The position numbers and the translations under genes were made by a program. Shown here piece after piece: positions 1-64,000 of a stretch of DNA of 64,000 bases. The notes beneath the pieces were generated by a model. That model did not search any database, was not told where the DNA came from, and saw only the letters and a list, made by a program, of their open reading frames with translations. Positions within the stretch are counted from its first letter, which is position 1. Each line of letters begins with the position of its first letter. Origin of the DNA: Hymenobacter sp. BRD128 (GTDB lineage: Bacteria > Bacteroidota > Bacteroidia > Cytophagales > Hymenobacteraceae); contig NZ_CP053908.1 in the NCBI RefSeq assembly GCF_013256625.1, forward strand, positions 3,534,001 to 3,598,000, written 5' to 3'.

Positions 1-37
1 CATGTGTAAGCTCTTAGATTCGCTTGTAAACCCACGG

Positions 38-271
38 CTAGTTGCAGCCGCAGCCGCCGCCCACCTTGCCGCCGTTGGCGCCGCCGGCCCCCTCGCGGTA
101 GCTCTCGAAGTTGACTTCCGAGGTTTCAACCTTCTTGGTGGCCAGCTTCATATCTTCGTCGTTGAGGTAGGCTTTCTGGTAGGCCGCCACCGACACGCAG
201 CCGGGTAGCAGGGCGCTGCCGGCCAGCAATAAACCCAGCGCAACCGGGCGAAAAAAGGCGGAGAGTCTCAT
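38..271 (-). CDS. DUF4266 domain-containing lipoprotein
   Basis: A 77-residue lipoprotein. It has a basic start, a hydrophobic stretch and a lipobox ending in Cys25 (LLPGC), followed by VSVAAYQKAYLNDEDM, which matches the short DUF4266 pattern, and a Gly/Cys-rich tail ending GCGCN. Its start codon overlaps the apbE stop (ATGA), so translation is probably coupled. The family is known from small operons with a thioredoxin, ApbE and the outer-membrane DUF3570 protein. An ATG for a further minus-strand gene sits at bases 1-3, where DUF3570 would be expected, but that gene lies outside the window. The molecular role is unknown. Family assignment fairly sure. Confidence 0.82.
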   Translation of the reverse strand: MRLSAFFRPVALGLLLAGSALLPGCVSVAAYQKAYLNDEDMKLATKKVETSEVNFESYREGAGGANGGKVGGGCGCN

Positions 272-1356
272 CGGGTAGCGGAGGGTTTGGCAACGGCGGC
301 GGCGGCGCTGTGGTACGAATTAAGCTGCATCCCCCTGGAAACCAAGGTTTGCCCATCGTCGGTAATCACGGTAGCGTCCACGCCCTTGAGACGGTTTATC
401 AGCGCTAGCCCCGGCTTGGCGCCGAGCACAAACACGGCGTCGTCGAGGGCATCGGCCAGCTCCACGTCGGGGCAGATAATCGTAACCGAGCGCAGGCCCG
501 TGGCCGGGTAGCCGGTGTGCGGGTTGATGATGTGGCCGTAGTACTTGCCGCCCACCGTGAAATATTGCTCGTAGTTACCGGCCGTCACCACCGCCAAGTC
601 ACTGACCGTGAGCCACGACGACACCGTGTGCGGCCGGGCCGGGTCGCCGATGGCAATGCGCCAGCCCGCGCCGTCGGGCTGCTTGCCCCAGCAGTACACA
701 TCGCCCGAGCCGTTGATGAGGCCCCCGGCAATGCCCATTTTCTTCATAATCTCCTGGGCGCGGCGCACGCCGTAGCCTTGTAAGATGCCGGCTAGGTTGA
801 TGCGCATCCCTTTCTCGGGCAAGTACACCGAATGCGTAGCCGGGTCGAGCTTCACCTGCTGCCAGCCAATGCGCCGAATGGAGTTGCGAACCGTGGCCGA
901 ATCGGGCAGGCTGGCGTGCGCCTGCTTGTCAAATTGATATATTTTGTCACCACTGGCAAACGTGATGTCAAACGCCCCGCCGCTCAAGGCCGAAATCTTC
1001 AGCGTGCGCTCGATAAGGTCGTACACCTCCTCGTCCACCACCACCGGCCGGATGCCGGCCAGCCTGTTAATTTTCACTACCTGCGAGGTCGAGTCCCAGT
1101 AGGAAAAAAGACGGTCGATGCGCCAGGTTTCGCGCATCCCGGCACGCAGCGCGCGCCAGGCCAGCGAGTCGTCATCCGACACGGCCGTGAAGGTGAAGTG
1201 CGAGCCCATCAGGTGCGCCGCGCGGGTGTAGGCCCGCGCCGGGCGGGCGGCGGCCACGGTGGGCGCCTGCGCCGCGGCCACCAAGCTGCTGCCCACGCTC
1301 AACCCCGCTAGCGCAGCAACCCGCAGCTTTAACAACTGCTTAATCAGCAAGAACAT
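268..1356 (-). CDS. apbE: FAD:protein FMN transferase (ApbE family)
   Basis: A 362-residue exported ApbE. The family moves FMN from FAD onto a Thr/Ser of target proteins outside the cytoplasm, using Mg2+. Visible marks are an N-terminal signal segment ending near VAAAQA, the early MGSHF motif, GSGDVYCWG, the HIINPHTGYP loop and the late ADALDDAVFVLG segment that holds metal ligands in the family. In most members that segment reads ADALSTA or similar, so Asp here stands in the usual Thr position. I chose the ATG at 1356 over a TTG at 1374 because the latter would overlap the thioredoxin gene. It is the middle gene of the thioredoxin-apbE-DUF4266 operon. No flavinylated target is seen in the window. 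Confidence 0.93.
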   Translation of the reverse strand: MFLLIKQLLKLRVAALAGLSVGSSLVAAAQAPTVAAARPARAYTRAAHLMGSHFTFTAVSDDDSLAWRALRAGMRETWRIDRLFSYWDSTSQVVKINRLAGIRPVVVDEEVYDLIERTLKISALSGGAFDITFASGDKIYQFDKQAHASLPDSATVRNSIRRIGWQQVKLDPATHSVYLPEKGMRINLAGILQGYGVRRAQEIMKKMGIAGGLINGSGDVYCWGKQPDGAGWRIAIGDPARPHTVSSWLTVSDLAVVTAGNYEQYFTVGGKYYGHIINPHTGYPATGLRSVTIICPDVELADALDDAVFVLGAKPGLALINRLKGVDATVITDDGQTLVSRGMQLNSYHSAAAAVAKPSATR

Positions 1357-1360
1357 ACGC

Positions 1361-1816
1361 CTAATTTTTGGCAAGTAGTTGATTCAGATACGTATCGAAG
1401 GCGGTGGCCCCGCCGGGGCGGTAGCCGGTGCGGGCCAGCACTTTACCCTCGGGCGAGAGCAGCACCACGGCCGGAAAGGCTCCCTCCTTGTTGAGCCGGG
1501 CAGCGGCCTCCTCGTTGCGCTTGGTTTGGGCCGGGTCGAGGCGATTTTTCTTGTTGCGCGGAAAATCGAAGCGAGCCAGCACAAACTTGCCCTGCGCGTA
1601 CTGCGCAAACTCGGGCTGGTCAAATACTTCCTGCTTGAGCAGCATGCAGGGCTTGCACCAGTCGGAGCCCGAAAACACGGCCAGCACCGGCTGCTGGCTA
1701 GCCTTGGCCTGGGCCAAAGCGGCGGTAAGGTCCGAGGTCCAGACCAGGGCGGGGGCCTGCGCGTGGGCACTACCGGCGGCCAGCAGCACCACAAAAGAGA
1801 TAGCAAGCAGTCGCAT
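1361..1816 (-). CDS. Exported thioredoxin family protein
   Basis: A 151-residue thioredoxin-fold protein with a cleavable signal peptide (about residues 1-19, ending AHAQA). The active site is WCKPC (about residues 53-57) within SGSDWCKPCMLLKQEVF, the pattern of the DUF255/thioredoxin_7 type. The cis-proline region is GAFPAVVLLSPEG. It probably acts as a periplasmic thiol reductant. It is the first gene of an operon with apbE four bases downstream and the DUF4266 lipoprotein after that, which suggests it keeps an envelope redox partner reduced. The partner cannot be named from the sequence. Confidence 0.9.
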   Translation of the reverse strand: MRLLAISFVVLLAAGSAHAQAPALVWTSDLTAALAQAKASQQPVLAVFSGSDWCKPCMLLKQEVFDQPEFAQYAQGKFVLARFDFPRNKKNRLDPAQTKRNEEAAARLNKEGAFPAVVLLSPEGKVLARTGYRPGGATAFDTYLNQLLAKN

Positions 1817-1874
1817 AAATACAGAAGCGAAAGGGGAGAACAGTAGGAAGTTACTAACTATAAGCTTTTGCCGG

Positions 1875-2303
1875 CTAGCCGGTTACGTGCAGACTGGTGC
1901 CCGTTTGCACCACGACCACCTGCTTGCAACCCGACGAAGCCGGGCTGCTGATGGCGCCACCACCCAGATTAAATACGGCGTTGTGGTTGGAGCAGACGAA
2001 ATGCGCAGCCGCTTGGTTGAGGCACACGCTGGTACCCGGATGCGGGCACGGCGCCTGCAGGGCCACGCAAGCATCGGCGGCAGTTTTGGCCACGATAATG
2101 GCCCGGCTATCTACGTAGGTGTAGCGCACGCCGGGGTTGTCGAGCGGGGTGCTGGTCACGGCCGCGAGGTCTACCATAAAATAGATGCCGCTTGCCGCCG
2201 CTAGGGTCAGATTACTACTGGCGCAGCCACCCAGGCAGCCCGCAGCTAGCAGACCAGCCGCGCCCAGTCCAACATTGTGGTTGATTACTGAGCTAGCCGT
2301 CAT
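1875..2303 (-). CDS. Rieske-type [2Fe-2S] lipoprotein
   Basis: A 142-residue protein with a hydrophobic N-terminus and a lipobox-like LGGC (Cys27). Residues 86-107 carry C-P-H, fifteen residues, then C-S-N-H, which is the two-Cys/two-His cluster-binding pattern of Rieske proteins. It is followed by FNLGGG and SSPASSGC, which resemble the downstream Rieske loop. It is likely an envelope electron-transfer protein, possibly tethered to a membrane. It lies just upstream of the thioredoxin-apbE operon on the same strand, 58 bases away. No cytochrome b or oxygenase partner is adjacent, so the donor and acceptor are unknown. Confidence 0.78.
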   Translation of the reverse strand: MTASSVINHNVGLGAAGLLAAGCLGGCASSNLTLAAASGIYFMVDLAAVTSTPLDNPGVRYTYVDSRAIIVAKTAADACVALQAPCPHPGTSVCLNQAAAHFVCSNHNAVFNLGGGAISSPASSGCKQVVVVQTGTSLHVTG

Positions 2304-2709
2304 AATGGGGAGCAGGAGAAAAGGATAAGTTAGGGGCGGGTAGCTAGCCCCCGGACGGTGTACCAGCGCTGCCGAAGAGATGCACAGCAGTTCAGCAACC
2401 CCTACGCCAAGAGAATTTATTTTCAGTTAAAATCTTTATAAATAATGTTATTTTCTTCATTATCAAAATTATATCTCCGAAAGAGTTGCCTCAAATTGCT
2501 GAAGATGGCAGAATAATATCGCCCTGCCCAAGGCTTGGGATACCAATATAGACCCGCATTATGCCGTAATAAGGCATTTCCCGAATCAGCCGCGGGCGCT
2601 AGCCAGTCAATTTTATCTGTCGGCTCTTTCCCCCAGTGCCATCACCGCTCTCCGGCACGCCACAAACCAAAAAGCCCCCGCTTATAACCTAATAAGCGGG
2701 GGCTTTTAG
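2304..2709. other. Intergenic region with an AT-rich stretch
   Basis: About 400 bases without a convincing gene. Roughly 2410-2530 is much richer in A/T than the rest of the window and would suit a promoter region for the Rieske gene. No clear -33/-7 pair was found. The right end holds the terminator of tRNA-Leu. I see no small RNA with a recognisable fold. Confidence 0.5.
2671..2706 (-). terminator. Hairpin terminator after tRNA-Leu
   Basis: A twelve-base perfect inverted repeat (arms 2673-2684 and 2693-2704, AGCCCCCGCTTA and complement) with an A/T tract outside the arms. It starts four bases past the tRNA-Leu 3' end on the minus strand. Confidence 0.85.
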
Positions 2710-2792
2710 TACCAGAGACGGGACTCGAACCCGTAAGCCCGTGAAGGCAAGGGATTTTAAGTCCCTCGTGTATACCATTCCACCACTCTGGC
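2710..2792 (-). tRNA. tRNA-Leu (anticodon UAA)
   Basis: An 83-base tRNA with a long variable arm, as in leucine tRNAs. The acceptor is GCCAGAG paired with CTCTGGT, and the anticodon loop CTTAAAA gives UAA. The T-arm is ACGGG-TTCGAGT-CCCGT and A73 is the discriminator. The CCA end is not encoded. Confidence 0.95.
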
Positions 2793-2810
2793 AAGAGGTG
2801 TTGACACAGT

Positions 2811-2818
2811 CAAAACTA
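2811..2818 (-). promoter_or_regulatory. Putative -7 element for tRNA-Leu
   Basis: TAGTTTTG on the minus strand matches the Bacteroidota -7 consensus TAnnTTTG. It lies 18 bases upstream of the tRNA-Leu 5' end and after the tRNA-Gly terminator, so tRNA-Leu may have its own promoter. No -33 TTTG was found at the usual spacing. Confidence 0.35.
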
Positions 2819-2843
2819 ATTGAAAAATATCAGTCTTGCCTTG

Positions 2844-2885
2844 AAACAGAAAAGACGTTGCAAGTAAGCAACGTCTTTTCTGTTT
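2844..2885 (-). terminator. Hairpin terminator after tRNA-Gly
   Basis: Eighteen-base perfect arms (2844-2861 and 2868-2885) separated by six bases, with A/T-rich outer ends. It begins at the encoded CCA of tRNA-Gly and would end its transcript before tRNA-Leu. Confidence 0.85.
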
Positions 2886-2961
2886 TGGAGCGGGAGACGA
2901 GGTTCGAACTCGCGACCTCGACCTTGGCAAGGTCGCGCTCTACCAACTGAGCTACTCTCGC
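2886..2961 (-). tRNA. tRNA-Gly (anticodon GCC)
   Basis: A 76-base tRNA. The anticodon stem-loop CGACC-TTGCCAA-GGTCG gives GCC. The D-arm AGCTCAGTTGGTAGAGC and T-loop TTCGAAC are canonical. U73 is followed by an encoded CCA, unlike the other two tRNAs here. The acceptor stem GCGAGAG/CTCCCGC has one A4-C69 mismatch, while the other six pairs are intact. Confidence 0.95.
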
Positions 2962-2996
2962 TTGAGGTTTGTTCGCCGTGGTGGCGAATGGTGGTA

Positions 2997-3026
2997 CAAA
3001 GGTAGGCAAAAGTGCGCAGCACGCAA
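2997..3026 (-). promoter_or_regulatory. Bacteroidota-type promoter for tRNA-Gly
   Basis: On the minus strand TTG (3024-3026), nineteen bases, then TACCTTTG (2997-3004). This fits the -33 TTG / -7 TAnnTTTG promoter of Bacteroidota with normal spacing. It lies 35 bases upstream of tRNA-Gly and drives towards it. Confidence 0.6.
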
Positions 3027-3213
3027 GTAGCAGGTCCCATTTTTTTGATTAGCGAGGTGTTGTGGCTTCATTTTCAAGTAAAAAAAAATTTCCACCTCTG
3101 TGTTGGCGCTTGCCAAGGCATTTTTTACAGCCCGGCAAAATCCAGTGTGTACCGGGCCGCCGTAGGTGAGCCAGGTTTTAACCTCAACTATTTTTCTTTT
3201 TCCTTTTTTACCC

Positions 3214-3774
3214 ATGAAATTCTCTTTTGCAACCCTCGCTTTGGTAGCATTGCTTGGCACGGCCGGCGTTCAATCGGCTTCGGCCCAAAAGGCCAAAACT
3301 GTGATGGTGGGCGGCGCCCCGATGTACCCCACGAAAAACATTATTGAGAACGCCGTTAATTCGAAAGACCACACCACCCTGGTCGCCGCCGTGAAGGCCG
3401 CTGGCCTAGTGGAAACCCTGTCGGGCCCTGGTCCTTTCACCGTGTTTGCGCCTACCAATGAGGCCTTCAATGCCCTGCCCGCTGGCACGGTAGAAACTTT
3501 GGTGAAGCCCGAGAATAAGGCTACGCTTACCAAAATCCTGACCTACCACGTGGTAGCTGGCAAAATGACGTCGGCCGACTTGGCGAAGGCCATTAAGGCG
3601 GGCGGCGGCACGGCCAAGCTCACTACCGTGCAGGGCGAAACCCTGACGGCCATGATGAAAGGCAAAAACATCGAGCTGAAAGACGAGAAGGGCGGCGTAG
3701 CTACCGTTACTATCGCCGATGTAATCCAGAGCAACGGCGTGATTCACGTAATCAACAAAGTGCTGATGCCCTAG
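3214..3774 (+). CDS. Secreted fasciclin domain protein
   Basis: A 186-residue exported protein with a signal peptide (about 1-24, ending ASAQ) and one fasciclin (FAS1) domain covering most of the rest. The H1 motif is FTVFAPTNEAFNAL and the H2 region is ILTYHVVAGKM. It ends VIQSNGVIHVINKVLMP, typical of FAS1 C-termini. FAS1 domains act in adhesion or matrix contacts, and the ligand is unknown here. I chose the ATG at 3214 because an upstream GTG (3166) would put charge-free junk ahead of a perfect signal peptide. The start follows a T-rich leader without Shine-Dalgarno, as usual in this phylum. A strong terminator follows. Confidence 0.93.
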   Translation: MKFSFATLALVALLGTAGVQSASAQKAKTVMVGGAPMYPTKNIIENAVNSKDHTTLVAAVKAAGLVETLSGPGPFTVFAPTNEAFNALPAGTVETLVKPENKATLTKILTYHVVAGKMTSADLAKAIKAGGGTAKLTTVQGETLTAMMKGKNIELKDEKGGVATVTIADVIQSNGVIHVINKVLMP

Positions 3775-3797
3775 TGGCTAGCCACGGCTCGCTGCGT

Positions 3798-3836
3798 AAA
3801 ACGCCGGCTTTCTCCTAGGAGAAAGCCGGCGTTTTT
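3798..3836 (+). terminator. Perfect palindromic terminator
   Basis: A 38-base perfect palindrome (3798-3835) centred on CCTAGG, with A tract on one side and T tract on the other, so it can work in both directions. It follows the fasciclin gene. Confidence 0.85.
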
Positions 3837-3922
3837 GCGTGTCCGGCTCTATTTGCCAATGTCGCGCCTGGCCAGTAATTTGAACCGTCCATCTCCATTC
3901 TATTACTTTTTCCACCCATTCT

Positions 3923-4519
3923 ATGTTTCTTTCTACCCGGTATTGGTTACATGCATTTTTAGTAGTAACAAGCTGGCTGCTACTTACTCAGACCGCTACT
4001 GCTCAGAAAATGCGCGACACAAAATATGAAAAAGGCACTCTTGTAAAAGGTCAAAAAACGGGCATCTGGGAATACTATGGCTACACGCCTTCGGGCGAGA
4101 AAGTGGTGCTGCAACGCTACGACTACGACCAGCACCAGCTGCTGTACTTTCGGCCCGGGCCCGACATTACGTGCCACACCGAAGTGAGCCCCGGCAAGTG
4201 GAGCTACGTGCGCCCCGACCAGCCGCCGCTCTTTATTGGTAGCGACGTGGCCCTGGCCGAATACACGAGCCGGCTCAACTACCCGCCGGCGGCGCAGGCC
4301 CGCAATATTCAGGGCAAAGTGGTGGTGGCCTTCGTGATTGATACGCTCGGCCACCTCAGCAACTACCACTTGGTGCAGCGCATTGGGGGCGGCTGCGATG
4401 AGGAAGCCCTGCGCGTGGCCCGCACCGTGCCCGAGCAGTGGGTGCCCGCCCGCATGGGGCGCCGCGCGGTGGCCGTAGAGTACGAGCTGCCGCTCAACTT
4501 TCGGCTGGCGCAGCCTTAA
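3923..4519 (+). CDS. Secreted protein with TonB C-terminal domain
   Basis: A 198-residue exported protein. It has a signal peptide (about 1-28, ending ATAQ), then a segment resembling MORN-like repeats (YEKGTLVKGQKTGIWEYYG), then a TonB C-terminal fold from about residue 105: YPPAAQARNIQGKVVVAFVI, VQRIGGGCDEEALRVAR and the final VEYELPLNFRL. TonB-C domains contact TonB-dependent receptors. A classic TonB has an inner-membrane anchor and Pro-rich spacer, both absent here, so this is not a standard energy transducer. Several such stand-alone proteins occur in this phylum with unknown roles. Confidence 0.82.
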   Translation: MFLSTRYWLHAFLVVTSWLLLTQTATAQKMRDTKYEKGTLVKGQKTGIWEYYGYTPSGEKVVLQRYDYDQHQLLYFRPGPDITCHTEVSPGKWSYVRPDQPPLFIGSDVALAEYTSRLNYPPAAQARNIQGKVVVAFVIDTLGHLSNYHLVQRIGGGCDEEALRVARTVPEQWVPARMGRRAVAVEYELPLNFRLAQP

Positions 4520-4545
4520 GCCGGCGGTAGCCGTATGTTGGCGGC

Positions 4546-5082
4546 ATGAAAGTAGCTTTTTTTACTTCGTTGGCTAGCCTGGGCCTGGCGCTAACGCTGA
4601 CTGGGTGTGACTCAACTCCGCGTGAGCGGCAGGAAATAGTGCGCCAGGAAATGACCAAGCTCGACACGGCGGCGCATAACACCGGGCGCACCCTGCGCCG
4701 GCTAGGCCGCCAAACTGCCCGCTTCGACTCGGCCAACCACGCCCGCCGGGCCGTGCCCCTGGCGGCGGCCCGGCAAAAGCGCATGGACCAGGAGCTGCTC
4801 GGCAGCTACGCCGGCCAGGTGGCCAGCCTCACGCCGGCCACCATTGCGGGGGCCTACGGAGAACTGCTGCGCGCCACCCGCGTGCGCCAGGCCGGCTGGC
4901 AGGCCCGCGACTGGGACTACGCCCAGGACACCTACCGCCGCCTGAATGCCCAGCTGGCCCGCATTCGGCTCGACCTGCCGGCCCGCGACGAGCTGCGCAT
5001 CCGGGGCTGGCAGGCCGAGTTTACGGCTTTGCGCGCCAAGCGCACCGCGAAGGACCTGCACGCGGCCACTGCCACCAACTAG
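4546..5082 (+). CDS. Hypothetical helical lipoprotein
   Basis: A 178-residue protein I do not recognise. It has a lipoprotein signal with lipobox LTGC (Cys21). The mature part is Arg/Ala-rich and strongly helical in pattern (many spaced R, Q, L), suggesting a helical bundle or coiled coil between about 25 and 170. No catalytic motif is visible. It lies 26 bases after the TonB-C gene on the same strand, so they may be co-transcribed. It is likely anchored in the periplasmic face of a membrane. Confidence 0.7.
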   Translation: MKVAFFTSLASLGLALTLTGCDSTPRERQEIVRQEMTKLDTAAHNTGRTLRRLGRQTARFDSANHARRAVPLAAARQKRMDQELLGSYAGQVASLTPATIAGAYGELLRATRVRQAGWQARDWDYAQDTYRRLNAQLARIRLDLPARDELRIRGWQAEFTALRAKRTAKDLHAATATN

Positions 5083-5182
5083 CAGCCGGGCTTGTTTAGG
5101 TAGCACGGGCCAGCCTGCGCTGCATGGGCTAGTATCTTAGCGCCGAACGCCTCCTGCTGAAAATCTGCCCCTTACCCTAGCC

Positions 5183-5635
5183 ATGACCACTGAGTTTACG
5201 CCGCCGAAGTCGGAGAATATTATCGTGTTCGACTCGTATTATGAGCCGCTGGCGGCGCATCTGGCGCGCACGCAGCTGGAGGCAGCGGGCATTCCGTGCT
5301 TTCTGACCAACGAAAACCTGGTGTCGCTCAACCGCATGTACAGCCCCGTGGCGGGCGGGGTGCGGCTGCACATCTACCAGCGCGATGCGGCGCGGGCGGC
5401 CGAGGTGTTGCGCCCGCCCGTTGTGATGCAGGCCGTGCGCGGCGGGCTAGCCGCGCCGGCCGCCGATACTACCCATGCCCTCACGTGCCCGCGCTGCGGC
5501 TCGCCCGACGTGGTGTTTGATGCGGCGGCCCGGCCCGGCGCGGCCCACTGGTTTGTGGCGCTGCTCTCGCGGCTGCGGCGCTACCCCTTGCAGGGCCGGG
5601 CGCACCACTGCTTTCACTGCGGGCTCAATTTCTGA
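5183..5635 (+). CDS. DUF2007 protein with C-terminal zinc ribbon
   Basis: A 150-residue cytoplasmic protein. Residues about 13-75 fit DUF2007 (putative signal-transducing domain): IIVFDSYYEPLAAHLARTQLE, then IPCFLTNENLVSLN and VRLHIYQRDAARAAEVL. The C-terminal third has CPRCGS (about 103) and CFHCGLNF at the end, a zinc-ribbon pair. The domain function is unknown, and the fold resembles PII/ACT-like regulators. The gene has its own short upstream gap of 100 bases and is followed 51 bases later by an SDR gene on the same strand. Confidence 0.83.
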   Translation: MTTEFTPPKSENIIVFDSYYEPLAAHLARTQLEAAGIPCFLTNENLVSLNRMYSPVAGGVRLHIYQRDAARAAEVLRPPVVMQAVRGGLAAPAADTTHALTCPRCGSPDVVFDAAARPGAAHWFVALLSRLRRYPLQGRAHHCFHCGLNF

Positions 5636-5686
5636 GGCTAGCCGGCGGCGCCCAACTTTTTGCGGGCCGAACGGCTTTAAGCTGGC

Positions 5687-6403
5687 ATGAAAAAACACCC
5701 GCAACAAGTGGCGCTCATCACGGGCGCCAACAAGGGGCTAGGCCTCGAAATAGCGCGCCAGCTCGGCCGGCAGGGCCTCACGGTGGTGCTGGGCGCCCGC
5801 CAGGGCAAGGCTGCCGCACCCGCCGCCGCGCTGCGCGCCGAGGGCCTCGACGCCCACGAGGTAGAGCTCGACGTAACCAGCGCCGCAGATATTGCCACGC
5901 TGCCCACGTTCTTCGAAACGCAGTTTGGCCGGCTCGATGTGCTCGTGAACAATGCCGGCGTGCAGCTCGACGACGGCCCCGACGTGAGCCCCGATACCCT
6001 GCGCCAAACTTACGAGGCTAATGTCATTGGTCCTTATGCTATTACGCAGGCCTTGCTGCCGCTGCTGCGCCAGGCGCCGGCCGGGCGCATCGTTAACCAA
6101 AGTAGTATTTTGGGTTCGCTCACAGCTATCAGCCAGGGGCAGGGCGGCAGCTGGGCCACGCCGGGTTACACCTCCTCTAAAGCAGCGCTCAATATGCTGA
6201 CGGTGGTGCTGGCCCAGCACCTGGCCGGCACCAACATTAAGGTGAATGCGGCCCACCCCGGCTGGGTCAAAACCGACCTCGGCGGCGACAATGCCCCGCT
6301 GGGCGTGGTCGAAGGGGCCAAAACCGCCGTGCGGCTAGCCCTGCTGCCCGCCGACGGCCCCACCGGCGGCTACTTCCACGATACCGAGCGCCTGCCCTGG
6401 TAG
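5687..6403 (+). CDS. SDR family oxidoreductase
   Basis: A 238-residue classical short-chain dehydrogenase. The cofactor site is TGANKGLG (about 12-19), the NNAG motif is VLVNNAGVQ, the catalytic Ser lies in NQSSILGS and the YxxxK motif is YTSSKAA. The PGWVKTDLGG segment and a short C-terminus ending LPW resemble NADPH-dependent carbonyl-reductase-like SDRs. An Arg follows soon after the first beta strand (LGARQGK), which favours NADPH. The substrate cannot be inferred. No obvious operon partner beyond the DUF2007 gene upstream. Confidence 0.92.
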   Translation: MKKHPQQVALITGANKGLGLEIARQLGRQGLTVVLGARQGKAAAPAAALRAEGLDAHEVELDVTSAADIATLPTFFETQFGRLDVLVNNAGVQLDDGPDVSPDTLRQTYEANVIGPYAITQALLPLLRQAPAGRIVNQSSILGSLTAISQGQGGSWATPGYTSSKAALNMLTVVLAQHLAGTNIKVNAAHPGWVKTDLGGDNAPLGVVEGAKTAVRLALLPADGPTGGYFHDTERLPW

Positions 6404-6448
6404 CAGGGTTGCCTGCAACGAATGCGTCTTTAAAGCCCTCTTTACCTT

Positions 6449-7605
6449 ATGACTAGGCACTGGGGGCTTTTTTGCGCGTTAGCGCTGCTGGGGGCCAGCC
6501 GTGCGCAGGCCCAGGCCCTGGCTGGCGATGGGTTGAAGGGCGACTATTACGACGGCCGCGCGTTTAACAAGTTTGTGGTGAGCCGCCGCGATGCCACCAT
6601 TAATTTTGATTGGCACGGCGCCCGGCCGGTGGCGGGCCTAGAGTCCGAAGATTTTTCGGTGCGCTGGACCGGCTGGCTGGTGCCGCCCACCACGGGCCGC
6701 TACGTGCTGCATGTTAGCGTAGACGACGGCATCCGGATTTGGCTGAACGACCACCTCCTGCTCGACGATTGGCGCGGCCAGCCGCTGAGCTATTACCAGG
6801 TGGAAGTAGACCTCAAGGCCGGCGAGCCCTATGCGCTGCGCATCGACTACTGCCAGTATTTTCTTTCCACGCGGGCGCGGCTAGCCTGGCTGGCTCCGCC
6901 CACCCACGCGCCGGCCAGCACCTGGCACAACCTCTGGGGCACGGCCGAGAGCAAAGCGGAGCCCGTAGTGATTCCGACGCGCTACTTATTCAGCTACTAT
7001 CCGGGCGCGGCCCCACCGCGGCCAGCCACGCCCGTAGCGACCCAGCCGCCCGCATTGCCTGAGCCGCCCAAGGCTATGGCCCCGCGCGCAGTGGCCCCTG
7101 CCAAAGCGGCGCTGCTGCCCCAGCCCGTTATCACTCACAAGCCTCGGCCAGTGAGCTACTTGCAGACCGCGCCCACGGCGCCACTACCAGCGACGCAGCC
7201 GCTTCTTCAGCTTCCGGTGCCCGACTCGGGCCGGGTGGCAGCGCTGGCGACCCGGCTAGCCGGTGGGCAAGCCCTAACCCTGCACGCCCTTTTGAGCAGG
7301 GCAAGGCCGAGCTGCTGCCCCGGGTGCAGGCTAGCCTCGACACCCTGGCGCAGGCCTTGCGCAGCCACCCTGCCCTGCGCCTCGAAGTACAGGGCCACAC
7401 CGACAACCAGGGCGACCCGGCCATCAACCAGCGGCTCTCGCGGCGGCGGGCCGAAGCGGTGTGCCAATATCTGGCCGGGCACGGCGTAGCTAGCAGCCGG
7501 CTGCGGGCCGTGGGCTGCGGCGGCAGCCAACCCGTGGCCGACAACCGGCAGCCCGACCAGCGCCCGCGCAACCGCCGCGTGGTATTCGTGCCGCTGGCCC
7601 GCTAG
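6449..7605 (+). CDS. PA14-OmpA domain protein (apparent frameshift)
   Basis: A signal peptide is followed by a PA14 domain (about residues 25-155: GLKGDYYDGRAFNKF, DDGIRIWLNDHLLLDDW), a Pro/Ala-rich linker of about 120 residues and an OmpA peptidoglycan-binding domain (VQGHTDNQGD, RRAEAVCQYL, QRPRNRRVVF). PA14 binds carbohydrate and OmpA anchors to the cell wall, so this may link the envelope to a glycan. The reading frame breaks at the T run 7290-7293. Adding one base joins both halves into a 385-residue protein and restores FEQGKAELLP, the expected start of the OmpA domain. The break may be a sequencing error rather than a real mutation. Confidence 0.83.
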
Positions 7606-7634
7606 CCCTCTGCTGCTAAGCAGTTGGCGCCTGG

Positions 7635-9140
7635 CTAGATGGCCGCCGTGACCCGGCGCGTGCGCGGGCGCATTGGCGTGAGCGTTTTGGGGCGCGGGGC
7701 GGGGCGGCGCACCGTTACGGGCACGGGGGCTTTGGCCAGGCGGGCGCGCTCCAGCAGCCACGTTTGCAGGTAGCTGAGGCCCTCGGGTGAGAAGGCGGCC
7801 TGCCGCTCGCCCGCCACGATGGGCCACTTGGCCGGGTCATCCTGAAACAAGTGATTGACACCCCCTAGCCGGTGCGCCTGCACCGGCTGCCCCGACTGGC
7901 GCAACCCCTTCTGCAACAAAGACATATTGCGCCCGGCGGCCACCTGCAAGTCGGCCGTGCCGTTGAGCAGCAGCACCGGGCAGCGCACCAGCGAAAGCCG
8001 GCTGGCCGGGTCGAAGTCGAAGAAATAGCGCGACCAGGGCGAAGTCAGCTGCACGGCGCGGGCGCGGGCCATCGGCTCATCGAGGGCCGAGTTGCTGCTG
8101 CGCAGCAGGGTAATGATTTTGGCGCGGGCGGCGGCGGCATTCGGCGTCTGGCGCACGGTTTCGACCAGGCGGTCAAACAGCCCCTGGGCGGCTTTCACCT
8201 GCGCGCCATCGGCCCCGATAAGACGCATGATTTCGCCCTGCTGGCGGCGCAGCACATCGCGCCCCGGCTGCCCGTAGGCGGCCAGCGAGGCCACAAAATT
8301 GGGCGCTTCGAGCGGCTCGGCGGCGGCTAGCAGGGCCACGTTGCCGCCCTCGCCGTGGCCGAGCAGGCCTACCTGCTGCGGCGCGATAAGCGGCCGGTCG
8401 CGCAAAAAAGCCAGCGCCGCCCGGGCATCGGTCACAAAGTCGGCAGTGGTGGCGCGGCTGAAATCGCCGCCCGATTTGCCCACGCCCCGGTCGTCGTAGC
8501 GCAGCACGGCCACCCCGTGCCGGGTGAGGTAGTCGGCCAGAATCCCGAACACGCGGTAGCCCTGCACGTCCGAGTCGCGCCCCTGCGGCCCCGAATCGGA
8601 TACCAGCGCCACGGCCGCAAACGGCCCCTCGCCGCTCGGAATGGTGAGCGTGCCGCTGAGCTTAATCTTCGCTACCGGGTTGTAAAACGTCACTTCCGAC
8701 TCGCGGTAGGGTGGCGTGAGGCGCAGTTTTTTGGCAGCCTGGGCGGCGGCCGGGGCGGTGCCGCGCTCCAGGGTGAGGTCCGTTTTGAGGCCCGGCTGCT
8801 GCCAGGTGCCCACCAGCTTATCGCCCCCGGCCAGCACCTTGCCCTCGAAGCGGCTACCCGCCTGCTCGATGCTCAGCTTAAGATTATCATCCTTCAGCTC
8901 TACCTCAACCGGCATGCGGCTGATGCGCTGCTGCGGCACGTCGAGCGCCGCGTAGTAGGTGCCGTTGCTGAGCGGCACGATGGTAATGATGAGCGTGAGC
9001 GTGCCGCCCGGCACCTTCAGCGGGCCCTGCCACTGGCCGTTGAGACGCGGGGGCTCGCCGGTGCCCGCCAGGTGGCTAGCCGCCCGGCCAGTAGAGCTGA
9101 TAAAAATAAGTAGCGAAAGGAAAAGTAATAATTTTTGCAT
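7635..9140 (-). CDS. Alpha/beta hydrolase lacking the nucleophilic serine
   Basis: A 501-residue exported protein with a signal peptide (about 1-20). Residues about 30-125 form a beta domain (NGQWQGPLKVPGGTLTL) common ahead of these hydrolases. The hydrolase domain runs about 145-480. DSGPQGRD and YDDRGVGKS form the oxyanion and early-loop regions, while NGTADLQVAAG and GGVNHLFQD carry the expected catalytic Asp and His. The nucleophile elbow is GHGEGG (261-266), where GxSxG is expected. Codon 263 is GGC (bases 8352-8354), one base from AGC Ser. The protein is either inactive as an esterase or a recent mutant. The C-terminus has a basic Pro/Arg tail. Confidence 0.88.
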   Translation of the reverse strand: MQKLLLFLSLLIFISSTGRAASHLAGTGEPPRLNGQWQGPLKVPGGTLTLIITIVPLSNGTYYAALDVPQQRISRMPVEVELKDDNLKLSIEQAGSRFEGKVLAGGDKLVGTWQQPGLKTDLTLERGTAPAAAQAAKKLRLTPPYRESEVTFYNPVAKIKLSGTLTIPSGEGPFAAVALVSDSGPQGRDSDVQGYRVFGILADYLTRHGVAVLRYDDRGVGKSGGDFSRATTADFVTDARAALAFLRDRPLIAPQQVGLLGHGEGGNVALLAAAEPLEAPNFVASLAAYGQPGRDVLRRQQGEIMRLIGADGAQVKAAQGLFDRLVETVRQTPNAAAARAKIITLLRSSNSALDEPMARARAVQLTSPWSRYFFDFDPASRLSLVRCPVLLLNGTADLQVAAGRNMSLLQKGLRQSGQPVQAHRLGGVNHLFQDDPAKWPIVAGERQAAFSPEGLSYLQTWLLERARLAKAPVPVTVRRPAPRPKTLTPMRPRTRRVTAAI

Positions 9141-9386
9141 AAAATTTAATTCTACCAGGAGCAGGAGCCGTAGCCCTTAAAAACTACTGCAAACTACCAA
9201 ACAAGCGGCATTCCGCCCGCAATACAGGCTCATTCGCTAGCATTGCTTCAGGAGTAATTGTACAATCCTTTTCCTGGCATCATCCCTAGCCAGGAGCCAG
9301 GTTTTTACCAGCCAGCAGGCGGGTTGCCGCCACCCACCGGGCCCGGTTTTACGTAAGCTTTTTCACTCATTCCAGCCTTTTCCACT

Positions 9387-10288
9387 ATGCCAACTCGCAA
9401 AGCTGCCACGCCGGCCCCACCCAAGCGCCCTACCGCCAAGGATATGAAGGAGCACGCCCAGAAGCTTCCCTACCCCGCCAAACAGGCCGACATGACATTT
9501 CAGCCCCAGAGCAGCCTGGCCGCTTACCGCGCCGCCGGCAAGCTCGAAGGCAAGGTGGCCCTCATCACGGGGGCCGACTCGGGTATTGGCCGCGCCGTGG
9601 CCATCGCCTTTGCCAAGGAAGGGGCCGATGTGGCCATTCTTTTTAATGAAAACCAGGAAGATGCGCAGGAAACCAAGCGCTTGGTCGAACAGGAAAACCG
9701 CAGGTGCCAGGTGTTGCAGCTCGATGTGCGCGACCGCGAGCAGGCGTTTCAGGCCGTGCGCCTGGTGCGCCAGGAACTGGGGGGCTGAATATTCTGGTCA
9801 ACAATGCCGCCTTTCAGATGGCGCAGGAGAAATTTGAGGATATTCCGGAAGCCCAGATTCGGCGCACGTTCGACACGAATATTCTGGGCTACATGTGGAT
9901 GGCGCAGGCCGTTATTCCGCACCTGCAAAGCGGCGACTGCATCATCAACACGGGCAGCGTAGTGGGCCTGGTGGGCATTCCGCTGCTCGTGGACTACGCC
10001 TGCACCAAGGCCGGTATTCACGCCCTTACCAAATCGCTGGCCCTGTACCTGGGCGAGCGCAATATCCGGGTGAACTGCGTGGTGCCCGGCCCGGTCTGGA
10101 CGCCCAACATTCCCGGCACCATGCCGCGCTCGGAAATCGAGAAATTCGGCCACGAAGTAGCCCTCAAGCGCCCCGGCCAGCCCGAGGAGCTGGCGCCGGC
10201 CTACGTGCTGCTGGCCTCGCAGGATGGCTCGTTTATGACCGGCGCGCTGGTGCACGTCACGGGTGGTAAACTCAGCAGCGACGAGTAA
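9387..10288 (+). CDS. SDR family oxidoreductase, YghA/GSP39-like (apparent frameshift)
   Basis: A short-chain dehydrogenase with a long N-terminal extension (about 45 residues, Lys/Pro-rich, then TFQPQSSLAAYRAAGKLEGK) typical of the YghA / general-stress-protein-39 type. The cofactor site is TGADSGIG, with NILVNNAA, the Ser in INTGSVVG and YACTK as the catalytic YxxxK. It ends VHVTGGKLSSDE. The frame breaks in the G run 9779-9784. One added G gives a continuous 300-residue protein with QELGGLNILVNN, exactly as in relatives. Members reduce aldehydes or ketones and are often stress-induced. A hairpin terminator follows. Confidence 0.88.
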
Positions 10289-10315
10289 ACTTCTGGGCCG
10301 TTTCCCCGTTCAGAA

Positions 10316-10369
10316 GGAAGGAAATCCGTAGCGCCTGATGCTGACGAATTTCCTTCCACCCGTTTTTTT
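10316..10369 (+). terminator. Hairpin terminator after SDR gene
   Basis: Fourteen-base arms (10316-10329 and 10344-10357) with one mismatch, followed by a run of seven T. It separates the SDR gene from the gluconate-dehydrogenase subunit 3 gene. Confidence 0.75.
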
Positions 10370-10372
10370 GGT

Positions 10373-10942
10373 ATGACTTCGCAGGATTTGCTTTCCTCGG
10401 CGCACGTATCGGCGGCCACCCGCGCCGCCCTTACCCAACGCCTGGCCGACACTGGGGCGGCCTATACGCCGCAGTTTTTGGCCCCCGAAACCTACCGGCT
10501 GCTCGAAGCCGTGGCCGCGCGGTTGTTTCCGCAGCCCGAGCGGCCGGTGCCCATTCCGCTAGCCCCGGCCGTTGACCAGCGCCTGGCCGCAGGCCGCGCC
10601 GATGGCTGGCGCTACGATGCCCTGCCGCCCGACCGCGAGGCCTATCGCCTGGGCCTGGGTGGCGTGCAGGAAATCGCGCAGTCGCTTTTTAAAACTGATT
10701 TTGAGCAGCTCAACCCTAGTCAGCAGGATGCGGCAATCCAGGCGCTGGCCAGCGGCAACCCGCCCGGCGCGATTTGGCAAACGCTGCCGGCCGGCCGCTT
10801 TTTTGAAGAACTACTGGCCGAGCTTACCGAAACCTATTATGCCCACCCCTGGGCGCAAGATGAAATCGGCTATGTAGGCTATGCCGACCTGCCCGCCTGG
10901 GCCAAAATCGGTCTCAACGAAAAAGACGACCGCGAAGCATAG
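10373..10942 (+). CDS. Gluconate 2-dehydrogenase subunit 3 family protein
   Basis: A 189-residue protein of the gluconate 2-dehydrogenase subunit 3 family: FLAPETYRLLEAVAARLFPQ near residue 35, DQRLAAGRADGWRYD, and a helical C-terminal half with FFEELLAELTETYYAHP and IGYVGYADLPAW. In the known complexes this small subunit pairs with a GMC-type FAD subunit, and such a gene starts 51 bases downstream. Unlike many homologues it has no Tat or Sec signal, so the pair here probably works in the cytoplasm or is exported otherwise. No cytochrome c subunit is adjacent. Confidence 0.9.
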   Translation: MTSQDLLSSAHVSAATRAALTQRLADTGAAYTPQFLAPETYRLLEAVAARLFPQPERPVPIPLAPAVDQRLAAGRADGWRYDALPPDREAYRLGLGGVQEIAQSLFKTDFEQLNPSQQDAAIQALASGNPPGAIWQTLPAGRFFEELLAELTETYYAHPWAQDEIGYVGYADLPAWAKIGLNEKDDREA

Positions 10943-10993
10943 CCAAATAACTAGCTACATAACAGCTCTTTATCTATTTATCATATCCGTTAT

Positions 10994-12685
10994 ATGCCCG
11001 ACGAAGAAATCGCCGAGGAAGGTATCCTTAGCCCTACCGCGCCCGCCATTCAGGACCCCCTGCTGCGCGAGCTGCTGGCCGAAAATGCGCCGCTAGCCGC
11101 TCCCATCGACACGCCGCTTGAGCAGCCGCAACCCCTGCCCGCCCCTACCGAAACCGTCGATTGCATCGTGATTGGGCTGGGCGCGGGTGGCGCGCCGCTG
11201 CTGGCCCGGCTAGCCCAGGCCGGCCTGAAGGTGGTAGCCCTGGAAGCCGGCCCCTGGCATAATCCCGAAAAAGACTTTGCCACCGACGAAAAAGCGCAGG
11301 ACTTCCTGTTTTGGAACGACGAGCGGCTGGCGGCCGGTGGCGACCCGCTGGCGATGGGCAAAAACAACTCGGGTACCGGCGTGGGCGGCTCCACACTGCA
11401 CTACACTGCCTATACGCCCCGCCCCCTGCCCGACGACCTGCACCTGAAGCGCGACTTCGGCCAGGGCGAAGACTGGCCGCTGACCTACGACGAGCTGGCG
11501 CCTTATTTTGAAGAAGTTGAGCAGTTTCTGGGCGTTTCGGGGCCTACCCCCTACCCCTGGGGTCCTGGCCGGCCCAAGGGCTACGCGCTAGCCCCGCTGC
11601 CGCTCAATAGCGCCGCCCAACTCATGGTGCGCGGGGCCGAGAAGCTCGGTATCAAAACCGCGCCAGCGGCCAACGCCGCCCTCTCGGCCCGCTACTACCA
11701 GGAGGGCGTGGGCTGGCGCGAGGCCTGCACCAACCGGGGCTTTTGCCAGGCCGGCTGCTCGAACGGTGCCAAATCCAGCATGGATGTGACGTACATTCCG
11801 CTGGCAGTGAAGCACGGGGCTGATATTCGCCCCAATAGCTTCGTGACGGAGATTGAGCGCGATGCGCGCGGCCACGTGGCGGCAGTGGTGTACACGCAAA
11901 ATGGCCAAAACCACCGGCTAGCCTGCAAGAATCTGTTTCTCTGCGGCGGCTCGGTCGAAACCCCACGCCTGCTGCTGCTCAATGAGTTGGCCCTTACCAG
12001 CGGCCAGGTGGGCCGCAACCTGATGGCTCACCCCGGCCTGCAGGTGTGGGGCACTTTCCCCGACGAGGTGCGCCCGAATAAAGGCATTCCCGGCGGCCTT
12101 ATCTCGCAGGATACGCACCGGCCTAAAGACGCCGATTTTGCGGGCGGCTACCTGCTGCAAAGCATTGGGGTAATGCCGGTTACGTTTGCGGGCCAGGTGG
12201 CGCGCGGGCGTAAGCTCTGGGGCCAGCCACTGCGCGACTATATGCGGCAGTTCAACCACATCGCGGGCATCAACATCCTGGGCGACTGCCTGCCCCACGC
12301 CGACAATTACCTGGAATTAAGCGACGAAAAAGATGCCCGCCAGCTGCCTAAGCCACGCCTGCACTTCACGGCCCAGGAAAACGAGCTGCGCATGAATGCC
12401 CACGCCGCGCGCACCATGCGCGGCATCTGGGAGGCCGCCGGGGCTAGCGACATCTGGGATTTTCAGCGCTATGCGCACGTTATCGGCACGGCCCGCATGG
12501 GCCTGAACGGCGACGATGCGGTGGTGAACCGCGACGGCCGGGCCTTCGACGTGCCTAACCTGTACATCTGCGACAACTCGGTGTTTCCCAGCGCGCTCAG
12601 CGTCAATCCGGCGCTCACCATTATGGCGCTCAGCCTGCGAACTGCCGATAAGTTTCTGGAAAAAGAAAGACGGCGGGACGAGTAA
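10994..12685 (+). CDS. GMC family FAD-dependent oxidoreductase
   Basis: A 563-residue GMC oxidoreductase, the catalytic partner of the gluconate-dehydrogenase-type complex. The FAD site is VIGLGAGGAPLLARLAQAG (about 56-74) with Glu of LEAGPW binding ribose. Other marks are GVGGSTLHYTAYTPRP, a four-cysteine segment CTNRGFCQAGCSNGAK, GGSVETPRLLLL, and the C-terminal HVIGTARMG and VFPSALSVNPALTIMAL, which hold the catalytic His/Asn pair. It likely oxidises a sugar or polyol, substrate unknown. It follows the subunit 3 gene closely and precedes a family 1 glycosidase, suggesting a carbohydrate role. Confidence 0.93.
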   Translation: MPDEEIAEEGILSPTAPAIQDPLLRELLAENAPLAAPIDTPLEQPQPLPAPTETVDCIVIGLGAGGAPLLARLAQAGLKVVALEAGPWHNPEKDFATDEKAQDFLFWNDERLAAGGDPLAMGKNNSGTGVGGSTLHYTAYTPRPLPDDLHLKRDFGQGEDWPLTYDELAPYFEEVEQFLGVSGPTPYPWGPGRPKGYALAPLPLNSAAQLMVRGAEKLGIKTAPAANAALSARYYQEGVGWREACTNRGFCQAGCSNGAKSSMDVTYIPLAVKHGADIRPNSFVTEIERDARGHVAAVVYTQNGQNHRLACKNLFLCGGSVETPRLLLLNELALTSGQVGRNLMAHPGLQVWGTFPDEVRPNKGIPGGLISQDTHRPKDADFAGGYLLQSIGVMPVTFAGQVARGRKLWGQPLRDYMRQFNHIAGINILGDCLPHADNYLELSDEKDARQLPKPRLHFTAQENELRMNAHAARTMRGIWEAAGASDIWDFQRYAHVIGTARMGLNGDDAVVNRDGRAFDVPNLYICDNSVFPSALSVNPALTIMALSLRTADKFLEKERRRDE

Positions 12686-12775
12686 GGTGCAGGGCTTGTT
12701 CCCGCCCATGCAGTCGAGCTACAACTACTAGTCGTTTAATGACGGGCGGGGGCAAGCCCCGCACCTTACTTTTTT
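12683..12775 (+). terminator. Large imperfect hairpin with T run before GH1 start
   Basis: The stop region of the GMC gene (TAAGGTGCAGGGCTTG...CCCGCC) is repeated in inverted form at about 12744-12768 (GGCGGG...CAAGCCCCGCACCTTA), followed by six T that directly abut the ATG at 12776. It looks like a terminator for the GMC gene placed with no gap before the next start codon. Confidence 0.6.
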
Positions 12776-14109
12776 ATGAAATCCTTTCTCACCGAAATTA
12801 AAGAGCATTTCGGCAACGGCAACTACGAGGGCGACGAATTTGGGGGTGCACGGGGCATAATGGCAACGGCTTGCCTACGGGCCTGCCCAACAATTTTATG
12901 TTTGCCACCGGCATCGAGTGCAGCTACCCCACCATCGACCATGGCAAAACCCGCCGCGACCTGCTGGCCGAGTGCGACCACTACAACCGCTACAAGGAAG
13001 ACCTGGGCCTGGTAAAAGAAATGGGCCTGAAGGTGTTGCGCTACGGCCTGCCGTACTACAACATTCAACAGAGCCCCGATAAGTACGACTGGGAATTTTC
13101 GGATTTGGCAATGGCCGAGATGCAGCGGCTAGGCATCACGCCCATTCTGGACCTTATGCACTTTGGCGTGCCCGACTGGCTGGGCAATTTCCAAAACCCC
13201 GAGTTACCGGTACACTTTGCCGCTTACTGCGAGGAAGTGGCCAAGCGCTACCCCTGGGTGCGCTACTACACGCCCGTCAATGAGATTTACGTCACGGCTA
13301 AGTCGAGCGCCAAGGATGGCCTCTGGAACGAGCAGCTGAAGTCCGACAAAGGCTTTGTGACCGCCCTCAAGCACACGGTGGCGGCTAGCATCATGGGCAC
13401 GCAAAAGATTGCCAAGCACCGCCCCGACTGCGTGATTGTGCAGAGCGAGTCGGCCGAGTTTACGCACGAGCTGCGCGCCGAGCACACGCCCACTGTGCAG
13501 CTCGCAAACAAGCTGCGCTTCACGGCGCTCGACTTGCTGTATGCGCATCATCCAGAAGGCGAGGTTATTAACTACCTCTACGACAATGGCATGACCCGCC
13601 AGGAATACGACTGGTTTATGGCCGGCGAACCGCCGGGCTACCAAGTAATGGGCAACGATTACTACGGCCGCAACGAGAAAATAATGCTGCCCAACGGTGA
13701 GCTCTGCACCAGCATGGATGTGCTAGGGTGGTATACTATTACCCACGACTATTACCAGCGCTACAAAAAGCCGGTGATGCACACCGAAACCAATGTTTTT
13801 GATGCGAAGGAGGCGCCCACCTGGCTCTGGAAGCAATGGGTTAATATTCTGCGGATGCGCAAGGAAGGCGTGCCGGTGCTGGGCTTTACGTGGTACTCAC
13901 TCATCGACCAGGTAGACTGGGAAACGGGGCTAGCCCAGAAAAAAGGCACCGTAAACGCCTGCGGCCTCTTTGACCTCGACCGCAAGCCGCGCCCCGTGGC
14001 CGAGGCCTACAAGATGTTGCTGCAGGAGTACGGTCAGATTACCATCGTGCCCCACGGCGAGCTGTTTGAGGTGACTGAGCGACCGGCCACCCTGAAAGTA
14101 GAGGTCTAA
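12776..14109 (+). CDS. Family 1 glycosyl hydrolase (apparent N-terminal frameshift)
   Basis: A GH1-like (clan GH-A) protein. From residue about 40: FMFATGIECSYPTI, LVKEMGLKVLRYGLPYYNI, YDWEFSDLAMAEM, DLMHFGVPDWLGNFQNPE. The acid/base Glu is in YYTPVNEIYV and the probable nucleophile Glu is in MHTETNVFD. It ends with LFDLDRKPRPVAEAYK. The bulk of the frame opens only at a TTG (12871). Adding one base in the G run 12842-12846 joins it to an ATG at 12776 and gives 444 residues (MKSFLTEIKEHFGNGNYEGD...). No signal peptide. It is likely a cytoplasmic beta-glycosidase acting beside the GMC/gluconate-dehydrogenase pair. The upstream start is less sure than the family. Confidence 0.85.
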
Positions 14110-14146
14110 AGTTCACTATTTGCACAGAAAAGTGCTACATTTAGGA

Positions 14147-14176
14147 AGCAGTCCGAATTGATTTCGGGCTGCTTTT
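14147..14176 (+). terminator. Hairpin terminator after GH1 gene
   Basis: Arms about 14148-14158 and 14163-14173 (AGCAGTCCGAA / TTCGGGCTGCT) with one mismatch, followed by a T run. Confidence 0.75.
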
Positions 14177-14345
14177 TAGTAAGTAATTAATCGTAAAACA
14201 TTCATAGTCAGACATGTTTTTTCGATTGTTTGGCGGCGGTCAAGCTAGCGGGCCAGCCCCCCGGAACTAGTTGCCACCTGCTGCACCTTGCGTAACTTGC
14301 GAGCGTATCCCTCCAACCCAAGGTCTTGCGTATCGCTCTAATTCT

Positions 14346-16924
14346 ATGAAATTTACCGTTTCGCTACTGCTGCTGGGCCTGCTGCTGACCGGCCAGCTCG
14401 CGGTGGCCCAACGAATCAGCGTCAGTGGGCAAGTCGTGGAAGCGGCTACCGGCGAGCCGGTGCCATTTGCGTCCATCTTTGTGCCGCGCACCAGCACCGG
14501 TGTCACGGCCGACTTGGAAGGCAAATTTAAGCTTGCCCTCGACGGCGCCCCCGACTCGCTGGCCGCTTCGGCGCTCGGCTTCCTCCCGCTGCGCAAAAAA
14601 CTCAGCAATGAACCTAGCCAGACCATCTTATTCCGCCTGAAAAAAGGGGCGGCGTGGCCCTGGGCGAGGTAGTCGTGAGTTCGCGCCAGCCCGAAAACCC
14701 GGCTTTTCGCATTTTGCGCGAAGTGCAGAAGCACAAGCCCGAAAACGAGCGCACGGCCCTCACGTCGGCCGAGTTTGACTCGTATAACCGCATCGAGGTG
14801 AGCCTGGCTGACATTCCGAAGGCGCTGGCTAACCGCAAAGTGGTGAAGGACATGCGGGCCCTGGCTGCCCGCCACGGCGCGGCCGCCGCCTCCGACCCCG
14901 ACGCCCCGCTGCCGCTGTTTGCTTCCGAGGTAGGCTCGAAGGTGTACGTGAAGTACGGCCCGCCCATGCACCGCCGCGAAGACATATTACACAAGCAGAT
15001 GCGCGGCGCTGGCCCGCGCGAGGGCTCGGTGCTGAGCCAGATGCTCGGGTCAAATTTTCAGAACTTCGACTTTTACCCTAATTGGCAAAATATTCTGGGT
15101 AAAGACTTTATCTCGCCCATCTCGGCGGGTGGGCGCCTCACTTACGACTACACCCTGCAAGACTCGCTGCTGGTGGGCCAGGATATGTGCTATAAGATTG
15201 CGGTGGCGCCCAAGCGCGACCACGACCTGGCCTTTACGGGCACCATCTGGATTACCAAGGAGAAGTACGCCCTGCGCCGCATTGACGTAATAGCCAGTGA
15301 GCACGCTAACCTCAACTTCGTCAGCGACTTGCGCATTTTGCAGGAATTGACGCCGCCCGACCAGGGGCCGGGGCTAGCCGCCCGCACCCGCCTGGTAGTG
15401 GCCGTGCGCCCCGGCGACAAGCAGGCCGCCATGCGCGTGCGCTTCACTACCGTAAACTCAGGCTTTCAGCGCAATACGCAGCACCCAGGCAGCTTCTACG
15501 ACCAGCCCATCGTCTCAACCGTAATGGAGCCGGGCACCGACAGCGAAACCAGCGGCCTGATAAGCGGCGTGCTACCGAGCGGCGCTACTGAGGGTTACTT
15601 TGATAAAAACCGCCCCGACACGCTCAGCCTCAGCGAGCGTCAGACGTTTGCGGTGCTCGACTCGGCCCGTGAGCTGCCCGCCGTGCGCAGCACCCTCGAC
15701 TGGATTGATTTGTTCATCAATGGCTACCGGCGCGTGGGGGAGCGTGGACTGATTGAGCTCGGGCCAATCATCAATACCTTCGCCTACAACAACTTTGAGG
15801 GCGCGCGCTTTCGCGTTGGCTTCCGCACTACGCCGGCTTTTAGCCGCAACTGGGTGCTGCAACCCTACGTGGCCTACGGCACAATGGACGGGCGCCTCAA
15901 GTACGGCCTGCGGGCCAATTATATTGCCGAGCGCCGACACTGGACGGTAATTGGGGGGGAGTATCGGCACGACATTGAGCAGTATGCGCTGCTCGACAAC
16001 GACTTTTTGCCGGAGAATAATCTCTTCGTAGCCGCCTCGCGCTGGGGGCGCTTCCGCGAGGGCCTGCCCATTATGCGCGATTTATCGCTGTTGAGCTTGC
16101 AGCGCGATTTATTTCACGGCTTTACGCAGAGCGTGATTTTGCGCTACCAGAATAGCGTGCCGCAGTTTATGGTGCGCACCCAGCCGCGCACACCGGGTGG
16201 CGACCCCACCGAGCTAACGCCCGACAAGCTGCACCAAACTGAGATAGTACTGGAGTCGCGCTACGCGCCCGACGAGAATCTGGTGCAGGCTGAAAACCGC
16301 CGCCGCGCCATTGGCCTCAAGCACTGGCCGGTGTTCACCTTCCGCTACACCTTTGGCACTATCGACTGGTTTCGGGGCAATAATACCTACAATAAGTATA
16401 ACCTGCTGGTCACGCATAGCCTGTCGGCGGGCCACTTCGGGCGCCTCAGCTACCGCGTGGAGGGCAGCTACATTCCATCGGAGGTGTCGTACTTGCTGCT
16501 GAAGGCGCCGCTGGGCAACCAGACGCCGTTTTTCAACATCAACTCGTTTAACCTGCTCAATTACTTTGAGTTCGTGACCGACCGCTCGGTATCCCTGCGT
16601 CTCGACCACCACTTTGAGGGCATCATTCTGAACGCTATTCCGGGCATCCGGCGCTTTAACTGGCGCCTGGTAGCCACGGCCAATTTTCTCTACGGCGGCC
16701 TCACCGACGCCAATAAGCTTTCGCCGGTGGGGCGCGGCAACCAGTTTCTACTGCCCTCGCTGGGCAAAGCGCCTTACATTGAAGCTGGCTACGGCATCGA
16801 GAACATTTTCAGGTTTGTTCGGGTCGATTTTATTCACCGCGTCACCTACCGCAACGAACCGCCGCGCAACGGCATCACTCCGCCCAATTTCGGCATCAAA
16901 GTCGGCGCGCAATTCCGGCTGTAG
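14346..16924 (+). CDS. DUF5686 outer-membrane protein with carboxypeptidase-like domain (apparent frameshift)
   Basis: A signal peptide (ending AVAQ) leads into a carboxypeptidase-regulatory-like beta sandwich (ISVSGQVVEAATGEPVPFASI, GVTADLEGKF), then the DUF5686 region (LGEVVVSSRQPENPAFRILR and a predicted beta-barrel up to the terminal GAQFRL). The architecture is that of outer-membrane proteins in Bacteroidota related to TonB-dependent systems but of unknown cargo. The frame breaks at the A6/G4 run 14640-14649. One extra G restores KKGGGVALGEVVV and gives an 859-residue protein. The C-terminal half is full of alternating aromatic/polar strands, as in outer-membrane barrels. Confidence 0.87.
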
Positions 16925-16937
16925 CGAGCAATGCGCA

Positions 16938-17004
16938 TAGCAGACATAAGGGGAATACTGCTGTTCAGCTTTCCTGAACAGCAGTATTCCCCTTATGTCT
17001 GCTA
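16938..17004. terminator. Long perfect bidirectional hairpin
   Basis: Two 31-base arms (16938-16968 and 16974-17004), perfectly complementary around a five-base loop. It lies between convergent genes ending at 16924 and 17009 and would terminate both. Confidence 0.85.
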
Positions 17005-17008
17005 CTCA

Positions 17009-18454
17009 CTACTGCTGCTTGGCTAGCCAGAGCGAGGCGTTCATATGCAGCGGGGCGTGGCTCGAAATTTCCGTCCAGCCGGGGTATACCGTGTTGCCGG
17101 GGCTGCCGGTGCCATCGTCGGCCGGCGACGAGTCGGTGATGCAGCAAACGCGGCCCGTGCCGAAGGTGCTGGTGGCGCACATGATGTTGCTGAGGCCCTG
17201 CGCAGAGCTGCCCTGCCAGATGAGCGGCGTGGCCTGCGAGCCGCTGGCTTTGGTGATGGTGGCGCCGTTCGAGAACTTGAGCTGCGTCACGTTGCCCTGC
17301 GAGCCGTGCAGGATGACATTGGCGGAGCTAGCCAGCACGTTGCTGGTTGTTTCGGAAATATTGGTGAGGGCGATGCTGTAGCCAAACGGGTTATTCTGCA
17401 CCGAGTTGTTGGTCATCAGGTCGTTCCAGATGGCCGGCGAGTCGTAGCCGTCGTTGTCGCGGTCCGACTGTGTGTGGTCAGAAATCATGAACAGGCCGCC
17501 GCCGTTCTTCACGAAAGTAAGGATGGCCGTTTTCTCGCTGGCCGTGAACAGGTTATTGGGTTCATCCACCACGAATACGCTGTAGTTAGCCAGGTCCTGC
17601 GGGTTGGAAGTATTGCCGTAGGTGATGGCCGTGCCGCTAGGCAGGTTTTCGACCGAGTTGCCGAGCTTCACCAACGCCACGCCCCACGACGAGAGGGCGG
17701 CCGTCCAGTAAGTTTCCGGGGTGCTGGCCGTAATGCCCGAGGCGGCCGGCGTGGGGTAGCGCGGCACGACGCCCGCATCTACGTCGAGCGCCCAGTCGGC
17801 ATTGCCGGCTAGCTCGCCGTGGCTGGCGTCGAACAGAAATTTCTTGCCGATGGTGGGGGTGCCCCCGCCGCCCGTGCCGGTACCGCCGTAGCTTTCGACG
17901 GTAATATTGTCGAAATTAAGGCGATTGGTCGTGCCATCGGTTTTGCGCACTTGCAGGCGCACCGTACCGGCAAGGTTCACCGTGAAGCTAGCCGTGCTCA
18001 AGGCGGTGCTGCTAGTGGTGATAGTGCTGCCCACTTTGGCGTAGGAGGAGCCGCTGTTGGCGCTGGCCCACAGCTCCCAAGTGCCGCTGGCATCGGTGCC
18101 GTAGCGCGCGTGCGCCACCGTGACCACGCCCGCGCCGCCGCTCAGGTCGAAGTTCATGCTGAGCGTACCGCTGTTGCGCACCCTGGCCGACTGGCTACCG
18201 GTTTTGGCATCGGCGGTGGTGTTGCCGATGAGGGCGTCGTTAAGTGTCCACGAGCCCGAGCCGAGCGTGACGCTGCCGCTGGTGTAGGCCGTCTTGGTGC
18301 CGGTTTCGAAGCCCTCGGGGAAGCCAGGCGCCGAGGCATTCTGACTGAGAGCACTGGCGGCCGGTAAGGCGGGGCTAGCCTCCTGCCGGGCGCAGGCGGC
18401 CAGTAGGGCGGCGCCCAGCAGCGGCGCTGCCAGGTAGCGAATTACTTGCTTCAT
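17009..18454 (-). CDS. Secreted lipoprotein with jelly-roll and glutamine-amidotransferase-like domains
   Basis: A 481-residue lipoprotein (lipobox LLAAC, Cys21). Residues about 45-190 look like a beta jelly-roll: GFPEGFETGTKTAYTSGSV, NSGTLSMNFDLSGGAG, VRLQVRKTDGTTNRLNFDNI. A Gly/Thr linker follows. The second half (about 205-480) resembles the class I GATase / DUF4350 fold: KKFLFDASHGE, VFVVDEPNNLFTASEKTAIL, NGGGLFMISDHTQSDRDNDG, TSTFGTGRVCCITDSSP. No catalytic Cys-His-Glu triad can be assigned. It is probably a surface or periplasmic binding protein or hydrolase. I do not recognise a named family. Confidence 0.7.
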   Translation of the reverse strand: MKQVIRYLAAPLLGAALLAACARQEASPALPAASALSQNASAPGFPEGFETGTKTAYTSGSVTLGSGSWTLNDALIGNTTADAKTGSQSARVRNSGTLSMNFDLSGGAGVVTVAHARYGTDASGTWELWASANSGSSYAKVGSTITTSSTALSTASFTVNLAGTVRLQVRKTDGTTNRLNFDNITVESYGGTGTGGGGTPTIGKKFLFDASHGELAGNADWALDVDAGVVPRYPTPAASGITASTPETYWTAALSSWGVALVKLGNSVENLPSGTAITYGNTSNPQDLANYSVFVVDEPNNLFTASEKTAILTFVKNGGGLFMISDHTQSDRDNDGYDSPAIWNDLMTNNSVQNNPFGYSIALTNISETTSNVLASSANVILHGSQGNVTQLKFSNGATITKASGSQATPLIWQGSSAQGLSNIMCATSTFGTGRVCCITDSSPADDGTGSPGNTVYPGWTEISSHAPLHMNASLWLAKQQ

Positions 18455-18582
18455 GTGGTTGGTTTTGAGTGGAAAAGAGTGAGTTAGGAGCTGGCAAAAC
18501 TACGCCTTTTCATCAAACGAACACATGAATAAAAGATGAATAACAATTGGATAACCTCCTCTTATCCGTCGACACGGAGCTC

Positions 18583-18631
18583 ATAAGTAAAACGCCCCTG
18601 CTTCAACTTGAAACAGGGGCGTTTTACTTAT
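18583..18631 (-). terminator. Hairpin terminator after tRNA-Arg
   Basis: Eighteen-base perfect arms (18583-18600 and 18614-18631), and the inner loop can pair further (TTCAA/TTGAA). It lies just downstream of tRNA-Arg on the minus strand and also faces the 5' end of the lipoprotein gene. Confidence 0.85.
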
Positions 18632-18639
18632 ACTAGATG

Positions 18640-18711
18640 TAGCCACGAGCAGATTCGAACTGCTATCAAGCGTTTAGGAAACGCCTATTCTATCCCTTGA
18701 ACTACGCAGCC
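18640..18711 (-). tRNA. tRNA-Arg (anticodon CCU)
   Basis: A 72-base tRNA. The acceptor is GGCTGCG with CGTGGCT (three G-U pairs). The anticodon stem-loop GGCGT-TTCCTAA-ACGCT gives CCU. The T-loop TTCGAAT is present, A73 is the discriminator, and CCA is not encoded. Confidence 0.93.
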
Positions 18712-18717
18712 AGGCCA

Positions 18718-18725
18718 CAAAGTTA
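18718..18725 (-). promoter_or_regulatory. Putative -7 element for tRNA-Arg
   Basis: TAACTTTG on the minus strand matches the TAnnTTTG consensus and ends six bases before the tRNA 5' end. No -33 TTTG was found at the normal spacing. Confidence 0.4.
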
Positions 18726-18744
18726 CGCCGCCGGGGCGGCGCAG

Positions 18745-20073
18745 CTACATCTTATACGCGAGCACGATGCCAAACGAGAGCGCCGTGAGGATAAGACCCA
18801 CCATGAAAATGGAGTAGCTCACGCGCAGCAGCTTGTATTTGCGGTCGAGCACTTCGCCGAGGTAATACACGTCGGTTACCATGTTGGTATAGAGCGTGTC
18901 TTTCTGGCGCATCAGGTCGCGCATGCCCTCCTGAAAGTGCTGGAGACTAAGCTTGGTGAACTGCCCGAAAAACAAGAGGTTGACGCGCCGGTTGGTGGCA
19001 ATTTCGGGGTTGCGCTTCAGCCACTTAAAGCTCGTGACGTCGGGCTGGGCCGAGAGGATGGCCGACGTGACGGACCCTAGCGCCGTAATGAGCAGCACGC
19101 CCATCGGCACCGCCAAGATAGGGTTGCGGGTAAAATTGGTATCGCCAGTAACCAGGTGCGACGACTTAGCCCCCAGGTAAGTAATTATTACCGAGAGAAT
19201 TACCGCATTGAGCTGAATCATCATGCTGGCCTTTTTATCGGCCATATCCGAGAGCTTCATGTGATTAGAATACATGGTGCGAAACATCGTTTCGATGCCC
19301 CGCTTGGGCTCGGCGAAGGTGTCGGTAGCTTCCTTTGCTTTCTTCTTGGCTTTTTTGGCGGCTTTTTTCAGCTGGTCGCGCTGCTCTTCAATATTGGCTT
19401 TGAGGCACTTTTTGTAGCGCGCCTTGCCTACTTCCGACCGGTACTTGTGGGCCAGCATGAAGTTGAGCTGCAGCTCGGCCCAGTCGGGGGTGGTGTACGA
19501 CTTGTCGAGGGCCAGCTCCCACTCGTTGCGGATAAGCTCGGCGCGGGCCCGGAAATCATCGGCCGCGAGGTTGCTCATGTCGGCATCGACGAGCATCTTT
19601 TCAAGCTCGGTCCGGGCCTCTTCGTTGCGGTGCGTGGCCCGGATGAGATTCTTAATGACCTCGATACGAGCCGGGTCGTAGCCTTTTTCCTTGAGCCAGG
19701 CTTCGGCGCGGACCATGCTTTTGTACTCGTGGCCGTCGTAAGTATCGAGGTAGCCCGAATCGTGAAACCAGGCGGCCAGCAGTAGCTCCTCGGTTTGCTC
19801 GGGGCTGAGGTGGGCATCGTCGGCCAGGTTGCGCGCCTGCTTCACCACGTAGGCCGTGTGGGCCAGCGTGTGGTAGGTGAGACGCGGGTCAAGCTCTTTT
19901 TCGAGTATCGGCTCAAGATAAGCCTGCGCCTGCTGCACCAGCGCCGACGGCTCGGGCTTGGGCGGCTTGGGGGCCTTGGCCGACGCGGCCCCTTGGTTGG
20001 CGGGTGCCGCTTCGGGGGTGTCGGCAGGGGTAGCCGGGGCGTCGGCGGCGGCGGGGAGGGTAGTAGTAGCCAT
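18745..20073 (-). CDS. HD domain protein with C-terminal Pycsar-effector (PycTM/DUF5706-like) membrane domain
   Basis: A 442-residue protein in three parts. Residues 1-45 are Ala/Pro-rich and disordered. Residues about 60-215 form an HD phosphohydrolase domain with complete metal ligands in pattern: YHTLAHTAYVV, FHDSGY (His104-Asp105) and VDADMSN. A Lys-rich helix (235-250) links to a membrane domain (about 258-442) with three predicted segments (near 287-301, 318-341 and 419-440) and flanking ADKKASMMIQLNAV, the pattern of the PycTM effectors of Pycsar antiphage systems. HD domains often cleave nucleotides. No nucleotide cyclase gene is adjacent, unlike classical Pycsar. It may sense or degrade a cyclic or stringent nucleotide, or control membrane integrity. 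Function is inferred. Confidence 0.82.
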   Translation of the reverse strand: MATTTLPAAADAPATPADTPEAAPANQGAASAKAPKPPKPEPSALVQQAQAYLEPILEKELDPRLTYHTLAHTAYVVKQARNLADDAHLSPEQTEELLLAAWFHDSGYLDTYDGHEYKSMVRAEAWLKEKGYDPARIEVIKNLIRATHRNEEARTELEKMLVDADMSNLAADDFRARAELIRNEWELALDKSYTTPDWAELQLNFMLAHKYRSEVGKARYKKCLKANIEEQRDQLKKAAKKAKKKAKEATDTFAEPKRGIETMFRTMYSNHMKLSDMADKKASMMIQLNAVILSVIITYLGAKSSHLVTGDTNFTRNPILAVPMGVLLITALGSVTSAILSAQPDVTSFKWLKRNPEIATNRRVNLLFFGQFTKLSLQHFQEGMRDLMRQKDTLYTNMVTDVYYLGEVLDRKYKLLRVSYSIFMVGLILTALSFGIVLAYKM

Positions 20074-20180
20074 AATTCAACGCAAGAAACAACTGCCGGC
20101 CGGCGTTGGGTTCGGCCCGGTGGCGGGCTTTCAACGCGGGCTAGCCAGCGCGGGTTAGCCGCTAAGCTCAACCGCAGGGG

Positions 20181-20221
20181 CCGGCTTTGCGTAGCTGCGC
20201 CTAGCCAGCGCGCAAAGCCGG
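20181..20221. repeat. Inverted repeat in divergent intergenic region
   Basis: Perfect eleven-base arms, CCGGCTTTGCG (20181-20191) and CGCAAAGCCGG (20211-20221). It lies between the divergent HD-PycTM and phosphoesterase genes. No T run follows, so it could be a regulatory hairpin or a binding site rather than a terminator. Confidence 0.45.
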
Positions 20222-20360
20222 ATTCATTTTAGCTTCACCAGTGGGCCGCACAGGAAGCCAGGCCACTGGCTGGCGGTATGGAGCGGCCTGCTGCCAGCAG
20301 AAAGCCTTGAGTTTTTGCACTTTCCTTATGACCCCGCCGGTGGGTCGTAATTTTGTTTCT

Positions 20361-23300
20361 ATGACGCTCTTTTTCCGCCTTTTATTCTGCTTAAGTCTGC
20401 TCGCCGCCCTGCCCCGCACGGCCGCCGCGCAGCTTGAGGAGCTGGGCGAAGCCGGTGAGTCCGACTTCAACCCCGTCAATCCCAAGCCCAACTACCGGGG
20501 CAAGGCCCTGGGCTGGGAAAAAAACCTGCCGCCCGATTCTAGCCGCCTGCGCTACTCGGTGTTTCTGATTGGCGACGTGGGCAATCCCATCCCGGCCGAC
20601 AAGGGCGGCGAGCCCTCGCTCAACTTCATGCGCCAGCAGATGCTGCAGGCCGGCAGCAAGAGCGCGGTGGTATTTCTAGGCGATAATATCTACAACCAGG
20701 GTATGCCGCCCGAAGGCGCCTACGACCGCAAGATTGCCGAGGGCCGCCTCAATACCCAGCTCAATATTCTGAAGGGCTACCAGGGTGAGAAATACATGGT
20801 GCCCGGCAACCACGACTGGATTCAGGGCTACAAGGGCGGGCTAGCCCAGGTAAACCGCGAGCAGGCCTACGCCGAGCACTACCTGGCCCAGGACTCGACC
20901 GAGTTCTCGTATACCGGCGACTTTCTGGTACCGCGCGATGGCTGCCCGGGGCCCTACGAAATCCGGCTGCGCGACGACCTGGTGATGATTGCCATCAACT
21001 CGCAGTGGTTTATTACCGACCAGGCCAACCGGCCCTTTGGCGAGGCCTGCGGCGCCGATACCGAGGAGGAAGTTTATGCTCAATTAGAAGAGGTTATCAA
21101 GCGCAACCAAAGCAAGCACATTCTGATTGTGACGCACCACCCGCTGTTTTCGGATGGTATTCACGGCGGCTACTTCACGTTTGCCGACCACGTATTTCCG
21201 CTCAGCATTGTGCAGAAATACGCCTTTTTGCCGCTGCCCGTCATTGGCTCGGTGTATCCGCTAGCCCGCAAGTACGGCGGCATTGCCCAGGATTTGGCCT
21301 ACCCGGCCTACCAGGATTATAAGAAGAACCTGCGCGAGCTGTTTGCCAAGTACCCGAACGTGATTTACGCCAACGGGCACGAGCACAACCTCCAATACTA
21401 CGACGACCCCGGCAGCAAGGCGCACTTCATCACGAGCGGCTCGGGCTGCAAAACCCAGCACGTGAAGCCCGGCAACGGCGGCGACGCGCTGTTTTCGGAC
21501 AAGGAAAAGGGCTTCGCCCGGCTCAATTATTACGACGACGGCCAGGTGTGGGTCGAGTACCTCATTCCGAGCGATGCCGACAAGGGCCAGACCGCCCGGC
21601 GCGTGTATCGCCAGCAGGTGTATGCCGAGCTGGGCCGGGGCACCCTGGCCAGCGCCAAAAAAGGCCCCGGCAGCGCCGTAAACACCACCAAGCCCGACGC
21701 CGGCCCGGCGCAGGGCACCCGCGCCCCCGCCGGCACCGCCCAAACCGTGAAGGGCAACCAGAGCCGCGACGACCTCGACAATGCCGCCTCGACCGGTACG
21801 CCCAACAAGCCCACCGGGGCGCCAGTGGTGACCTCGGCCGCCCCGCGCCCTGATTATAAAGACAGCACCGTGACGGTGGCCGTGAACCCGGCCTACAACC
21901 AGCACGGCAGGTTTCACAACTGGCTGCTCGGCGAGCACTACCGCCGCGAGTGGGCCACGCCGGTGAAGTTCCCGGTACTCGATATTAAAACGGCCGAGGG
22001 CGGGCTGATACCTTATAAAACGGGCGGCGGCAAGCAAACGGCCTCGCTGAAAGTGCGCAACGAAGACGGCTATTATTTCAAGGTGCGCGGCATCGATAAA
22101 GACCCCGCCGCCGTGCTGCCCGAGAATTTTCGGACCGGGCTAGCCAAGGCCGTGCTCCAGGACCAGATTTCGGCTCAGCACCCGTATGCGGCCTTTGTGC
22201 TGCCGCCGCTGGCCACGGCGGCCGGCATCCTGCACACCAACCCGCGCTATGTCTACATCCCCAACGACCCGGCGCTGGGGCAGTACCAGCAGAAATTTGC
22301 CAATACGCCCGCCTCGCTCGAAGAAGACGCCAAGGGCAGCCAGGATACCGACGCCTCGCTCGGCTACGCCAAGAAGCTCGTGAGCACCGACAAGATGCTT
22401 GAAAACCTGCTGGAAGACAACGACAACCAGGTGGACGAGCCGGCCTTTGCCCGCTCGCGCCTGTTCGATATGTGGATTGGCGACTGGGACCGCCACGAGG
22501 ACCAGTGGCGCTGGGCGCAGCGCAAAACCAAGGACGGCGACAAGATTTACACCGCCGTGCCCGAAGACCGCGACATTGCCTTTTTTAAGGGCGATGGCGT
22601 GCTGCCCACGCTCATTTCCAAGAAGTTTGCGGTGCGCAACTTCCAGAATTTCGGCTATGACTACGGCGACTACAAGGGCCTCAACCAGACCGGCCTGAGC
22701 AACGACCGCCTGTACCTGAGCGGGGTGAGCCGTGAGGAATGGGTGAAACAGGCCGAGATTATGAAGGCCCAGCTAACCGATGAGGTGATTGAAAAAGCTT
22801 TCCGCGATAAGTGGCCTAGCCAGATTTATGCCGAGCACGGCGCCGAGATTGTGGCCAAGCTCAAGAGCCGCCGCGACCTGCTGCCCGACGTGGCCCGCAA
22901 GTACTCCGACCTGATGAGCGACATCGTGGAAGTGCGCGGCTCGCAGAAGCGCGAGAAATTTACGGTGACGCGCCTGCCCGACCACAAAACACGGGTGGTG
23001 ATGCAGAAAATCAGCAAAAAAGGCCAGCTCACCAAGGTGCTTTACGACCGCACCTTCGACCGCGTAACCGATGAGATTCGCCTCTACGGCATCAGTGGGC
23101 GCGATATTTATGACCTGAGCGGCGACGAGCGCCAGGGCCACAAAATCCGCATCATTGCCGGCACCGGGCGCGATTCTATCGTGGACGACTCGCGCGTGGC
23201 GGGTATGCGCCACCGCACCCAGATTTACGACGCCGACACCGGCAACGTCATCATCAACAAGCTCGGCGAGGCCCGCCTGCGCCTGGAGCCGGGCGTGGAC

Positions 23301-24458
23301 GTGAGCCGCTACGACCACCCGCACCGCTTCGACCTCAAGGACTACCGCCTCAACTACACCGGCCCGGCGCTGTTTTTTGGCTATAATATCGACGATGGCT
23401 TTCTGCTGGGCGGCGGCGTTACGCACCGGCGCTACGCCTTCCGGCGCGAGCCCTACGGCTCGGAGCAGAGCCTGACGGCCAACGTGGCGCCGGCCCGCAG
23501 CGGCGCGTTTAACCTACGCTATATCGGGCAGTTTACGAGCGTATTCGGGGGCAAAACCGACCTGCACGTGGCGGCGCAGTACTACGGCCCGCAGCTACTC
23601 TACAACTTCTTCGGCATCGGCAACAACACCCAGAACTACGCCAAAGAGCACGAAGGCAACCCCACCAACCGCTCGGTCAACAGTGCCTACCGCATCCGCT
23701 TCGACCGCTTGTATATAGCGCCCACTTTCGAGCGCAAGCTCTTCACCTTCGGCACCTGGGGCATCGGGCCGCAGTTTGAGCGCTTCCGGGTGATGGACGA
23801 CCAGATTGGCACCGTTATCAGGGACAGTATCGGCGCTGATTTGGAGAACCGCCATTTCGGCATTCGCAACTCCGACTTTCAAGCCAACACCTACCTCGGC
23901 GGGCTGGTCTACCTCAATCTCGGCGCGCAGTCGTCGCCCAAAGACCCACGCATTGGCATTCAGTGGCACAACGAGGCGCAGTATAACTTCCAGCTCAACG
24001 GCGAGCAGCTTACCTACGGCCGCATCGCCTCCGAGCTGAAGGCCTACCTCACGCCCAATTTCCCGTTCCGCATCACCTACGCCGGGCGCGTGGGCTGGCA
24101 GCACAACATCGGCGACTACCGCTTTTACCAGGCCAACACGCTGGGCGGCACCACCAACCTGCGCGGCTACCGCCGCACCCGCTTCGCGGGCCGCGACGCG
24201 CTCTACGGCAACTTTGAGGCGCGCCTGCACCTGTTTAAGTTCAACGCCTACCTGTTCCCCGGCACGTTCGGCATCATGGGGCTAGCCGACGCCGGCCGCG
24301 TATACTCGGCGCAGGATACGCGCAGCGGCCTGCAGGCCTTCCACACCGGCTTCGGCGGCGGCGCCTTCGTCAATATCCTCGACACCACGGTTATCAACGT
24401 CACCTATTCGGTAGGCGAGGAAAAGCTGGTGTATGTGGGGTTTGACTTTTTGTTTTAA
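20361..24458 (+). CDS. Metallophosphoesterase fused to Omp85-type outer-membrane barrel
   Basis: A 1365-residue exported protein (signal peptide about 1-23, ending AAAQ). Residues about 65-400 are a calcineurin-like phosphoesterase with FLIGDVGN (71-75), FLGDN (107-109), GNHDW (149-153), VTHHP and NGHEHN. The middle part holds a segment around residues 700-740 (bases about 22465-22600), IGDWDRHEDQWRW followed by PEDRDIAFF, which resembles the catalytic loop and metal motif of CotH/HipA/FAM20-like kinases. The last 300 or so residues look like an Omp85 surface-antigen barrel, with GGTTNLRGYRRTRFAGRDA and a terminal VGFDFLF. I chose the ATG at 20361 for its signal peptide. The catalytic region may face the periplasm or the cell surface. 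Substrate unknown. Confidence 0.85.
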   Translation: MTLFFRLLFCLSLLAALPRTAAAQLEELGEAGESDFNPVNPKPNYRGKALGWEKNLPPDSSRLRYSVFLIGDVGNPIPADKGGEPSLNFMRQQMLQAGSKSAVVFLGDNIYNQGMPPEGAYDRKIAEGRLNTQLNILKGYQGEKYMVPGNHDWIQGYKGGLAQVNREQAYAEHYLAQDSTEFSYTGDFLVPRDGCPGPYEIRLRDDLVMIAINSQWFITDQANRPFGEACGADTEEEVYAQLEEVIKRNQSKHILIVTHHPLFSDGIHGGYFTFADHVFPLSIVQKYAFLPLPVIGSVYPLARKYGGIAQDLAYPAYQDYKKNLRELFAKYPNVIYANGHEHNLQYYDDPGSKAHFITSGSGCKTQHVKPGNGGDALFSDKEKGFARLNYYDDGQVWVEYLIPSDADKGQTARRVYRQQVYAELGRGTLASAKKGPGSAVNTTKPDAGPAQGTRAPAGTAQTVKGNQSRDDLDNAASTGTPNKPTGAPVVTSAAPRPDYKDSTVTVAVNPAYNQHGRFHNWLLGEHYRREWATPVKFPVLDIKTAEGGLIPYKTGGGKQTASLKVRNEDGYYFKVRGIDKDPAAVLPENFRTGLAKAVLQDQISAQHPYAAFVLPPLATAAGILHTNPRYVYIPNDPALGQYQQKFANTPASLEEDAKGSQDTDASLGYAKKLVSTDKMLENLLEDNDNQVDEPAFARSRLFDMWIGDWDRHEDQWRWAQRKTKDGDKIYTAVPEDRDIAFFKGDGVLPTLISKKFAVRNFQNFGYDYGDYKGLNQTGLSNDRLYLSGVSREEWVKQAEIMKAQLTDEVIEKAFRDKWPSQIYAEHGAEIVAKLKSRRDLLPDVARKYSDLMSDIVEVRGSQKREKFTVTRLPDHKTRVVMQKISKKGQLTKVLYDRTFDRVTDEIRLYGISGRDIYDLSGDERQGHKIRIIAGTGRDSIVDDSRVAGMRHRTQIYDADTGNVIINKLGEARLRLEPGVDVSRYDHPHRFDLKDYRLNYTGPALFFGYNIDDGFLLGGGVTHRRYAFRREPYGSEQSLTANVAPARSGAFNLRYIGQFTSVFGGKTDLHVAAQYYGPQLLYNFFGIGNNTQNYAKEHEGNPTNRSVNSAYRIRFDRLYIAPTFERKLFTFGTWGIGPQFERFRVMDDQIGTVIRDSIGADLENRHFGIRNSDFQANTYLGGLVYLNLGAQSSPKDPRIGIQWHNEAQYNFQLNGEQLTYGRIASELKAYLTPNFPFRITYAGRVGWQHNIGDYRFYQANTLGGTTNLRGYRRTRFAGRDALYGNFEARLHLFKFNAYLFPGTFGIMGLADAGRVYSAQDTRSGLQAFHTGFGGGAFVNILDTTVINVTYSVGEEKLVYVGFDFLF

Positions 24459-24481
24459 GTATTGGCGCAGGTCGAAATAAA

Positions 24482-24529
24482 AAAGTAAAAGTCCCTTAGT
24501 GCATCAATGCACTAAGGGACTTTTACTTT
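24482..24529 (+). terminator. Perfect bidirectional hairpin terminator
   Basis: Twenty-two-base perfect arms (24482-24503 and 24508-24529) around a four-base loop, with A-rich and T-rich flanks. It lies between convergent genes. Confidence 0.87.
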
Positions 24530-24582
24530 ATAGTCAATAAGTTAACCTGTGAATCAGCGTTAACTATCAGCTTTCAAGCTCA

Positions 24583-26697
24583 CTATCCCTCCACCCACAC
24601 CGGCTCGCCGCTGAGCGCGGCGTTGCCGGTGAGCGCATCGAGGCGCTGGTCGTCGGTGAGGTCGTTGAGGCTGGCGCCGGGGTGCTGGCTAGCCACGGCC
24701 AGGCGCAGGCCGGCGCGCTGGTGGCCGTAGCCATGGGGCAGGCTGACCACGCCGGGCATCACGGCCTCGGTCAGCTCAATGGGCACTTCGATGCTGCCCA
24801 CCCGCGAGCGCACCCGCACCAGTTGGCCGGCGGTGAGGTGGCGGGCGGCGGCATCGGTGGGGTGTAGGTGCAGGGTGCAGCGGTTGCGGCCCTTGATGAG
24901 GCGGGGCAGGTTGTGCATCCAGGAGTTGTTGCTGCGCAATTCGCGGCGACTAATTAGCAGCAGTTGCTCGGGTGCCAGGGCTAGCGGCGCGGCCAGGGCC
25001 TGCCGGGCGCGGGCCAGGTCGCCGAGCAGCAGCGGCGGGGCCAGGTTAATGCGCTGGCCGGCCGTGCGCAGCGTGTGCGGCAGGCGCGGCTGCAAGGGGC
25101 CGAGGTCTACGCCATGGGGCTGCGCGCGCAGGGCGGCCAGTGAGAGGCCGGCCGGGCCGTAGGCGCCGTAGCGCAATCCCAGGTCGATTTTAGCTTCGGG
25201 ATTTTCCGGGGGCGCGGCGGTGGCCGGGTCGTAGGCATCGCCGGTTTCGAGGCGCTGGCGCAGGCCTTCAAAAATCTCCCAGTCGTAGCGCTGCTCCGCC
25301 GTTTTCTCAACCAACGGCTCGGAGTAGCGCGCCGTGTTGCGAATGGCCAGGGCGTGAAACGACACGTCGTAGTGTGCCGTTTCGAGGCCCGTGGCGGGCG
25401 GCAGAATGTAGTGGGCGTGGCGCGTGGTTTCGTTGAGGTAGATGTCGATGCTCACCATAAAATCGAGGCTAGCCAGCGCCGTGTCGAGCTGGCCGCCGTT
25501 GGGCGTGCTCAGCACCGGGTTGCCGCAGCTCGTGACCAGCGCCCGCAACTGGCCGGGGCCGGGCGTGCGGATTTCCTCGGCCAGGCAGGCCACCGGCAGC
25601 TCGCCCATAAACTCGGGCACGCCGCGCACCCGGCTGCGGTAGCGGTCGTAGCGCTCATACGCCTGAGGCTTACCCAGCAGGTCGAGGGCGGGCGTGGCAA
25701 ACATGGCCCCGCCCGGCTCGTCGAGGTGCCCGGTGAGAGCGTTGAGCACGCTCACCAGCCACAAGCACAGCCCGCCAAACTCCTGCACCGATACGCCCAC
25801 CCGGCCGTAGCACACGCCGCGCCCGGCGGCGGCCAGCTCGCGCGCCAGCCGGCGCGTGGTGTCGGCCGCCATGCCGGTGCGGCTAGCCACCTGCTCGGGC
25901 GCAAAGTCGGCCACGGCGGCGGCGGCCAGCTCGGCCAGGCCATCGAGGCAGTCGGCCAGCCGGCCGGGCCGCACCAGGTTTTCGGCGAAGAGCGTGTGCA
26001 CCATCGCCAGCAGCAGAAACACGTCGGTGCCGGGCCGGATGAAGTGGTGCTCGTCGGCGCGGGCGGCGGTTTCGGTGCGGCACGGGTCGATGACAACCAC
26101 CCGGCCGCCGCGGGCCTGAATGGCGCGCAGGCGGCTAGCCACGTCGGGCGCCGTCATCAGGCTACCGTTGCTAACCAGGGGGTTAGCCCCCAAAATCAGC
26201 CAGTAGTCGGTGCGGTCGAGGTCGGGCACGGGCAGCAGCAGCGGATGCCCGAACAGCTGCCAGGCCGCGAAGTGGTGCGGCAATTGGTCCACGGACGAGG
26301 CCGAGAACAGGCTGCGCGAGCCGAGCGCCTTCAAAAAGCCCGGCATCGACAGCTGGGTGCCCGAGTTGTGCACCGTGGGGTTGCCGGCGTACCAGGCCGT
26401 GGCGTGCGGGCCGTGAGCGGCGCGCACCGCCCGCAGGCGGGTGGCCACCTCGTCGAGCGCCGTGTCCCAGCTCACTTCTTCCCAGCCGGTGGCGGTGCGG
26501 CGCAGCGGCCGGCGCAGGCGGTCGGGGTCTTCGTATATATCCTGCAAACCCAGGGCTTTGGGGCAGATGTGGCCCCGGCTGAGCGGGTCGGCCTTATCGC
26601 CCGCGATGCGCAAAATCCGGCCATCCTGGTGCGTGATTTCGAGGCCGCAGATTGCCTCGCAGAGGTTGCAGGCGCGGTAATGCGTTTCGGGCGTCAT
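24583..26697 (-). CDS. Molybdopterin-dependent oxidoreductase (bis-MGD family)
   Basis: A 704-residue enzyme of the DMSO-reductase/formate-dehydrogenase superfamily. The N-terminal 4Fe-4S ligands are Cys10, Cys13, Cys17 and Cys45. Then come NPTVHNSGTQLSMPGF, ILGANPLVSNGSLMTAPDV, VVIDPCRTETAARADEHHFIRPGTD and FGGLCLWLVSVLNALTGHLDEPGG. The C-terminal molybdopterin-dinucleotide-binding barrel includes RELRSNNSWMHNLPRL and VSLPHGYGHQRAG. There is no Tat signal, so it is likely cytoplasmic. I see no Cys or Sec at the usual formate-dehydrogenase position, so the substrate is open. No electron-transfer subunit or cofactor-synthesis gene is adjacent; the ppk gene is upstream on the same strand. Confidence 0.9.
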   Translation of the reverse strand: MTPETHYRACNLCEAICGLEITHQDGRILRIAGDKADPLSRGHICPKALGLQDIYEDPDRLRRPLRRTATGWEEVSWDTALDEVATRLRAVRAAHGPHATAWYAGNPTVHNSGTQLSMPGFLKALGSRSLFSASSVDQLPHHFAAWQLFGHPLLLPVPDLDRTDYWLILGANPLVSNGSLMTAPDVASRLRAIQARGGRVVVIDPCRTETAARADEHHFIRPGTDVFLLLAMVHTLFAENLVRPGRLADCLDGLAELAAAAVADFAPEQVASRTGMAADTTRRLARELAAAGRGVCYGRVGVSVQEFGGLCLWLVSVLNALTGHLDEPGGAMFATPALDLLGKPQAYERYDRYRSRVRGVPEFMGELPVACLAEEIRTPGPGQLRALVTSCGNPVLSTPNGGQLDTALASLDFMVSIDIYLNETTRHAHYILPPATGLETAHYDVSFHALAIRNTARYSEPLVEKTAEQRYDWEIFEGLRQRLETGDAYDPATAAPPENPEAKIDLGLRYGAYGPAGLSLAALRAQPHGVDLGPLQPRLPHTLRTAGQRINLAPPLLLGDLARARQALAAPLALAPEQLLLISRRELRSNNSWMHNLPRLIKGRNRCTLHLHPTDAAARHLTAGQLVRVRSRVGSIEVPIELTEAVMPGVVSLPHGYGHQRAGLRLAVASQHPGASLNDLTDDQRLDALTGNAALSGEPVWVEG

Positions 26698-26704
26698 AAG
26701 GGCG

Positions 26705-26763
26705 GGAATGAGCGGGAAAAGATACGGCCAGCCGCGCCGCTAGCCCCTTTCCCCGCTCATTCC
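26705..26763 (-). terminator. Imperfect hairpin between ppk1 and molybdoenzyme genes
   Basis: GGAATGAGCGGGAAA (from 26705) is repeated in inverted form with one extra C at about 26748-26763. It may end the ppk1 transcript, but it lacks a clear T run. Confidence 0.4.
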
Positions 26764-26772
26764 TTCCCCTGC

Positions 26773-28908
<2,136 letters not shown>

Positions 28909-28917
28909 ACGGAAGAA

Positions 28918-29011
28918 CGTCATGCTGAGCTTGCCGAAGCATCTCTATCACGCCGCTAGGGTCACTAACCCCAGGAAGTGGCAGAGATGATTCGGCAAGC
29001 TCAGCATGACG
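28918..29011. repeat. REP-like palindromic intergenic element
   Basis: Two 29-base arms (28918-28946 and 28983-29011) starting CGTCATGCTGAGCTTGCCGA, inverted with one mismatch around a 36-base loop. It lies between ppk1 and the SixA-type gene. The arm sequence has the look of a mobile repetitive palindrome rather than a terminator (no T run). I saw no second copy in this window. Confidence 0.7.
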
Positions 29012-29037
29012 CTCCTTTCTGACTAACTGCCTTGTGA

Positions 29038-29535
29038 TTAACTGCTCTTTGGGTAGTCGTAGAAGTAAAACTCGGCATTGGCCGGGCCGGCCTCGGCCCA
29101 GTGCTCGACCTGAAAGCGCACGCACACTACGGCCGCCGTGGGCAGCTCGTGGGTGAAGCTGTTATGGGGCAGCAGGTAGTTGGCCGTGTCGGTTATGGTG
29201 GGGTTGTGGCCGGTGAGCATGGCCGATTCGGCCGCGTCGGGCAGGTCGCGAATAACGGCCAGCTGCGAGTCGAGGTCGGCCTGGTAGAGGCAGGGCTCAA
29301 CCTGAATCTTATCGTGCGGGTAGCCCAGTTCGCGGGCCACGAGCACAGCCGTGGTCATGGCCCGCACGGCGGGCGAGCTCACGAGCAGGTCGAGGGCAAT
29401 CTGGCGCTTGGCCAGGGCCTGGCCCATGGCGGGGGCGTCGGCGCGGCCCCGGTCGTTGAGGGGGCGCTCCTGGTCACTAAGCTCATCAAAGCTCCAGCTC
29501 GACTTGGCGTGGCGCATCAGATACAGGGTTTTCAT
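29038..29535 (-). CDS. SixA-type histidine phosphatase
   Basis: A 165-residue member of the histidine phosphatase family. The catalytic motif is LMRHAKSSW (RHA variant of RHG) at residues 6-14, then RPLNDRGRADAPAMG, VSSPAVRAMTTAVL and the second His in MLTGHNPTITD. SixA-type enzymes remove phosphate from phosphohistidine proteins, but other phosphomonoesters are possible. It is on the same strand as ppk1, separated by a repeat, and may be linked to phosphate metabolism. Start ATG at 29535. Confidence 0.92.
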   Translation of the reverse strand: MKTLYLMRHAKSSWSFDELSDQERPLNDRGRADAPAMGQALAKRQIALDLLVSSPAVRAMTTAVLVARELGYPHDKIQVEPCLYQADLDSQLAVIRDLPDAAESAMLTGHNPTITDTANYLLPHNSFTHELPTAAVVCVRFQVEHWAEAGPANAEFYFYDYPKSS

Positions 29536-29647
29536 GGTCGCAAGGGCTTAATCAGCGCTAAACTAGGGCCGGGCCGGGCAGCGACGTATATTGCCGGCAT
29601 CAAAACGAAGCTAACCGCTTGTTGACAAGCATCTTTCACCCGGTCTT

Positions 29648-30180
29648 ATGAAAACATTACGCACGCGCGGCGGCCTGCCGGTGGCCCTGGCCGTGCTGGC
29701 CCCCACCCTCTCGCTAGCCCAAAGCGACGCCTACACCGTGCGGGGACAGCTGAGGCGTTAGCCCCCGATTTTACCCAAAACGATGCCAACGGCAAGCCCG
29801 TATTGCTGCGCGACTTCCGGGGCAAGTACGTGCTGGTCGATTTCTGGGCGAGCTGGTGCGGGCCCTGCCGGGGCGAAAACCCCAACGTGGTGGCCAATTA
29901 CAACCAGTATAAAACGCGCAACTTCACCGTACTTGGCCTGTCGCTCGACCGCGAAAGTGGCCGCGACGCCTGGCTCAAGGCCATCGAAACCGATGGGCCA
30001 GCCTGGACCCAGGTATCGGACCTTAAATTCTGGAAAAACGACGTGGCCCAGCTCTACGGCATCCAGGCCATTCCCCAGAATTTCCTCATCGGCCCCGACG
30101 GCCGCATGGTGGCCAAAAACGTGCGCGGCGAGGAGCTGGGCAAAAAGCTGGCCGCCGTGCTGCCCACCGCCGCGCAGTAG
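29648..30180 (+). CDS. TlpA-like exported thioredoxin (apparent frameshift)
   Basis: A signal peptide (MKTLRTRGGLPVALAVL...SLAQ) and a redoxin domain: APDFTQNDANGKPVLLRDF, YVLVDFWASWCGPC, AIPQNFLIGPDGRMVAKN. The active site is WCGPC, typical of TlpA/ResA periplasmic thiol reductases. As sequenced, the frame stops at 29758. One extra G in the run 29742-29745 gives a continuous 177-residue protein (TVRGTAEALAPDFTQ...) of a usual size, so I read this as one gene with a single-base loss. The other view, an internally deleted longer DUF4369-type TlpA protein, is less likely because one base suffices. Confidence 0.83.
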
Positions 30181-30215
30181 GGCTAGCCACCAGCCCGCAG
30201 GCAGCAGGCAGCATT

Positions 30216-30248
30216 AAAAAAGGCCGGTCAGTGGTGACCGGCCTTTTT
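30216..30248. terminator. Bidirectional hairpin terminator
   Basis: Perfect arms about 30216-30230 and 30235-30248 (AAAAAGGCCGGTCA and complement) with A and T flanks, between the convergent thioredoxin and hflX genes. Confidence 0.87.
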
Positions 30249-30270
30249 TAGTGGCAGCAGCCTAGCCAGG

Positions 30271-31611
30271 CTATTCGCCGTAGCCGGCCGCGAAGTGCGG
30301 AAAGCGCTTGGCGGCCAGCTCGCCCACGCGGCGGGCCAGCAGCTCGCGCAGGGCCTCGATATTTTCCTTGTTTTGGGCCGAGATGAATACCACCGGGTCG
30401 TGCATGCGGGCCATGTATGTTTCCTGCAATTGCTCGAGGGGCGGGCGCGGCGCGGCCTCGTGCTGGTCGGTGGGCCACTCGTCGTCGCCGGGTTCGGCAT
30501 CGAACTGCAGCGCCGGGTTTTCCTCAGCCTTGTACTGGTCTATCTTGTTGAATACGAGCAGGGCGGGCTTGTCGGCCGCGCCAATTTCGCGCAGCGTTTC
30601 GTTCACCACCTCAATGTGCTCCTCGAAGGCCGGGTGCGAAATATCCACGACGTGAATCAGCAAATCGGCCTCCCGGATTTCATCGAGCGTGCTCTTAAAG
30701 CTCTCAATGAGCTTGGTGGGCAGCTTGCGGATAAACCCTACGGTATCAGACAGTAGGAAGGGCACGTGGTTGTCGAGCACCACTTTGCGGGTGGTGGCAT
30801 CGACGGTGGCGAAAAGCTTGTTTTCGGCAAATACCTCCGACTTACCCAGCAGGTTCATTAGCGTGCTCTTGCCCACGTTGGTGTAGCCCACCAGCGCCAC
30901 CCTGATGGTATTGGTGCGCGTCTTGCGCTGCGTAACGGCCTGCTTGTCGAGGTCTTCGAGCTTCTCTTTCAAAAAAGCAATGCGGTCGCGCACAATGCGC
31001 CGGTCGGTCTCGATTTCCGTTTCGCCGGGGCCTTTCATGCCCACGCCGCCGCGCTGCTTGTCCAGGTGAGTCCAGAGGCCGGTGAGGCGGGGCAATAGGT
31101 ACTGGTACTGTGCCAGCTCGACCTGCGTGCGCGAGGTGGCCGACTTAGCCCGCAGCGCAAAAATATCGAGAATGAGCAGCGACCTGTCCACGATTTTCAC
31201 CTTCAGCTCGGCCTCCAGGTTGCGCAGCTGCGAGGGCGAGAGGTCATCGTCGAAAACCACCATGCTGGTTTTCTCGTGCGTCACCCAGGCCTTGATTTCG
31301 GCTAGCTTGCCCTCGCCCACGTAGCTGCGGATGTCGGGCTTGTCGAGCTTCTGCACAAAGCGCTTGGTGGCCTGCGCCCCGGCCGTTTCAATCAAAAAAG
31401 CCAGCTCGTCGAGGTACTCGGTCGTCTGCGCGTCGGTTTGGCGGCGCGGGGGCACGCTCACCAGCACGGCGGTTTCAACTTCCTTAGCCGTTTCGTAGGT
31501 CTTGGTTTTGAGCAGGCGGTCGAGCTTGGTATCGCGCCGGGCGGGCGTGTGGTCGGTAGCGCCCACGTGGCGGGTGCTACCCTGGCCGTTGTTGTCTTTA
31601 GATTTGGACAT
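30271..31611 (-). CDS. hflX: GTPase HflX
   Basis: A 446-residue HflX, a ribosome-associated GTPase that helps split stalled or stressed ribosomes. The N-terminal domain has VGEGKLAEIKAW and VVFDDDLSPSQLRNLE, and the linker has GPGETEIETDRR. The G domain has GYTNVGKST (P-loop), DTVGFIRKLP (G3) and NKID (G4). There is an acidic C-terminal insertion (EPGDDEWPTD). I chose the ATG at 31611 (MSKSKDNNGQG), because the upstream frame to 31689 overlaps the cytochrome gene and has no family similarity. Confidence 0.96.
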   Translation of the reverse strand: MSKSKDNNGQGSTRHVGATDHTPARRDTKLDRLLKTKTYETAKEVETAVLVSVPPRRQTDAQTTEYLDELAFLIETAGAQATKRFVQKLDKPDIRSYVGEGKLAEIKAWVTHEKTSMVVFDDDLSPSQLRNLEAELKVKIVDRSLLILDIFALRAKSATSRTQVELAQYQYLLPRLTGLWTHLDKQRGGVGMKGPGETEIETDRRIVRDRIAFLKEKLEDLDKQAVTQRKTRTNTIRVALVGYTNVGKSTLMNLLGKSEVFAENKLFATVDATTRKVVLDNHVPFLLSDTVGFIRKLPTKLIESFKSTLDEIREADLLIHVVDISHPAFEEHIEVVNETLREIGAADKPALLVFNKIDQYKAEENPALQFDAEPGDDEWPTDQHEAAPRPPLEQLQETYMARMHDPVVFISAQNKENIEALRELLARRVGELAAKRFPHFAAGYGE

Positions 31612-31651
31612 AAAAAGCGGAAAGCGACGGCGGCCAGCGGCCAGCCCGGCG

Positions 31652-31948
31652 CTATTTAAGCGTGAGAGAATAGGCAACGACCTCCTCAATCTGGGCCGGC
31701 GTCAGGGTTTTGCCAAAGGCCGGCATCTTACGCATCCCGTTGGTGACCAAGTAGGTGCGTCCGAAGGCGTTGAGGTTACTCTTGGTCAGGTCGTGGGCAC
31801 CGTTGCGGCCCAGGCGGCCGTCTTGGCCGTGGCAGCGCTGGCAATTCTTTTGAAACAGGAGCTGGCCGGGCGCGGGCGGCGCGGCCTGCGCCGCGCCCGC
31901 CCCGGCTAGCCCCGCCAGCAGAAGGCCGGCAATTTTAAAAACATTCAT
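31652..31948 (-). CDS. Small exported c-type cytochrome
   Basis: A 98-residue monohaem cytochrome c with a signal peptide (about 1-22, ending AQA). The haem site is CQRCH within FQKNCQRCHGQDG. The distal Met is in NGMRKMPAFG, followed by LTPAQIEEVVAYSLTL, the standard C-terminal helix. It is likely a periplasmic electron carrier. It lies 40 bases upstream of hflX on the same strand, with no oxidase nearby. Start ATG at 31948; an earlier in-frame ATG at 31966 would only add six residues. Confidence 0.92.
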   Translation of the reverse strand: MNVFKIAGLLLAGLAGAGAAQAAPPAPGQLLFQKNCQRCHGQDGRLGRNGAHDLTKSNLNAFGRTYLVTNGMRKMPAFGKTLTPAQIEEVVAYSLTLK

Positions 31949-32077
31949 TACGGAAGCATAACGCAAAAACTGTCCCGAAAGTAACCGGCCCGGCCGCTTT
32001 ATAGCGGGCGGGCCGGCATCTAGCCCGACCTTTGCGCCGTTTTAGTGCTTTTTCTGCTTTCTGTCCCCCGCTAGCCC

Positions 32078-33229
32078 GTGCGCGTTGCCCTCGTCATCAA
32101 TACCTCCTGGAACATCTGGAATTTTCGGCGCGGCCTGGTGCAGGCCCTGCAAGCGGCCGGCCACGAGGTGCTGGCCATTGCACCGCCCGATGCCTATTCT
32201 GGCCGGCTGGAAACCGAATTGGGCTGCCGCTACGTGCCCATCCTGATGGAAAATAAGGGTACCAACCCCATCAAGGATGCCCAGCTGACGCGGCGCTTCG
32301 TGGCCGTGTACCGGCGCGAGCGGCCCGATGTGGTGCTGCATTTCACCATCAAGCCCAACATCTATGGCACGCTGGCCGCGCGCATCGCGGGCGTGCCCAG
32401 CATCAACAACGTGAGTGGCCTGGGCACGGCTTTCATTGTCGAAAACCTGGTGAGCAAGGTGGTGAAGGGCCTCTACCGGCTAGCCTTCCGGTTTCCGGAA
32501 AAAGTATTTTTTCAGAATAATGACGACCGCGAGCTCTTTATCCGGGGCGGGCTGATACGGCCGGCGCTCACGGGCCTGGTGCCCGGCTCGGGCGTCGATT
32601 TAAACCGCTTCCGGCCCGAGCCGACCGCCGCAAAGGCGCCCGGCGAGCCGTTTACCTTCCTGATGGTGGCGCGGGTGCTCTACGAAAAAGGCATCGCCGA
32701 ATATTTTGAAGCCGCCAAGCAGGTTCGGGCGGCGCTCGGCCCCGCCCATGTGCGCCTGCAGCTGCTGGGCGCCCTAGATGAGGCCGGCGGCGTGGGCGTG
32801 ACGCGCGCCACCTTCGAGCAGTGGCTGGCTGAAGGCAACATCGACTACCTGGGCACCAGCGACAACGTGGCCGCCCACCTGCACCGCGCCGACTGCGTGG
32901 TGCTGCCCAGCTACCGCGAAGGCACCCCCAAAACCCTGCTCGAAGCGGCCGCCTGCGGCAAGCCCCTGGTAACCACCGACGTGCCCGGCTGCCGCGAAAC
33001 CGTGCAAAATGGCCGCAACGGCTACCTCTGCCAGGTACGCAATGCCGCCGACCTGGCCGATAAGCTTCTGACCGTGGCCCAGCTGCCGCCCGCCCGCCTA
33101 GCTGCCCTGGGCGCCGCCAGCCGCCAGCTGGCCGAAGAAAAATTTGACGAGCAGCTGGTGCTGCGCCAATACCTCGACGCCGTGGCCGAGGCCGGCCGGG
33201 CCCGCCACCCTAGCGCCCTTCGGGCTTAA
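32078..33229 (+). CDS. Glycosyltransferase family 4
   Basis: A 383-residue GT-B fold glycosyltransferase. The N-terminal half has ALVINTSWNIWNFRRGLVQ and NVSGLGTAFI. The C-terminal half has FLMVARVLYEKGIAEYFEAA, YLGTSDNVAAHLHRADCVVLPS and YREGTPKTLLEAAACGKPLV, the nucleotide-sugar binding EX7E-type region. The pattern matches the CapM/PglA-like enzymes that add a sugar to a lipid-linked precursor. Start GTG at 32078 (MRVALVIN). The rfbC gene follows 14 bases later, so surface polysaccharide synthesis is likely. The donor and acceptor are unknown. Confidence 0.92.
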   Translation: MRVALVINTSWNIWNFRRGLVQALQAAGHEVLAIAPPDAYSGRLETELGCRYVPILMENKGTNPIKDAQLTRRFVAVYRRERPDVVLHFTIKPNIYGTLAARIAGVPSINNVSGLGTAFIVENLVSKVVKGLYRLAFRFPEKVFFQNNDDRELFIRGGLIRPALTGLVPGSGVDLNRFRPEPTAAKAPGEPFTFLMVARVLYEKGIAEYFEAAKQVRAALGPAHVRLQLLGALDEAGGVGVTRATFEQWLAEGNIDYLGTSDNVAAHLHRADCVVLPSYREGTPKTLLEAAACGKPLVTTDVPGCRETVQNGRNGYLCQVRNAADLADKLLTVAQLPPARLAALGAASRQLAEEKFDEQLVLRQYLDAVAEAGRARHPSALRA

Positions 33230-33243
33230 TTTCGCCGCTACTT

Positions 33244-33792
33244 ATGGAAGTTATCACCCACGCACTGCCGGGCTTGCTGGAGTTCCGGCCCCGCATTTTT
33301 GGCGACCCGCGCGGCGCATTCTTCGAGTCGTTCAGCGCCCGCACGATGGAATGGTTGGGCCTGCCCCGCCACCACTGGGTGCAGGACAACCAAAGCAGCT
33401 CGAAGGCCGGCACCCTGCGCGGGCTGCATTTTCAGCGCCCGCCCCACGCCCAGGCCAAGCTCGTGCGCGTGGCCCAGGGCCGCGCCCTCGACGTGGTAGT
33501 AGACCTGCGCCGCCGCTCGCCCACTTTCGGCCAGCACGCCAAGGTGCTGCTCACGGCCGAGCTAGGCAACGTGTTTTACGTGCCCGAAGGCTTTGCCCAC
33601 GGCTTCGTAGCGCTGGAAGATAATACCTTGTTTCTTTACAAGTGCTCAGCGTATTACGCACCGGCTGCCGAGGGCGGCCTGCGCTGGGACGACCCCGCGC
33701 TGGGTATCGACTGGGGCTTTGCGGGCGAGGCGCTGGTGTCGCCCAAGGATGCCATCCTGCCCACCCTAGCCGAGCTGGCGAGTCCGTTTTAG
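33244..33792 (+). CDS. rfbC: dTDP-4-dehydrorhamnose 3,5-epimerase
   Basis: A 182-residue RmlC/RfbC cupin enzyme, third step of dTDP-L-rhamnose synthesis. Marks are FGDPRGAFFESF, QDNQSSSKAGTLRGLHFQ with the catalytic His, VVVDLRRRSPTFGQ, FYVPEGFAHGFVALED and YKCSAYYAPAAEGGLRWDDP. No rfbA, rfbB or rfbD gene is adjacent. It is in line with the glycosyltransferase upstream, suggesting a rhamnose-containing surface glycan. Convergent with murF, only seven bases apart. Confidence 0.95.
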   Translation: MEVITHALPGLLEFRPRIFGDPRGAFFESFSARTMEWLGLPRHHWVQDNQSSSKAGTLRGLHFQRPPHAQAKLVRVAQGRALDVVVDLRRRSPTFGQHAKVLLTAELGNVFYVPEGFAHGFVALEDNTLFLYKCSAYYAPAAEGGLRWDDPALGIDWGFAGEALVSPKDAILPTLAELASPF

Positions 33793-33799
33793 GCAGGCG

Positions 33800-35101
33800 T
33801 TACAGCTGCGGCAGCAGTGTTTCCAGCCCCATGCCGCGCGAGCCTTTGAGCAGCACGAGCTGGCCGGCTACCGGGTGCCCGGCGAGCCACACGGCGGCGG
33901 CCGTTTTATCGGCAAAATGCTGGGCGGCGGGCTGGGCCTGGGCGGCAAGCTGCATCAGCGGGCCGATGAGCAGCACGTTATCCAGCTTCAACTCGGCCAG
34001 CAGCTGGCCCAACGCGGTATGCTCGGCTTCGGCACTATCGCCCAGCTCAAACATGTCGCCCAGGATGGCTAGCCGGCCCTGCCCGGCGGCTACCGGCCGC
34101 TGCGCAAAGCTGCGCAGCGCGGCGGCCATGCTGCTGGGGTTGGCATTGTAGGCGTCGAGGATGAGGTCGTTGCCGCCGGCCGTGCGCACGAGCTGCGAGC
34201 GGTTGTTTTGCGGGTTGTAGCTAGCCAGCGCGGCGGCGACCTGCGCGGCCGGCACGTCGAAATAAGCCCCCACGGCGGCGGCGGCGGCCATATTCGGAAA
34301 ATTATACTCGCCAGTTAGCTGGGCCGCCACTTCGGTGCCGTCCCAGAGGCGCAGGCGCAGGGCGGGGTCGGCGGCCAGCAGGCTAGCTGGGTAGGTATCG
34401 GCCGGACCGGGGTAGCTGGTGCGTTGTGGCACGGGGCTAGCCAGGGCGGGCAGCTTGGCATCGAGGGTGTTGACGAAAGCCGTGCCGCCGTGGCTGGCCA
34501 GGTAGTCAAACAGCTCGCCCTTGCCTTTGGCAATGCCGGCTTCGCCGCCAAAGCCTTCGAGGTGGGCCTTGCCGATGTTGGTGATGAGGCCGTGGGTGGG
34601 CTCGGCCCACTGGCAGTAGCTGGCAATTTCGCCCTGGTGGTTGGCGCCCATCTCGACGATGGCGATTTCATGGGTTTCGGGGCGCAGGCGCAGCAGCGTG
34701 AGCGGCACGCCGATGTGGTTATTGAGATTGCCAATGGTAGCCAGCACGTTATACTGCTGCGCCAGCACCACGGTCAGCAATTCCTTGGTGGTGGTTTTGC
34801 CGTTGGAGCCCGTCACGGCCAGCACGGGGCCGCGAAAGCGGCGGCGGTGCTCACGGGCCAGCGCCTGCAGGGCGGCCAGCGGGTCGGGGGCGTAGGTGTA
34901 GTGCGCGGGGTCGTGGGCGGCCAGGGCCTCGTCATCGACCACGGCGTGGCTAGCGCCCTGGGCCAGCGCCCCGCCGGCAAAGTCGGCCCCGCGAAAGCTC
35001 GGGCCGTTGAGGGCAAAGAACAGCGTGCCGGGCTGGGGCTGGCGCGAATCGGTGCTAACCTGGCCCTGGGCGGCGAGGTAGTGGTCGTAAAGAGTCATCA
35101 T
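33800..35101 (-). CDS. murF: UDP-N-acetylmuramoyl-tripeptide--D-alanyl-D-alanine ligase
   Basis: A 433-residue Mur ligase. It joins D-Ala-D-Ala to the UDP-MurNAc tripeptide in cell-wall synthesis. The N domain has FFALNGPSFRGADF, the ATP loop is VTGSNGKTTTKELL, and VEMGANHQGEI, TNIGKAHLEGFGG and LDAYNANPSSMAAAL mark MurF among the Mur ligases. It ends VLLKGSRGMGLETL. Two in-frame ATGs stand together (35101 and 35098). It is on its own, away from a dcw cluster. Confidence 0.96.
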   Translation of the reverse strand: MMTLYDHYLAAQGQVSTDSRQPQPGTLFFALNGPSFRGADFAGGALAQGASHAVVDDEALAAHDPAHYTYAPDPLAALQALAREHRRRFRGPVLAVTGSNGKTTTKELLTVVLAQQYNVLATIGNLNNHIGVPLTLLRLRPETHEIAIVEMGANHQGEIASYCQWAEPTHGLITNIGKAHLEGFGGEAGIAKGKGELFDYLASHGGTAFVNTLDAKLPALASPVPQRTSYPGPADTYPASLLAADPALRLRLWDGTEVAAQLTGEYNFPNMAAAAAVGAYFDVPAAQVAAALASYNPQNNRSQLVRTAGGNDLILDAYNANPSSMAAALRSFAQRPVAAGQGRLAILGDMFELGDSAEAEHTALGQLLAELKLDNVLLIGPLMQLAAQAQPAAQHFADKTAAAVWLAGHPVAGQLVLLKGSRGMGLETLLPQL

Positions 35102-35305
35102 TTCAAGACGTAATGAGCCAGGCGTAGTGCGCCATTGGCCGATGCTAGCGGGGCACTGAGCGAGCCGCTAACAATTTGCCCCGCAGCGGGCGCTATTGTT
35201 GGCCACTTATTCACTACTCGTTGCTCACTGCTCATTAATAATTATGGGTGCAACTTACGGCCGGGCTGGCGTTGTTAGCCGGTACCGGCTTTTGGGATTT
35301 AGCTT

Positions 35306-37645
35306 ATGCGGCGTTCTTTTCTTTTGGCAGGGCTGCTGGTAGGGGTGGCTACGGGCGCGGCGCGGGCGCAGGCGCCGAGCTCGCAGTTTGGCTTCACCTT
35401 CGGGAGCGTGGCCAAGATTGTGCAGGGCACCGATACGTTGGCCCAGGCCTGGACGGGCGGCCTCAACACGCCGCAGTTCAGCACCATCGACCTCAACGGC
35501 GACGGCCAGCCCGACCTCTTTGCCTTCGACCGCGAAACGGCGCGCTGCTACACCTTTCTGAGCGTGGCCGGGGCTAGCGGCCGGCGCTGGCAGTACGCGC
35601 CCGACTACGAGTCGCTTTTCCCGAGTGACCTCTCGGGCTGGGCCCTGCTGCGCGATTATGACTGCGACGGCCGCGCCGACCTCTTCACCTACGCTAGCGG
35701 CGGCGACATTCGGGTATTTCACAACGTGGCCAATGCCAGCGGCCGGCCCACATTTACGCTGGCCAACAACCAGTTGTCGTTTCCGGTGGCTAATGGCTAC
35801 ATCAGCAACCTCAACATTGGCTCGTACAACACGCCCAGTATTCAGGATGTGAACGGCGATGGCCGGCTCGACATTCTGACCTACGACTTTGTGGGCTCGA
35901 CGGTGCTGGAGCTGTACCTCAACGCCAGCACCGGCGCGTGCGGCGGCATCAGCTCGTTTACGCAGAGCACCAATTACTGGGGCCAGCTCCAGGCCTGCGC
36001 CGGCACGTGCGCCTCGTACCAGCCGGCGGGCAGCACGGCCTGCGCGGTCTACAAGGTACAGCACAGCCCCGGCCACAGCGTGTTGTTTATCGACCTGAAC
36101 GGCGACGGCAAGCTCGACGTGCTGGATGGCCGCGACAACTGCCCGCAGCTCACGCAGCTGCTCAATTCGGGTGCCTCGACGGTGGCGGGGCTGGTGGCGG
36201 CGAGCGGGGTGAGCAGCGCCTTTCCGTCGGCCGCCGCGCCGGTGAACCTGCCGGTGTTTCCGGCGCCGTATTCGTTCGATGCCAACTTCGACGGCGTGCC
36301 CGACCTGGTGGTAGCGCCCAACATGACCGACAACTCGCTCGACCGCGTGAGCATGCGCCACAGCATCCGGCTCTACCAAAACGCGGCGACCAGCGCCGCG
36401 GCCGTGCCCAGCTTCAGCCTAGCCAACGACGGCTTTCTGCAAAACGACATGCTCGATGCGAGCGAGGGCAGCGTGCCGGCCTTCGCCGACATCGACGGCG
36501 ACGGGCTGACCGACCTGCTGGTGGGCAACCAGGCCGACCTCGTAAATGGCTACTACCGCGCCAGTATCTACTACTACCGCAACGTGGGCACGGCCCGCCG
36601 CCCGGTGTTCCGGCTCGTGACGGACGACTACCTGGGGCTAGCCGCCGCGGCCGCGCGCACGCCCAGCGTCAAGTTTGAGAGCCTGCGCCCGGCCCTGGCC
36701 GACGTGAACCGCGACGGCGCCCCCGACCTCGTGTATTCGGTGTATAACGGCACTACCAACCAGCTGCGCTACATCCTGAACGCGGCCCGGGCCGGCCAGG
36801 CCGTGAGCTTCGACCCTAGCCGGGCCAGCTACTTTAAGCCGCAGGGCGCGGCGGGCACCGGCGTGCTGCCGGCCAGGCAAGGCGACACGCCGTGCTTTTT
36901 TGACGTCGATGGCGATGGCTACATGGACCTGCTGCTCGGCACCAACGACACCCAGGAGGCGGGTGGCAGCCTGCGCTACTTCCGCAACCAGGGCGCGGCG
37001 GCCGGCGGCAACGTGGACAACCTCTTCGTGCTCGCCAACAACAACTACGGCCAGCTACTCGACGCCGGCAGCCGCCCGCCCTACCTGGCCCCGGCGGTGG
37101 CCGACTTCGACGGCGACGGCCGCGCCGACCTGCTCGTTCTCGATGGCAAAGGCGCGGTGACGCTCTACTCGGCTTTCCAGGGCCAGAGCGGCACTTTTTT
37201 GGGAACCAACGAGCTGTTTCTGAATAATTTCACTAACCAGTACGAGCCGGCCCGGCTGGGCAAAGGCTACGTGCTGCGCTTTGCCGCCGCCGCCGCCGAC
37301 CTCAACCAGGACGGCGCGCCCGAGCTCTACGTGGGCACCGAAACCGGCGGCCTCGTGAGCTACCTCACGCGCAACCGCACGGTGCTGGCCGCCCGCCCCG
37401 GCGCGGCCACCGCGCTGGCCCTCAGCCTCTACCCCAACCCCGCCACCGGGGCCGCCACCGTCGAAACCGCCCAGCCCACCAGCCTGCGCCTCTACGACCT
37501 GGCCGGCCGCCTCGTGCGCACCGACGCGCAGTTGGCCCGCACGCGCCAGCTCGACCTGCATAGGCTAGCCCCCGGCCTCTACGTGGTGCAGGCCACGGCC
37601 GCCGATGGCACCACCACCAGCCAGCGGCTGGCGGTGGGCCGGTAG
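35306..37645 (+). CDS. FG-GAP/VCBS repeat protein with T9SS sorting domain
   Basis: A 779-residue secreted protein (signal peptide about 1-24). I count ten calcium-loop motifs of the FG-GAP/VCBS type, such as DLNGDGQPDLFAFD, DCDGRADLFTYA, DVNGDGRLDILTYD, DIDGDGLTDLLVG, DVDGDGYMDLLLG and DFDGDGRADLLVL, which suggests a beta-propeller. The last 80 residues (SLYPNPATGAATVE, LRLYDLAGRLVR, LAPGLYVVQAT) form a type A C-terminal sorting domain for the type IX secretion system. The protein is therefore expected at the cell surface or outside. Ligand unknown. Confidence 0.93.
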   Translation: MRRSFLLAGLLVGVATGAARAQAPSSQFGFTFGSVAKIVQGTDTLAQAWTGGLNTPQFSTIDLNGDGQPDLFAFDRETARCYTFLSVAGASGRRWQYAPDYESLFPSDLSGWALLRDYDCDGRADLFTYASGGDIRVFHNVANASGRPTFTLANNQLSFPVANGYISNLNIGSYNTPSIQDVNGDGRLDILTYDFVGSTVLELYLNASTGACGGISSFTQSTNYWGQLQACAGTCASYQPAGSTACAVYKVQHSPGHSVLFIDLNGDGKLDVLDGRDNCPQLTQLLNSGASTVAGLVAASGVSSAFPSAAAPVNLPVFPAPYSFDANFDGVPDLVVAPNMTDNSLDRVSMRHSIRLYQNAATSAAAVPSFSLANDGFLQNDMLDASEGSVPAFADIDGDGLTDLLVGNQADLVNGYYRASIYYYRNVGTARRPVFRLVTDDYLGLAAAAARTPSVKFESLRPALADVNRDGAPDLVYSVYNGTTNQLRYILNAARAGQAVSFDPSRASYFKPQGAAGTGVLPARQGDTPCFFDVDGDGYMDLLLGTNDTQEAGGSLRYFRNQGAAAGGNVDNLFVLANNNYGQLLDAGSRPPYLAPAVADFDGDGRADLLVLDGKGAVTLYSAFQGQSGTFLGTNELFLNNFTNQYEPARLGKGYVLRFAAAAADLNQDGAPELYVGTETGGLVSYLTRNRTVLAARPGAATALALSLYPNPATGAATVETAQPTSLRLYDLAGRLVRTDAQLARTRQLDLHRLAPGLYVVQATAADGTTTSQRLAVGR

Positions 37646-37656
37646 GCTAGCCGGGG

Positions 37657-38454
37657 CTAGCGCTCGTCGCGCAGGTCGAAATGGTCGGCATCGAGCAGGA
37701 AGGGCAGCTGCTGGCGCATTTCCTGGAGCGGGGCGGCCCGCAGCGTATGCGTGAGCACGGTTTGCAGGTTGCCGGCCTGGACCAGGTACTCGCCATGAAT
37801 ATTGAGCACGGCCGACTGGCCGGGGTAGTCCAGCCCCTTGCCATCACTCCCCAGGCGGTTGACACCCAGCGTATACGCCATATTTTCGATGGCCCGGGCA
37901 CGCAGCAGCGTGCGCCAGATTTCGACCCGTGCCTGCGGCCAGTTGGCCACGTACAGCAGCAGGTCGTAGGGTTCGTGCGGGCTGTTGCGGCTCCATACCG
38001 GAAAGCGCAAATCGTAGCAGATGAGCGGCCGGATGCGCCAGCCGCGCCACTCTTCGAGCAGGCGGTGCGTACCCGCCGTGTATACCTCGTGCTCGCCGGC
38101 CAGCCGGAACAGGTGGCGCTTGTCGTAGGCGCTGTGGCTACCGTCGGGGCGCACCCACAGCAGGCGGTTGTAATATCCTTCGCCATCCTGAGTCAGCAGG
38201 CTGCCCGTCACCACGGCATCGTAGCGGGCAGCCTGCGCGCGCAGCCAGTCCAGGGTAGGGCCAGGATAGCGCTCGGCCTGAGCAGCCGCTTCCATGCTAA
38301 AGCCGGTGGTGAACATCTCGGGTAGCACTATCAGGTCGGTAATGCCGGGGCCGTGCAGGGCCGATTTCAGCAGGTCGTCGAATTGCGCGCGGTTGGCGGC
38401 CGGGTCGTGCCAATGCAGGGTAGTTTGGACCAGAGACACCGTTAAATCATTCAT
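37657..38454 (-). CDS. Omega-amidase of the nitrilase superfamily (YafV-like)
   Basis: A 265-residue nitrilase-type amidohydrolase. The catalytic triad is Glu in VLPEMFTTGF, Lys in YDKRHLF and Cys in ICYDLRFP. YafV/Nit2-type enzymes hydrolyse alpha-ketoglutaramate, the by-product of glutamine transamination. The next gene (97 bases upstream, same strand) encodes a methionine aminotransferase, the natural partner in methionine salvage. I chose the ATG at 38454 (MNDLTVSLVQTTLHW) because this is the common family start. The longer frame to 38523 adds an unlikely leader. Confidence 0.92.
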   Translation of the reverse strand: MNDLTVSLVQTTLHWHDPAANRAQFDDLLKSALHGPGITDLIVLPEMFTTGFSMEAAAQAERYPGPTLDWLRAQAARYDAVVTGSLLTQDGEGYYNRLLWVRPDGSHSAYDKRHLFRLAGEHEVYTAGTHRLLEEWRGWRIRPLICYDLRFPVWSRNSPHEPYDLLLYVANWPQARVEIWRTLLRARAIENMAYTLGVNRLGSDGKGLDYPGQSAVLNIHGEYLVQAGNLQTVLTHTLRAAPLQEMRQQLPFLLDADHFDLRDER

Positions 38455-38551
38455 CACAACAGCTAAATTACCGAGCTTGGCCCACGAAAAGCCAAACATA
38501 GCGGATAAACCGAAATAGTACAATAGGTTAGTTTTTCCGCTAGCCCTTCAG

Positions 38552-39715
38552 CTACCCGGCCAACCGGGCCAACCGGCGGGCCGCCGCCTGCAAAGTGGCT
38601 GATTCTTTGGCGAAACAAAAACGTACCAGTCCGGCCTCAAAATTATCATGGTAAAACGCCGAGACTGGCACCACCGCCACGCCCCAGGTGCGAGCAAGCT
38701 CTTCGGCAAAAGCCAGGTCGCCCTGGGCAGAGAACTGCCCGTAGCCAGCCAGCTGAAAGTAGCCGCCCGGCACGGGCCACAACTCCCAGCCCGCGCCGGC
38801 CAGCAAGCCCGCAAACTCGTCGCGCCTGGCTTGGTAAAAGCCCGCCAGGCTGCGGGCGTGCACGTCGCCTGGGTCGGCTTCGAGCACGTCGGCCAGGGCG
38901 TGCTGGGTGGGCGTGCTCACGGCGAAGGTCACGAACTGGTGCACCCGCCGCAGCTCGGCCGTGAGGGCGGGCGGCGCCAGGCAGTAGCCCACCTTCCAGC
39001 CGGTGGCGTGGTAAGTTTTGCCAAACGACGACACCACGAAGCTACGCGCCCGCAGCACCGGGTGCTGGCGGGCGCTGCGCGGCGCCACCCCGTCGAACAC
39101 CAGGTGCTCATACACCTCATCAGAGAGCACCAGCAGGCCGGCATCTTCGACGAGGCTAGCCAGCGCGGCCCAGTCTGCGGCGGTGAATACGGCCCCGCTC
39201 GGGTTGTGCGGCGAGTTGACCATAATGAGCCGGGTGCGCCCGGTGATGGCCGCCCGCACGGCGTCCCAGTCGGGCCGAAAACCCGGGGCGGGCAGGCGCA
39301 CGTAGCGCGGCACACCGCCTTGCAGCCGCACGGCCGGGCCGTAGAGGTCATAGGCCGGCTCCAGAATGATTACCTCGTCGCCGGGCCGCACCACGGCCGC
39401 CAGCACGCTATACAGCGCCTCGGTAGCCCCGGCCGTGATGGTAATTTCCTGCTCGGGGTCGGGCGCGGGCGCATCGGCTTGCAGCCGCCCCACCTGCGCG
39501 CCGATGGCCTGGCGCAGGCGCGGCAGGCCCGGCATCGGGGCGTACTGGTGGCCACCGCTAGCCAGCGAGCGGCGCGCGAGTGCCTCGCGCAGGGCCAGCG
39601 GCGGGTCGTAGTCCGGAAAGCCCTGGGCCAGGTTGATGGCCCCGGCTTGCTGGGCCAGCAAGGTCATGCGCGCAAAAATGCTGACGCCGACATCGGGCAG
39701 CTTGGATTCTATCAT
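38552..39715 (-). CDS. Methionine aminotransferase (YbdL-like)
   Basis: A 387-residue class I PLP-dependent aminotransferase. Marks are INLAQGFPDYDPPLALREAL, ITITAGATEALYSVL, VNSPHNPSGAVF, LSDEVYEHLVF and SSFGKTYHATGWKVGYCLAP, with the PLP Lys in SFGKT. The C-terminal part ends VRFCFAKESATL. The pattern is of the YbdL/KAT group, which uses glutamine and 4-methylthio-2-oxobutanoate. The omega-amidase gene follows directly, which supports that reading. Start ATG at 39715. Confidence 0.91.
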   Translation of the reverse strand: MIESKLPDVGVSIFARMTLLAQQAGAINLAQGFPDYDPPLALREALARRSLASGGHQYAPMPGLPRLRQAIGAQVGRLQADAPAPDPEQEITITAGATEALYSVLAAVVRPGDEVIILEPAYDLYGPAVRLQGGVPRYVRLPAPGFRPDWDAVRAAITGRTRLIMVNSPHNPSGAVFTAADWAALASLVEDAGLLVLSDEVYEHLVFDGVAPRSARQHPVLRARSFVVSSFGKTYHATGWKVGYCLAPPALTAELRRVHQFVTFAVSTPTQHALADVLEADPGDVHARSLAGFYQARRDEFAGLLAGAGWELWPVPGGYFQLAGYGQFSAQGDLAFAEELARTWGVAVVPVSAFYHDNFEAGLVRFCFAKESATLQAAARRLARLAG

Positions 39716-39856
39716 GCAGAGCGAAAGAACGCGGGAAAAGGAAATGATACTCAGAGCCGGCAGGCTTTGCTACTAGATTAGGATTTTGCCGCCAGCCCCG
39801 TAATTTTGGGAAAAGTACTTATCCGCCCGGCTTTGGGCCTCGCTTTATCGTTTACT

Positions 39857-40282
39857 ATGTCCATTATTTACCGTACTTCTTTTGTGCAGGTGCGCCACGA
39901 CCCGGCCGGCGCCACCCTCGAAACTGAATGGCTGGACTTTGCTAATTCCGAGCAATTGCGCTCGGCGCTTACCGAATCGCTGCGCCTGGGCCGCCAGCAC
40001 CGCGTGCGGGGCTGGATTGCCAACAATACGCTGCTGCGCACCATCCGGCCCGCCGACCAAGACTGGATAAGCCAGGAGTGGTTTCCCGAATTTGCCAAGC
40101 TGGGCGTGCAGCGCATGGCCATCGTAGAGTCGCAGGACGCGCTCAACCGCATGGGCATCAGCACCATTATGCAGCGCGCTACCGCGCACACGCCCTTTGC
40201 CACGCAGTATTTTGCCGAGGCCGCCCCGGCCCGCCACTGGGCCGCCAGCACCGGCACTACCACGCCCACCCCAACTAAGTAA
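39857..40282 (+). CDS. Hypothetical protein, possible STAS-like fold
   Basis: A 141-residue cytoplasmic protein I do not recognise for certain. The pattern (YRTSFVQVRHDPAGATLETEW, then LGRQHRVRGWIANNTLLRTIRP, WISQEWFPEFAKLGVQRMAI) is like the STAS/SpoIIAA-like proteins common in Hymenobacter relatives. It ends in a Thr/Pro-rich tail. I chose the ATG at 39857 over the frame opening at 39806. A TAnnTTTG element (TAATTTTG, 39801-39808) lies upstream and may be its -7 box. It stands alone between oppositely oriented genes. Confidence 0.7.
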   Translation: MSIIYRTSFVQVRHDPAGATLETEWLDFANSEQLRSALTESLRLGRQHRVRGWIANNTLLRTIRPADQDWISQEWFPEFAKLGVQRMAIVESQDALNRMGISTIMQRATAHTPFATQYFAEAAPARHWAASTGTTTPTPTK

Positions 40283-40300
40283 GCAGCTGCTGCTCAAATA

Positions 40301-40344
40301 AAAGCCCCGTGCCGCCGACTACTACATCGGCAGCGCGGGGCTTT
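40301..40344. terminator. Hairpin terminator
   Basis: Arms starting AAAGCCCCGTGCCG (40301) and ending CGCGGGGCTTT (40344) with some internal mismatch, A and T at the ends. It lies between two convergent genes. Confidence 0.75.
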
Positions 40345-40365
40345 GCGCTTGGGGCGGGCTAGCCG

Positions 40366-41061
40366 CTAGAGGCTAGGCAGCGCGGGCTTCAAATCTTGCG
40401 GAAACCGCTGGCGCACGTGCTCTACCTTGTGGGCCGACACCGTGGCGATGTAGGGATTATCGGGGTTCAGGCGGAAGTAGCCCTGGTGGTAGTCTTCGGC
40501 GGGCCAGAACTGCGTGAAGGGCACTACCTGGGTCACGATTTTGCCGCCGTACTCCTTCGAGGCGTTGACCTTGGCAATGGTTTCGTCGATGATTTTCTTT
40601 TCCTCGGGCGTGCGATAAAACGCCGCCGAGCGGTACTCGGGGCCAGTATCGGGCCCCTGGCGGTTGAGCTGCGTAGGGTCGTGGCTGGCGGTGAAAAAGA
40701 TGTTGGCCAGCTCCTGGTAGCTAATCACCTTGGGGTCGTAGTAGATATTGACCGTTTCGGTGTGGCCGGTTTGCTGGCCCGCCACCTGCTCGTAGCTGGG
40801 GTGCGGCACGGTGCCGCCAGCGTAGCCGCTCACCACCTGCTTCACGCCTTTAATTTCTTCAAAAGCCTCCTCCTGCGCCCAAAAGCAGCCGCCGGCAAAG
40901 GTGGCCTGGGCTAGCCCGGTGAGGTCTTTAGGCGCAAAGCCGGCCGTAGAAGCCGCTTGAGCGGCCGGGGTTTTGGTCTGTGCCTGGGCCGGCTGCTGCG
41001 GGCCACAAGCCACGAGGGCGAGCAGGCCTAGGCCAGAAACGGCTGACAAAAGCTTCGTCAT
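40366..41061 (-). CDS. msrA: Peptide-methionine (S)-S-oxide reductase, lipoprotein form
   Basis: A 231-residue MsrA, which repairs oxidised methionine. The lipobox is LVAC (Cys19), so it acts in the envelope. The catalytic motif is ATFAGGCFWAQEEAFEEIKGV, in which the Cys of GCFW is the nucleophile. VSGYAGGTVPHPSYEQV and EVVNIYYDPK-like TVNIYYDPKVISYQEL are conserved. I chose the ATG at 41061 (MTKLLSAVSG) because the lipoprotein signal begins there. Its own transcript is probably single. An envelope MsrA would protect surface proteins against oxidants. Confidence 0.95.
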   Translation of the reverse strand: MTKLLSAVSGLGLLALVACGPQQPAQAQTKTPAAQAASTAGFAPKDLTGLAQATFAGGCFWAQEEAFEEIKGVKQVVSGYAGGTVPHPSYEQVAGQQTGHTETVNIYYDPKVISYQELANIFFTASHDPTQLNRQGPDTGPEYRSAAFYRTPEEKKIIDETIAKVNASKEYGGKIVTQVVPFTQFWPAEDYHQGYFRLNPDNPYIATVSAHKVEHVRQRFPQDLKPALPSL

Positions 41062-41155
41062 GGGAGTCAAGGAAAAGAAGTAATGAGGTTTATACGCTAA
41101 CCGCGTTCTCATCGGATTCCTTATAACACCACCGGCCAGCCCCGAGTTCGGCAGC

Positions 41156-43918
41156 TTAAGAGCCGGCCAGCCCTTTCAACTCCTGCAATTTCAGCAGCGC
41201 CTCAATGGGCGTGAGCGTGTTGATATCCAGGCTAGCCAGCTGCTCGCGCAGGCGCTCCAGGGCCGGGTCGCCGGGCTCAAACATACTGAGCTGCACCTTG
41301 GGCGCCGAGGCTACGGCCGTGGTGGCGCGGGGCCGGGGCTGGCTAGCCTTGGGCTGCTCATCAAGGCCCGCCAGCATTTCGTCAAACTCGGTGGGCGCGC
41401 CCGGGTCCACGGCTTCGGCCAGGCCGGTTTGGGTGCGCTCCTGCTCAAGGTGGTGCATTATCTCGTTGGCGCGCAGCACCACGGCGGGCGGCATGCCGGC
41501 CATGCGCGCCACGTGAATACCGAACGAGTGCTCGGAACCGCCCGGCCGCAGCTTGCGCAAAAACAGCACCCGGCCATCGGCCTCCTGCACGGCCACGTGG
41601 TAGTTGCGCACCCGCGGGCAGTCGTCGGCCAGCTGGTTGAGCTCGTGGTAATGGGTGGCAAACAGCGTTTTAGCCCGTGCTTTGGGATTGTTGTGCAGGT
41701 GCTCCACAATGGCCCAGGCAATGCTGATGCCGTCGTAGGTGCTGGTGCCGCGCCCGATTTCGTCCATCAGCACCAGGCTGCGGTTCGAGAGATTATTCAG
41801 GATGCTGGCCGTTTCAGTCATCTCCACCATGAAGGTGCTTTCGCCCTTGCTCAGGTTGTCGCTAGCCCCCACGCGGGTAAAAATCTTGTCGATGATGCCG
41901 ATGGTGGCCTCGTCGGCGGGCACAAACGAGCCAATCTGGGCCAGCAGCACAATGAGCGCCGTCTGGCGCAGCAGGGCCGACTTACCAGCCATATTCGGCC
42001 CGGTGATGACGACGATTTGTTGGTCGTCCTGGCTCAGGCACAGGTCGTTGGGGATGTAGCTTTCGCCGGGCGGCAGCTGCCGCTCAATCACCGGGTGGCG
42101 CCCGCCTTTGATATCCAGCGTCGGCCCGTCGTTCACGGTGGGCCTAGCGTAGCGGTACTGCCGCGCCGTGGCCGCAAACGAGGCCAGGCAATCGAGCACG
42201 CCAATGGCGCGGGCGTTCTGCTGCACCTGGCTCACGAAGTCGAGCGCCGCCAGCACAACTTCTTGGTAGATACGGCTTTCGATAACGAAGAGCTGCTCCT
42301 CGGCGTTGAGAATCTTCTCCTCGTAGGTCTTCAGCTCCTCGGTCACGTAGCGCTCGGCGTTCACCAGGGTTTGCTTGCGAATCCACTCGGCGGGCACCTT
42401 GTTTTTGTGGGCGTTGCTCACCTCAAGGTAGTAGCCAAACACCTTGTTATAAGCCACTTTCAAGGATGATATACCCGTGGCGGCCTGCTCGCGCTGCTGC
42501 ATCTTGAGCAGAAAATCCTTGCCCGAGAAGGCTAGCCCGCGCAGCTCGTCCAGCTCGGCATCGACGCCATCCAGGACGACGTGGCCCTGGTTGGTGAGCA
42601 GCGGCGCGTCGGGCCGGATTTTCGTTTGAATTTCCTTGCGCAGCGAGGCGCAGGGATTGAGCTGGTCGGCCAGCTTTTCGAGGGCGCGCACGCCCGAGGC
42701 AGCCAGCTTTTCGCGCAGCGGCGCAATGCTTTCGAGGGCCCTAGCCAGCTGCAACAACTCGCGCGGATTCACGCGGCGCACGGCTACTTTCGAGATAAGG
42801 CGCTCTAAATCACTGATGGGGCGCAGGTTGGCCTGCACTTCTTCCAGCAGCTCGGGGTCGGCCACCAGGGCCGCCACGGTGTCGAGGCGGCGCTGAATCT
42901 GGCTGACTTCCTTCAAGGGCAGCACCACCCACTTGCGCAGCAGGCGGGCGCCCATCGGCGTCAGGGTTTGGTCCAAGATGTCGATGAGCGGCACGCCGCC
43001 GGGGTGCTGGGCCTGCACCAGCTCCAGGTTGCGCACCGTGAAGCGGTCGAGCCACACGTACTTATCTTCTTCGAGCCGCCCGAGGCTAGCCACGTGCTGA
43101 ATGTCCGTGTGCTTGGTTTCGGCCAGGTAGTGCAGAATGCAGCCGGCCGCAATCACGCCTTCCTTCAGGTTATCGACCCCAAAGCCCTTGAGCGAGGTGG
43201 TGCGGAAGTGCCGCGTGAGGGTATCGTGGGCGTAGTCGGGGCCAAAAACCCACTCGTCGAGCGCGTAGGTGCAAAAATCGGGGCCAAAATAACCCTCAAA
43301 GTCGGCCCGGCTGCGCTTGCAAAACAGCACCTCGGCGGGCCGGAAGTTTTGCAGCAGCTTGCCCAGGTACTCGATGGTGCCCTGGGCGGCCAGAAACTCG
43401 CCGGTGCTGATGTCGAGAAACGAGATGCCACCCTCCGTTTTGCCGAAGTGCACGGCGGCCAGGTAGTTGTTTTGGCGGCGCTCCAGGGTATTGTCGTGCA
43501 GGCTCACGCCGGGCGTCACGAGTTCGGTTATCCCTCTCTTTACCAATCCCTTGGCCTGCTTGGGGTCTTCGAGCTGGTCGCAGATGGCCACGCGCTGGCC
43601 GGCGCGCACCAGCTTGGGCAGGTAGGTATCGAGGGCATGGTGCGGGAAGCCGGCCAGGGCCACCTCGCTGGCCGTGCCCGCGCCGCGCTTGGTGAGGGTG
43701 ATGTCGAGGATGCGGGCGGCCGTGACGGCATCCTCGCCGAAGGTTTCATAAAAATCACCCACCCGAAACAGCAGCACCGCGCCGGGGTGCTCGGTCTTAA
43801 GCTGGTAGTACTGGCGCATGAGCGGCGTGTCGGCCACCGCAGCGGGCTTGATGTGGTCGGGCCCCAGCGACTTGATGGCAAACTTGGACTTGGCGGCGGG
43901 GGCAGGAGCGGTAGACAA
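41156..43918 (-). CDS. mutS: DNA mismatch repair protein MutS
   Basis: A 920-residue MutS. The mismatch-binding Phe-x-Glu is in [13 protein letters not shown] near the N-terminus. The core has [16 protein letters not shown]. The ATPase has [13 protein letters not shown] (Walker A), [30 protein letters not shown] (Walker B and signature) and FATHYHEL. The C-terminal region includes a Pro/Ala linker and ends in the short helix-turn-helix region ([25 protein letters not shown]). The gene appears intact, so mismatch repair is presumably working. Confidence 0.98.
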
Positions 43919-44057
43919 GGCAGAAGCGCGAACTTTGGGGCTCGCCAGTTTTCAATCAGTAAATTAACGAAGCGTCTGTTAGTGCGAGCGCAGCGCGGCA
44001 ATGACAGAGTAGGCTTTCAAAACCTTTTTCGCGAACGACAAAGTTCGCCCCACTTTG

Positions 44058-44594
44058 ATGCGCAAACTCACGATGCAGGAGCTGAACCGCCTGCCGGTGG
44101 CCGATTTTAAGGCTACCGCCAAAAGCCCGGTAGTGCTGGTGCTCGACAATGTGCGCTCCTTGCACAACGTGGGCGCCGTGTTTCGCACCGCCGATGCCTT
44201 TGCGCTCGCCCACATCTACCTCTGCGGCGTTACGGGCCGGCCGCCGCACCGCGAAATAACCAAAACGGCCCTGGGCAGTACCGAATCGGTGGCCTGGACG
44301 CACACGGCCACTACCCTGGAGGCGGCGCAGCAGCTGGTGGCCGCCGGCTACCAGCTCGTAGCCGTGGAGCAAACGACCGGCTCGGTGCAGTTGCCACAGT
44401 TTCAGCCCCGCCCCGGCCGGCCGCTAGCCCTGGTGCTGGGCAACGAAGTATTTGGGGTTGATGATGAGGTGCTGGCCCTGTGCGAAGTGGCCATAGAGAT
44501 ACCCCAGCTCGGCACCAAGCACTCGCTCAATGTGAGCGTGGCGGCCGGCGTGGTGCTGTGGGACGTGCTGAGCAAGCTGGCAGTTTTTGGCTAA
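44058..44594 (+). CDS. RNA 2'-O-methyltransferase, SpoU/TrmH family
   Basis: A 178-residue SPOUT enzyme. Motif 1 is NVRSLHNVGAVFRTADAF, motif 2 is LALVLGNEVFGVDDEVL and motif 3 is IPQLGTKHSLNVSVAAGVVLWD. It uses S-adenosylmethionine and a trefoil-knot fold. It is the short form without an N-terminal substrate domain, close to TrmL/TrmH types. The RNA target (tRNA or rRNA) cannot be fixed. I chose the ATG at 44058 over the TTG just upstream. Divergent from mutS. Confidence 0.93.
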   Translation: MRKLTMQELNRLPVADFKATAKSPVVLVLDNVRSLHNVGAVFRTADAFALAHIYLCGVTGRPPHREITKTALGSTESVAWTHTATTLEAAQQLVAAGYQLVAVEQTTGSVQLPQFQPRPGRPLALVLGNEVFGVDDEVLALCEVAIEIPQLGTKHSLNVSVAAGVVLWDVLSKLAVFG

Positions 44595-44732
44595 TACCCG
44601 CCGGTACGGCCGGCCAAGAAAAATCTGGTATTAGGCTGTTTTTTCGGATGCTAGTTGGCAAGCGATTTAGGAAACTGGATTATCTTTGAAGCAGGCCACA
44701 CGCGGCTTTTTTATTCTCCCATTTCCTTTTCT

Positions 44733-47534
44733 ATGACGTTGTTTTCTACCCGCTTGGGCTACCGCACGCTGGCTCTTGCTGCGGCCCTGGCAGTACCTGG
44801 GCTGGCGAGCGCGCAGCAGGGCAGCCCGGCCGTAGTGGCCTTTGCGGCCAAAGCCAAGGCGCAGGGCCTGAGTGCCGGCGACGTGGCCAATGTACTCGTC
44901 ACCAACTCGTATACCGATGCCAGCACCGGTATCACCCACACCTACCTGCAACAACGGGTCAATGGCTTGGTAGTGTTTAACGCCACCGGGGCCGTGCACA
45001 CCGACCCGACGGGTAAAGTAGTATTTGCCGCGCAGGACTTTGTGGTGAACGCCACGGCCAAGGCGGCGCCGCCGACGCCCTCCCTCACGCCCGAGCAGGC
45101 CGTGGTAGCCGCTGCCGTGGGCCTGGGGCTGCCCCGGCCGGTAGGCCTGCGCACAATGGTAGAAGCCCGCGAGGCCGATGGCCTGGTGTTCAACAACGGC
45201 GGCATTTCGGATGAAAATATTCCGGTGCGCCTCCTATACACGCGCCAAGGCGACAAGCTGGTGCTGACGTGGAACGTCACCATCACTCAGCTCAACCGGC
45301 AGCACTCCTGGAATGCCCGCGTGGATGCCCAGACCGGTCGCCTGGTGGAGCACAACGACTACGTCGTAAGTGAGGCGGCTACCTTTAGCGAGGCCGTGCT
45401 GCGGCACCAAAGCCGGCAGTCGCGGGCGGCCTTCGGGCCAGCGGCGGCCCCGGCTAGCGTGCGCAGTATTTTGAGCCCCAGCGCTGCTGGTAGCCTCACG
45501 GTATACCCAGTGCCGCTCGAATCGCCCAACTCGGGCAGCCGGCAGGCAGTGCCGCTAGCCAGCGCCAACCCGACGTACTCGCCCTACGGCTGGCAGGTGA
45601 GCCTGGCGCCGAGCGGTACGTTTCCCGATTCTTACTCGCTCGCCTCCAGCGGCAAGTTTTTGACCCGGGGCAACAACGTAGCCGCCTACGACGACAACAG
45701 CAACACGGTAAGTGGCCCCGGCAACGCCAATTTTAAATCGCCTACCAGCTCGCCCGATGGAGGCCCCACGCTAAATTTCGATTTTCCCTTCGTGCAAACC
45801 GACGGGGCGCGGGCTAATCTGAGTGCTTCCATTACCAATTTATTCTACTGGAATAACATGGTGCACGACGTGATGATGGCGCACGGCTTTAATGAGGTAG
45901 CGGGTAATTTTCAATACAAGAATGCCACCGGCCTCGGCGCGGGCGGTGACCCGGTGCGCGCCGAAGCCCAGGATGGCAGTGGCCGCGACAATGCCAACTT
46001 CTCCATTACTCCCGATGGTACCAGCGGCACCATGCAGATGTATTTGTTTGACAACATCGCTGGTAATAAGCTAGTTATCACTGGCTCAAGCGCGGGAGCC
46101 GGTACTTATCGGTTTGTGTCCGTCGCTTATGGACCTAGCATTACTAAAAAGCCCTTTACCGGCAACCTGGTGCTGGTCAATGACGGCGTATCGGCCGATG
46201 GCGGTGACCACGCCTGTGCCTCGCCTTTTACCAACGCTGCCGCTGTAAGTGGCAATATTGCCTTTATTCAGCGCGGCGGCTGCCCGCAGCTTCAGCTCAA
46301 TCCTAAAGCGACCAACAACTTTTCAGATAAAATACGGCGGGCGCAGGCCAACGGTGCCGTTGGCGTAGTGCTGTTTGACTCGGTAGCTAGCACCAGATAC
46401 CTCTCCATCGGCAGTCCGGATACCGCGGGCATTCGCATTCCGTCCGTCTACATCACCGGGGCTGATGGGTTTAAGCTACGGTCAGTTTTGCAAAGCGGGG
46501 GCAGCCTGGCGGTGGCATCGGCTACGCCGGGCGCCGACTTCGATGGGGCCTTCGACAATGCGGTAGTAAGCCACGAGTATGGGCACGGGGTAACCAACCG
46601 CCTCACGGGCGGCCCCGCCAACGCCAACTGCCTGATTCAGACATATACTTCTAACGACAATACGCTCTACACGCAAGTGATGGGCGAAGGCTGGAGCGAC
46701 TTTATCGGCCTGTGGATGACGACGCAGCCCGGCGATATCGGGAGTACGCCGCGCTACGTCGCCAGTTACCTGCTTGGTGGCACGGCGGCCACCGGGCCGG
46801 GCCTGCGCACGTATCCGTACTCTACTAATATCAGCGTTAACCCCTTGACCTACGGCCGGGTGGGCAGCAATGCTACCTACAGCGAAACGCACGGACTAGG
46901 GGAAATATGGGCGGAGACACTCTGGGAGCTGAACTGGCAGTTTATCAACCGCTATGGCTACAACGCCGATATGTTTGGCACCACCGGCGGCAACAACCAA
47001 ATGCTTAAACTGGTACTTGATGGCTGCAAGATTCAGGTGTGCAACCCTGGCTTTCTGGACGGGCGCGACGCCCTGCTCCGGGCCGATACGCTTACCAACC
47101 GCGCGGCCAACGCCGACATTATCTGGAACGTGTTTGCCCGCCGTGGCATGGGCAACACCGCCGTACAGGGCGACCGCGTGAATGGCACTCCCCGCCTCAC
47201 GGGCATCAAAGAAGCGTTTGACCTGCCGCCCAATGTAAAACCCATCACCCTGGCTACCCAAAACGGCGTAACGGTGAGCAACGCGCTCGAAGCCTTCCCC
47301 AACCCGGCCCAGGACCGCCTCACCGTGCGCACGCAGCTAGCCAGCACGGTGCCCATGCGCGTGGCCGTGCTCGACCTGCTGGGCAAAACGGTGCTTTCGA
47401 CCACCGTGCCCACTGCCCAGATGCAGCACACCGGCGCTGAGCTGAACACCGGCGGCCTCGCCACTGGCCTCTACGTGGTGCGCGTCACGACCTCGGAAGG
47501 CACCTACACTACCAAGGTGACCATTCAACACTAG
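44733..47534 (+). CDS. T9SS-secreted M36 family metalloprotease with PA insertion
   Basis: A 933-residue secreted fungalysin-type protease. It has a signal peptide (about 1-27, ending ASAQQ), then an FTP-type propeptide (SYTDASTGITHTYLQQRVNG, LTPEQAVVAAAVGLG). A protease-associated (PA) domain is inserted about residues 475-590 (HACASPFTNAAAVSGNIAFI, IRRAQANGAVGVVLFD). The zinc site is HEYGH, with the third ligand Glu in GEGWSDFIGLWM. It ends with a type A sorting domain (FPNPAQDRLTVRT ... LATGLYVVRVTT), which means export by T9SS. I chose the ATG at 44733 for its signal peptide. A likely digestive enzyme. Confidence 0.95.
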   Translation: MTLFSTRLGYRTLALAAALAVPGLASAQQGSPAVVAFAAKAKAQGLSAGDVANVLVTNSYTDASTGITHTYLQQRVNGLVVFNATGAVHTDPTGKVVFAAQDFVVNATAKAAPPTPSLTPEQAVVAAAVGLGLPRPVGLRTMVEAREADGLVFNNGGISDENIPVRLLYTRQGDKLVLTWNVTITQLNRQHSWNARVDAQTGRLVEHNDYVVSEAATFSEAVLRHQSRQSRAAFGPAAAPASVRSILSPSAAGSLTVYPVPLESPNSGSRQAVPLASANPTYSPYGWQVSLAPSGTFPDSYSLASSGKFLTRGNNVAAYDDNSNTVSGPGNANFKSPTSSPDGGPTLNFDFPFVQTDGARANLSASITNLFYWNNMVHDVMMAHGFNEVAGNFQYKNATGLGAGGDPVRAEAQDGSGRDNANFSITPDGTSGTMQMYLFDNIAGNKLVITGSSAGAGTYRFVSVAYGPSITKKPFTGNLVLVNDGVSADGGDHACASPFTNAAAVSGNIAFIQRGGCPQLQLNPKATNNFSDKIRRAQANGAVGVVLFDSVASTRYLSIGSPDTAGIRIPSVYITGADGFKLRSVLQSGGSLAVASATPGADFDGAFDNAVVSHEYGHGVTNRLTGGPANANCLIQTYTSNDNTLYTQVMGEGWSDFIGLWMTTQPGDIGSTPRYVASYLLGGTAATGPGLRTYPYSTNISVNPLTYGRVGSNATYSETHGLGEIWAETLWELNWQFINRYGYNADMFGTTGGNNQMLKLVLDGCKIQVCNPGFLDGRDALLRADTLTNRAANADIIWNVFARRGMGNTAVQGDRVNGTPRLTGIKEAFDLPPNVKPITLATQNGVTVSNALEAFPNPAQDRLTVRTQLASTVPMRVAVLDLLGKTVLSTTVPTAQMQHTGAELNTGGLATGLYVVRVTTSEGTYTTKVTIQH

Positions 47535-47541
47535 CGTTAAT

Positions 47542-47589
47542 GAGAAATTTAGCATGAAGAATGCTCTGTTTTCTCATGCTAAATTTCTC
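47542..47589 (+). terminator. Hairpin terminator after M36 protease
   Basis: Sixteen-base perfect arms (47542-47557, GAGAAATTTAGCATGA, and 47574-47589) with T-rich sequence following. Confidence 0.82.
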
Positions 47590-47606
47590 CTTTTTCATTC
47601 CTTCAT

Positions 47607-47636
47607 AAAAAGCCCAGCTTCGGCCGGGCTTTTTTT
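47607..47636 (+). terminator. Second hairpin terminator
   Basis: AAAAAGCCC at 47607-47615 pairs with GGGCTTTTT at 47626-47634, with T run after. It is a tandem terminator 18 bases past the first. Confidence 0.78.
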
Positions 47637-47657
47637 GGGCGCGTACTACACTGGCTT

Positions 47658-48074
47658 ATGTCCGACTTCCCTACCCGCCCCGATGCGGCGCTGCTAGCCC
47701 TGCGCCCGGCCATTGCCGGCCAGCCGGCCGCCATTCCCACGCCCGGCACCGTGGCCGACTTTCAGCACCAGGTGCTGCGGCCGGTGCTCAAGTTGCAGCA
47801 CGCCGTGCTACTGGCCACCGTGGCCGATTTTGCCCGCGACTACCGTCTGCCGCTAGCCCCCGCCGAGGCCACCCGCCTGCTCACCGAGCTGCTGGCGCGC
47901 AATGCCCGCCTGCGCGCCACCATTGCGGGGCTAGCCGTGGGCCTGCTCACCACGCCCGAATTGGCGTTCTTTCGCCAGCACCGGGCCGAACTCACGCGCC
48001 GCCTGCTCGACCTGGCCGGGCAGCGCGTGCTCAGCAGCCTGCCCGAGCTGTTGACGCAGCTGCCCCCCGCCTAA
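47658..48074 (+). CDS. Hypothetical protein
   Basis: A 138-residue cytoplasmic protein I do not recognise. It is Leu/Ala-rich and probably all helical: LRPVLKLQHAVLLATVADFARDYRL, PAEATRLLTELLARNARLR (kept short here) and ELTRRLLDLAGQRVLSSLPELL. No membrane segment or signal peptide. It has a clear start ATG and codon use like its neighbours. The last 18 bases, including the stop, are part of a long perfect palindrome. It stands alone between terminators. Confidence 0.68.
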   Translation: MSDFPTRPDAALLALRPAIAGQPAAIPTPGTVADFQHQVLRPVLKLQHAVLLATVADFARDYRLPLAPAEATRLLTELLARNARLRATIAGLAVGLLTTPELAFFRQHRAELTRRLLDLAGQRVLSSLPELLTQLPPA

Positions 48075-48130
48075 AAAAAGCGCGCCGCCCGGTGCCGGGC
48101 GGCGCGCTTTTTTTAGGCGGGGGGCAGCTG
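48057..48130. terminator. 74-base perfect palindrome spanning a stop codon
   Basis: Two 36-base arms (48057-48092 and 48095-48130) that are perfect inverted copies around TG. The left arm contains the last five codons and TAA of the hypothetical gene; the right arm lies just before the terC stop. The core AAAAAAAGCGCGCC.../...GCGCTTTTTTT acts as a bidirectional terminator. Confidence 0.85.
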
Positions 48131-48139
48131 ATTGGCTGC

Positions 48140-48961
48140 TTAATCGTTTGGCGAATCGCGCAGGTGCACCGGGCCGTTTTTGCTTTTGCGGCGCAGGCGC
48201 ATGTTCAGCAGCTCTACTACCAGCGAGAAGGCCATGGCAAAGTACAGGTAGCCTTTTTCGACTTCCTTGTGGGCGGCCTCCATCACCAGCATAAAGCCAA
48301 TCATGATGAGAAACGACAGCGCCAGCATCTTGATGGTCGGGTTGCGGTTCACGAAGTCGGCCACCGCGCCACTGAAGGCCAGCATAATGCCCATAGCGCA
48401 GATAACGGCCGCTATCATCACCAGCACATTGTCCACGAGGCCCACGGCCGTGAGGATAGAATCGAAGCTGAAAACAATGTCAATGACAATGATTTGCAAG
48501 ATGATAGTCCCCAGCTTGGCGTGGGTTTTGGCCACGTTTTCGTCTTCTTCCTCGCCTTGCAGCTTGGTATGAATTTCGGTAGTGCTCTTATAAATCAGGA
48601 ACAAGCCGCCCGCCATCAAGATAAGGTCGCGCCCACTCACGCCAAAGTCTTTAATCAGCGGCGGCAAGTTGATGGTAAACAGCGCCGCGCGCAGGCTCAC
48701 AATCCAAGAGATGCTGAGCAGCAGCCCGATGCGAAACAACAGCGCCAGCAGCAGGCCAATGGTGCGGCCCCGAGTCTGCTCATTCGGGGCTAGCCGGTTG
48801 ACGGTGATGGAGATAAAGATGATGTTGTCAATCCCCAGCACGATTTCCATCAGCGTGAGGGTGAGCAGGCTAACCCAGGTTTGCACCTGCGAGAAAGCCG
48901 CGAAGTGCTCAGGCGAAAAAGCAGCGAGTGGTGACAAAAAGGCTCCTAAAAAGGCAAACAA
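48140..48961 (-). CDS. TerC family integral membrane protein
   Basis: A 273-residue membrane protein with about seven hydrophobic segments. Conserved Asp motifs are EIVLGIDNIIFISI near residue 40 and DIVFSFDSILTAVG near residue 155. TerC/Alx proteins move or sense metal ions (manganese, tellurite resistance); recent work links them to Mn2+ export and metalation of secreted proteins. A cytoplasmic loop (KLQGEEEDENVAKTH) is acidic. The last part is RRKSKNGPVHLRDSPND. Single gene, start ATG at 48961. Confidence 0.93.
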   Translation of the reverse strand: MFAFLGAFLSPLAAFSPEHFAAFSQVQTWVSLLTLTLMEIVLGIDNIIFISITVNRLAPNEQTRGRTIGLLLALLFRIGLLLSISWIVSLRAALFTINLPPLIKDFGVSGRDLILMAGGLFLIYKSTTEIHTKLQGEEEDENVAKTHAKLGTIILQIIVIDIVFSFDSILTAVGLVDNVLVMIAAVICAMGIMLAFSGAVADFVNRNPTIKMLALSFLIMIGFMLVMEAAHKEVEKGYLYFAMAFSLVVELLNMRLRRKSKNGPVHLRDSPND

Positions 48962-49046
48962 GTGAAGTAAGGGTGAAAAATACGGCAGCCGCGCCCAATG
49001 GCGCGGGCCCCGCTGGCCAGCCCGAATGCAAGCGCCGACGGGCCGG

Positions 49047-49538
49047 CTACGACTTCATATTCACAAATTGCAGCGGCTGGCCATTATCGGTGCGGCGCAG
49101 CAGGGCGATAACGGCCTGTAAGTCATCAATCTTCTTGGCCGACACGCGAATCTGGTCGTCCTGCATCTGGGCCTCAACCTTGATTTTGCTGTCCTTGATG
49201 TTTTTGATGATTTTGCGGCCCGCGTCTTTATCTACGCCCGCGCGCACCTTGATAGTTTTCTTCACGAGCGTACCGCTAGCCTGCTCTTCGGCCGTGAAGT
49301 CGAGGGCCGTGCCGTCGATGCCCTGCTTCACCACGCGCGTGAGCAGAATATCCTCCAACGCCTTGATACGCATAGAGTTTTCGGAGCTGAGCTGGATGGT
49401 ATTGCCTTTTTTATCGAGCTCGATGCCGCCCTTGGTATCGCGCAGGTCGTAGCGCGTAGCCAATTCTTTCTTGGCGGTATTGATGGCGTTTTCCAGCGTT
49501 TGCGGGTCTACTTTGCTGACGATGTCGAAGGAAGGCAT
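49047..49538 (-). CDS. YajQ family nucleotide-binding protein
   Basis: A 163-residue YajQ-family protein: MPSFDIVSKVDPQTLENAIN, KKELATRYDLRDTKG, LTRVVKQGIDGTALDF, KVRAGVDKDAGRKIIKNIKD and VEAQMQDDQIRVSAKKIDDL. Some members bind cyclic di-GMP and act with a transcription factor, others have no clear role. I chose the ATG at 49538 because the longer frame to 49856 crosses into the divergent thioesterase gene. Cytoplasmic. Confidence 0.95.
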   Translation of the reverse strand: MPSFDIVSKVDPQTLENAINTAKKELATRYDLRDTKGGIELDKKGNTIQLSSENSMRIKALEDILLTRVVKQGIDGTALDFTAEEQASGTLVKKTIKVRAGVDKDAGRKIIKNIKDSKIKVEAQMQDDQIRVSAKKIDDLQAVIALLRRTDNGQPLQFVNMKS

Positions 49539-49691
49539 GGGTAAAAATACGTAACTGAAACCAGGCGGCGGGCCTAGCCAGGCCCGGGCAGTAAAGGTAC
49601 GGATTGGCCGGAAGCGTGTTTTGCGCGCATCTTCGCCGCCCGGCCCGGCCCCGGCGGAGTTTCCGCCGGCTTCTACGCCTTTTTGCTTCGT

Positions 49692-50144
49692 ATGCCTTCT
49701 CCCCCTACCGACTGGCCGGCCCTGGTGGCCCACTACAACCGCATCAATCGCTACGGCCAAGCCAATGGCATGACGCTCACGGTAGCCGAGCCGGGGCAGG
49801 CCGAGTACCGCATGGTTATTCAGGAAGCCCATCTCTCGTCGCCGGGCACGGCGCACGGCGGCGTGCTGGCCGGGCTTATGGATGCCGTGCTGGGGGCGGC
49901 AGCGCTCACGCTAGCCTACACGGCTGGCGACCTGGTATCGACGGTCGAATTCAAAATTAACTACCTGCGCCCCGTGCACCTCGGCGACGATCTGCGCGCC
50001 GTGGCTAGGGTCGAGCACACCGGCAAGTCGATTATCGTGGCCAGCGGCACCATCTACCGCCAGGCCGACGATGCCGCCGACCCCGCCGTGGCCCAGGGCC
50101 TGGGCACCTTCAACCGCTACCCGGTGGCCAAAAAGCAGCTGTAA
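49692..50144 (+). CDS. PaaI family thioesterase
   Basis: A 150-residue hotdog-fold acyl-CoA thioesterase. The active region is SSPGTAHGGVLAGLMDAVLG, with VSTVEFKINYLRPVHLGDDL and ASGTIYR strands in the usual order. The Asp of LMDAV is the likely catalytic residue. The thioester substrate cannot be named. I chose the ATG at 49692. Divergent from yajQ, followed by a strong terminator. Confidence 0.92.
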   Translation: MPSPPTDWPALVAHYNRINRYGQANGMTLTVAEPGQAEYRMVIQEAHLSSPGTAHGGVLAGLMDAVLGAAALTLAYTAGDLVSTVEFKINYLRPVHLGDDLRAVARVEHTGKSIIVASGTIYRQADDAADPAVAQGLGTFNRYPVAKKQL

Positions 50145-50153
50145 CCCGGCACG

Positions 50154-50188
50154 AAAAAGCCCCGCTGCTACCCGGCAGCGGGGCTTTT
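50154..50188. terminator. Bidirectional hairpin terminator
   Basis: Fourteen-base perfect arms (50155-50168 and 50175-50188, AAAAGCCCCGCTGC and complement) with A/T flanks, between convergent genes. Confidence 0.87.
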
Positions 50189-50220
50189 ACAACTAATTAG
50201 CTTAGCTAGCCAGGGCCTGC

Positions 50221-51312
50221 TTACAGCACGGCGCCCATTGAGTGCGCCACAGTAGTTGGCTCGTAATCGCCGTCTTCGTCGCCCGTCATGGCGGGGGCGG
50301 CTACTTTGCGCACGTTGCGGGCGCAGTCCTCGTCGCGGTGGTTGCGGCCCACCGTGAACTCGACCCAGTCGCCTTCGCGCAGGTCATTGAAGTCGCCTTC
50401 CGACAAATCGGCGTAGCTAAAAAACAGATTGTTAGGCGGCATCACCACGAAGCCAAAGCCGTTTTTCAGGTTTTTGATGGTGCTGATGCCGATGGTGCCA
50501 ACCGGGCCGGCGGCCGTGGGGCCGGTGGGGCGCACGGCGCGGCTGGCGGCCGTGGCTGCACTAGCGGCGGCAGCGGCCGGCGCGTAGCTCTGGCCGTTGG
50601 TGGCGTGGCCATTAGTAGCGGCCGGGGCGGGCATGGTGGCAAACGCGGCGGGCTCGCTCTGCGTCACAAACATGTTCTCTACTACCTCATCCTGCTCCTG
50701 CAAGCCACGGTCGATAACGGCGTGCATGGCCACCGGGTAGGTAGCCTGCTCCAGCAGGTGCTGCGAGGCGCGCGTCACGCGGGTTTCGCCCTTAAAGTCT
50801 TCGTACTTAAAGTCCCAGTTGAGCAGCATCACGCGGGTGCCCACGGTGTTGAGCTTGCGAATGAGCGGCACGTAGTCGGAGTCGCCGGCGATGAGCACCA
50901 CTACATCAAGAGTTTTGTGCAGCGCCATTTCGAGGGCTTCGAGGCTCAGCCACACGTCGATACCCTTTTCCTGGAGGCGGCCGTCGCGGGTTTTGAGGGG
51001 CATGTAGTGCGTGCACACGCCCAGGTTCATCAGAATATCGTCGAGCAGGCGGTCGTGGAAGAGGCGGTCCTTATCACGGGCTTCGGTGGCCGAGAGGCGG
51101 CCCCGAAAAAAATGGGAGGTTGTAATCTGCGCGAGGCGCACATCTACGTCTTCTTCTTCGGCTACCTGGTGGCGGATAAATTCGTGCAGGCCTTCGAGGC
51201 TAATGCGGGCCTTGCGCTCATGCTGGAAATAGTAATAATCACTAATCTTAAGAAAATAATTGCCGTCGTAGAAAACGCCGACCCGGATGAGCGGACTATT
51301 CATCTGGTTCAT
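50221..51312 (-). CDS. NYN-domain ribonuclease-like protein with C-terminal cold-shock domain
   Basis: A 363-residue cytoplasmic protein. Residues about 5-175 form a NYN/PIN-like nuclease domain of the LabA type: VGVFYDGNYFLKI with the first Asp, EKGIDVWLSLEALEMAL, and VVLIAGDSDYVPLIRKL. An Ala/Pro/Thr linker (about 235-285) joins to a cold-shock/OB domain (about 288-350): LKNGFGFVVMPPNNLFFSYADL and GDWVEFTVGRN. Together this suggests a nuclease guided by single-stranded RNA binding. I chose the ATG at 51312. The 230 bases upstream hold no gene. Function is inferred. Confidence 0.88.
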   Translation of the reverse strand: MNQMNSPLIRVGVFYDGNYFLKISDYYYFQHERKARISLEGLHEFIRHQVAEEEDVDVRLAQITTSHFFRGRLSATEARDKDRLFHDRLLDDILMNLGVCTHYMPLKTRDGRLQEKGIDVWLSLEALEMALHKTLDVVVLIAGDSDYVPLIRKLNTVGTRVMLLNWDFKYEDFKGETRVTRASQHLLEQATYPVAMHAVIDRGLQEQDEVVENMFVTQSEPAAFATMPAPAATNGHATNGQSYAPAAAAASAATAASRAVRPTGPTAAGPVGTIGISTIKNLKNGFGFVVMPPNNLFFSYADLSEGDFNDLREGDWVEFTVGRNHRDEDCARNVRKVAAPAMTGDEDGDYEPTTVAHSMGAVL

Positions 51313-51544
51313 AAAATACAGAACGTTGGTGGGGGTAAAAATTTGTGAATGGGGTAGCAGTTGGAATAAAGCCCGCCGGCTAACGGCACTGCGGGCTGAC
51401 ACAGTAAGAATAAGCGACTTACGGGGCACACAGGTCTAGGTGAGCTGTGCTGTTATACTATACACCAGGATATTTTTCCGCCACCGTGCCACTCGCTCAA
51501 CTGCGAAGCTAAGACACGACCGGTACATACACAAGTAATTCATT

Positions 51545-52282
51545 TTAAAACCCAATGCGCCCGATAGCCAGCCCCAGCACCAGCAGGCCATAGCCCAGGC
51601 AGATGGCAGCTTCTAGGATATTCCCGGTTTTGGAGCCAGTGCTGAGCAGCGGTATTTTGAAGCAGATGCCCACGGGCCGCAGCCACTGTACCCCCGATTT
51701 GGTGAGGGTGTCGGCCAGCAGGTGCGAAGCGTAGCCGGCCCCGGCATACTGCGCAATGCCGCGCCAGCCCAGCGCGTGGTCGGCCAGGTAGCCAATGTAG
51801 GTCCAGAGCGCGGTAGCCCAAAGGGTGTGCGTCCAGGTGCGGTGGGCCGTGAAGGGGGCCACCGCGATAAACGTGCCCAGCAGGCTCAGCCACAAGTACT
51901 GCGCATACAGGCCCGCCAGCACCGTGGCTAGCCCCGTAAAAAGCAATGCCAGCCGGCGGGCCGAGCCGCCCTGCAAGGCCACGCCCAGCAGCCCGAAGGC
52001 CAGGGCCGCCGTGTAGGTGAGGCGCTGGTCGGGGCCGGGCCGCAGCTGCCAATAGGCGTAGGCCGCCAGCCCCAGCGCCGCTAGCCCAAAAGCCCAGCGC
52101 ACGTAGCCGTAAGTGAAGCCCAACCGGTGGCTGAGCTTGCTCTCGGGGTGGTCGAGGTCGGGGGCGAGGGCCGAAAAGCCCGCCAGGGCAATGCCGGCGG
52201 GTGAGAATGGAATACCCTTGACGAGGCTAGCCACAGCTACGCCCGTAATGAGGCCGATGGCCAGGTGTGCAGAACCGCGCAA
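51545..52282 (-). CDS. Metal-dependent hydrolase, YdjM-type membrane protein
   Basis: A 245-residue inner-membrane protein. The N-terminus has SAHLAIGLITG and PDLDHPESKLSHRLGF, the His/Asp pattern of the YdjM/LexA-binding-related family (DUF457). A second motif is FTAHRTWTHTLW with HLLADTLTKSGVQWLRP. Several hydrophobic segments lie between. The biochemical role is not established. It follows the small coiled-coil gene by four bases on the same strand, so the two form an operon. Confidence 0.88.
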   Translation of the reverse strand: MRGSAHLAIGLITGVAVASLVKGIPFSPAGIALAGFSALAPDLDHPESKLSHRLGFTYGYVRWAFGLAALGLAAYAYWQLRPGPDQRLTYTAALAFGLLGVALQGGSARRLALLFTGLATVLAGLYAQYLWLSLLGTFIAVAPFTAHRTWTHTLWATALWTYIGYLADHALGWRGIAQYAGAGYASHLLADTLTKSGVQWLRPVGICFKIPLLSTGSKTGNILEAAICLGYGLLVLGLAIGRIGF

Positions 52283-52286
52283 CTAC

Positions 52287-52511
52287 TTACTGCTGGGGAG
52301 CTTCTAAATTATTAAGGTGGCGGGCGTGGTGGCGCAGCTGGTCGTCGTGCTCGAGCAGGTGGTCGGTATTCTCGCGATTTTCTTCGCGCGTGGCTTGCAT
52401 CTGGGATTCCAGGCGGTCAATGCGGCCATTGATTCCCTGTAATTCGGAACGTACTTCGTGCGTCTCCATTGTCAATGCGGCCACTACTTCGGGCAGGTCA
52501 CGCGGATTCAT
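52287..52511 (-). CDS. Small coiled-coil protein
   Basis: A 74-residue protein, strongly charged and with heptad spacing over most of its length (ETHEVRSELQGINGRIDRLE, TDHLLEHDDQLRHHARHL), so it is a likely coiled coil. No signal or membrane segment. It starts MNPRDLPEVV at 52511 and ends five bases before the YdjM-type gene on the same strand. It may partner with that membrane protein. I do not recognise a family. Confidence 0.65.
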   Translation of the reverse strand: MNPRDLPEVVAALTMETHEVRSELQGINGRIDRLESQMQATREENRENTDHLLEHDDQLRHHARHLNNLEAPQQ

Positions 52512-52649
52512 AAAATAACGTACTAAAAATCTTGGCCCAAGTTACGGCGGAAACTTTCGGAGGCTAGCCACGGTATTGTCTGAGCGCCTCGCCCGACCGG
52601 AATTTTGCCCGGCCGGGCTGCCTGCTTTTAGCCCACCAAGTCAAATTTT

Positions 52650-55600
52650 GTGCAAGTAGCTGATTTTCTTCGCCTTTACCGCCTCGACGCCGAGCTGCAA
52701 ACCCTGAGCGCCCGCCTGCTGGCTGCCTACAAGCCCGCCGAGCCCAGCCGCCCGGCCGACGACGCGGCCCGCGGCGGTGAGCTGCGCGTGCACCTACGGG
52801 GCCTGGTAGGTTCGCAGGATGCCGTGGTGGCCGCCGCCAGCGCCCACCACGCGCATCCCAACGTGTTTGTGCTGCACGACAAGGACGAAGCGGCGCTCTT
52901 CATGGCCGACCTGCGCCACCTGCTGCCCGACGGGCCGGAGGCGCTGCTGTTTCCGAGCTCCTACAAGCGGCCCTACGAGTTTGACGAAACCGAAAACGCC
53001 AACGTGCTGATGCGCGCCGAGGTGCTTAACCAGCTCAATGCCAGCCGGCAGGCTAGCGTGGCGGCGCTGGGGAAGGCCCCGCTCATCGTAACGTACCCGG
53101 AGGCGCTGAGCGAGAAGGTTATCAACCGCCAGAGCCTGGTGCAGAATACCTTCTCGGCTAAGGTGGGCGATAAGCTGGACGTGAATTTTTTGGGCGAGCT
53201 GCTCGGGCAGTATGACTTCGAAAAGGCTGATTTTGTGTACGAAGCGGGGCAATACGCCGTGCGTGGCGGCATCGTGGACGTGTTCAGCTACGCTAATGAG
53301 CTGCCCTATCGCCTCGAACTATTTGGCGATGAGATAGAAAGCATCCGCACGTTTAACCCCGAAACGCAGCTTTCGGTGGAGCCGCGCACCTCGGTGAGCA
53401 TTATTCCGAACGTGCAAACTAAGCTATTGCAGGAACGGCGCGAGTCGTTTCTGGAGTTTTTGCCGCGCACCAGCTGCCTGTGGGTCAAGGATGTGCGCCA
53501 GACGCTGGACGTGGTGACGGAACTGTTCGACAAGGCCGAAAGCAACTTTAAGCGCGTGCTGGACGAGGCTGGCGGAATGCAAATCGTGTCAAAGCCCAGC
53601 GACTTGTTTGAGAATGGCAAGAGCCTGAGAAAGTGCTTCGACGAGTTTGCCATTATTGAGTTTGGCAAGCGTTTTTACTTTAAGAATGCGCAGGAATTTC
53701 AGTTTGCGGCCAAGCCGCAGCCGAGTTTTAACAAGGATTTTGAGCGCCTGCTGAAGAACATCCGGGAAAATAAGGTGCGTGATTTCACCACCATTATCGC
53801 GGCCGACTCGGTGCGGCAGGCCGACCGCCTGCGCACGATTTTCGATGAGCTGGACCCGAATGTGCAGTTTCAGCACCTACTCATTGCCCTGCGCGAGGGC
53901 TTTATTGATGAGCAGCTGGGGCTAGCCGTGTACACTGACCACCAGTTGTTTGAGCGCTACTACCGGGCGCAGGAAACGCGCAAGTTCTCGAAGAAAAAGG
54001 CGCTCACTTTGCGCGAGCTCAAGACCCTGCAGCCCGGCGACTACGTGACGCACCAGGACTACGGCATTGCGCGCTTCGCGGGCCTGACGCAGGTGGAGAT
54101 AAACGGGCACGTGCAGGAGGCTATCCGGCTGGTTTACCGGGATGATGACGTGCTGACGGTGAGCATTCACGCGCTGCACAAGATTGCGAAGTACAGCGGG
54201 GCGGAAGGCTCGCCGCCTACCATGAGCAAGCTCGGCTCGCCGGAGTGGGAGAACAAGAAGAAGTCAGTTAAGAAAAAGGTGAAGGACATTGCGGCCGACC
54301 TTATCCGGCTGTATGCCAAGCGCAAGACGGCGCCGGGCTTTGCTTTTTCGAAGGATGACTTTTTACAGGCCGAACTGGAGTCGAGCTTCATTTACGAGGA
54401 CACGCCCGACCAGGCCAAGGCCACCGAGGACGTGAAGCAGGACATGCAGCAGCCCCACCCAATGGACCGGCTCGTGTGCGGCGACGTGGGCTTTGGCAAG
54501 ACGGAAATCGCCATTCGGGCGGCCTTTAAGGCGGCGGCTAATGGCAAGCAAGTGGCGGTGCTGGTGCCGACTACGATTTTGGCGATGCAGCACTACAAGA
54601 CCTTCCGCGACCGGCTAGCCAACTTCCCGGTGACGGTGGAGTACATCAACCGCTTCAAGACGCCCAAGCAGGTGAAGGAAACGATGGAGCGCGTGGCGGC
54701 GGGCCGCACTGATATTCTAATCGGCACGCACGCGCTGACCAATAAAAGGCTGCAATTCAAGGATTTGGGGCTGCTTATTATTGACGAGGAGCAGAAGTTT
54801 GGCGTCAAGACCAAGGACAAGCTCAAGGAAATTAAGGTGAACGTGGACACGCTCACGCTTTCGGCCACGCCGATACCACGCACCTTGCACTTTTCCTTGA
54901 TGGGTGCCCGCGATTTGAGCGTGATTGCCACGCCGCCACCCAACCGGCAGCCGGTGCAAACCGAGCTACACGTGTTTGACGAAACCCTGGTGCGCGATGC
55001 CATTGCGCGCGAGCTGAAGCGCGGCGGGCAGGCGTTTTTCGTGCACAACCGCATCAGCGACATCGTGGAGATGGCGGCCATGATAGTGCGCCTCGTGCCC
55101 AACGCCCGCGTGACCGTAGCCCACGGCCAGATGGAAGGCGACGAGCTGGAAAAGCGCATGATGAAGTTTGTGGAAGGCGAGTACGACGTGCTGGTTTCGA
55201 CCAACATCATTGAGAGCGGGCTGGATATTCCGAATGCTAACACCATCATTATCAACCGGGCGCACCTCACCGGCCTCTCCGACCTGCACCAGATGCGCGG
55301 CCGCGTGGGCCGCTCGAACCGCAAGGCCTACTGCTACCTGCTGACGCCGCCGGTGGCTAACCTGCCGGCCGATGCCCGCAAGCGCCTCAACACGCTGGAA
55401 GAGTTTTCGGACCTGGGGGCGGGCTTCAACGTGGCCATGCGCGACCTCGACATCCGGGGCGCGGGCAATTTGCTGGGCGGCGAGCAGTCGGGCTTTATCA
55501 ACGACCTCGGCTACGAAGCTTACCACCAGGTGCTCGATGAGGCGGTGCAGGAATTGAAGGAAACTGAGTTTCGGGACCTGTTTTTGGGTGAGGGCACGGC

Positions 55601-56123
55601 CGGCACCAGCCAGCAGCGCCTGCAACTGGCGGCCGGCGCGCTCAACGCGCCCAAGGAAACCCAGATTGAAACCGACCTGCCGGTGCTCATCCCGGACACC
55701 TACGTCAACAATGTATCGGAGCGCCTGCAGCTCTACGCCAAGCTCGACCGGACGCAGAAGCCGGAGGAGCTAGCCAAGCTAGTGGCCAGCATGACCGACC
55801 GCTTCGGGCCGCTGCCCGAGCAGGTGCAGCAGCTCGTGGACATCGTGAAGCTGCGCTGGCAGGCTAGCCGCCTGGGCTTCGACAAGCTGACCCTGAAGCG
55901 TGAAACGCTGCGCGCCTACGTGCCCGCCGGGGCCGGGCACGAGGCATACTTCCAAGGCGAGCAGTTTGGGCAGATTCTGAATTTCGTGCAGACGCACCCG
56001 CGCACGGCCCGCATGAAAGACCAGAAGGATAAGCTGCAAGTCACCATCGACGGCATCAAGAACGTGGGCATGGCTCAGCGCCTGCTCGTGGAGCTAGGGG
56101 CCGCCGAGATGGTGCTGGCGTAA
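52650..56123 (+). CDS. mfd: Transcription-repair coupling factor
   Basis: A 1157-residue Mfd, which removes stalled RNA polymerase and recruits UvrA. N-terminal UvrB-like region: ALLFPSSYKRPYEFDETENAN-type segment and YAVRGGIVDVFSYANELPYR. RNA-polymerase-binding region: LKTLQPGDYVTHQDYGIARF. Helicase: RLVCGDVGFGKTEIA (Walker A), IIDEEQKFGVKTK (DEEQ), LSATPIPRTLHFSL, STNIIESGLDIPNANTII and QMRGRVGRSNRKAYCY. The C-terminal TRCF domain ends at LGAAEMVLA. Start GTG at 52650. Length is normal. Confidence 0.97.
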   Translation: MQVADFLRLYRLDAELQTLSARLLAAYKPAEPSRPADDAARGGELRVHLRGLVGSQDAVVAAASAHHAHPNVFVLHDKDEAALFMADLRHLLPDGPEALLFPSSYKRPYEFDETENANVLMRAEVLNQLNASRQASVAALGKAPLIVTYPEALSEKVINRQSLVQNTFSAKVGDKLDVNFLGELLGQYDFEKADFVYEAGQYAVRGGIVDVFSYANELPYRLELFGDEIESIRTFNPETQLSVEPRTSVSIIPNVQTKLLQERRESFLEFLPRTSCLWVKDVRQTLDVVTELFDKAESNFKRVLDEAGGMQIVSKPSDLFENGKSLRKCFDEFAIIEFGKRFYFKNAQEFQFAAKPQPSFNKDFERLLKNIRENKVRDFTTIIAADSVRQADRLRTIFDELDPNVQFQHLLIALREGFIDEQLGLAVYTDHQLFERYYRAQETRKFSKKKALTLRELKTLQPGDYVTHQDYGIARFAGLTQVEINGHVQEAIRLVYRDDDVLTVSIHALHKIAKYSGAEGSPPTMSKLGSPEWENKKKSVKKKVKDIAADLIRLYAKRKTAPGFAFSKDDFLQAELESSFIYEDTPDQAKATEDVKQDMQQPHPMDRLVCGDVGFGKTEIAIRAAFKAAANGKQVAVLVPTTILAMQHYKTFRDRLANFPVTVEYINRFKTPKQVKETMERVAAGRTDILIGTHALTNKRLQFKDLGLLIIDEEQKFGVKTKDKLKEIKVNVDTLTLSATPIPRTLHFSLMGARDLSVIATPPPNRQPVQTELHVFDETLVRDAIARELKRGGQAFFVHNRISDIVEMAAMIVRLVPNARVTVAHGQMEGDELEKRMMKFVEGEYDVLVSTNIIESGLDIPNANTIIINRAHLTGLSDLHQMRGRVGRSNRKAYCYLLTPPVANLPADARKRLNTLEEFSDLGAGFNVAMRDLDIRGAGNLLGGEQSGFINDLGYEAYHQVLDEAVQELKETEFRDLFLGEGTAGTSQQRLQLAAGALNAPKETQIETDLPVLIPDTYVNNVSERLQLYAKLDRTQKPEELAKLVASMTDRFGPLPEQVQQLVDIVKLRWQASRLGFDKLTLKRETLRAYVPAGAGHEAYFQGEQFGQILNFVQTHPRTARMKDQKDKLQVTIDGIKNVGMAQRLLVELGAAEMVLA

Positions 56124-56138
56124 GCAACTGATGCATAG

Positions 56139-56180
56139 AAAAGCGGGCTTCGGTAGTGATGGCTACCGAAGCCCGCTTTT
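56139..56180. terminator. Bidirectional hairpin terminator
   Basis: Eighteen-base perfect arms (56139-56156 and 56163-56180, AAAAGCGGGCTTCGGTAG and complement) between the convergent mfd and TonB-plug genes. Confidence 0.88.
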
Positions 56181-56191
56181 TGCAGGTCTAG

Positions 56192-58749
56192 CTAGCGCGA
56201 TTTGGGCGCTACGTAGATGGTGGCTTTGCCCTGGCTAGGGTCGCCGGCCAGGCTGACGCCTTCGGTGGCAATCTGGAAATTACCGCCGCCGTCGGCCGTA
56301 TAAAACAGAAACTCACCCTGGCCCTTGAGGTCGGTGCTGAAGGTGGGGTCCCAGTAGAGGGTGAGGCGGCGCGGGTCGGAGGCGGGGGCATTCAGGACGG
56401 GCGCGCCGTAGCGCGGCTGGTAAAACTCCCGGGCCTGGTAGTAGCCGGGCAGCTTTATTACCAAGAGGCCGGGGCTAGGACCTTTATCTGCGCCCTTGTA
56501 GTTCTTGTCGCCGCGCTTGGTATACACGGCAATAACCCCGCCGTTGGAGCCGGCACCGAAAATGGCGGCTTCGGGCCCTTTAAAGACTTCTACGCTTTCC
56601 ACCTGATTGGCGGGGATGGAGCTGATGGCATCGTCATCGACCTTCATGCCATCCAAGATGAAGATGGGTGAGCCGGACCCGCGAATCTGCACGTTCATGT
56701 TGGGCGGCGAGCCCGATATGGTGAGGCCCGCCACGCGGCCCTGTAGCACCTGAAAAATACTCAGGCCCGACTGCGCCGAAAGGTTATTAGCGAAGTCGAT
56801 GACAGTGTTAGCCACCGCGCCGTAGAGGCGGCGGGTATCGTCGCGGGCTACGAGCTCTTTTTTGCCGGTCACGGCCACATTGCCGAGCTGCACGGTGCGC
56901 GCCACGTAAGCATCAGGATTATTCTGGCGCTCCTGCACCTGCTGCTGGCGGCTGCGGCGCAGGTAGTCGGCCACGCCGGGCGGCGCGGCGGCCAGGGGTG
57001 GTAGCGGCGGCAGAGGCGCCCCGAAGGTAGGCGGCCCCAGGTCGGGCCGAATCATGACATTGCTGCCGCCCGTCTGGCGCCGCGCCTGCAAGGTTATCAC
57101 GGCCGTGTCGCGGCCCGGAAAGCCCGTGAAGTTGAAGCGCCCATCGGGCCCGGTAGTAGCCGTGAGTACGCTGCGCGCAGGCTTGCTTTGGATAAAGGTA
57201 AGCTGGCTATTGGCAATGCCCTGCTGGCCCATGCCGGTGACCCGGCCAGAGAGGCTCAACGATTGCTCGGCGGGGTAGGTAATGGGTGGCGGCGTGGGCC
57301 CCAGCACCTGTTTCCACACGTAGCGGCGCCAGCCCTGGGTGAGCAGCAGGTTGTCGAGGGCCTGGGCGGTTTCGGGGTTGGTGTTCTGGAAGTAGTACGC
57401 CGGATTTTCGACGTAGCCGGCCAGGTCGGAGGTCAGCAATAGATTGGTGGCCACGTTGCCGGCCTCGGGGTCGAGGCTAGCCGCGCCCGCCTCGGCCACG
57501 GCCACCGAGAGGTGCGTAGCTACCGGCTGGCCACCAGCATCCTGCACCTGCACTTTCACGTGCACGGGGTCGTGGGGGCATAGGCGGCGCGGTCGGGCGT
57601 GAGCACCACGCGCAAAGCGGGCTGCCCCCGCAGCACGAAGGCTAGCCGCTCGGCCTGCGGCGTGCTTTGCGCATCAAACAGCGTAAAGTGCAGAATGCCA
57701 TTGGGGTAGCGCGCCTTGGCCACCTTCCAGGTCACGGGCGCACCGTCGTCGGTGATGGGGCGCGGCACCAGGCCAATGAGAAAGCCGCGCACCTCGGTAA
57801 GCAGCATTACCGGGCCGGGTACCGGGGCGCCGGGCGTGCCCCGGTAGCGCGCCTCCACGGTGTAGCTGTCGCCGGCATCGGCCACGTGCAGCGCGTAGCC
57901 GGTGGGCTGCACGGCGGGCAGCGGGTAGTCGGCGCTGGTGCCGTCGGGCAGCTTCACGCGGGCGTGGTAGCGCTGGCCGGCGGCGGGCGTAAAGCTGAGC
58001 CGCCCCATGCCCGCGTGCGGCGTGGCAAACACCGCCACCACGGGCTGGCCTTTCTCATCCAGCACCTGGCCGCTTACCACGGCCCCGCGCCCGCTGGCCG
58101 CCTGCGCCTTGATGCCCACCGTAGCTGGCAGGCCCGCCACCAGGGCGCCTCCTTCGGGGAAGAACTGCACATCGACCTTGCCGGCGGGCAGCACGCTGGA
58201 TTTTACGGCGGCCTTGGTAGCGGGGCCGGCGTCAGCCCCAACGGCGGCGGTCTGGTCGGGCGAGGCGGGCCACACTTGCAGGCGCCGCTCATACACGTAG
58301 TTGGGGCCGGCATTGAGCATCCAGCTGGTGTAGGCGCGCAGCAGATAAGTGCCGGCCAGCAGGCTGTCGTTCAGCTCGATATCGCCGGCGGCACGGCCGC
58401 CCACCAGGCGCAGCGTGCGGCGCACTACCACCCGGCGCTCGGGCGAGAGCAAATCGACGTGCAGCACCTTGCTCAGCGTATCGGGCCGGTGGCGCAGGGC
58501 ATCGACCACGTAGGCGCTGAACCAGATGGTTTCGCCGGTGCCGTAGGCAGGGCGGTCGAGGTGCAGGTAGGTTTTTTCGGGCACCGTGGCGGCATAGTAG
58601 GCGCTCAGCTTCTCGGCAATAACGCGGATGGGATTGTCGTCGGCCGGCCGGCGGAAGGCCATCAGGGCCGACGCGCCCACCACCAGCGGCACCAGCCACG
58701 TGCGCAATCGCTTGATTGCGCGCGGGTTGGCCATAATTTTATCTTTCAT
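56192..58749 (-). CDS. Macroglobulin-like and TonB-plug domain protein (apparent frameshift)
   Basis: An exported protein with an N-terminal membrane/signal segment (RTWLVPLVVGASALMAF). The first half has macroglobulin MG2-like motifs (VPEKTYLHLDRPAYGTGETI, LLAGTYLLRAYTSWMLNAG). The second half has a carboxypeptidase-like fold (SLSGRVTGMGQQGIANSQL) and a TonB plug domain (GSGSPIFILDGMKVDD, VESVEVFKGPEAAIFGAGS). There is no beta-barrel after the plug. The frame breaks in the G run 57574-57578 (plus strand). One added base restores AYAPHDPVHVKVQVQD and gives 852 residues. Such proteins are common in Bacteroidota, function unknown. ATG at 58749 preferred over 58734. Confidence 0.86.
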
Positions 58750-58851
58750 AGTAAACAGCAAAAGCAGCGCTAGCCCGGCGCACCTACAAGCCTACGCCGG
58801 GCGGGGTGGCGAAAGTATGAAGCAATAGCCTAGCCAGCCGCTTGCGCACTA

Positions 58852-58881
58852 AAAAGCCCCGGCACTGGGGCACCGGGGCTT
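58852..58881 (-). terminator. Hairpin terminator after DsbA-family gene
   Basis: AAAAGCCCCGG (58852-58862) pairs with CCGGGGCTT (58873-58881). On the minus strand it ends in a T run and follows the DsbA-type gene. Confidence 0.78.
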
Positions 58882-58908
58882 GCGGCAATCTGCCTGAAAA
58901 TCGGTTAC

Positions 58909-59607
58909 TTAGTCGCAGCCCTCGGGGCCGCAGGCGGGGCCGTCGGCCAGCACGGTGGGCTGGGCTTTGGGGTGGGCCTCGGCCCACACGGTACCGAGCA
59001 CTTCGGCAAATACTTCGCTGGGCTGGGCGCCCGACACGGCGTATTTATCGTCGAAGACGAAGAAGGGCACGCCGCGCACGCCGATTTGCTGGGCCTCGTA
59101 CTCGTCGCGGCGCACCTCGTTGGCGTAGGTGCCAGCCAGCAGGGCCTGGCGGGCCGCGTCGGCATCGAGGCTGATTTCGGCGGCCAGGCTAGCCAGGGTA
59201 TCGAGCGAGTTCAGGTCCTGGCCTTCGAGGTAGTAGGCCGCGAAGAGGCGCTCTTTCATCTCGCCCTGCTGGCCGTGGTGGGCCGCAAAGTGGATGAGCT
59301 GGTGGGCCAGAAAGGTATTGGCCGGAATGGTTTTGTCGAAGTCGTAGGCCAGGCCTACTTCTTTGGCAATCTGCGTCATCTGGTCGCCCATGCGGCGGCC
59401 TTCAGCTTCGGATACGCCTTTTTTCTTGGCTAGCGAGGCGTGGATGCTCTCGCCGGGCACGGGCACGAAGTCGGGCGTGAGCTGGAAGCTTTTCCACTCA
59501 ATCTGCACGTCGTCGCGGTGGGCAAACTCGCCCAGGGCGTTCTCAAACTTGCGCTTGCCGACGTAGCAGAACGGGCATACCACGTCGGACCAGATTTCAA
59601 CTTTCAT
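58909..59607 (-). CDS. DsbA family oxidoreductase (FrnE-like)
   Basis: A 232-residue DsbA-like protein without a signal peptide, so cytoplasmic. The N-terminal active site is [14 protein letters not shown] (CPFC). The helical insertion has [20 protein letters not shown], and the cis-Pro segment is [21 protein letters not shown]. The FrnE subgroup acts in redox and oxidative stress responses. The tail has two extra cysteines (ACGPEGCD). Upstream on the other strand is an aldo/keto reductase gene. Confidence 0.93.
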
Positions 59608-59796
59608 AGGACTAGCGGGCTAGGTAATAATCGGAACAGCACGAAGCGGCCAGGGCCACTAAATGTTTAGTTGCTCAGCTGCTTACCCCCGGTGGGCGGC
59701 CCGCGTTCGGCCCGGCGGGGCTAGCCGGGCCGTAACCTTCGGCGGGCCGGCGGGGTTAGCACAAACGACTTTTCAAGCATTCGCTTTTCTTAACTT

Positions 59797-60789
59797 ATGG
59801 ACTATCAGAAATTAGGCTCGTCCGACGTCCGCGTTTCGCGCATCACTTTTGGCAGCTGGGCGGCCGGCGGCTGGATGTGGGGCGGCACCGAGCAAAATGA
59901 CGCCGTGGGCGCCATTCACGCCGCCCATGACCTCGGGGTGACCAGCATTGACACGGCCCCGGTCTACGGCATGGGCCTGAGCGAGCAGATTGTGGGCGAG
60001 GCCATCAAGAGCCTGCCGCGCGACAAGGTGCAGATTTTGACCAAGTTCGGCATGCGCTGGGACCAGCCCAAGGGCGACTTCGCCATGAAAACCAAGGACA
60101 ACCAAGGCCGCGACCTCGATGTGTATAAGTACGCCAGCCGCGACAGCATCATCAAGGAATGCGAGGAAAGCCTCAAGCGCCTGGGCACCGACTACATCGA
60201 CCTTTACCAGCAGCACTGGCCCGACGTGACTACACCCATTGCCGAAACGATGGAGGCCGTGCAGCGCCTCATCGAGCAAGGCAAGGTGCGGGCCGCCGGC
60301 GTGAGCAACTACTCGGTGGCCCAGCTGGAGGAAGCTGAGAAGACGCTGACCCTAGCCAGCAACCAGGTGCCGTACAGCATGTTGCGCCGCGACATTGAGA
60401 AAGACGTGGTGCCCTACGCGCAGCAGCACAACCAAGCCATCTTGGTCTACAGCCCCTTGCAGCTAGGTCTGCTGACCGGCAAAATGAAGCCCGGCCAGCA
60501 TTTCGACGCCAGCGACCTGCGCAGCACCAACCGCCTCTTCAAGCCCGAGGCAGTGACGAAGGTCAATGAGTTTCTGAACAAAATTCGGCCCCTGGCCGAA
60601 ACCAAAAACGCCACCCTGGGCCAGCTCGTGCTGCGCTGGACGCTGGCGCAGCCCGGCATCACGGTGGTGCTGGTGGGCGCCCGCAACCCCGAACAGGCCG
60701 TGCAAAACGCCCGCGCGATGGACGTGCAGCTGAGCTTCGAGGAGGTCGATTTTATCAATAAACAGCTGGCTAGCCTGCAATTGGGCTAG
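59797..60789 (+). CDS. Aldo/keto reductase
   Basis: A 330-residue aldo/keto reductase with a TIM-barrel and NADPH use expected. The catalytic tetrad is Asp and Tyr in DTAPVYGMG, Lys in ILTKFG and His in YQQHWPD. NADPH-binding residues are near the C-terminus ([17 protein letters not shown]). [13 protein letters not shown] is conserved. Substrate unknown. It faces the convergent quinone-oxidoreductase-like gene. Confidence 0.94.
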
Positions 60790-60809
60790 CCAGCTGCCTC
60801 CCCCGTTGG

Positions 60810-61820
60810 CTAGCCCACGCGTACCACAATCTTGCCGAAGTGCGCGCCGCTGCCCATGTGGGCCAGTGCATCGGGCACTTTATCAAACGCAAACACCTCG
60901 CTGATAACGGGCTTTACTTGGTTGCTATCGAAGGCTTTAAGGAGGTCGGCCAGCATCTGGGTGCTGCCTACGTAGATGCCTTGCAGGCGCTGCGTGAGCA
61001 GCGGCACCATGCGCAGGTTGGGCGCCTCGTCGCTAGGCGACACCTGGCCAATCTGAAACACCGTGCCGCCCGGCTTGAGGGCGCGCAGCGAGCGGGCCAT
61101 CTGGCCGGCCACTTCGAGCACGTAGGTGGCGCCTTCGCCCTGGGTTAGCTCGCGCACTTTGTCTTCCCAGTTGGGCGTGGTTTTGTAGTTGATGCCGTGG
61201 TCGGCCCCGAGGGCTTTTGCCTGGGCTAGCTTCTCATCCGAGCTGGAGGTGATAATCACTTGGGCACCAAAGAGCTTGGCGATTTGGAGGCCGAAGATGG
61301 AGACGCCGCCCGTGCCTTGCAGCAGCACCGTGTCGCCGGGCCGCAGCCGGGCCTGCTCGACCAGCGAGTGCCAAGCCGTGACGCCCGCGCAGGGAAAGGC
61401 CGCGGCTTCCTCAAACGAGAACGAGTCGGGCACTTTCACCACCGCGCTTTCGGGGAAGGCCACGTACTCGGCCAGCACGCCATCGGTGCTGCCGCCCAGC
61501 GAGCGGTGCACCTTGACAGCCGTGAAGGCGCCGTCGGCCCAATCGGGAAAGAAGTTGACGGCCACGCGGTCGCCGACCTGAAACCGGGTAACGCCCGCAC
61601 CCACCGCCGTCACCACGCCGGCCGCGTCGCTGAACGGAATCATGGGTAACTTCTCGCCGGGGTAGCCAAACCAGCCGTTGGCCAACGCCCAGTCGCGGTA
61701 GTTGAGCGATACGGCTTTAACTTGAATTTTCACCTCGTAGTCGCGGGCGGTGGGCTCGTCAAAATCGCCCAGCTTGAAGTTGGCGAGGCTTTTGGGTTCG
61801 TGCAGTTTATACGCTTTCAT
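60810..61820 (-). CDS. NAD(P)-dependent alcohol dehydrogenase, quinone-oxidoreductase-like
   Basis: A 336-residue member of the medium-chain dehydrogenase/reductase superfamily. N-terminal barrel: VKAVSLNYRDWALANGW, PFSDAAGVVTAVGAGVTRF. The Rossmann site is LLQGTGGVSIFGLQIAKLFG (close to GTGGVxxFG) with SSSDEKLAQAKALGADHGI. The usual zinc ligands (Cys, His) of alcohol dehydrogenases are not all present, so it is more like zinc-independent quinone reductases. Reaction probably an NADPH-dependent reduction. Single gene. Confidence 0.9.
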   Translation of the reverse strand: MKAYKLHEPKSLANFKLGDFDEPTARDYEVKIQVKAVSLNYRDWALANGWFGYPGEKLPMIPFSDAAGVVTAVGAGVTRFQVGDRVAVNFFPDWADGAFTAVKVHRSLGGSTDGVLAEYVAFPESAVVKVPDSFSFEEAAAFPCAGVTAWHSLVEQARLRPGDTVLLQGTGGVSIFGLQIAKLFGAQVIITSSSDEKLAQAKALGADHGINYKTTPNWEDKVRELTQGEGATYVLEVAGQMARSLRALKPGGTVFQIGQVSPSDEAPNLRMVPLLTQRLQGIYVGSTQMLADLLKAFDSNQVKPVISEVFAFDKVPDALAHMGSGAHFGKIVVRVG

Positions 61821-62017
61821 GATAACCAGAAAGGGGCCAGGCGGCCCCGTGTGAGAACCGTAGCAACAAGCGGAACCCCGGAAGGTCTAGCCCGGCGGGC
61901 AAAATCAGTCGCTAGCCCCGACCCGGCTTGCGTAGTGCCGGGCCGGCGGCCAGCTTGTGCGCTGCCGCGCCAAGTTGCCCGCCGGCGGTAGTTTTGGTCT
62001 TCTCCCCCGTTGCCGCC

Positions 62018-63103
62018 ATGCCCCTGCCCTACCGCCGCCTCGTCGTCAAAATCGGTTCCAACGTGCTCGCCCAGCCCAACGGCCTGCCCGACGAGGACCG
62101 CATGGCCCAGCTGGTGGCCCAGGTAGTGGGCCTCAAAAGCCAGGGCTGCGAAATCATTCTGGTATCGTCGGGGGCGGTGGCGGCGGGGCGCAGCCTCATC
62201 ACGCTGCCGCCCAAGGCCGATGCCGTGCGCAGCCGCCAGCTGCTGGCCGCCGTGGGTCAGGTAAAGCTGCTGAGCCTCTACGCCGCGCTGCTGGCCCCGC
62301 ACGGCCTGCTGGGCGCCCAGGTGCTGGTAACCAAGGAGGATTTCCGCGACCGCCAGCACTACCTCAACATGCGCAACTGCTTTCAGGAATTGCTCCAGCA
62401 GAACGTCATTCCCATTGTCAATGAGAACGATGTGATTTCGGTAACCGAGCTGATGTTTACCGACAACGACGAGCTGGCCGGCCTGGTGGCGAGCATGCTC
62501 AATGCCGACGCGCTCCTCATTCTGAGCAACGTGGATGGTATTTTCGACGGCGACCCTGGCCGGCCGGGCGCGCAGGTTATCCGCCGCATCGCGCCGCACG
62601 ACACCAGCTTTGCCGAGTTCGTGCAGGCCACGCGCTCGCAGTTTGGGCGCGGCGGCATGCTCACCAAGTGCTCCATTGCCCACAAGGTGGCCGGGCTGGG
62701 CATCAGCGTGCACATCGCCAATGGCAAAACGCCGGACATTCTGCCTAATATCTTGAATGAAAGCGCTGTCAACACTTGGTTTCAACCCAGCAAAAAGGCC
62801 TCGGGCACCAAGAAGTGGCTGGCCCACGCCCAGGCCGCCCAGGCCACCGTGCACGTAAACGCCGGCGCCCGCGCCGCCCTGCTAGCCCCCGCCAAGGCCA
62901 CCAGCCTGCTGCCGGTGGGCGCGACGCGCATCGACGGCGATTTTCAGAAAGGTGACCTCATCCGGCTCGTCGATGAAGCCGGCCACCCGCTGGGCCTGGG
63001 CCTGGCCGAGTACGGCGCCGACAAGGCCCGCGAGCGCCTGGGCCAGCACGGCCAGCGCCCGCTGGTGCACTACGATTATCTGTTTTTAACTACTGAAAGC
63101 TAA
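62018..63103 (+). CDS. proB: Glutamate 5-kinase
   Basis: A 361-residue ProB, first step of proline synthesis (ATP + glutamate to glutamyl-5-phosphate). The kinase domain has VVKIGSNVLAQPNG, ILVSSGAVAAGRSL, NENDVISVTELMFTDNDELAG and LSNVDGIFDGDPG, with RGGMLTKCSIAHKVAGLG. A C-terminal PUA domain follows (LLPVGATRIDGDFQKGDL). The ATG at 62018 gives the family start MPLPYRRLVVKIG. A TAGTTTTG box (61989-61996) upstream could be the -7 element. proA follows 32 bases later in the same direction, so they form a proBA operon. Confidence 0.96.
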   Translation: MPLPYRRLVVKIGSNVLAQPNGLPDEDRMAQLVAQVVGLKSQGCEIILVSSGAVAAGRSLITLPPKADAVRSRQLLAAVGQVKLLSLYAALLAPHGLLGAQVLVTKEDFRDRQHYLNMRNCFQELLQQNVIPIVNENDVISVTELMFTDNDELAGLVASMLNADALLILSNVDGIFDGDPGRPGAQVIRRIAPHDTSFAEFVQATRSQFGRGGMLTKCSIAHKVAGLGISVHIANGKTPDILPNILNESAVNTWFQPSKKASGTKKWLAHAQAAQATVHVNAGARAALLAPAKATSLLPVGATRIDGDFQKGDLIRLVDEAGHPLGLGLAEYGADKARERLGQHGQRPLVHYDYLFLTTES

Positions 63104-63135
63104 GCAATTGCCTAGCAGCGCCAGCGCCTGTTTTT

Positions 63136-64000
63136 ATGACTGCCTACTCCGACTTCTTTCGCGCGGCCCAGCAGGCTAGCCGTGCACTGGCTACGGTGCC
63201 GCCCGCCACTACCGATGCCGCGTTGCGCGACCTGGCCGATGCCTTACTCGCCCACACCGACTTCGTGCTGGCCGAAAATACCCGGGACCTGGCCCGTATG
63301 CCCGCCGCCGACCCGCGCCACGACCGCCTGCGCCTCACGCCCGAGCGCCTGGCTAGCATGGCCCAGGACCTGCGCAACGTGGCCGCGCTGCCTTCGCCGC
63401 TCGGCACCGTCATCAGCAAGAAAGAATTGCCTAATGGCTTGCAGCTAAAGAAAATACGCGTGCCGCTAGGGGTGGTGGGCATCATCTACGAGGCGCGGCC
63501 CAACGTGACGTTTGACAGCCTGGCGCTGTGCCTGAAAACCGGCAACGCCTGCCTGCTGAAAGGCGGCTCCGATGCCGCCGCCTCCAATGCCGCGCTTATC
63601 GAGGTGGCCGGGCCAGTGCTGCTGCGCCACGGCCTGCCGCTGGGCGCCGCCACGCTGCTACCACCCGAGCGCGCCGCCACCGAGGCGCTGCTGCAAGCGG
63701 TGGGCCTGGTAGATGTGGTTATTCCCAGGGGCAGCCAGGGACTGATTGACTATGTGCGCCAGAATGCGCGCGTGCCTGTTATCGAAACCGGGGCTGGCGT
63801 GGTGCACACGTATTTTGACGAAACCGGCGACCTGGTTAAGGGCGCGGCCATCATCGCCAATGCTAAAACGCGCCGCGTGAGCGTATGCAATGCGCTCGAC
63901 TGCCTGTTAATCAATACTAAGCGCCGGGCTGATTTACCAGCTTTAGTGGCGCCGCTCGCCTCGGCACGGGTGCAGCTTTTTGCCGACGCGCCGGCCCATG
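63136..64000 (+). CDS. proA: Glutamate-5-semialdehyde dehydrogenase (partial, runs off the window)
   Basis: The second step of proline synthesis. The N-terminal 288 codons are present, ending at the window edge. Visible motifs: LPNGLQLKKIRVPLGVVGII, YEARPNVTFDSLALCLKTGN, LLKGGSDAAASN, RGSQGLIDYV and NAKTRRVSVCNALDCLLI, where the Cys is the catalytic thiol of the aldehyde dehydrogenase fold. Start ATG at 63136. It lies 32 bases after proB, and the two enzymes are known to pass the unstable phosphate intermediate. Confidence 0.96.
   Translation, partial: MTAYSDFFRAAQQASRALATVPPATTDAALRDLADALLAHTDFVLAENTRDLARMPAADPRHDRLRLTPERLASMAQDLRNVAALPSPLGTVISKKELPNGLQLKKIRVPLGVVGIIYEARPNVTFDSLALCLKTGNACLLKGGSDAAASNAALIEVAGPVLLRHGLPLGAATLLPPERAATEALLQAVGLVDVVIPRGSQGLIDYVRQNARVPVIETGAGVVHTYFDETGDLVKGAAIIANAKTRRVSVCNALDCLLINTKRRADLPALVAPLASARVQLFADAPAH

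Follow-up and report, generated by a model that had tools for sequence, protein, structure and literature searches.

The window analysed here is a stretch of 64,000 nucleotides from the genome of Hymenobacter sp. BRD128 (4.88 Mb). The open frame under study lies on the plus strand at positions 20241-24458 and encodes 1405 amino acids when it is read from its first GTG. As judged by eye from the sequence, Met41 (position 20361) is the likelier start, and it opens a signal peptide that ends near Ala63. The divergent upstream neighbour (18745-20073, minus strand) encodes a membrane protein with an HD domain and a PycTM domain (PF01966, E = 1.6e-5; PF18967, E = 8.7e-29); PycTM is known as a Pycsar effector domain. 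Downstream, the polyphosphate kinase 1 gene (ppk1) is found on the minus strand at 26773-28923 (TIGR03705, 697 bits against a cut-off of 466), and a molybdopterin oxidoreductase gene (24583-26697, minus strand) lies between it and the gene under study.

Judging from its sequence, the N-terminal domain is a calcineurin-like phosphoesterase of the purple acid phosphatase type. Residues 85-480 (20493-21680, plus strand), as searched, matched PF00149 in Pfam (E = 4.6e-7, 30.9 bits, cut-off 21.5) and the purple acid phosphatase 1qfc in the PDB (E = 1.5e-6). All five metal-ligand motifs of this metallophosphatase domain are present (GDxG at residue 111, GDNxY at 147, GNHD at 189, HHP at 299 and GHEH at 379). 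When strict expressions were applied to 106 phosphatase-form proteins, all five motifs were found in 78, and the three core motifs were all absent from 12. At least one of the three core motifs is missing in 27 rows, which include L056, L058, L066, L067, L073, L082, L105 and L108. The phosphatase domain is followed by a linker rich in Ala, Thr, Gly and Pro (residues 481-548; 21681-21884, plus strand), recognised in the sequence.

The C-terminal part was modelled together with the middle of the protein (residues 549-1405; pLDDT 90.1, pTM 0.85). By this model the protein ends in a barrel of the Omp85 superfamily, BamA/TamA type (residues 1039-1401; 23355-24443, plus strand), which was delimited by DSSP and structure matches and has 16 strands in a hand count of the DSSP list. 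The best match was BamA 9ccg (Z = 25.6, 308 residues aligned, 3.7 Å), and TamA 8us1 was close to it (Z = 24.4, 294 aligned, 3.5 Å). The NCBIfam Omp85 model NF047779 gave E = 3.8e-23, yet its 82.6 bits are below the curated cut-off of 200. Residues 895-1016 (22923-23288, plus strand), ahead of the barrel, form an all-beta domain without helix according to DSSP of the same model (model residues 347-468). The original prediction had described a fusion of a phosphoesterase and an Omp85 barrel, and both parts were borne out by the PF00149 match, by 1qfc and by the BamA/TamA-like model.

Between the linker and the all-beta domain lies a domain of 346 residues (549-894; 21885-22922, plus strand), delimited from an AlphaFold model, from Foldseek and VIA matches and from hhalign scores against decoys. 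No model of Pfam or NCBIfam passed its cut-off in this domain. The original prediction had noticed here IGDWDRHEDQWRW and, about 20 residues later, PEDRDIAFF, and it had likened the two to the catalytic and metal-binding motifs of kinases. Both are in place, with DWDRH starting at residue 748 (position 22482) and EDRDIAFF at residue 775 (position 22563). The spacing was fairly described; 15 residues separate the end of the first motif from the second, and Asp750 and Asp776 are 26 residues apart. The putative catalytic loop DWDRHEDQW comprises residues 748-756 (22482-22508, plus strand), with Asp750 as the candidate catalytic Asp, and the candidate metal-binding motif PEDRDIAFF comprises residues 774-782 (22560-22586, plus strand), with Asp776 and Asp778. 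GGGKQT (residues 595-600; 22023-22040, plus strand), which sits between the first two N-lobe strands of the model, may be the Gly-rich nucleotide-binding loop. Arg616, which closes the third strand, and Lys620 (22086-22100, plus strand) are candidates for the usual strand-3 lysine, whose position is apparently taken by Arg.

The conservation of these residues was counted in 97 rows taken without regard to the motif, from loci L004-L034 and L115-L174; the domain matches listed numbered about 138. The rows include the domain of the window itself and its two paralogs, divergent rows were deliberately kept, and gaps were counted as not conserved. In the putative catalytic loop, Asp748 was kept in 94 of the 97 rows, Asp750 in 86, Arg751 in 93, His752 in 81, Gln755 in 88 and Trp756 in 93; Asp776 and Asp778 were kept in 88 and 86. 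The N-terminal residues were similarly conserved (Gly595 87/97, Gly596 88/97, Gln599 83/97, Arg616 86/97, Lys620 91/97), and Asp641, a candidate for the helix-C acid that pairs with the strand-3 lysine in kinases, was kept in 88. Thus the Asp, the His and the second Asp, on whose conservation the original prediction had staked its reading, are kept in relatives that were not selected by the motif. A regular expression of the type read in that prediction occurred in 237 of 20,000 shuffles of the protein and in one of 510 neighbouring non-family open reading frames. The motif pattern by itself is only weakly surprising; it rises above chance because it is conserved across relatives and lies in the predicted fold.

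The fold of residues 549-903 was predicted by AlphaFold from an alignment of 75 sequences (A2), with pLDDT 90.0 and pTM 0.90. Its elements follow one another as in a kinase. The N-lobe strands come first, then helices of the C and E types; after the DWDRH loop there are two strands, and these lead to DRD. In domain numbering, the N-terminal part has strands at 42-47, 54-58 and 64-69, a helix at 86-95, a strand at 141-147 and a helix at 185-198, and the active-site part has the DWDRH loop at 200-204, strands at 208-214 and 220-226, and DRD at 228-230. A Foldseek search against the PDB gave six matches at E ≤ 0.001, and all of them were CtkA, PI4K-II or HipA/HipT chains. CtkA (E = 1.4e-5) and PI4K-II-alpha (2.0e-4) were at the top; the remaining ones were HipA 4pu4, 3dnu (titled 'MDT protein', which we take to be HipA), HipT 7ab5 and pHipA 3tpd. 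The TM-scores by query length were low (0.42 for CtkA, 0.38 for PI4K-II and 0.35 for HipA), with rmsd of 8-12 Å.

CotH was absent from the best 50 Foldseek matches and surfaced when the Foldseek match list was re-aligned with VIA-align. PI4K-II-beta 9hhm was then first (Z = 15.1, 250 aligned, 4.3 Å), tied with CotH 5jda (Z = 14.9, 256 aligned, 4.2 Å). CtkA 3akk followed (Z = 13.6, 240 aligned, 4.8 Å), and after it came actin-fragmin kinase 1cja (Z = 11.6, 225 aligned, 4.0 Å) and PI3K-type kinases, HipA 4pu5 (Z = 11.2, 222 aligned, 4.2 Å) and the Golgi casein kinase 4kqb (Z = 10.8, 241 aligned, 5.1 Å), presumably FAM20. The original prediction had made its case depend on a fold related to protein kinases, and the model, Foldseek and VIA all point to such a fold, which the middle domain almost certainly has. 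On the evidence of the model, the domain would represent a new family within the protein kinase-like fold, closest to the PI4K-II/CotH branch, and its active site would be intact. A POTRA variant had been considered for this domain and was set aside, its model being kinase-like.

A PDB sequence search with a 19-row profile of the domain found no kinase (best E = 0.12), so the resemblance to kinases shows up only in fold comparison and in profile-profile comparison. With hhalign, the family profile scored 33.3 against CotH of the phylum, while no column-shuffled decoy exceeded 20.7 (59 of 60 gave a score) and the reversed profile reached 18.1. Against HipA it scored 28.6; there the shuffled decoys stayed at or below 18.2 (57 of 60 gave a score), and the reversed profile reached 12.7. 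The absolute probabilities were low, namely 12.3% for CotH and 4.9% for HipA, and 9.8% and 0.8%, respectively, with the A2 alignment. The alignment pairs GDWD with GNWD of CotH and PEDRDIAF with PYDYDNTL of CotH. A phmmer search with a CotH protein from Bacteroidota failed to recover 5jda, and therefore the CotH residues were mapped through the hhalign comparison with CotH sequences from the phylum and not on the solved chain. From this mapping we infer that the aligned Asp is the catalytic Asp of CotH, the counterpart of Asp750, and that it would be D228. The available text of PMC7821199 describes the D228Q mutant of CotH as catalytically inactive. Judging from the conservation of its motifs, the middle domain is probably, if not securely, a catalytically active phosphotransferase.

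We then considered how widely the domain occurs. Of 296 genomes sampled from the phylum, all at least 90% complete, 111 have it (60 of 139 genera), as do all 101 genomes searched of the genus of the window. Among the matches listed, the nearest named relative in the domain was from an uncultured Hymenobacter MAG (94% identity). A motif-pattern scan of the genome contigs gave at least 595 stretches, at least 587 of which encode relatives. From these relatives 80 named loci were kept; they were selected through the pattern WDRHx[DG]QW and are thus uninformative on the conservation of that motif.

Three architectures were seen in the 97 rows: 50 phosphatase-kinase-barrel, 33 kinase-barrel and 14 stand-alone proteins. 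The window genome has two stand-alone paralogs, which form a divergent pair. In rows not picked by motif, all three kinase Asp were kept in 48 of 49 phosphatase-kinase-barrel proteins, and at least one was missing in 12 of 33 kinase-barrel proteins. The divergent kinase-barrel proteins of L115-L122 and L124-L126 have degenerate catalytic motifs and may be a pseudokinase-barrel branch. The 12 phosphatase-form proteins without core phosphatase motifs, together with the kinase-barrel proteins without a kinase Asp, indicate that the pairing of the two activities is not strict. A crude expression for an N-terminal lipobox fitted 21 of the 33 stand-alone proteins, 7 of the 40 with the kinase-barrel form and 55 of the 106 with the phosphatase form.

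When 33 stand-alone rows were examined, 22 kept all three Asp, and in 11 Asp750 was replaced by Ser, giving DWSRR or DWSRH. All 11 Ser-variants share a locus with an intact-motif copy, and they form one clade with a support of 0.82 in a FastTree tree of 184 rows (L001-L003, which are duplicates, and L005, the window's own locus, were dropped from the input; 187 rows were left, and 184 are in the tree). Eight of the 11 pairs come from the pattern-selected set, and three (L004, L127 and L136) do not. One example is the pair in L004, at 9331-11067 on the minus strand and 11116-12750 on the plus strand; the others are in L080, L089, L091, L094, L096, L107, L110, L112, L127 and L136. By their sequences, these recurrent neighbours may be kinase/pseudokinase-like pairs.

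Neighbouring genes were counted as rows within the available flanks, with kinship ignored. An HD-PycTM-like gene was found near 47 of the 59 named rows with the phosphatase form. Its orientation varies; it is adjacent and divergent in 26 of the 59, and in 7 of 24 rows not picked by motif. Among kinase-barrel rows it was seen near none of the 10 named ones and near 3 of the 28 others, and it was not seen near any stand-alone row (19 named, 11 other). PPK1 was in the flanks of 19 of the 59 named phosphatase-form rows; among kinase-barrel rows it flanked 1 of the 10 named ones and 5 of the 28 others. For the same 59 rows, a SixA-type histidine phosphatase was found in 14, a class III cyclase in 15 and a DUF2652 protein in 12. 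An SdiA-regulated-type protein (PF06977) occurred in 19 of them, L077 included, in most cases immediately upstream and in the same orientation; since the stop-to-stop frames touch or overlap, an operon is possible. In 14 named rows (L040-L055), from Hymenobacter and Pontibacter relatives, the next gene downstream has the same orientation and encodes a DUF6268 protein. An anti-phage role was set aside, as the window protein and both paralogs matched none of the PADLOC families at E ≤ 0.01. The neighbouring HD-PycTM protein, by contrast, has matches to PycTM models.

The side of the membrane on which the enzyme domains act can be considered by analogy. PlpD is a patatin-Omp85 fusion whose enzyme domain is N-terminal and, in the available text of PMC11116518, kept in the periplasm. 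The periplasm is therefore the default expectation for the window protein, and a periplasmic position of its enzyme domains seems quite likely. Surface display, as in the original prediction, was set aside; the PlpD precedent in the available text points inward.

The presence of a phosphatase and a kinase-like domain in one chain suggests opposed activities, so that phosphate may be attached and taken off again by a single envelope protein. The explanation that we favour, and hold to be somewhat likely, is that an active periplasmic kinase-like domain is opposed by a phosphatase on an Omp85 barrel. The chain would be exported via its signal peptide and seated by its barrel in the outer membrane, with the two enzyme domains in the periplasm beside the inner leaflet. 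The kinase-like domain would phosphorylate a protein, sugar or lipid of the envelope, with Asp750 acting as the base and with Asp776, Asp778 and Gln755 holding the metal-nucleotide; the phosphatase domain would take phosphate off the same or a related substrate. That both enzymes act on one substrate is rather doubtful. The lipoprotein copies that stand alone would have a comparable task but no barrel, and the Ser-variant of each pair would be a pseudokinase partner. ATP is scarce in the periplasm, which counts against an active kinase.

The same fold might instead carry another chemistry, such as nucleotide transfer, or the work of a lipid kinase (PI4K-II) or a sugar kinase, directed at outer-membrane lipids or glycans and not at proteins. 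Such chemistries occur in kinase folds, as SelO performs nucleotide transfer and FAM20B is a sugar kinase, and PI4K-II, whose loops are similar, ties with CotH as the best VIA match. The precedent of PlpD, an enzyme-Omp85 fusion that affects membrane lipids in the available text of PMC11116518, leans the same way. However, neither fold nor motif tells the acceptor, and no lipid enzyme was among the recurrent neighbour families identified (7 of 16 listed families). We give this reading a minor though real chance. Alternatively, the domain could be a pseudoenzyme whose kinase fold serves as a scaffold, either for ligand binding or for holding the phosphatase to the barrel. It may be argued that the fold persists without a kinase Asp in the 12 kinase-barrel rows and in the lipoprotein clade of 11 rows with Ser750, and that Arg apparently replaces the strand-3 lysine. 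On the other hand, a role in structure alone gives no reason for keeping all three Asp, as the phosphatase-form rows not picked by motif do (48 of 49), and we consider this reading unlikely.

A link with polyphosphate or phosphate metabolism, in which the phosphatase would cut polyphosphate or phosphoesters and the kinase-like domain would use or sense polyphosphate, is about as improbable. The PPK1 and SixA-type neighbours of phosphatase-form rows, in several orientations, and the PPK1 genes near kinase-barrel rows are consistent with it; but PPK1 is absent from the flanks of 40 of the 59 named phosphatase-form rows and of all 30 stand-alone rows, and many of the named matches come from one lineage (Hymenobacter and Pontibacter) in counts that ignore kinship. 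PPK1 also acts in the cytoplasm, which counts against a polyphosphate role. As to a chance or degenerate likeness to kinase motifs, which the shuffles might favour, the fold prediction, the profile alignment and the conservation in the 97 rows agree and largely contradict it, and it is exceedingly improbable.

If the favoured explanation, a kinase-like domain opposed by a phosphatase, is true, reversible phosphorylation in the bacterial envelope becomes directly testable, and the 'Metallo' branch of Omp85 proteins gains a function. A conserved kinase-like family, without a label in the family libraries, would then sit on outer-membrane barrels across Bacteroidota. It would be a bold and quite unlikely extension to suppose an envelope phosphorylation system of the whole phylum, with a kinase-phosphatase-Omp85 hub and lipoprotein kinase/pseudokinase pairs tied to ppk1, SixA and HD-PycTM, and with polyphosphate or an exported nucleotide perhaps as donor. 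That such a system lies outside the family libraries searched is an equally speculative thought.

To our knowledge, few kinases act outside the cytoplasm (FAM20-type, CotH). CotH (PF08757; PDB 5jda and 5jd9) resembles the middle domain in its fold and in the order of loop Asp, two strands and PxDxD. In contrast, GGGxQT and DWDRHxDQW are the middle domain's own, and the fusion with a phosphatase and a barrel is also unlike CotH. PF08757 did not match the window protein, one of 19 family members reached E = 0.19, which is not over the cut-off, and CotH had no match in the window genome at E ≤ 0.001. Type II PI4K (PDB 9hhm, 4wtv, 4pla and 4hnd) is alike in its fold, in the DRxxD[N/Q]W loop and in the DxxxAF segment. 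Its loop VLDYIIRNTDRGNDNW..AAIDNGLAF (PDB 4hnd) resembles LFDMWIGDWDRHEDQW..AVPEDRDIAF of the middle domain, and the PI4K2A loop NTDRGNDNW, checked against 4hnd, is similar to DWDRHEDQW. PF00454 had no match at E ≤ 1 to the window protein or the 19 members, and none of 61 phylum genomes matched it.

HipA and HipT, which are cytoplasmic toxins of toxin-antitoxin pairs, share the fold, and the HipA loop n-x-D-x-H-x-k-N aligns with D-W-D-R-H-x-D-Q of the middle domain; PF07804 had no match at E ≤ 1 to the window protein or the 19 members. FAM20 kinases, which are animal Golgi enzymes, are alike in fold (4kqb) and have a DRH loop, and the partner logic of kinase and pseudokinase in FAM20C/FAM20A may be shared by the middle-domain family. 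The FAM20 family had no match at E ≤ 1 to the window protein or the 19 members in the Pfam-A scans. The original prediction had likened the domain to CotH, HipA and FAM20-type kinases. The resemblance in fold and motif holds, membership of any of these families by Pfam does not, and PI4K-II is as close as CotH.

As for the fusion itself, Heinz and Lithgow (2014, PMC4104836) have described, in the available text, a 'Metallo' subfamily among the Omp85 proteins of non-POTRA architecture, in which PF00149, called a metalloprotease there, is N-terminal to the barrel. In the same text they offered only suggestions for its function, and said that the 'noNterm' barrels resemble the 'Metallo' barrels; the word 'kinase' does not occur in the main text available. 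The kinase-barrel proteins described above might conceivably be among those 'noNterm' barrels. We found no published record of the kinase-like domain, most subscription papers lying outside the search. PlpD, as described in the text available, differs in that it carries a patatin domain and POTRA, whereas the window protein carries the phosphatase, kinase-like and all-beta domains. Thus, with reference to the available text of PMC4104836, the metallophosphatase-Omp85 fusion is already known, and the putative kinase-like domain within it appears to be the new part.
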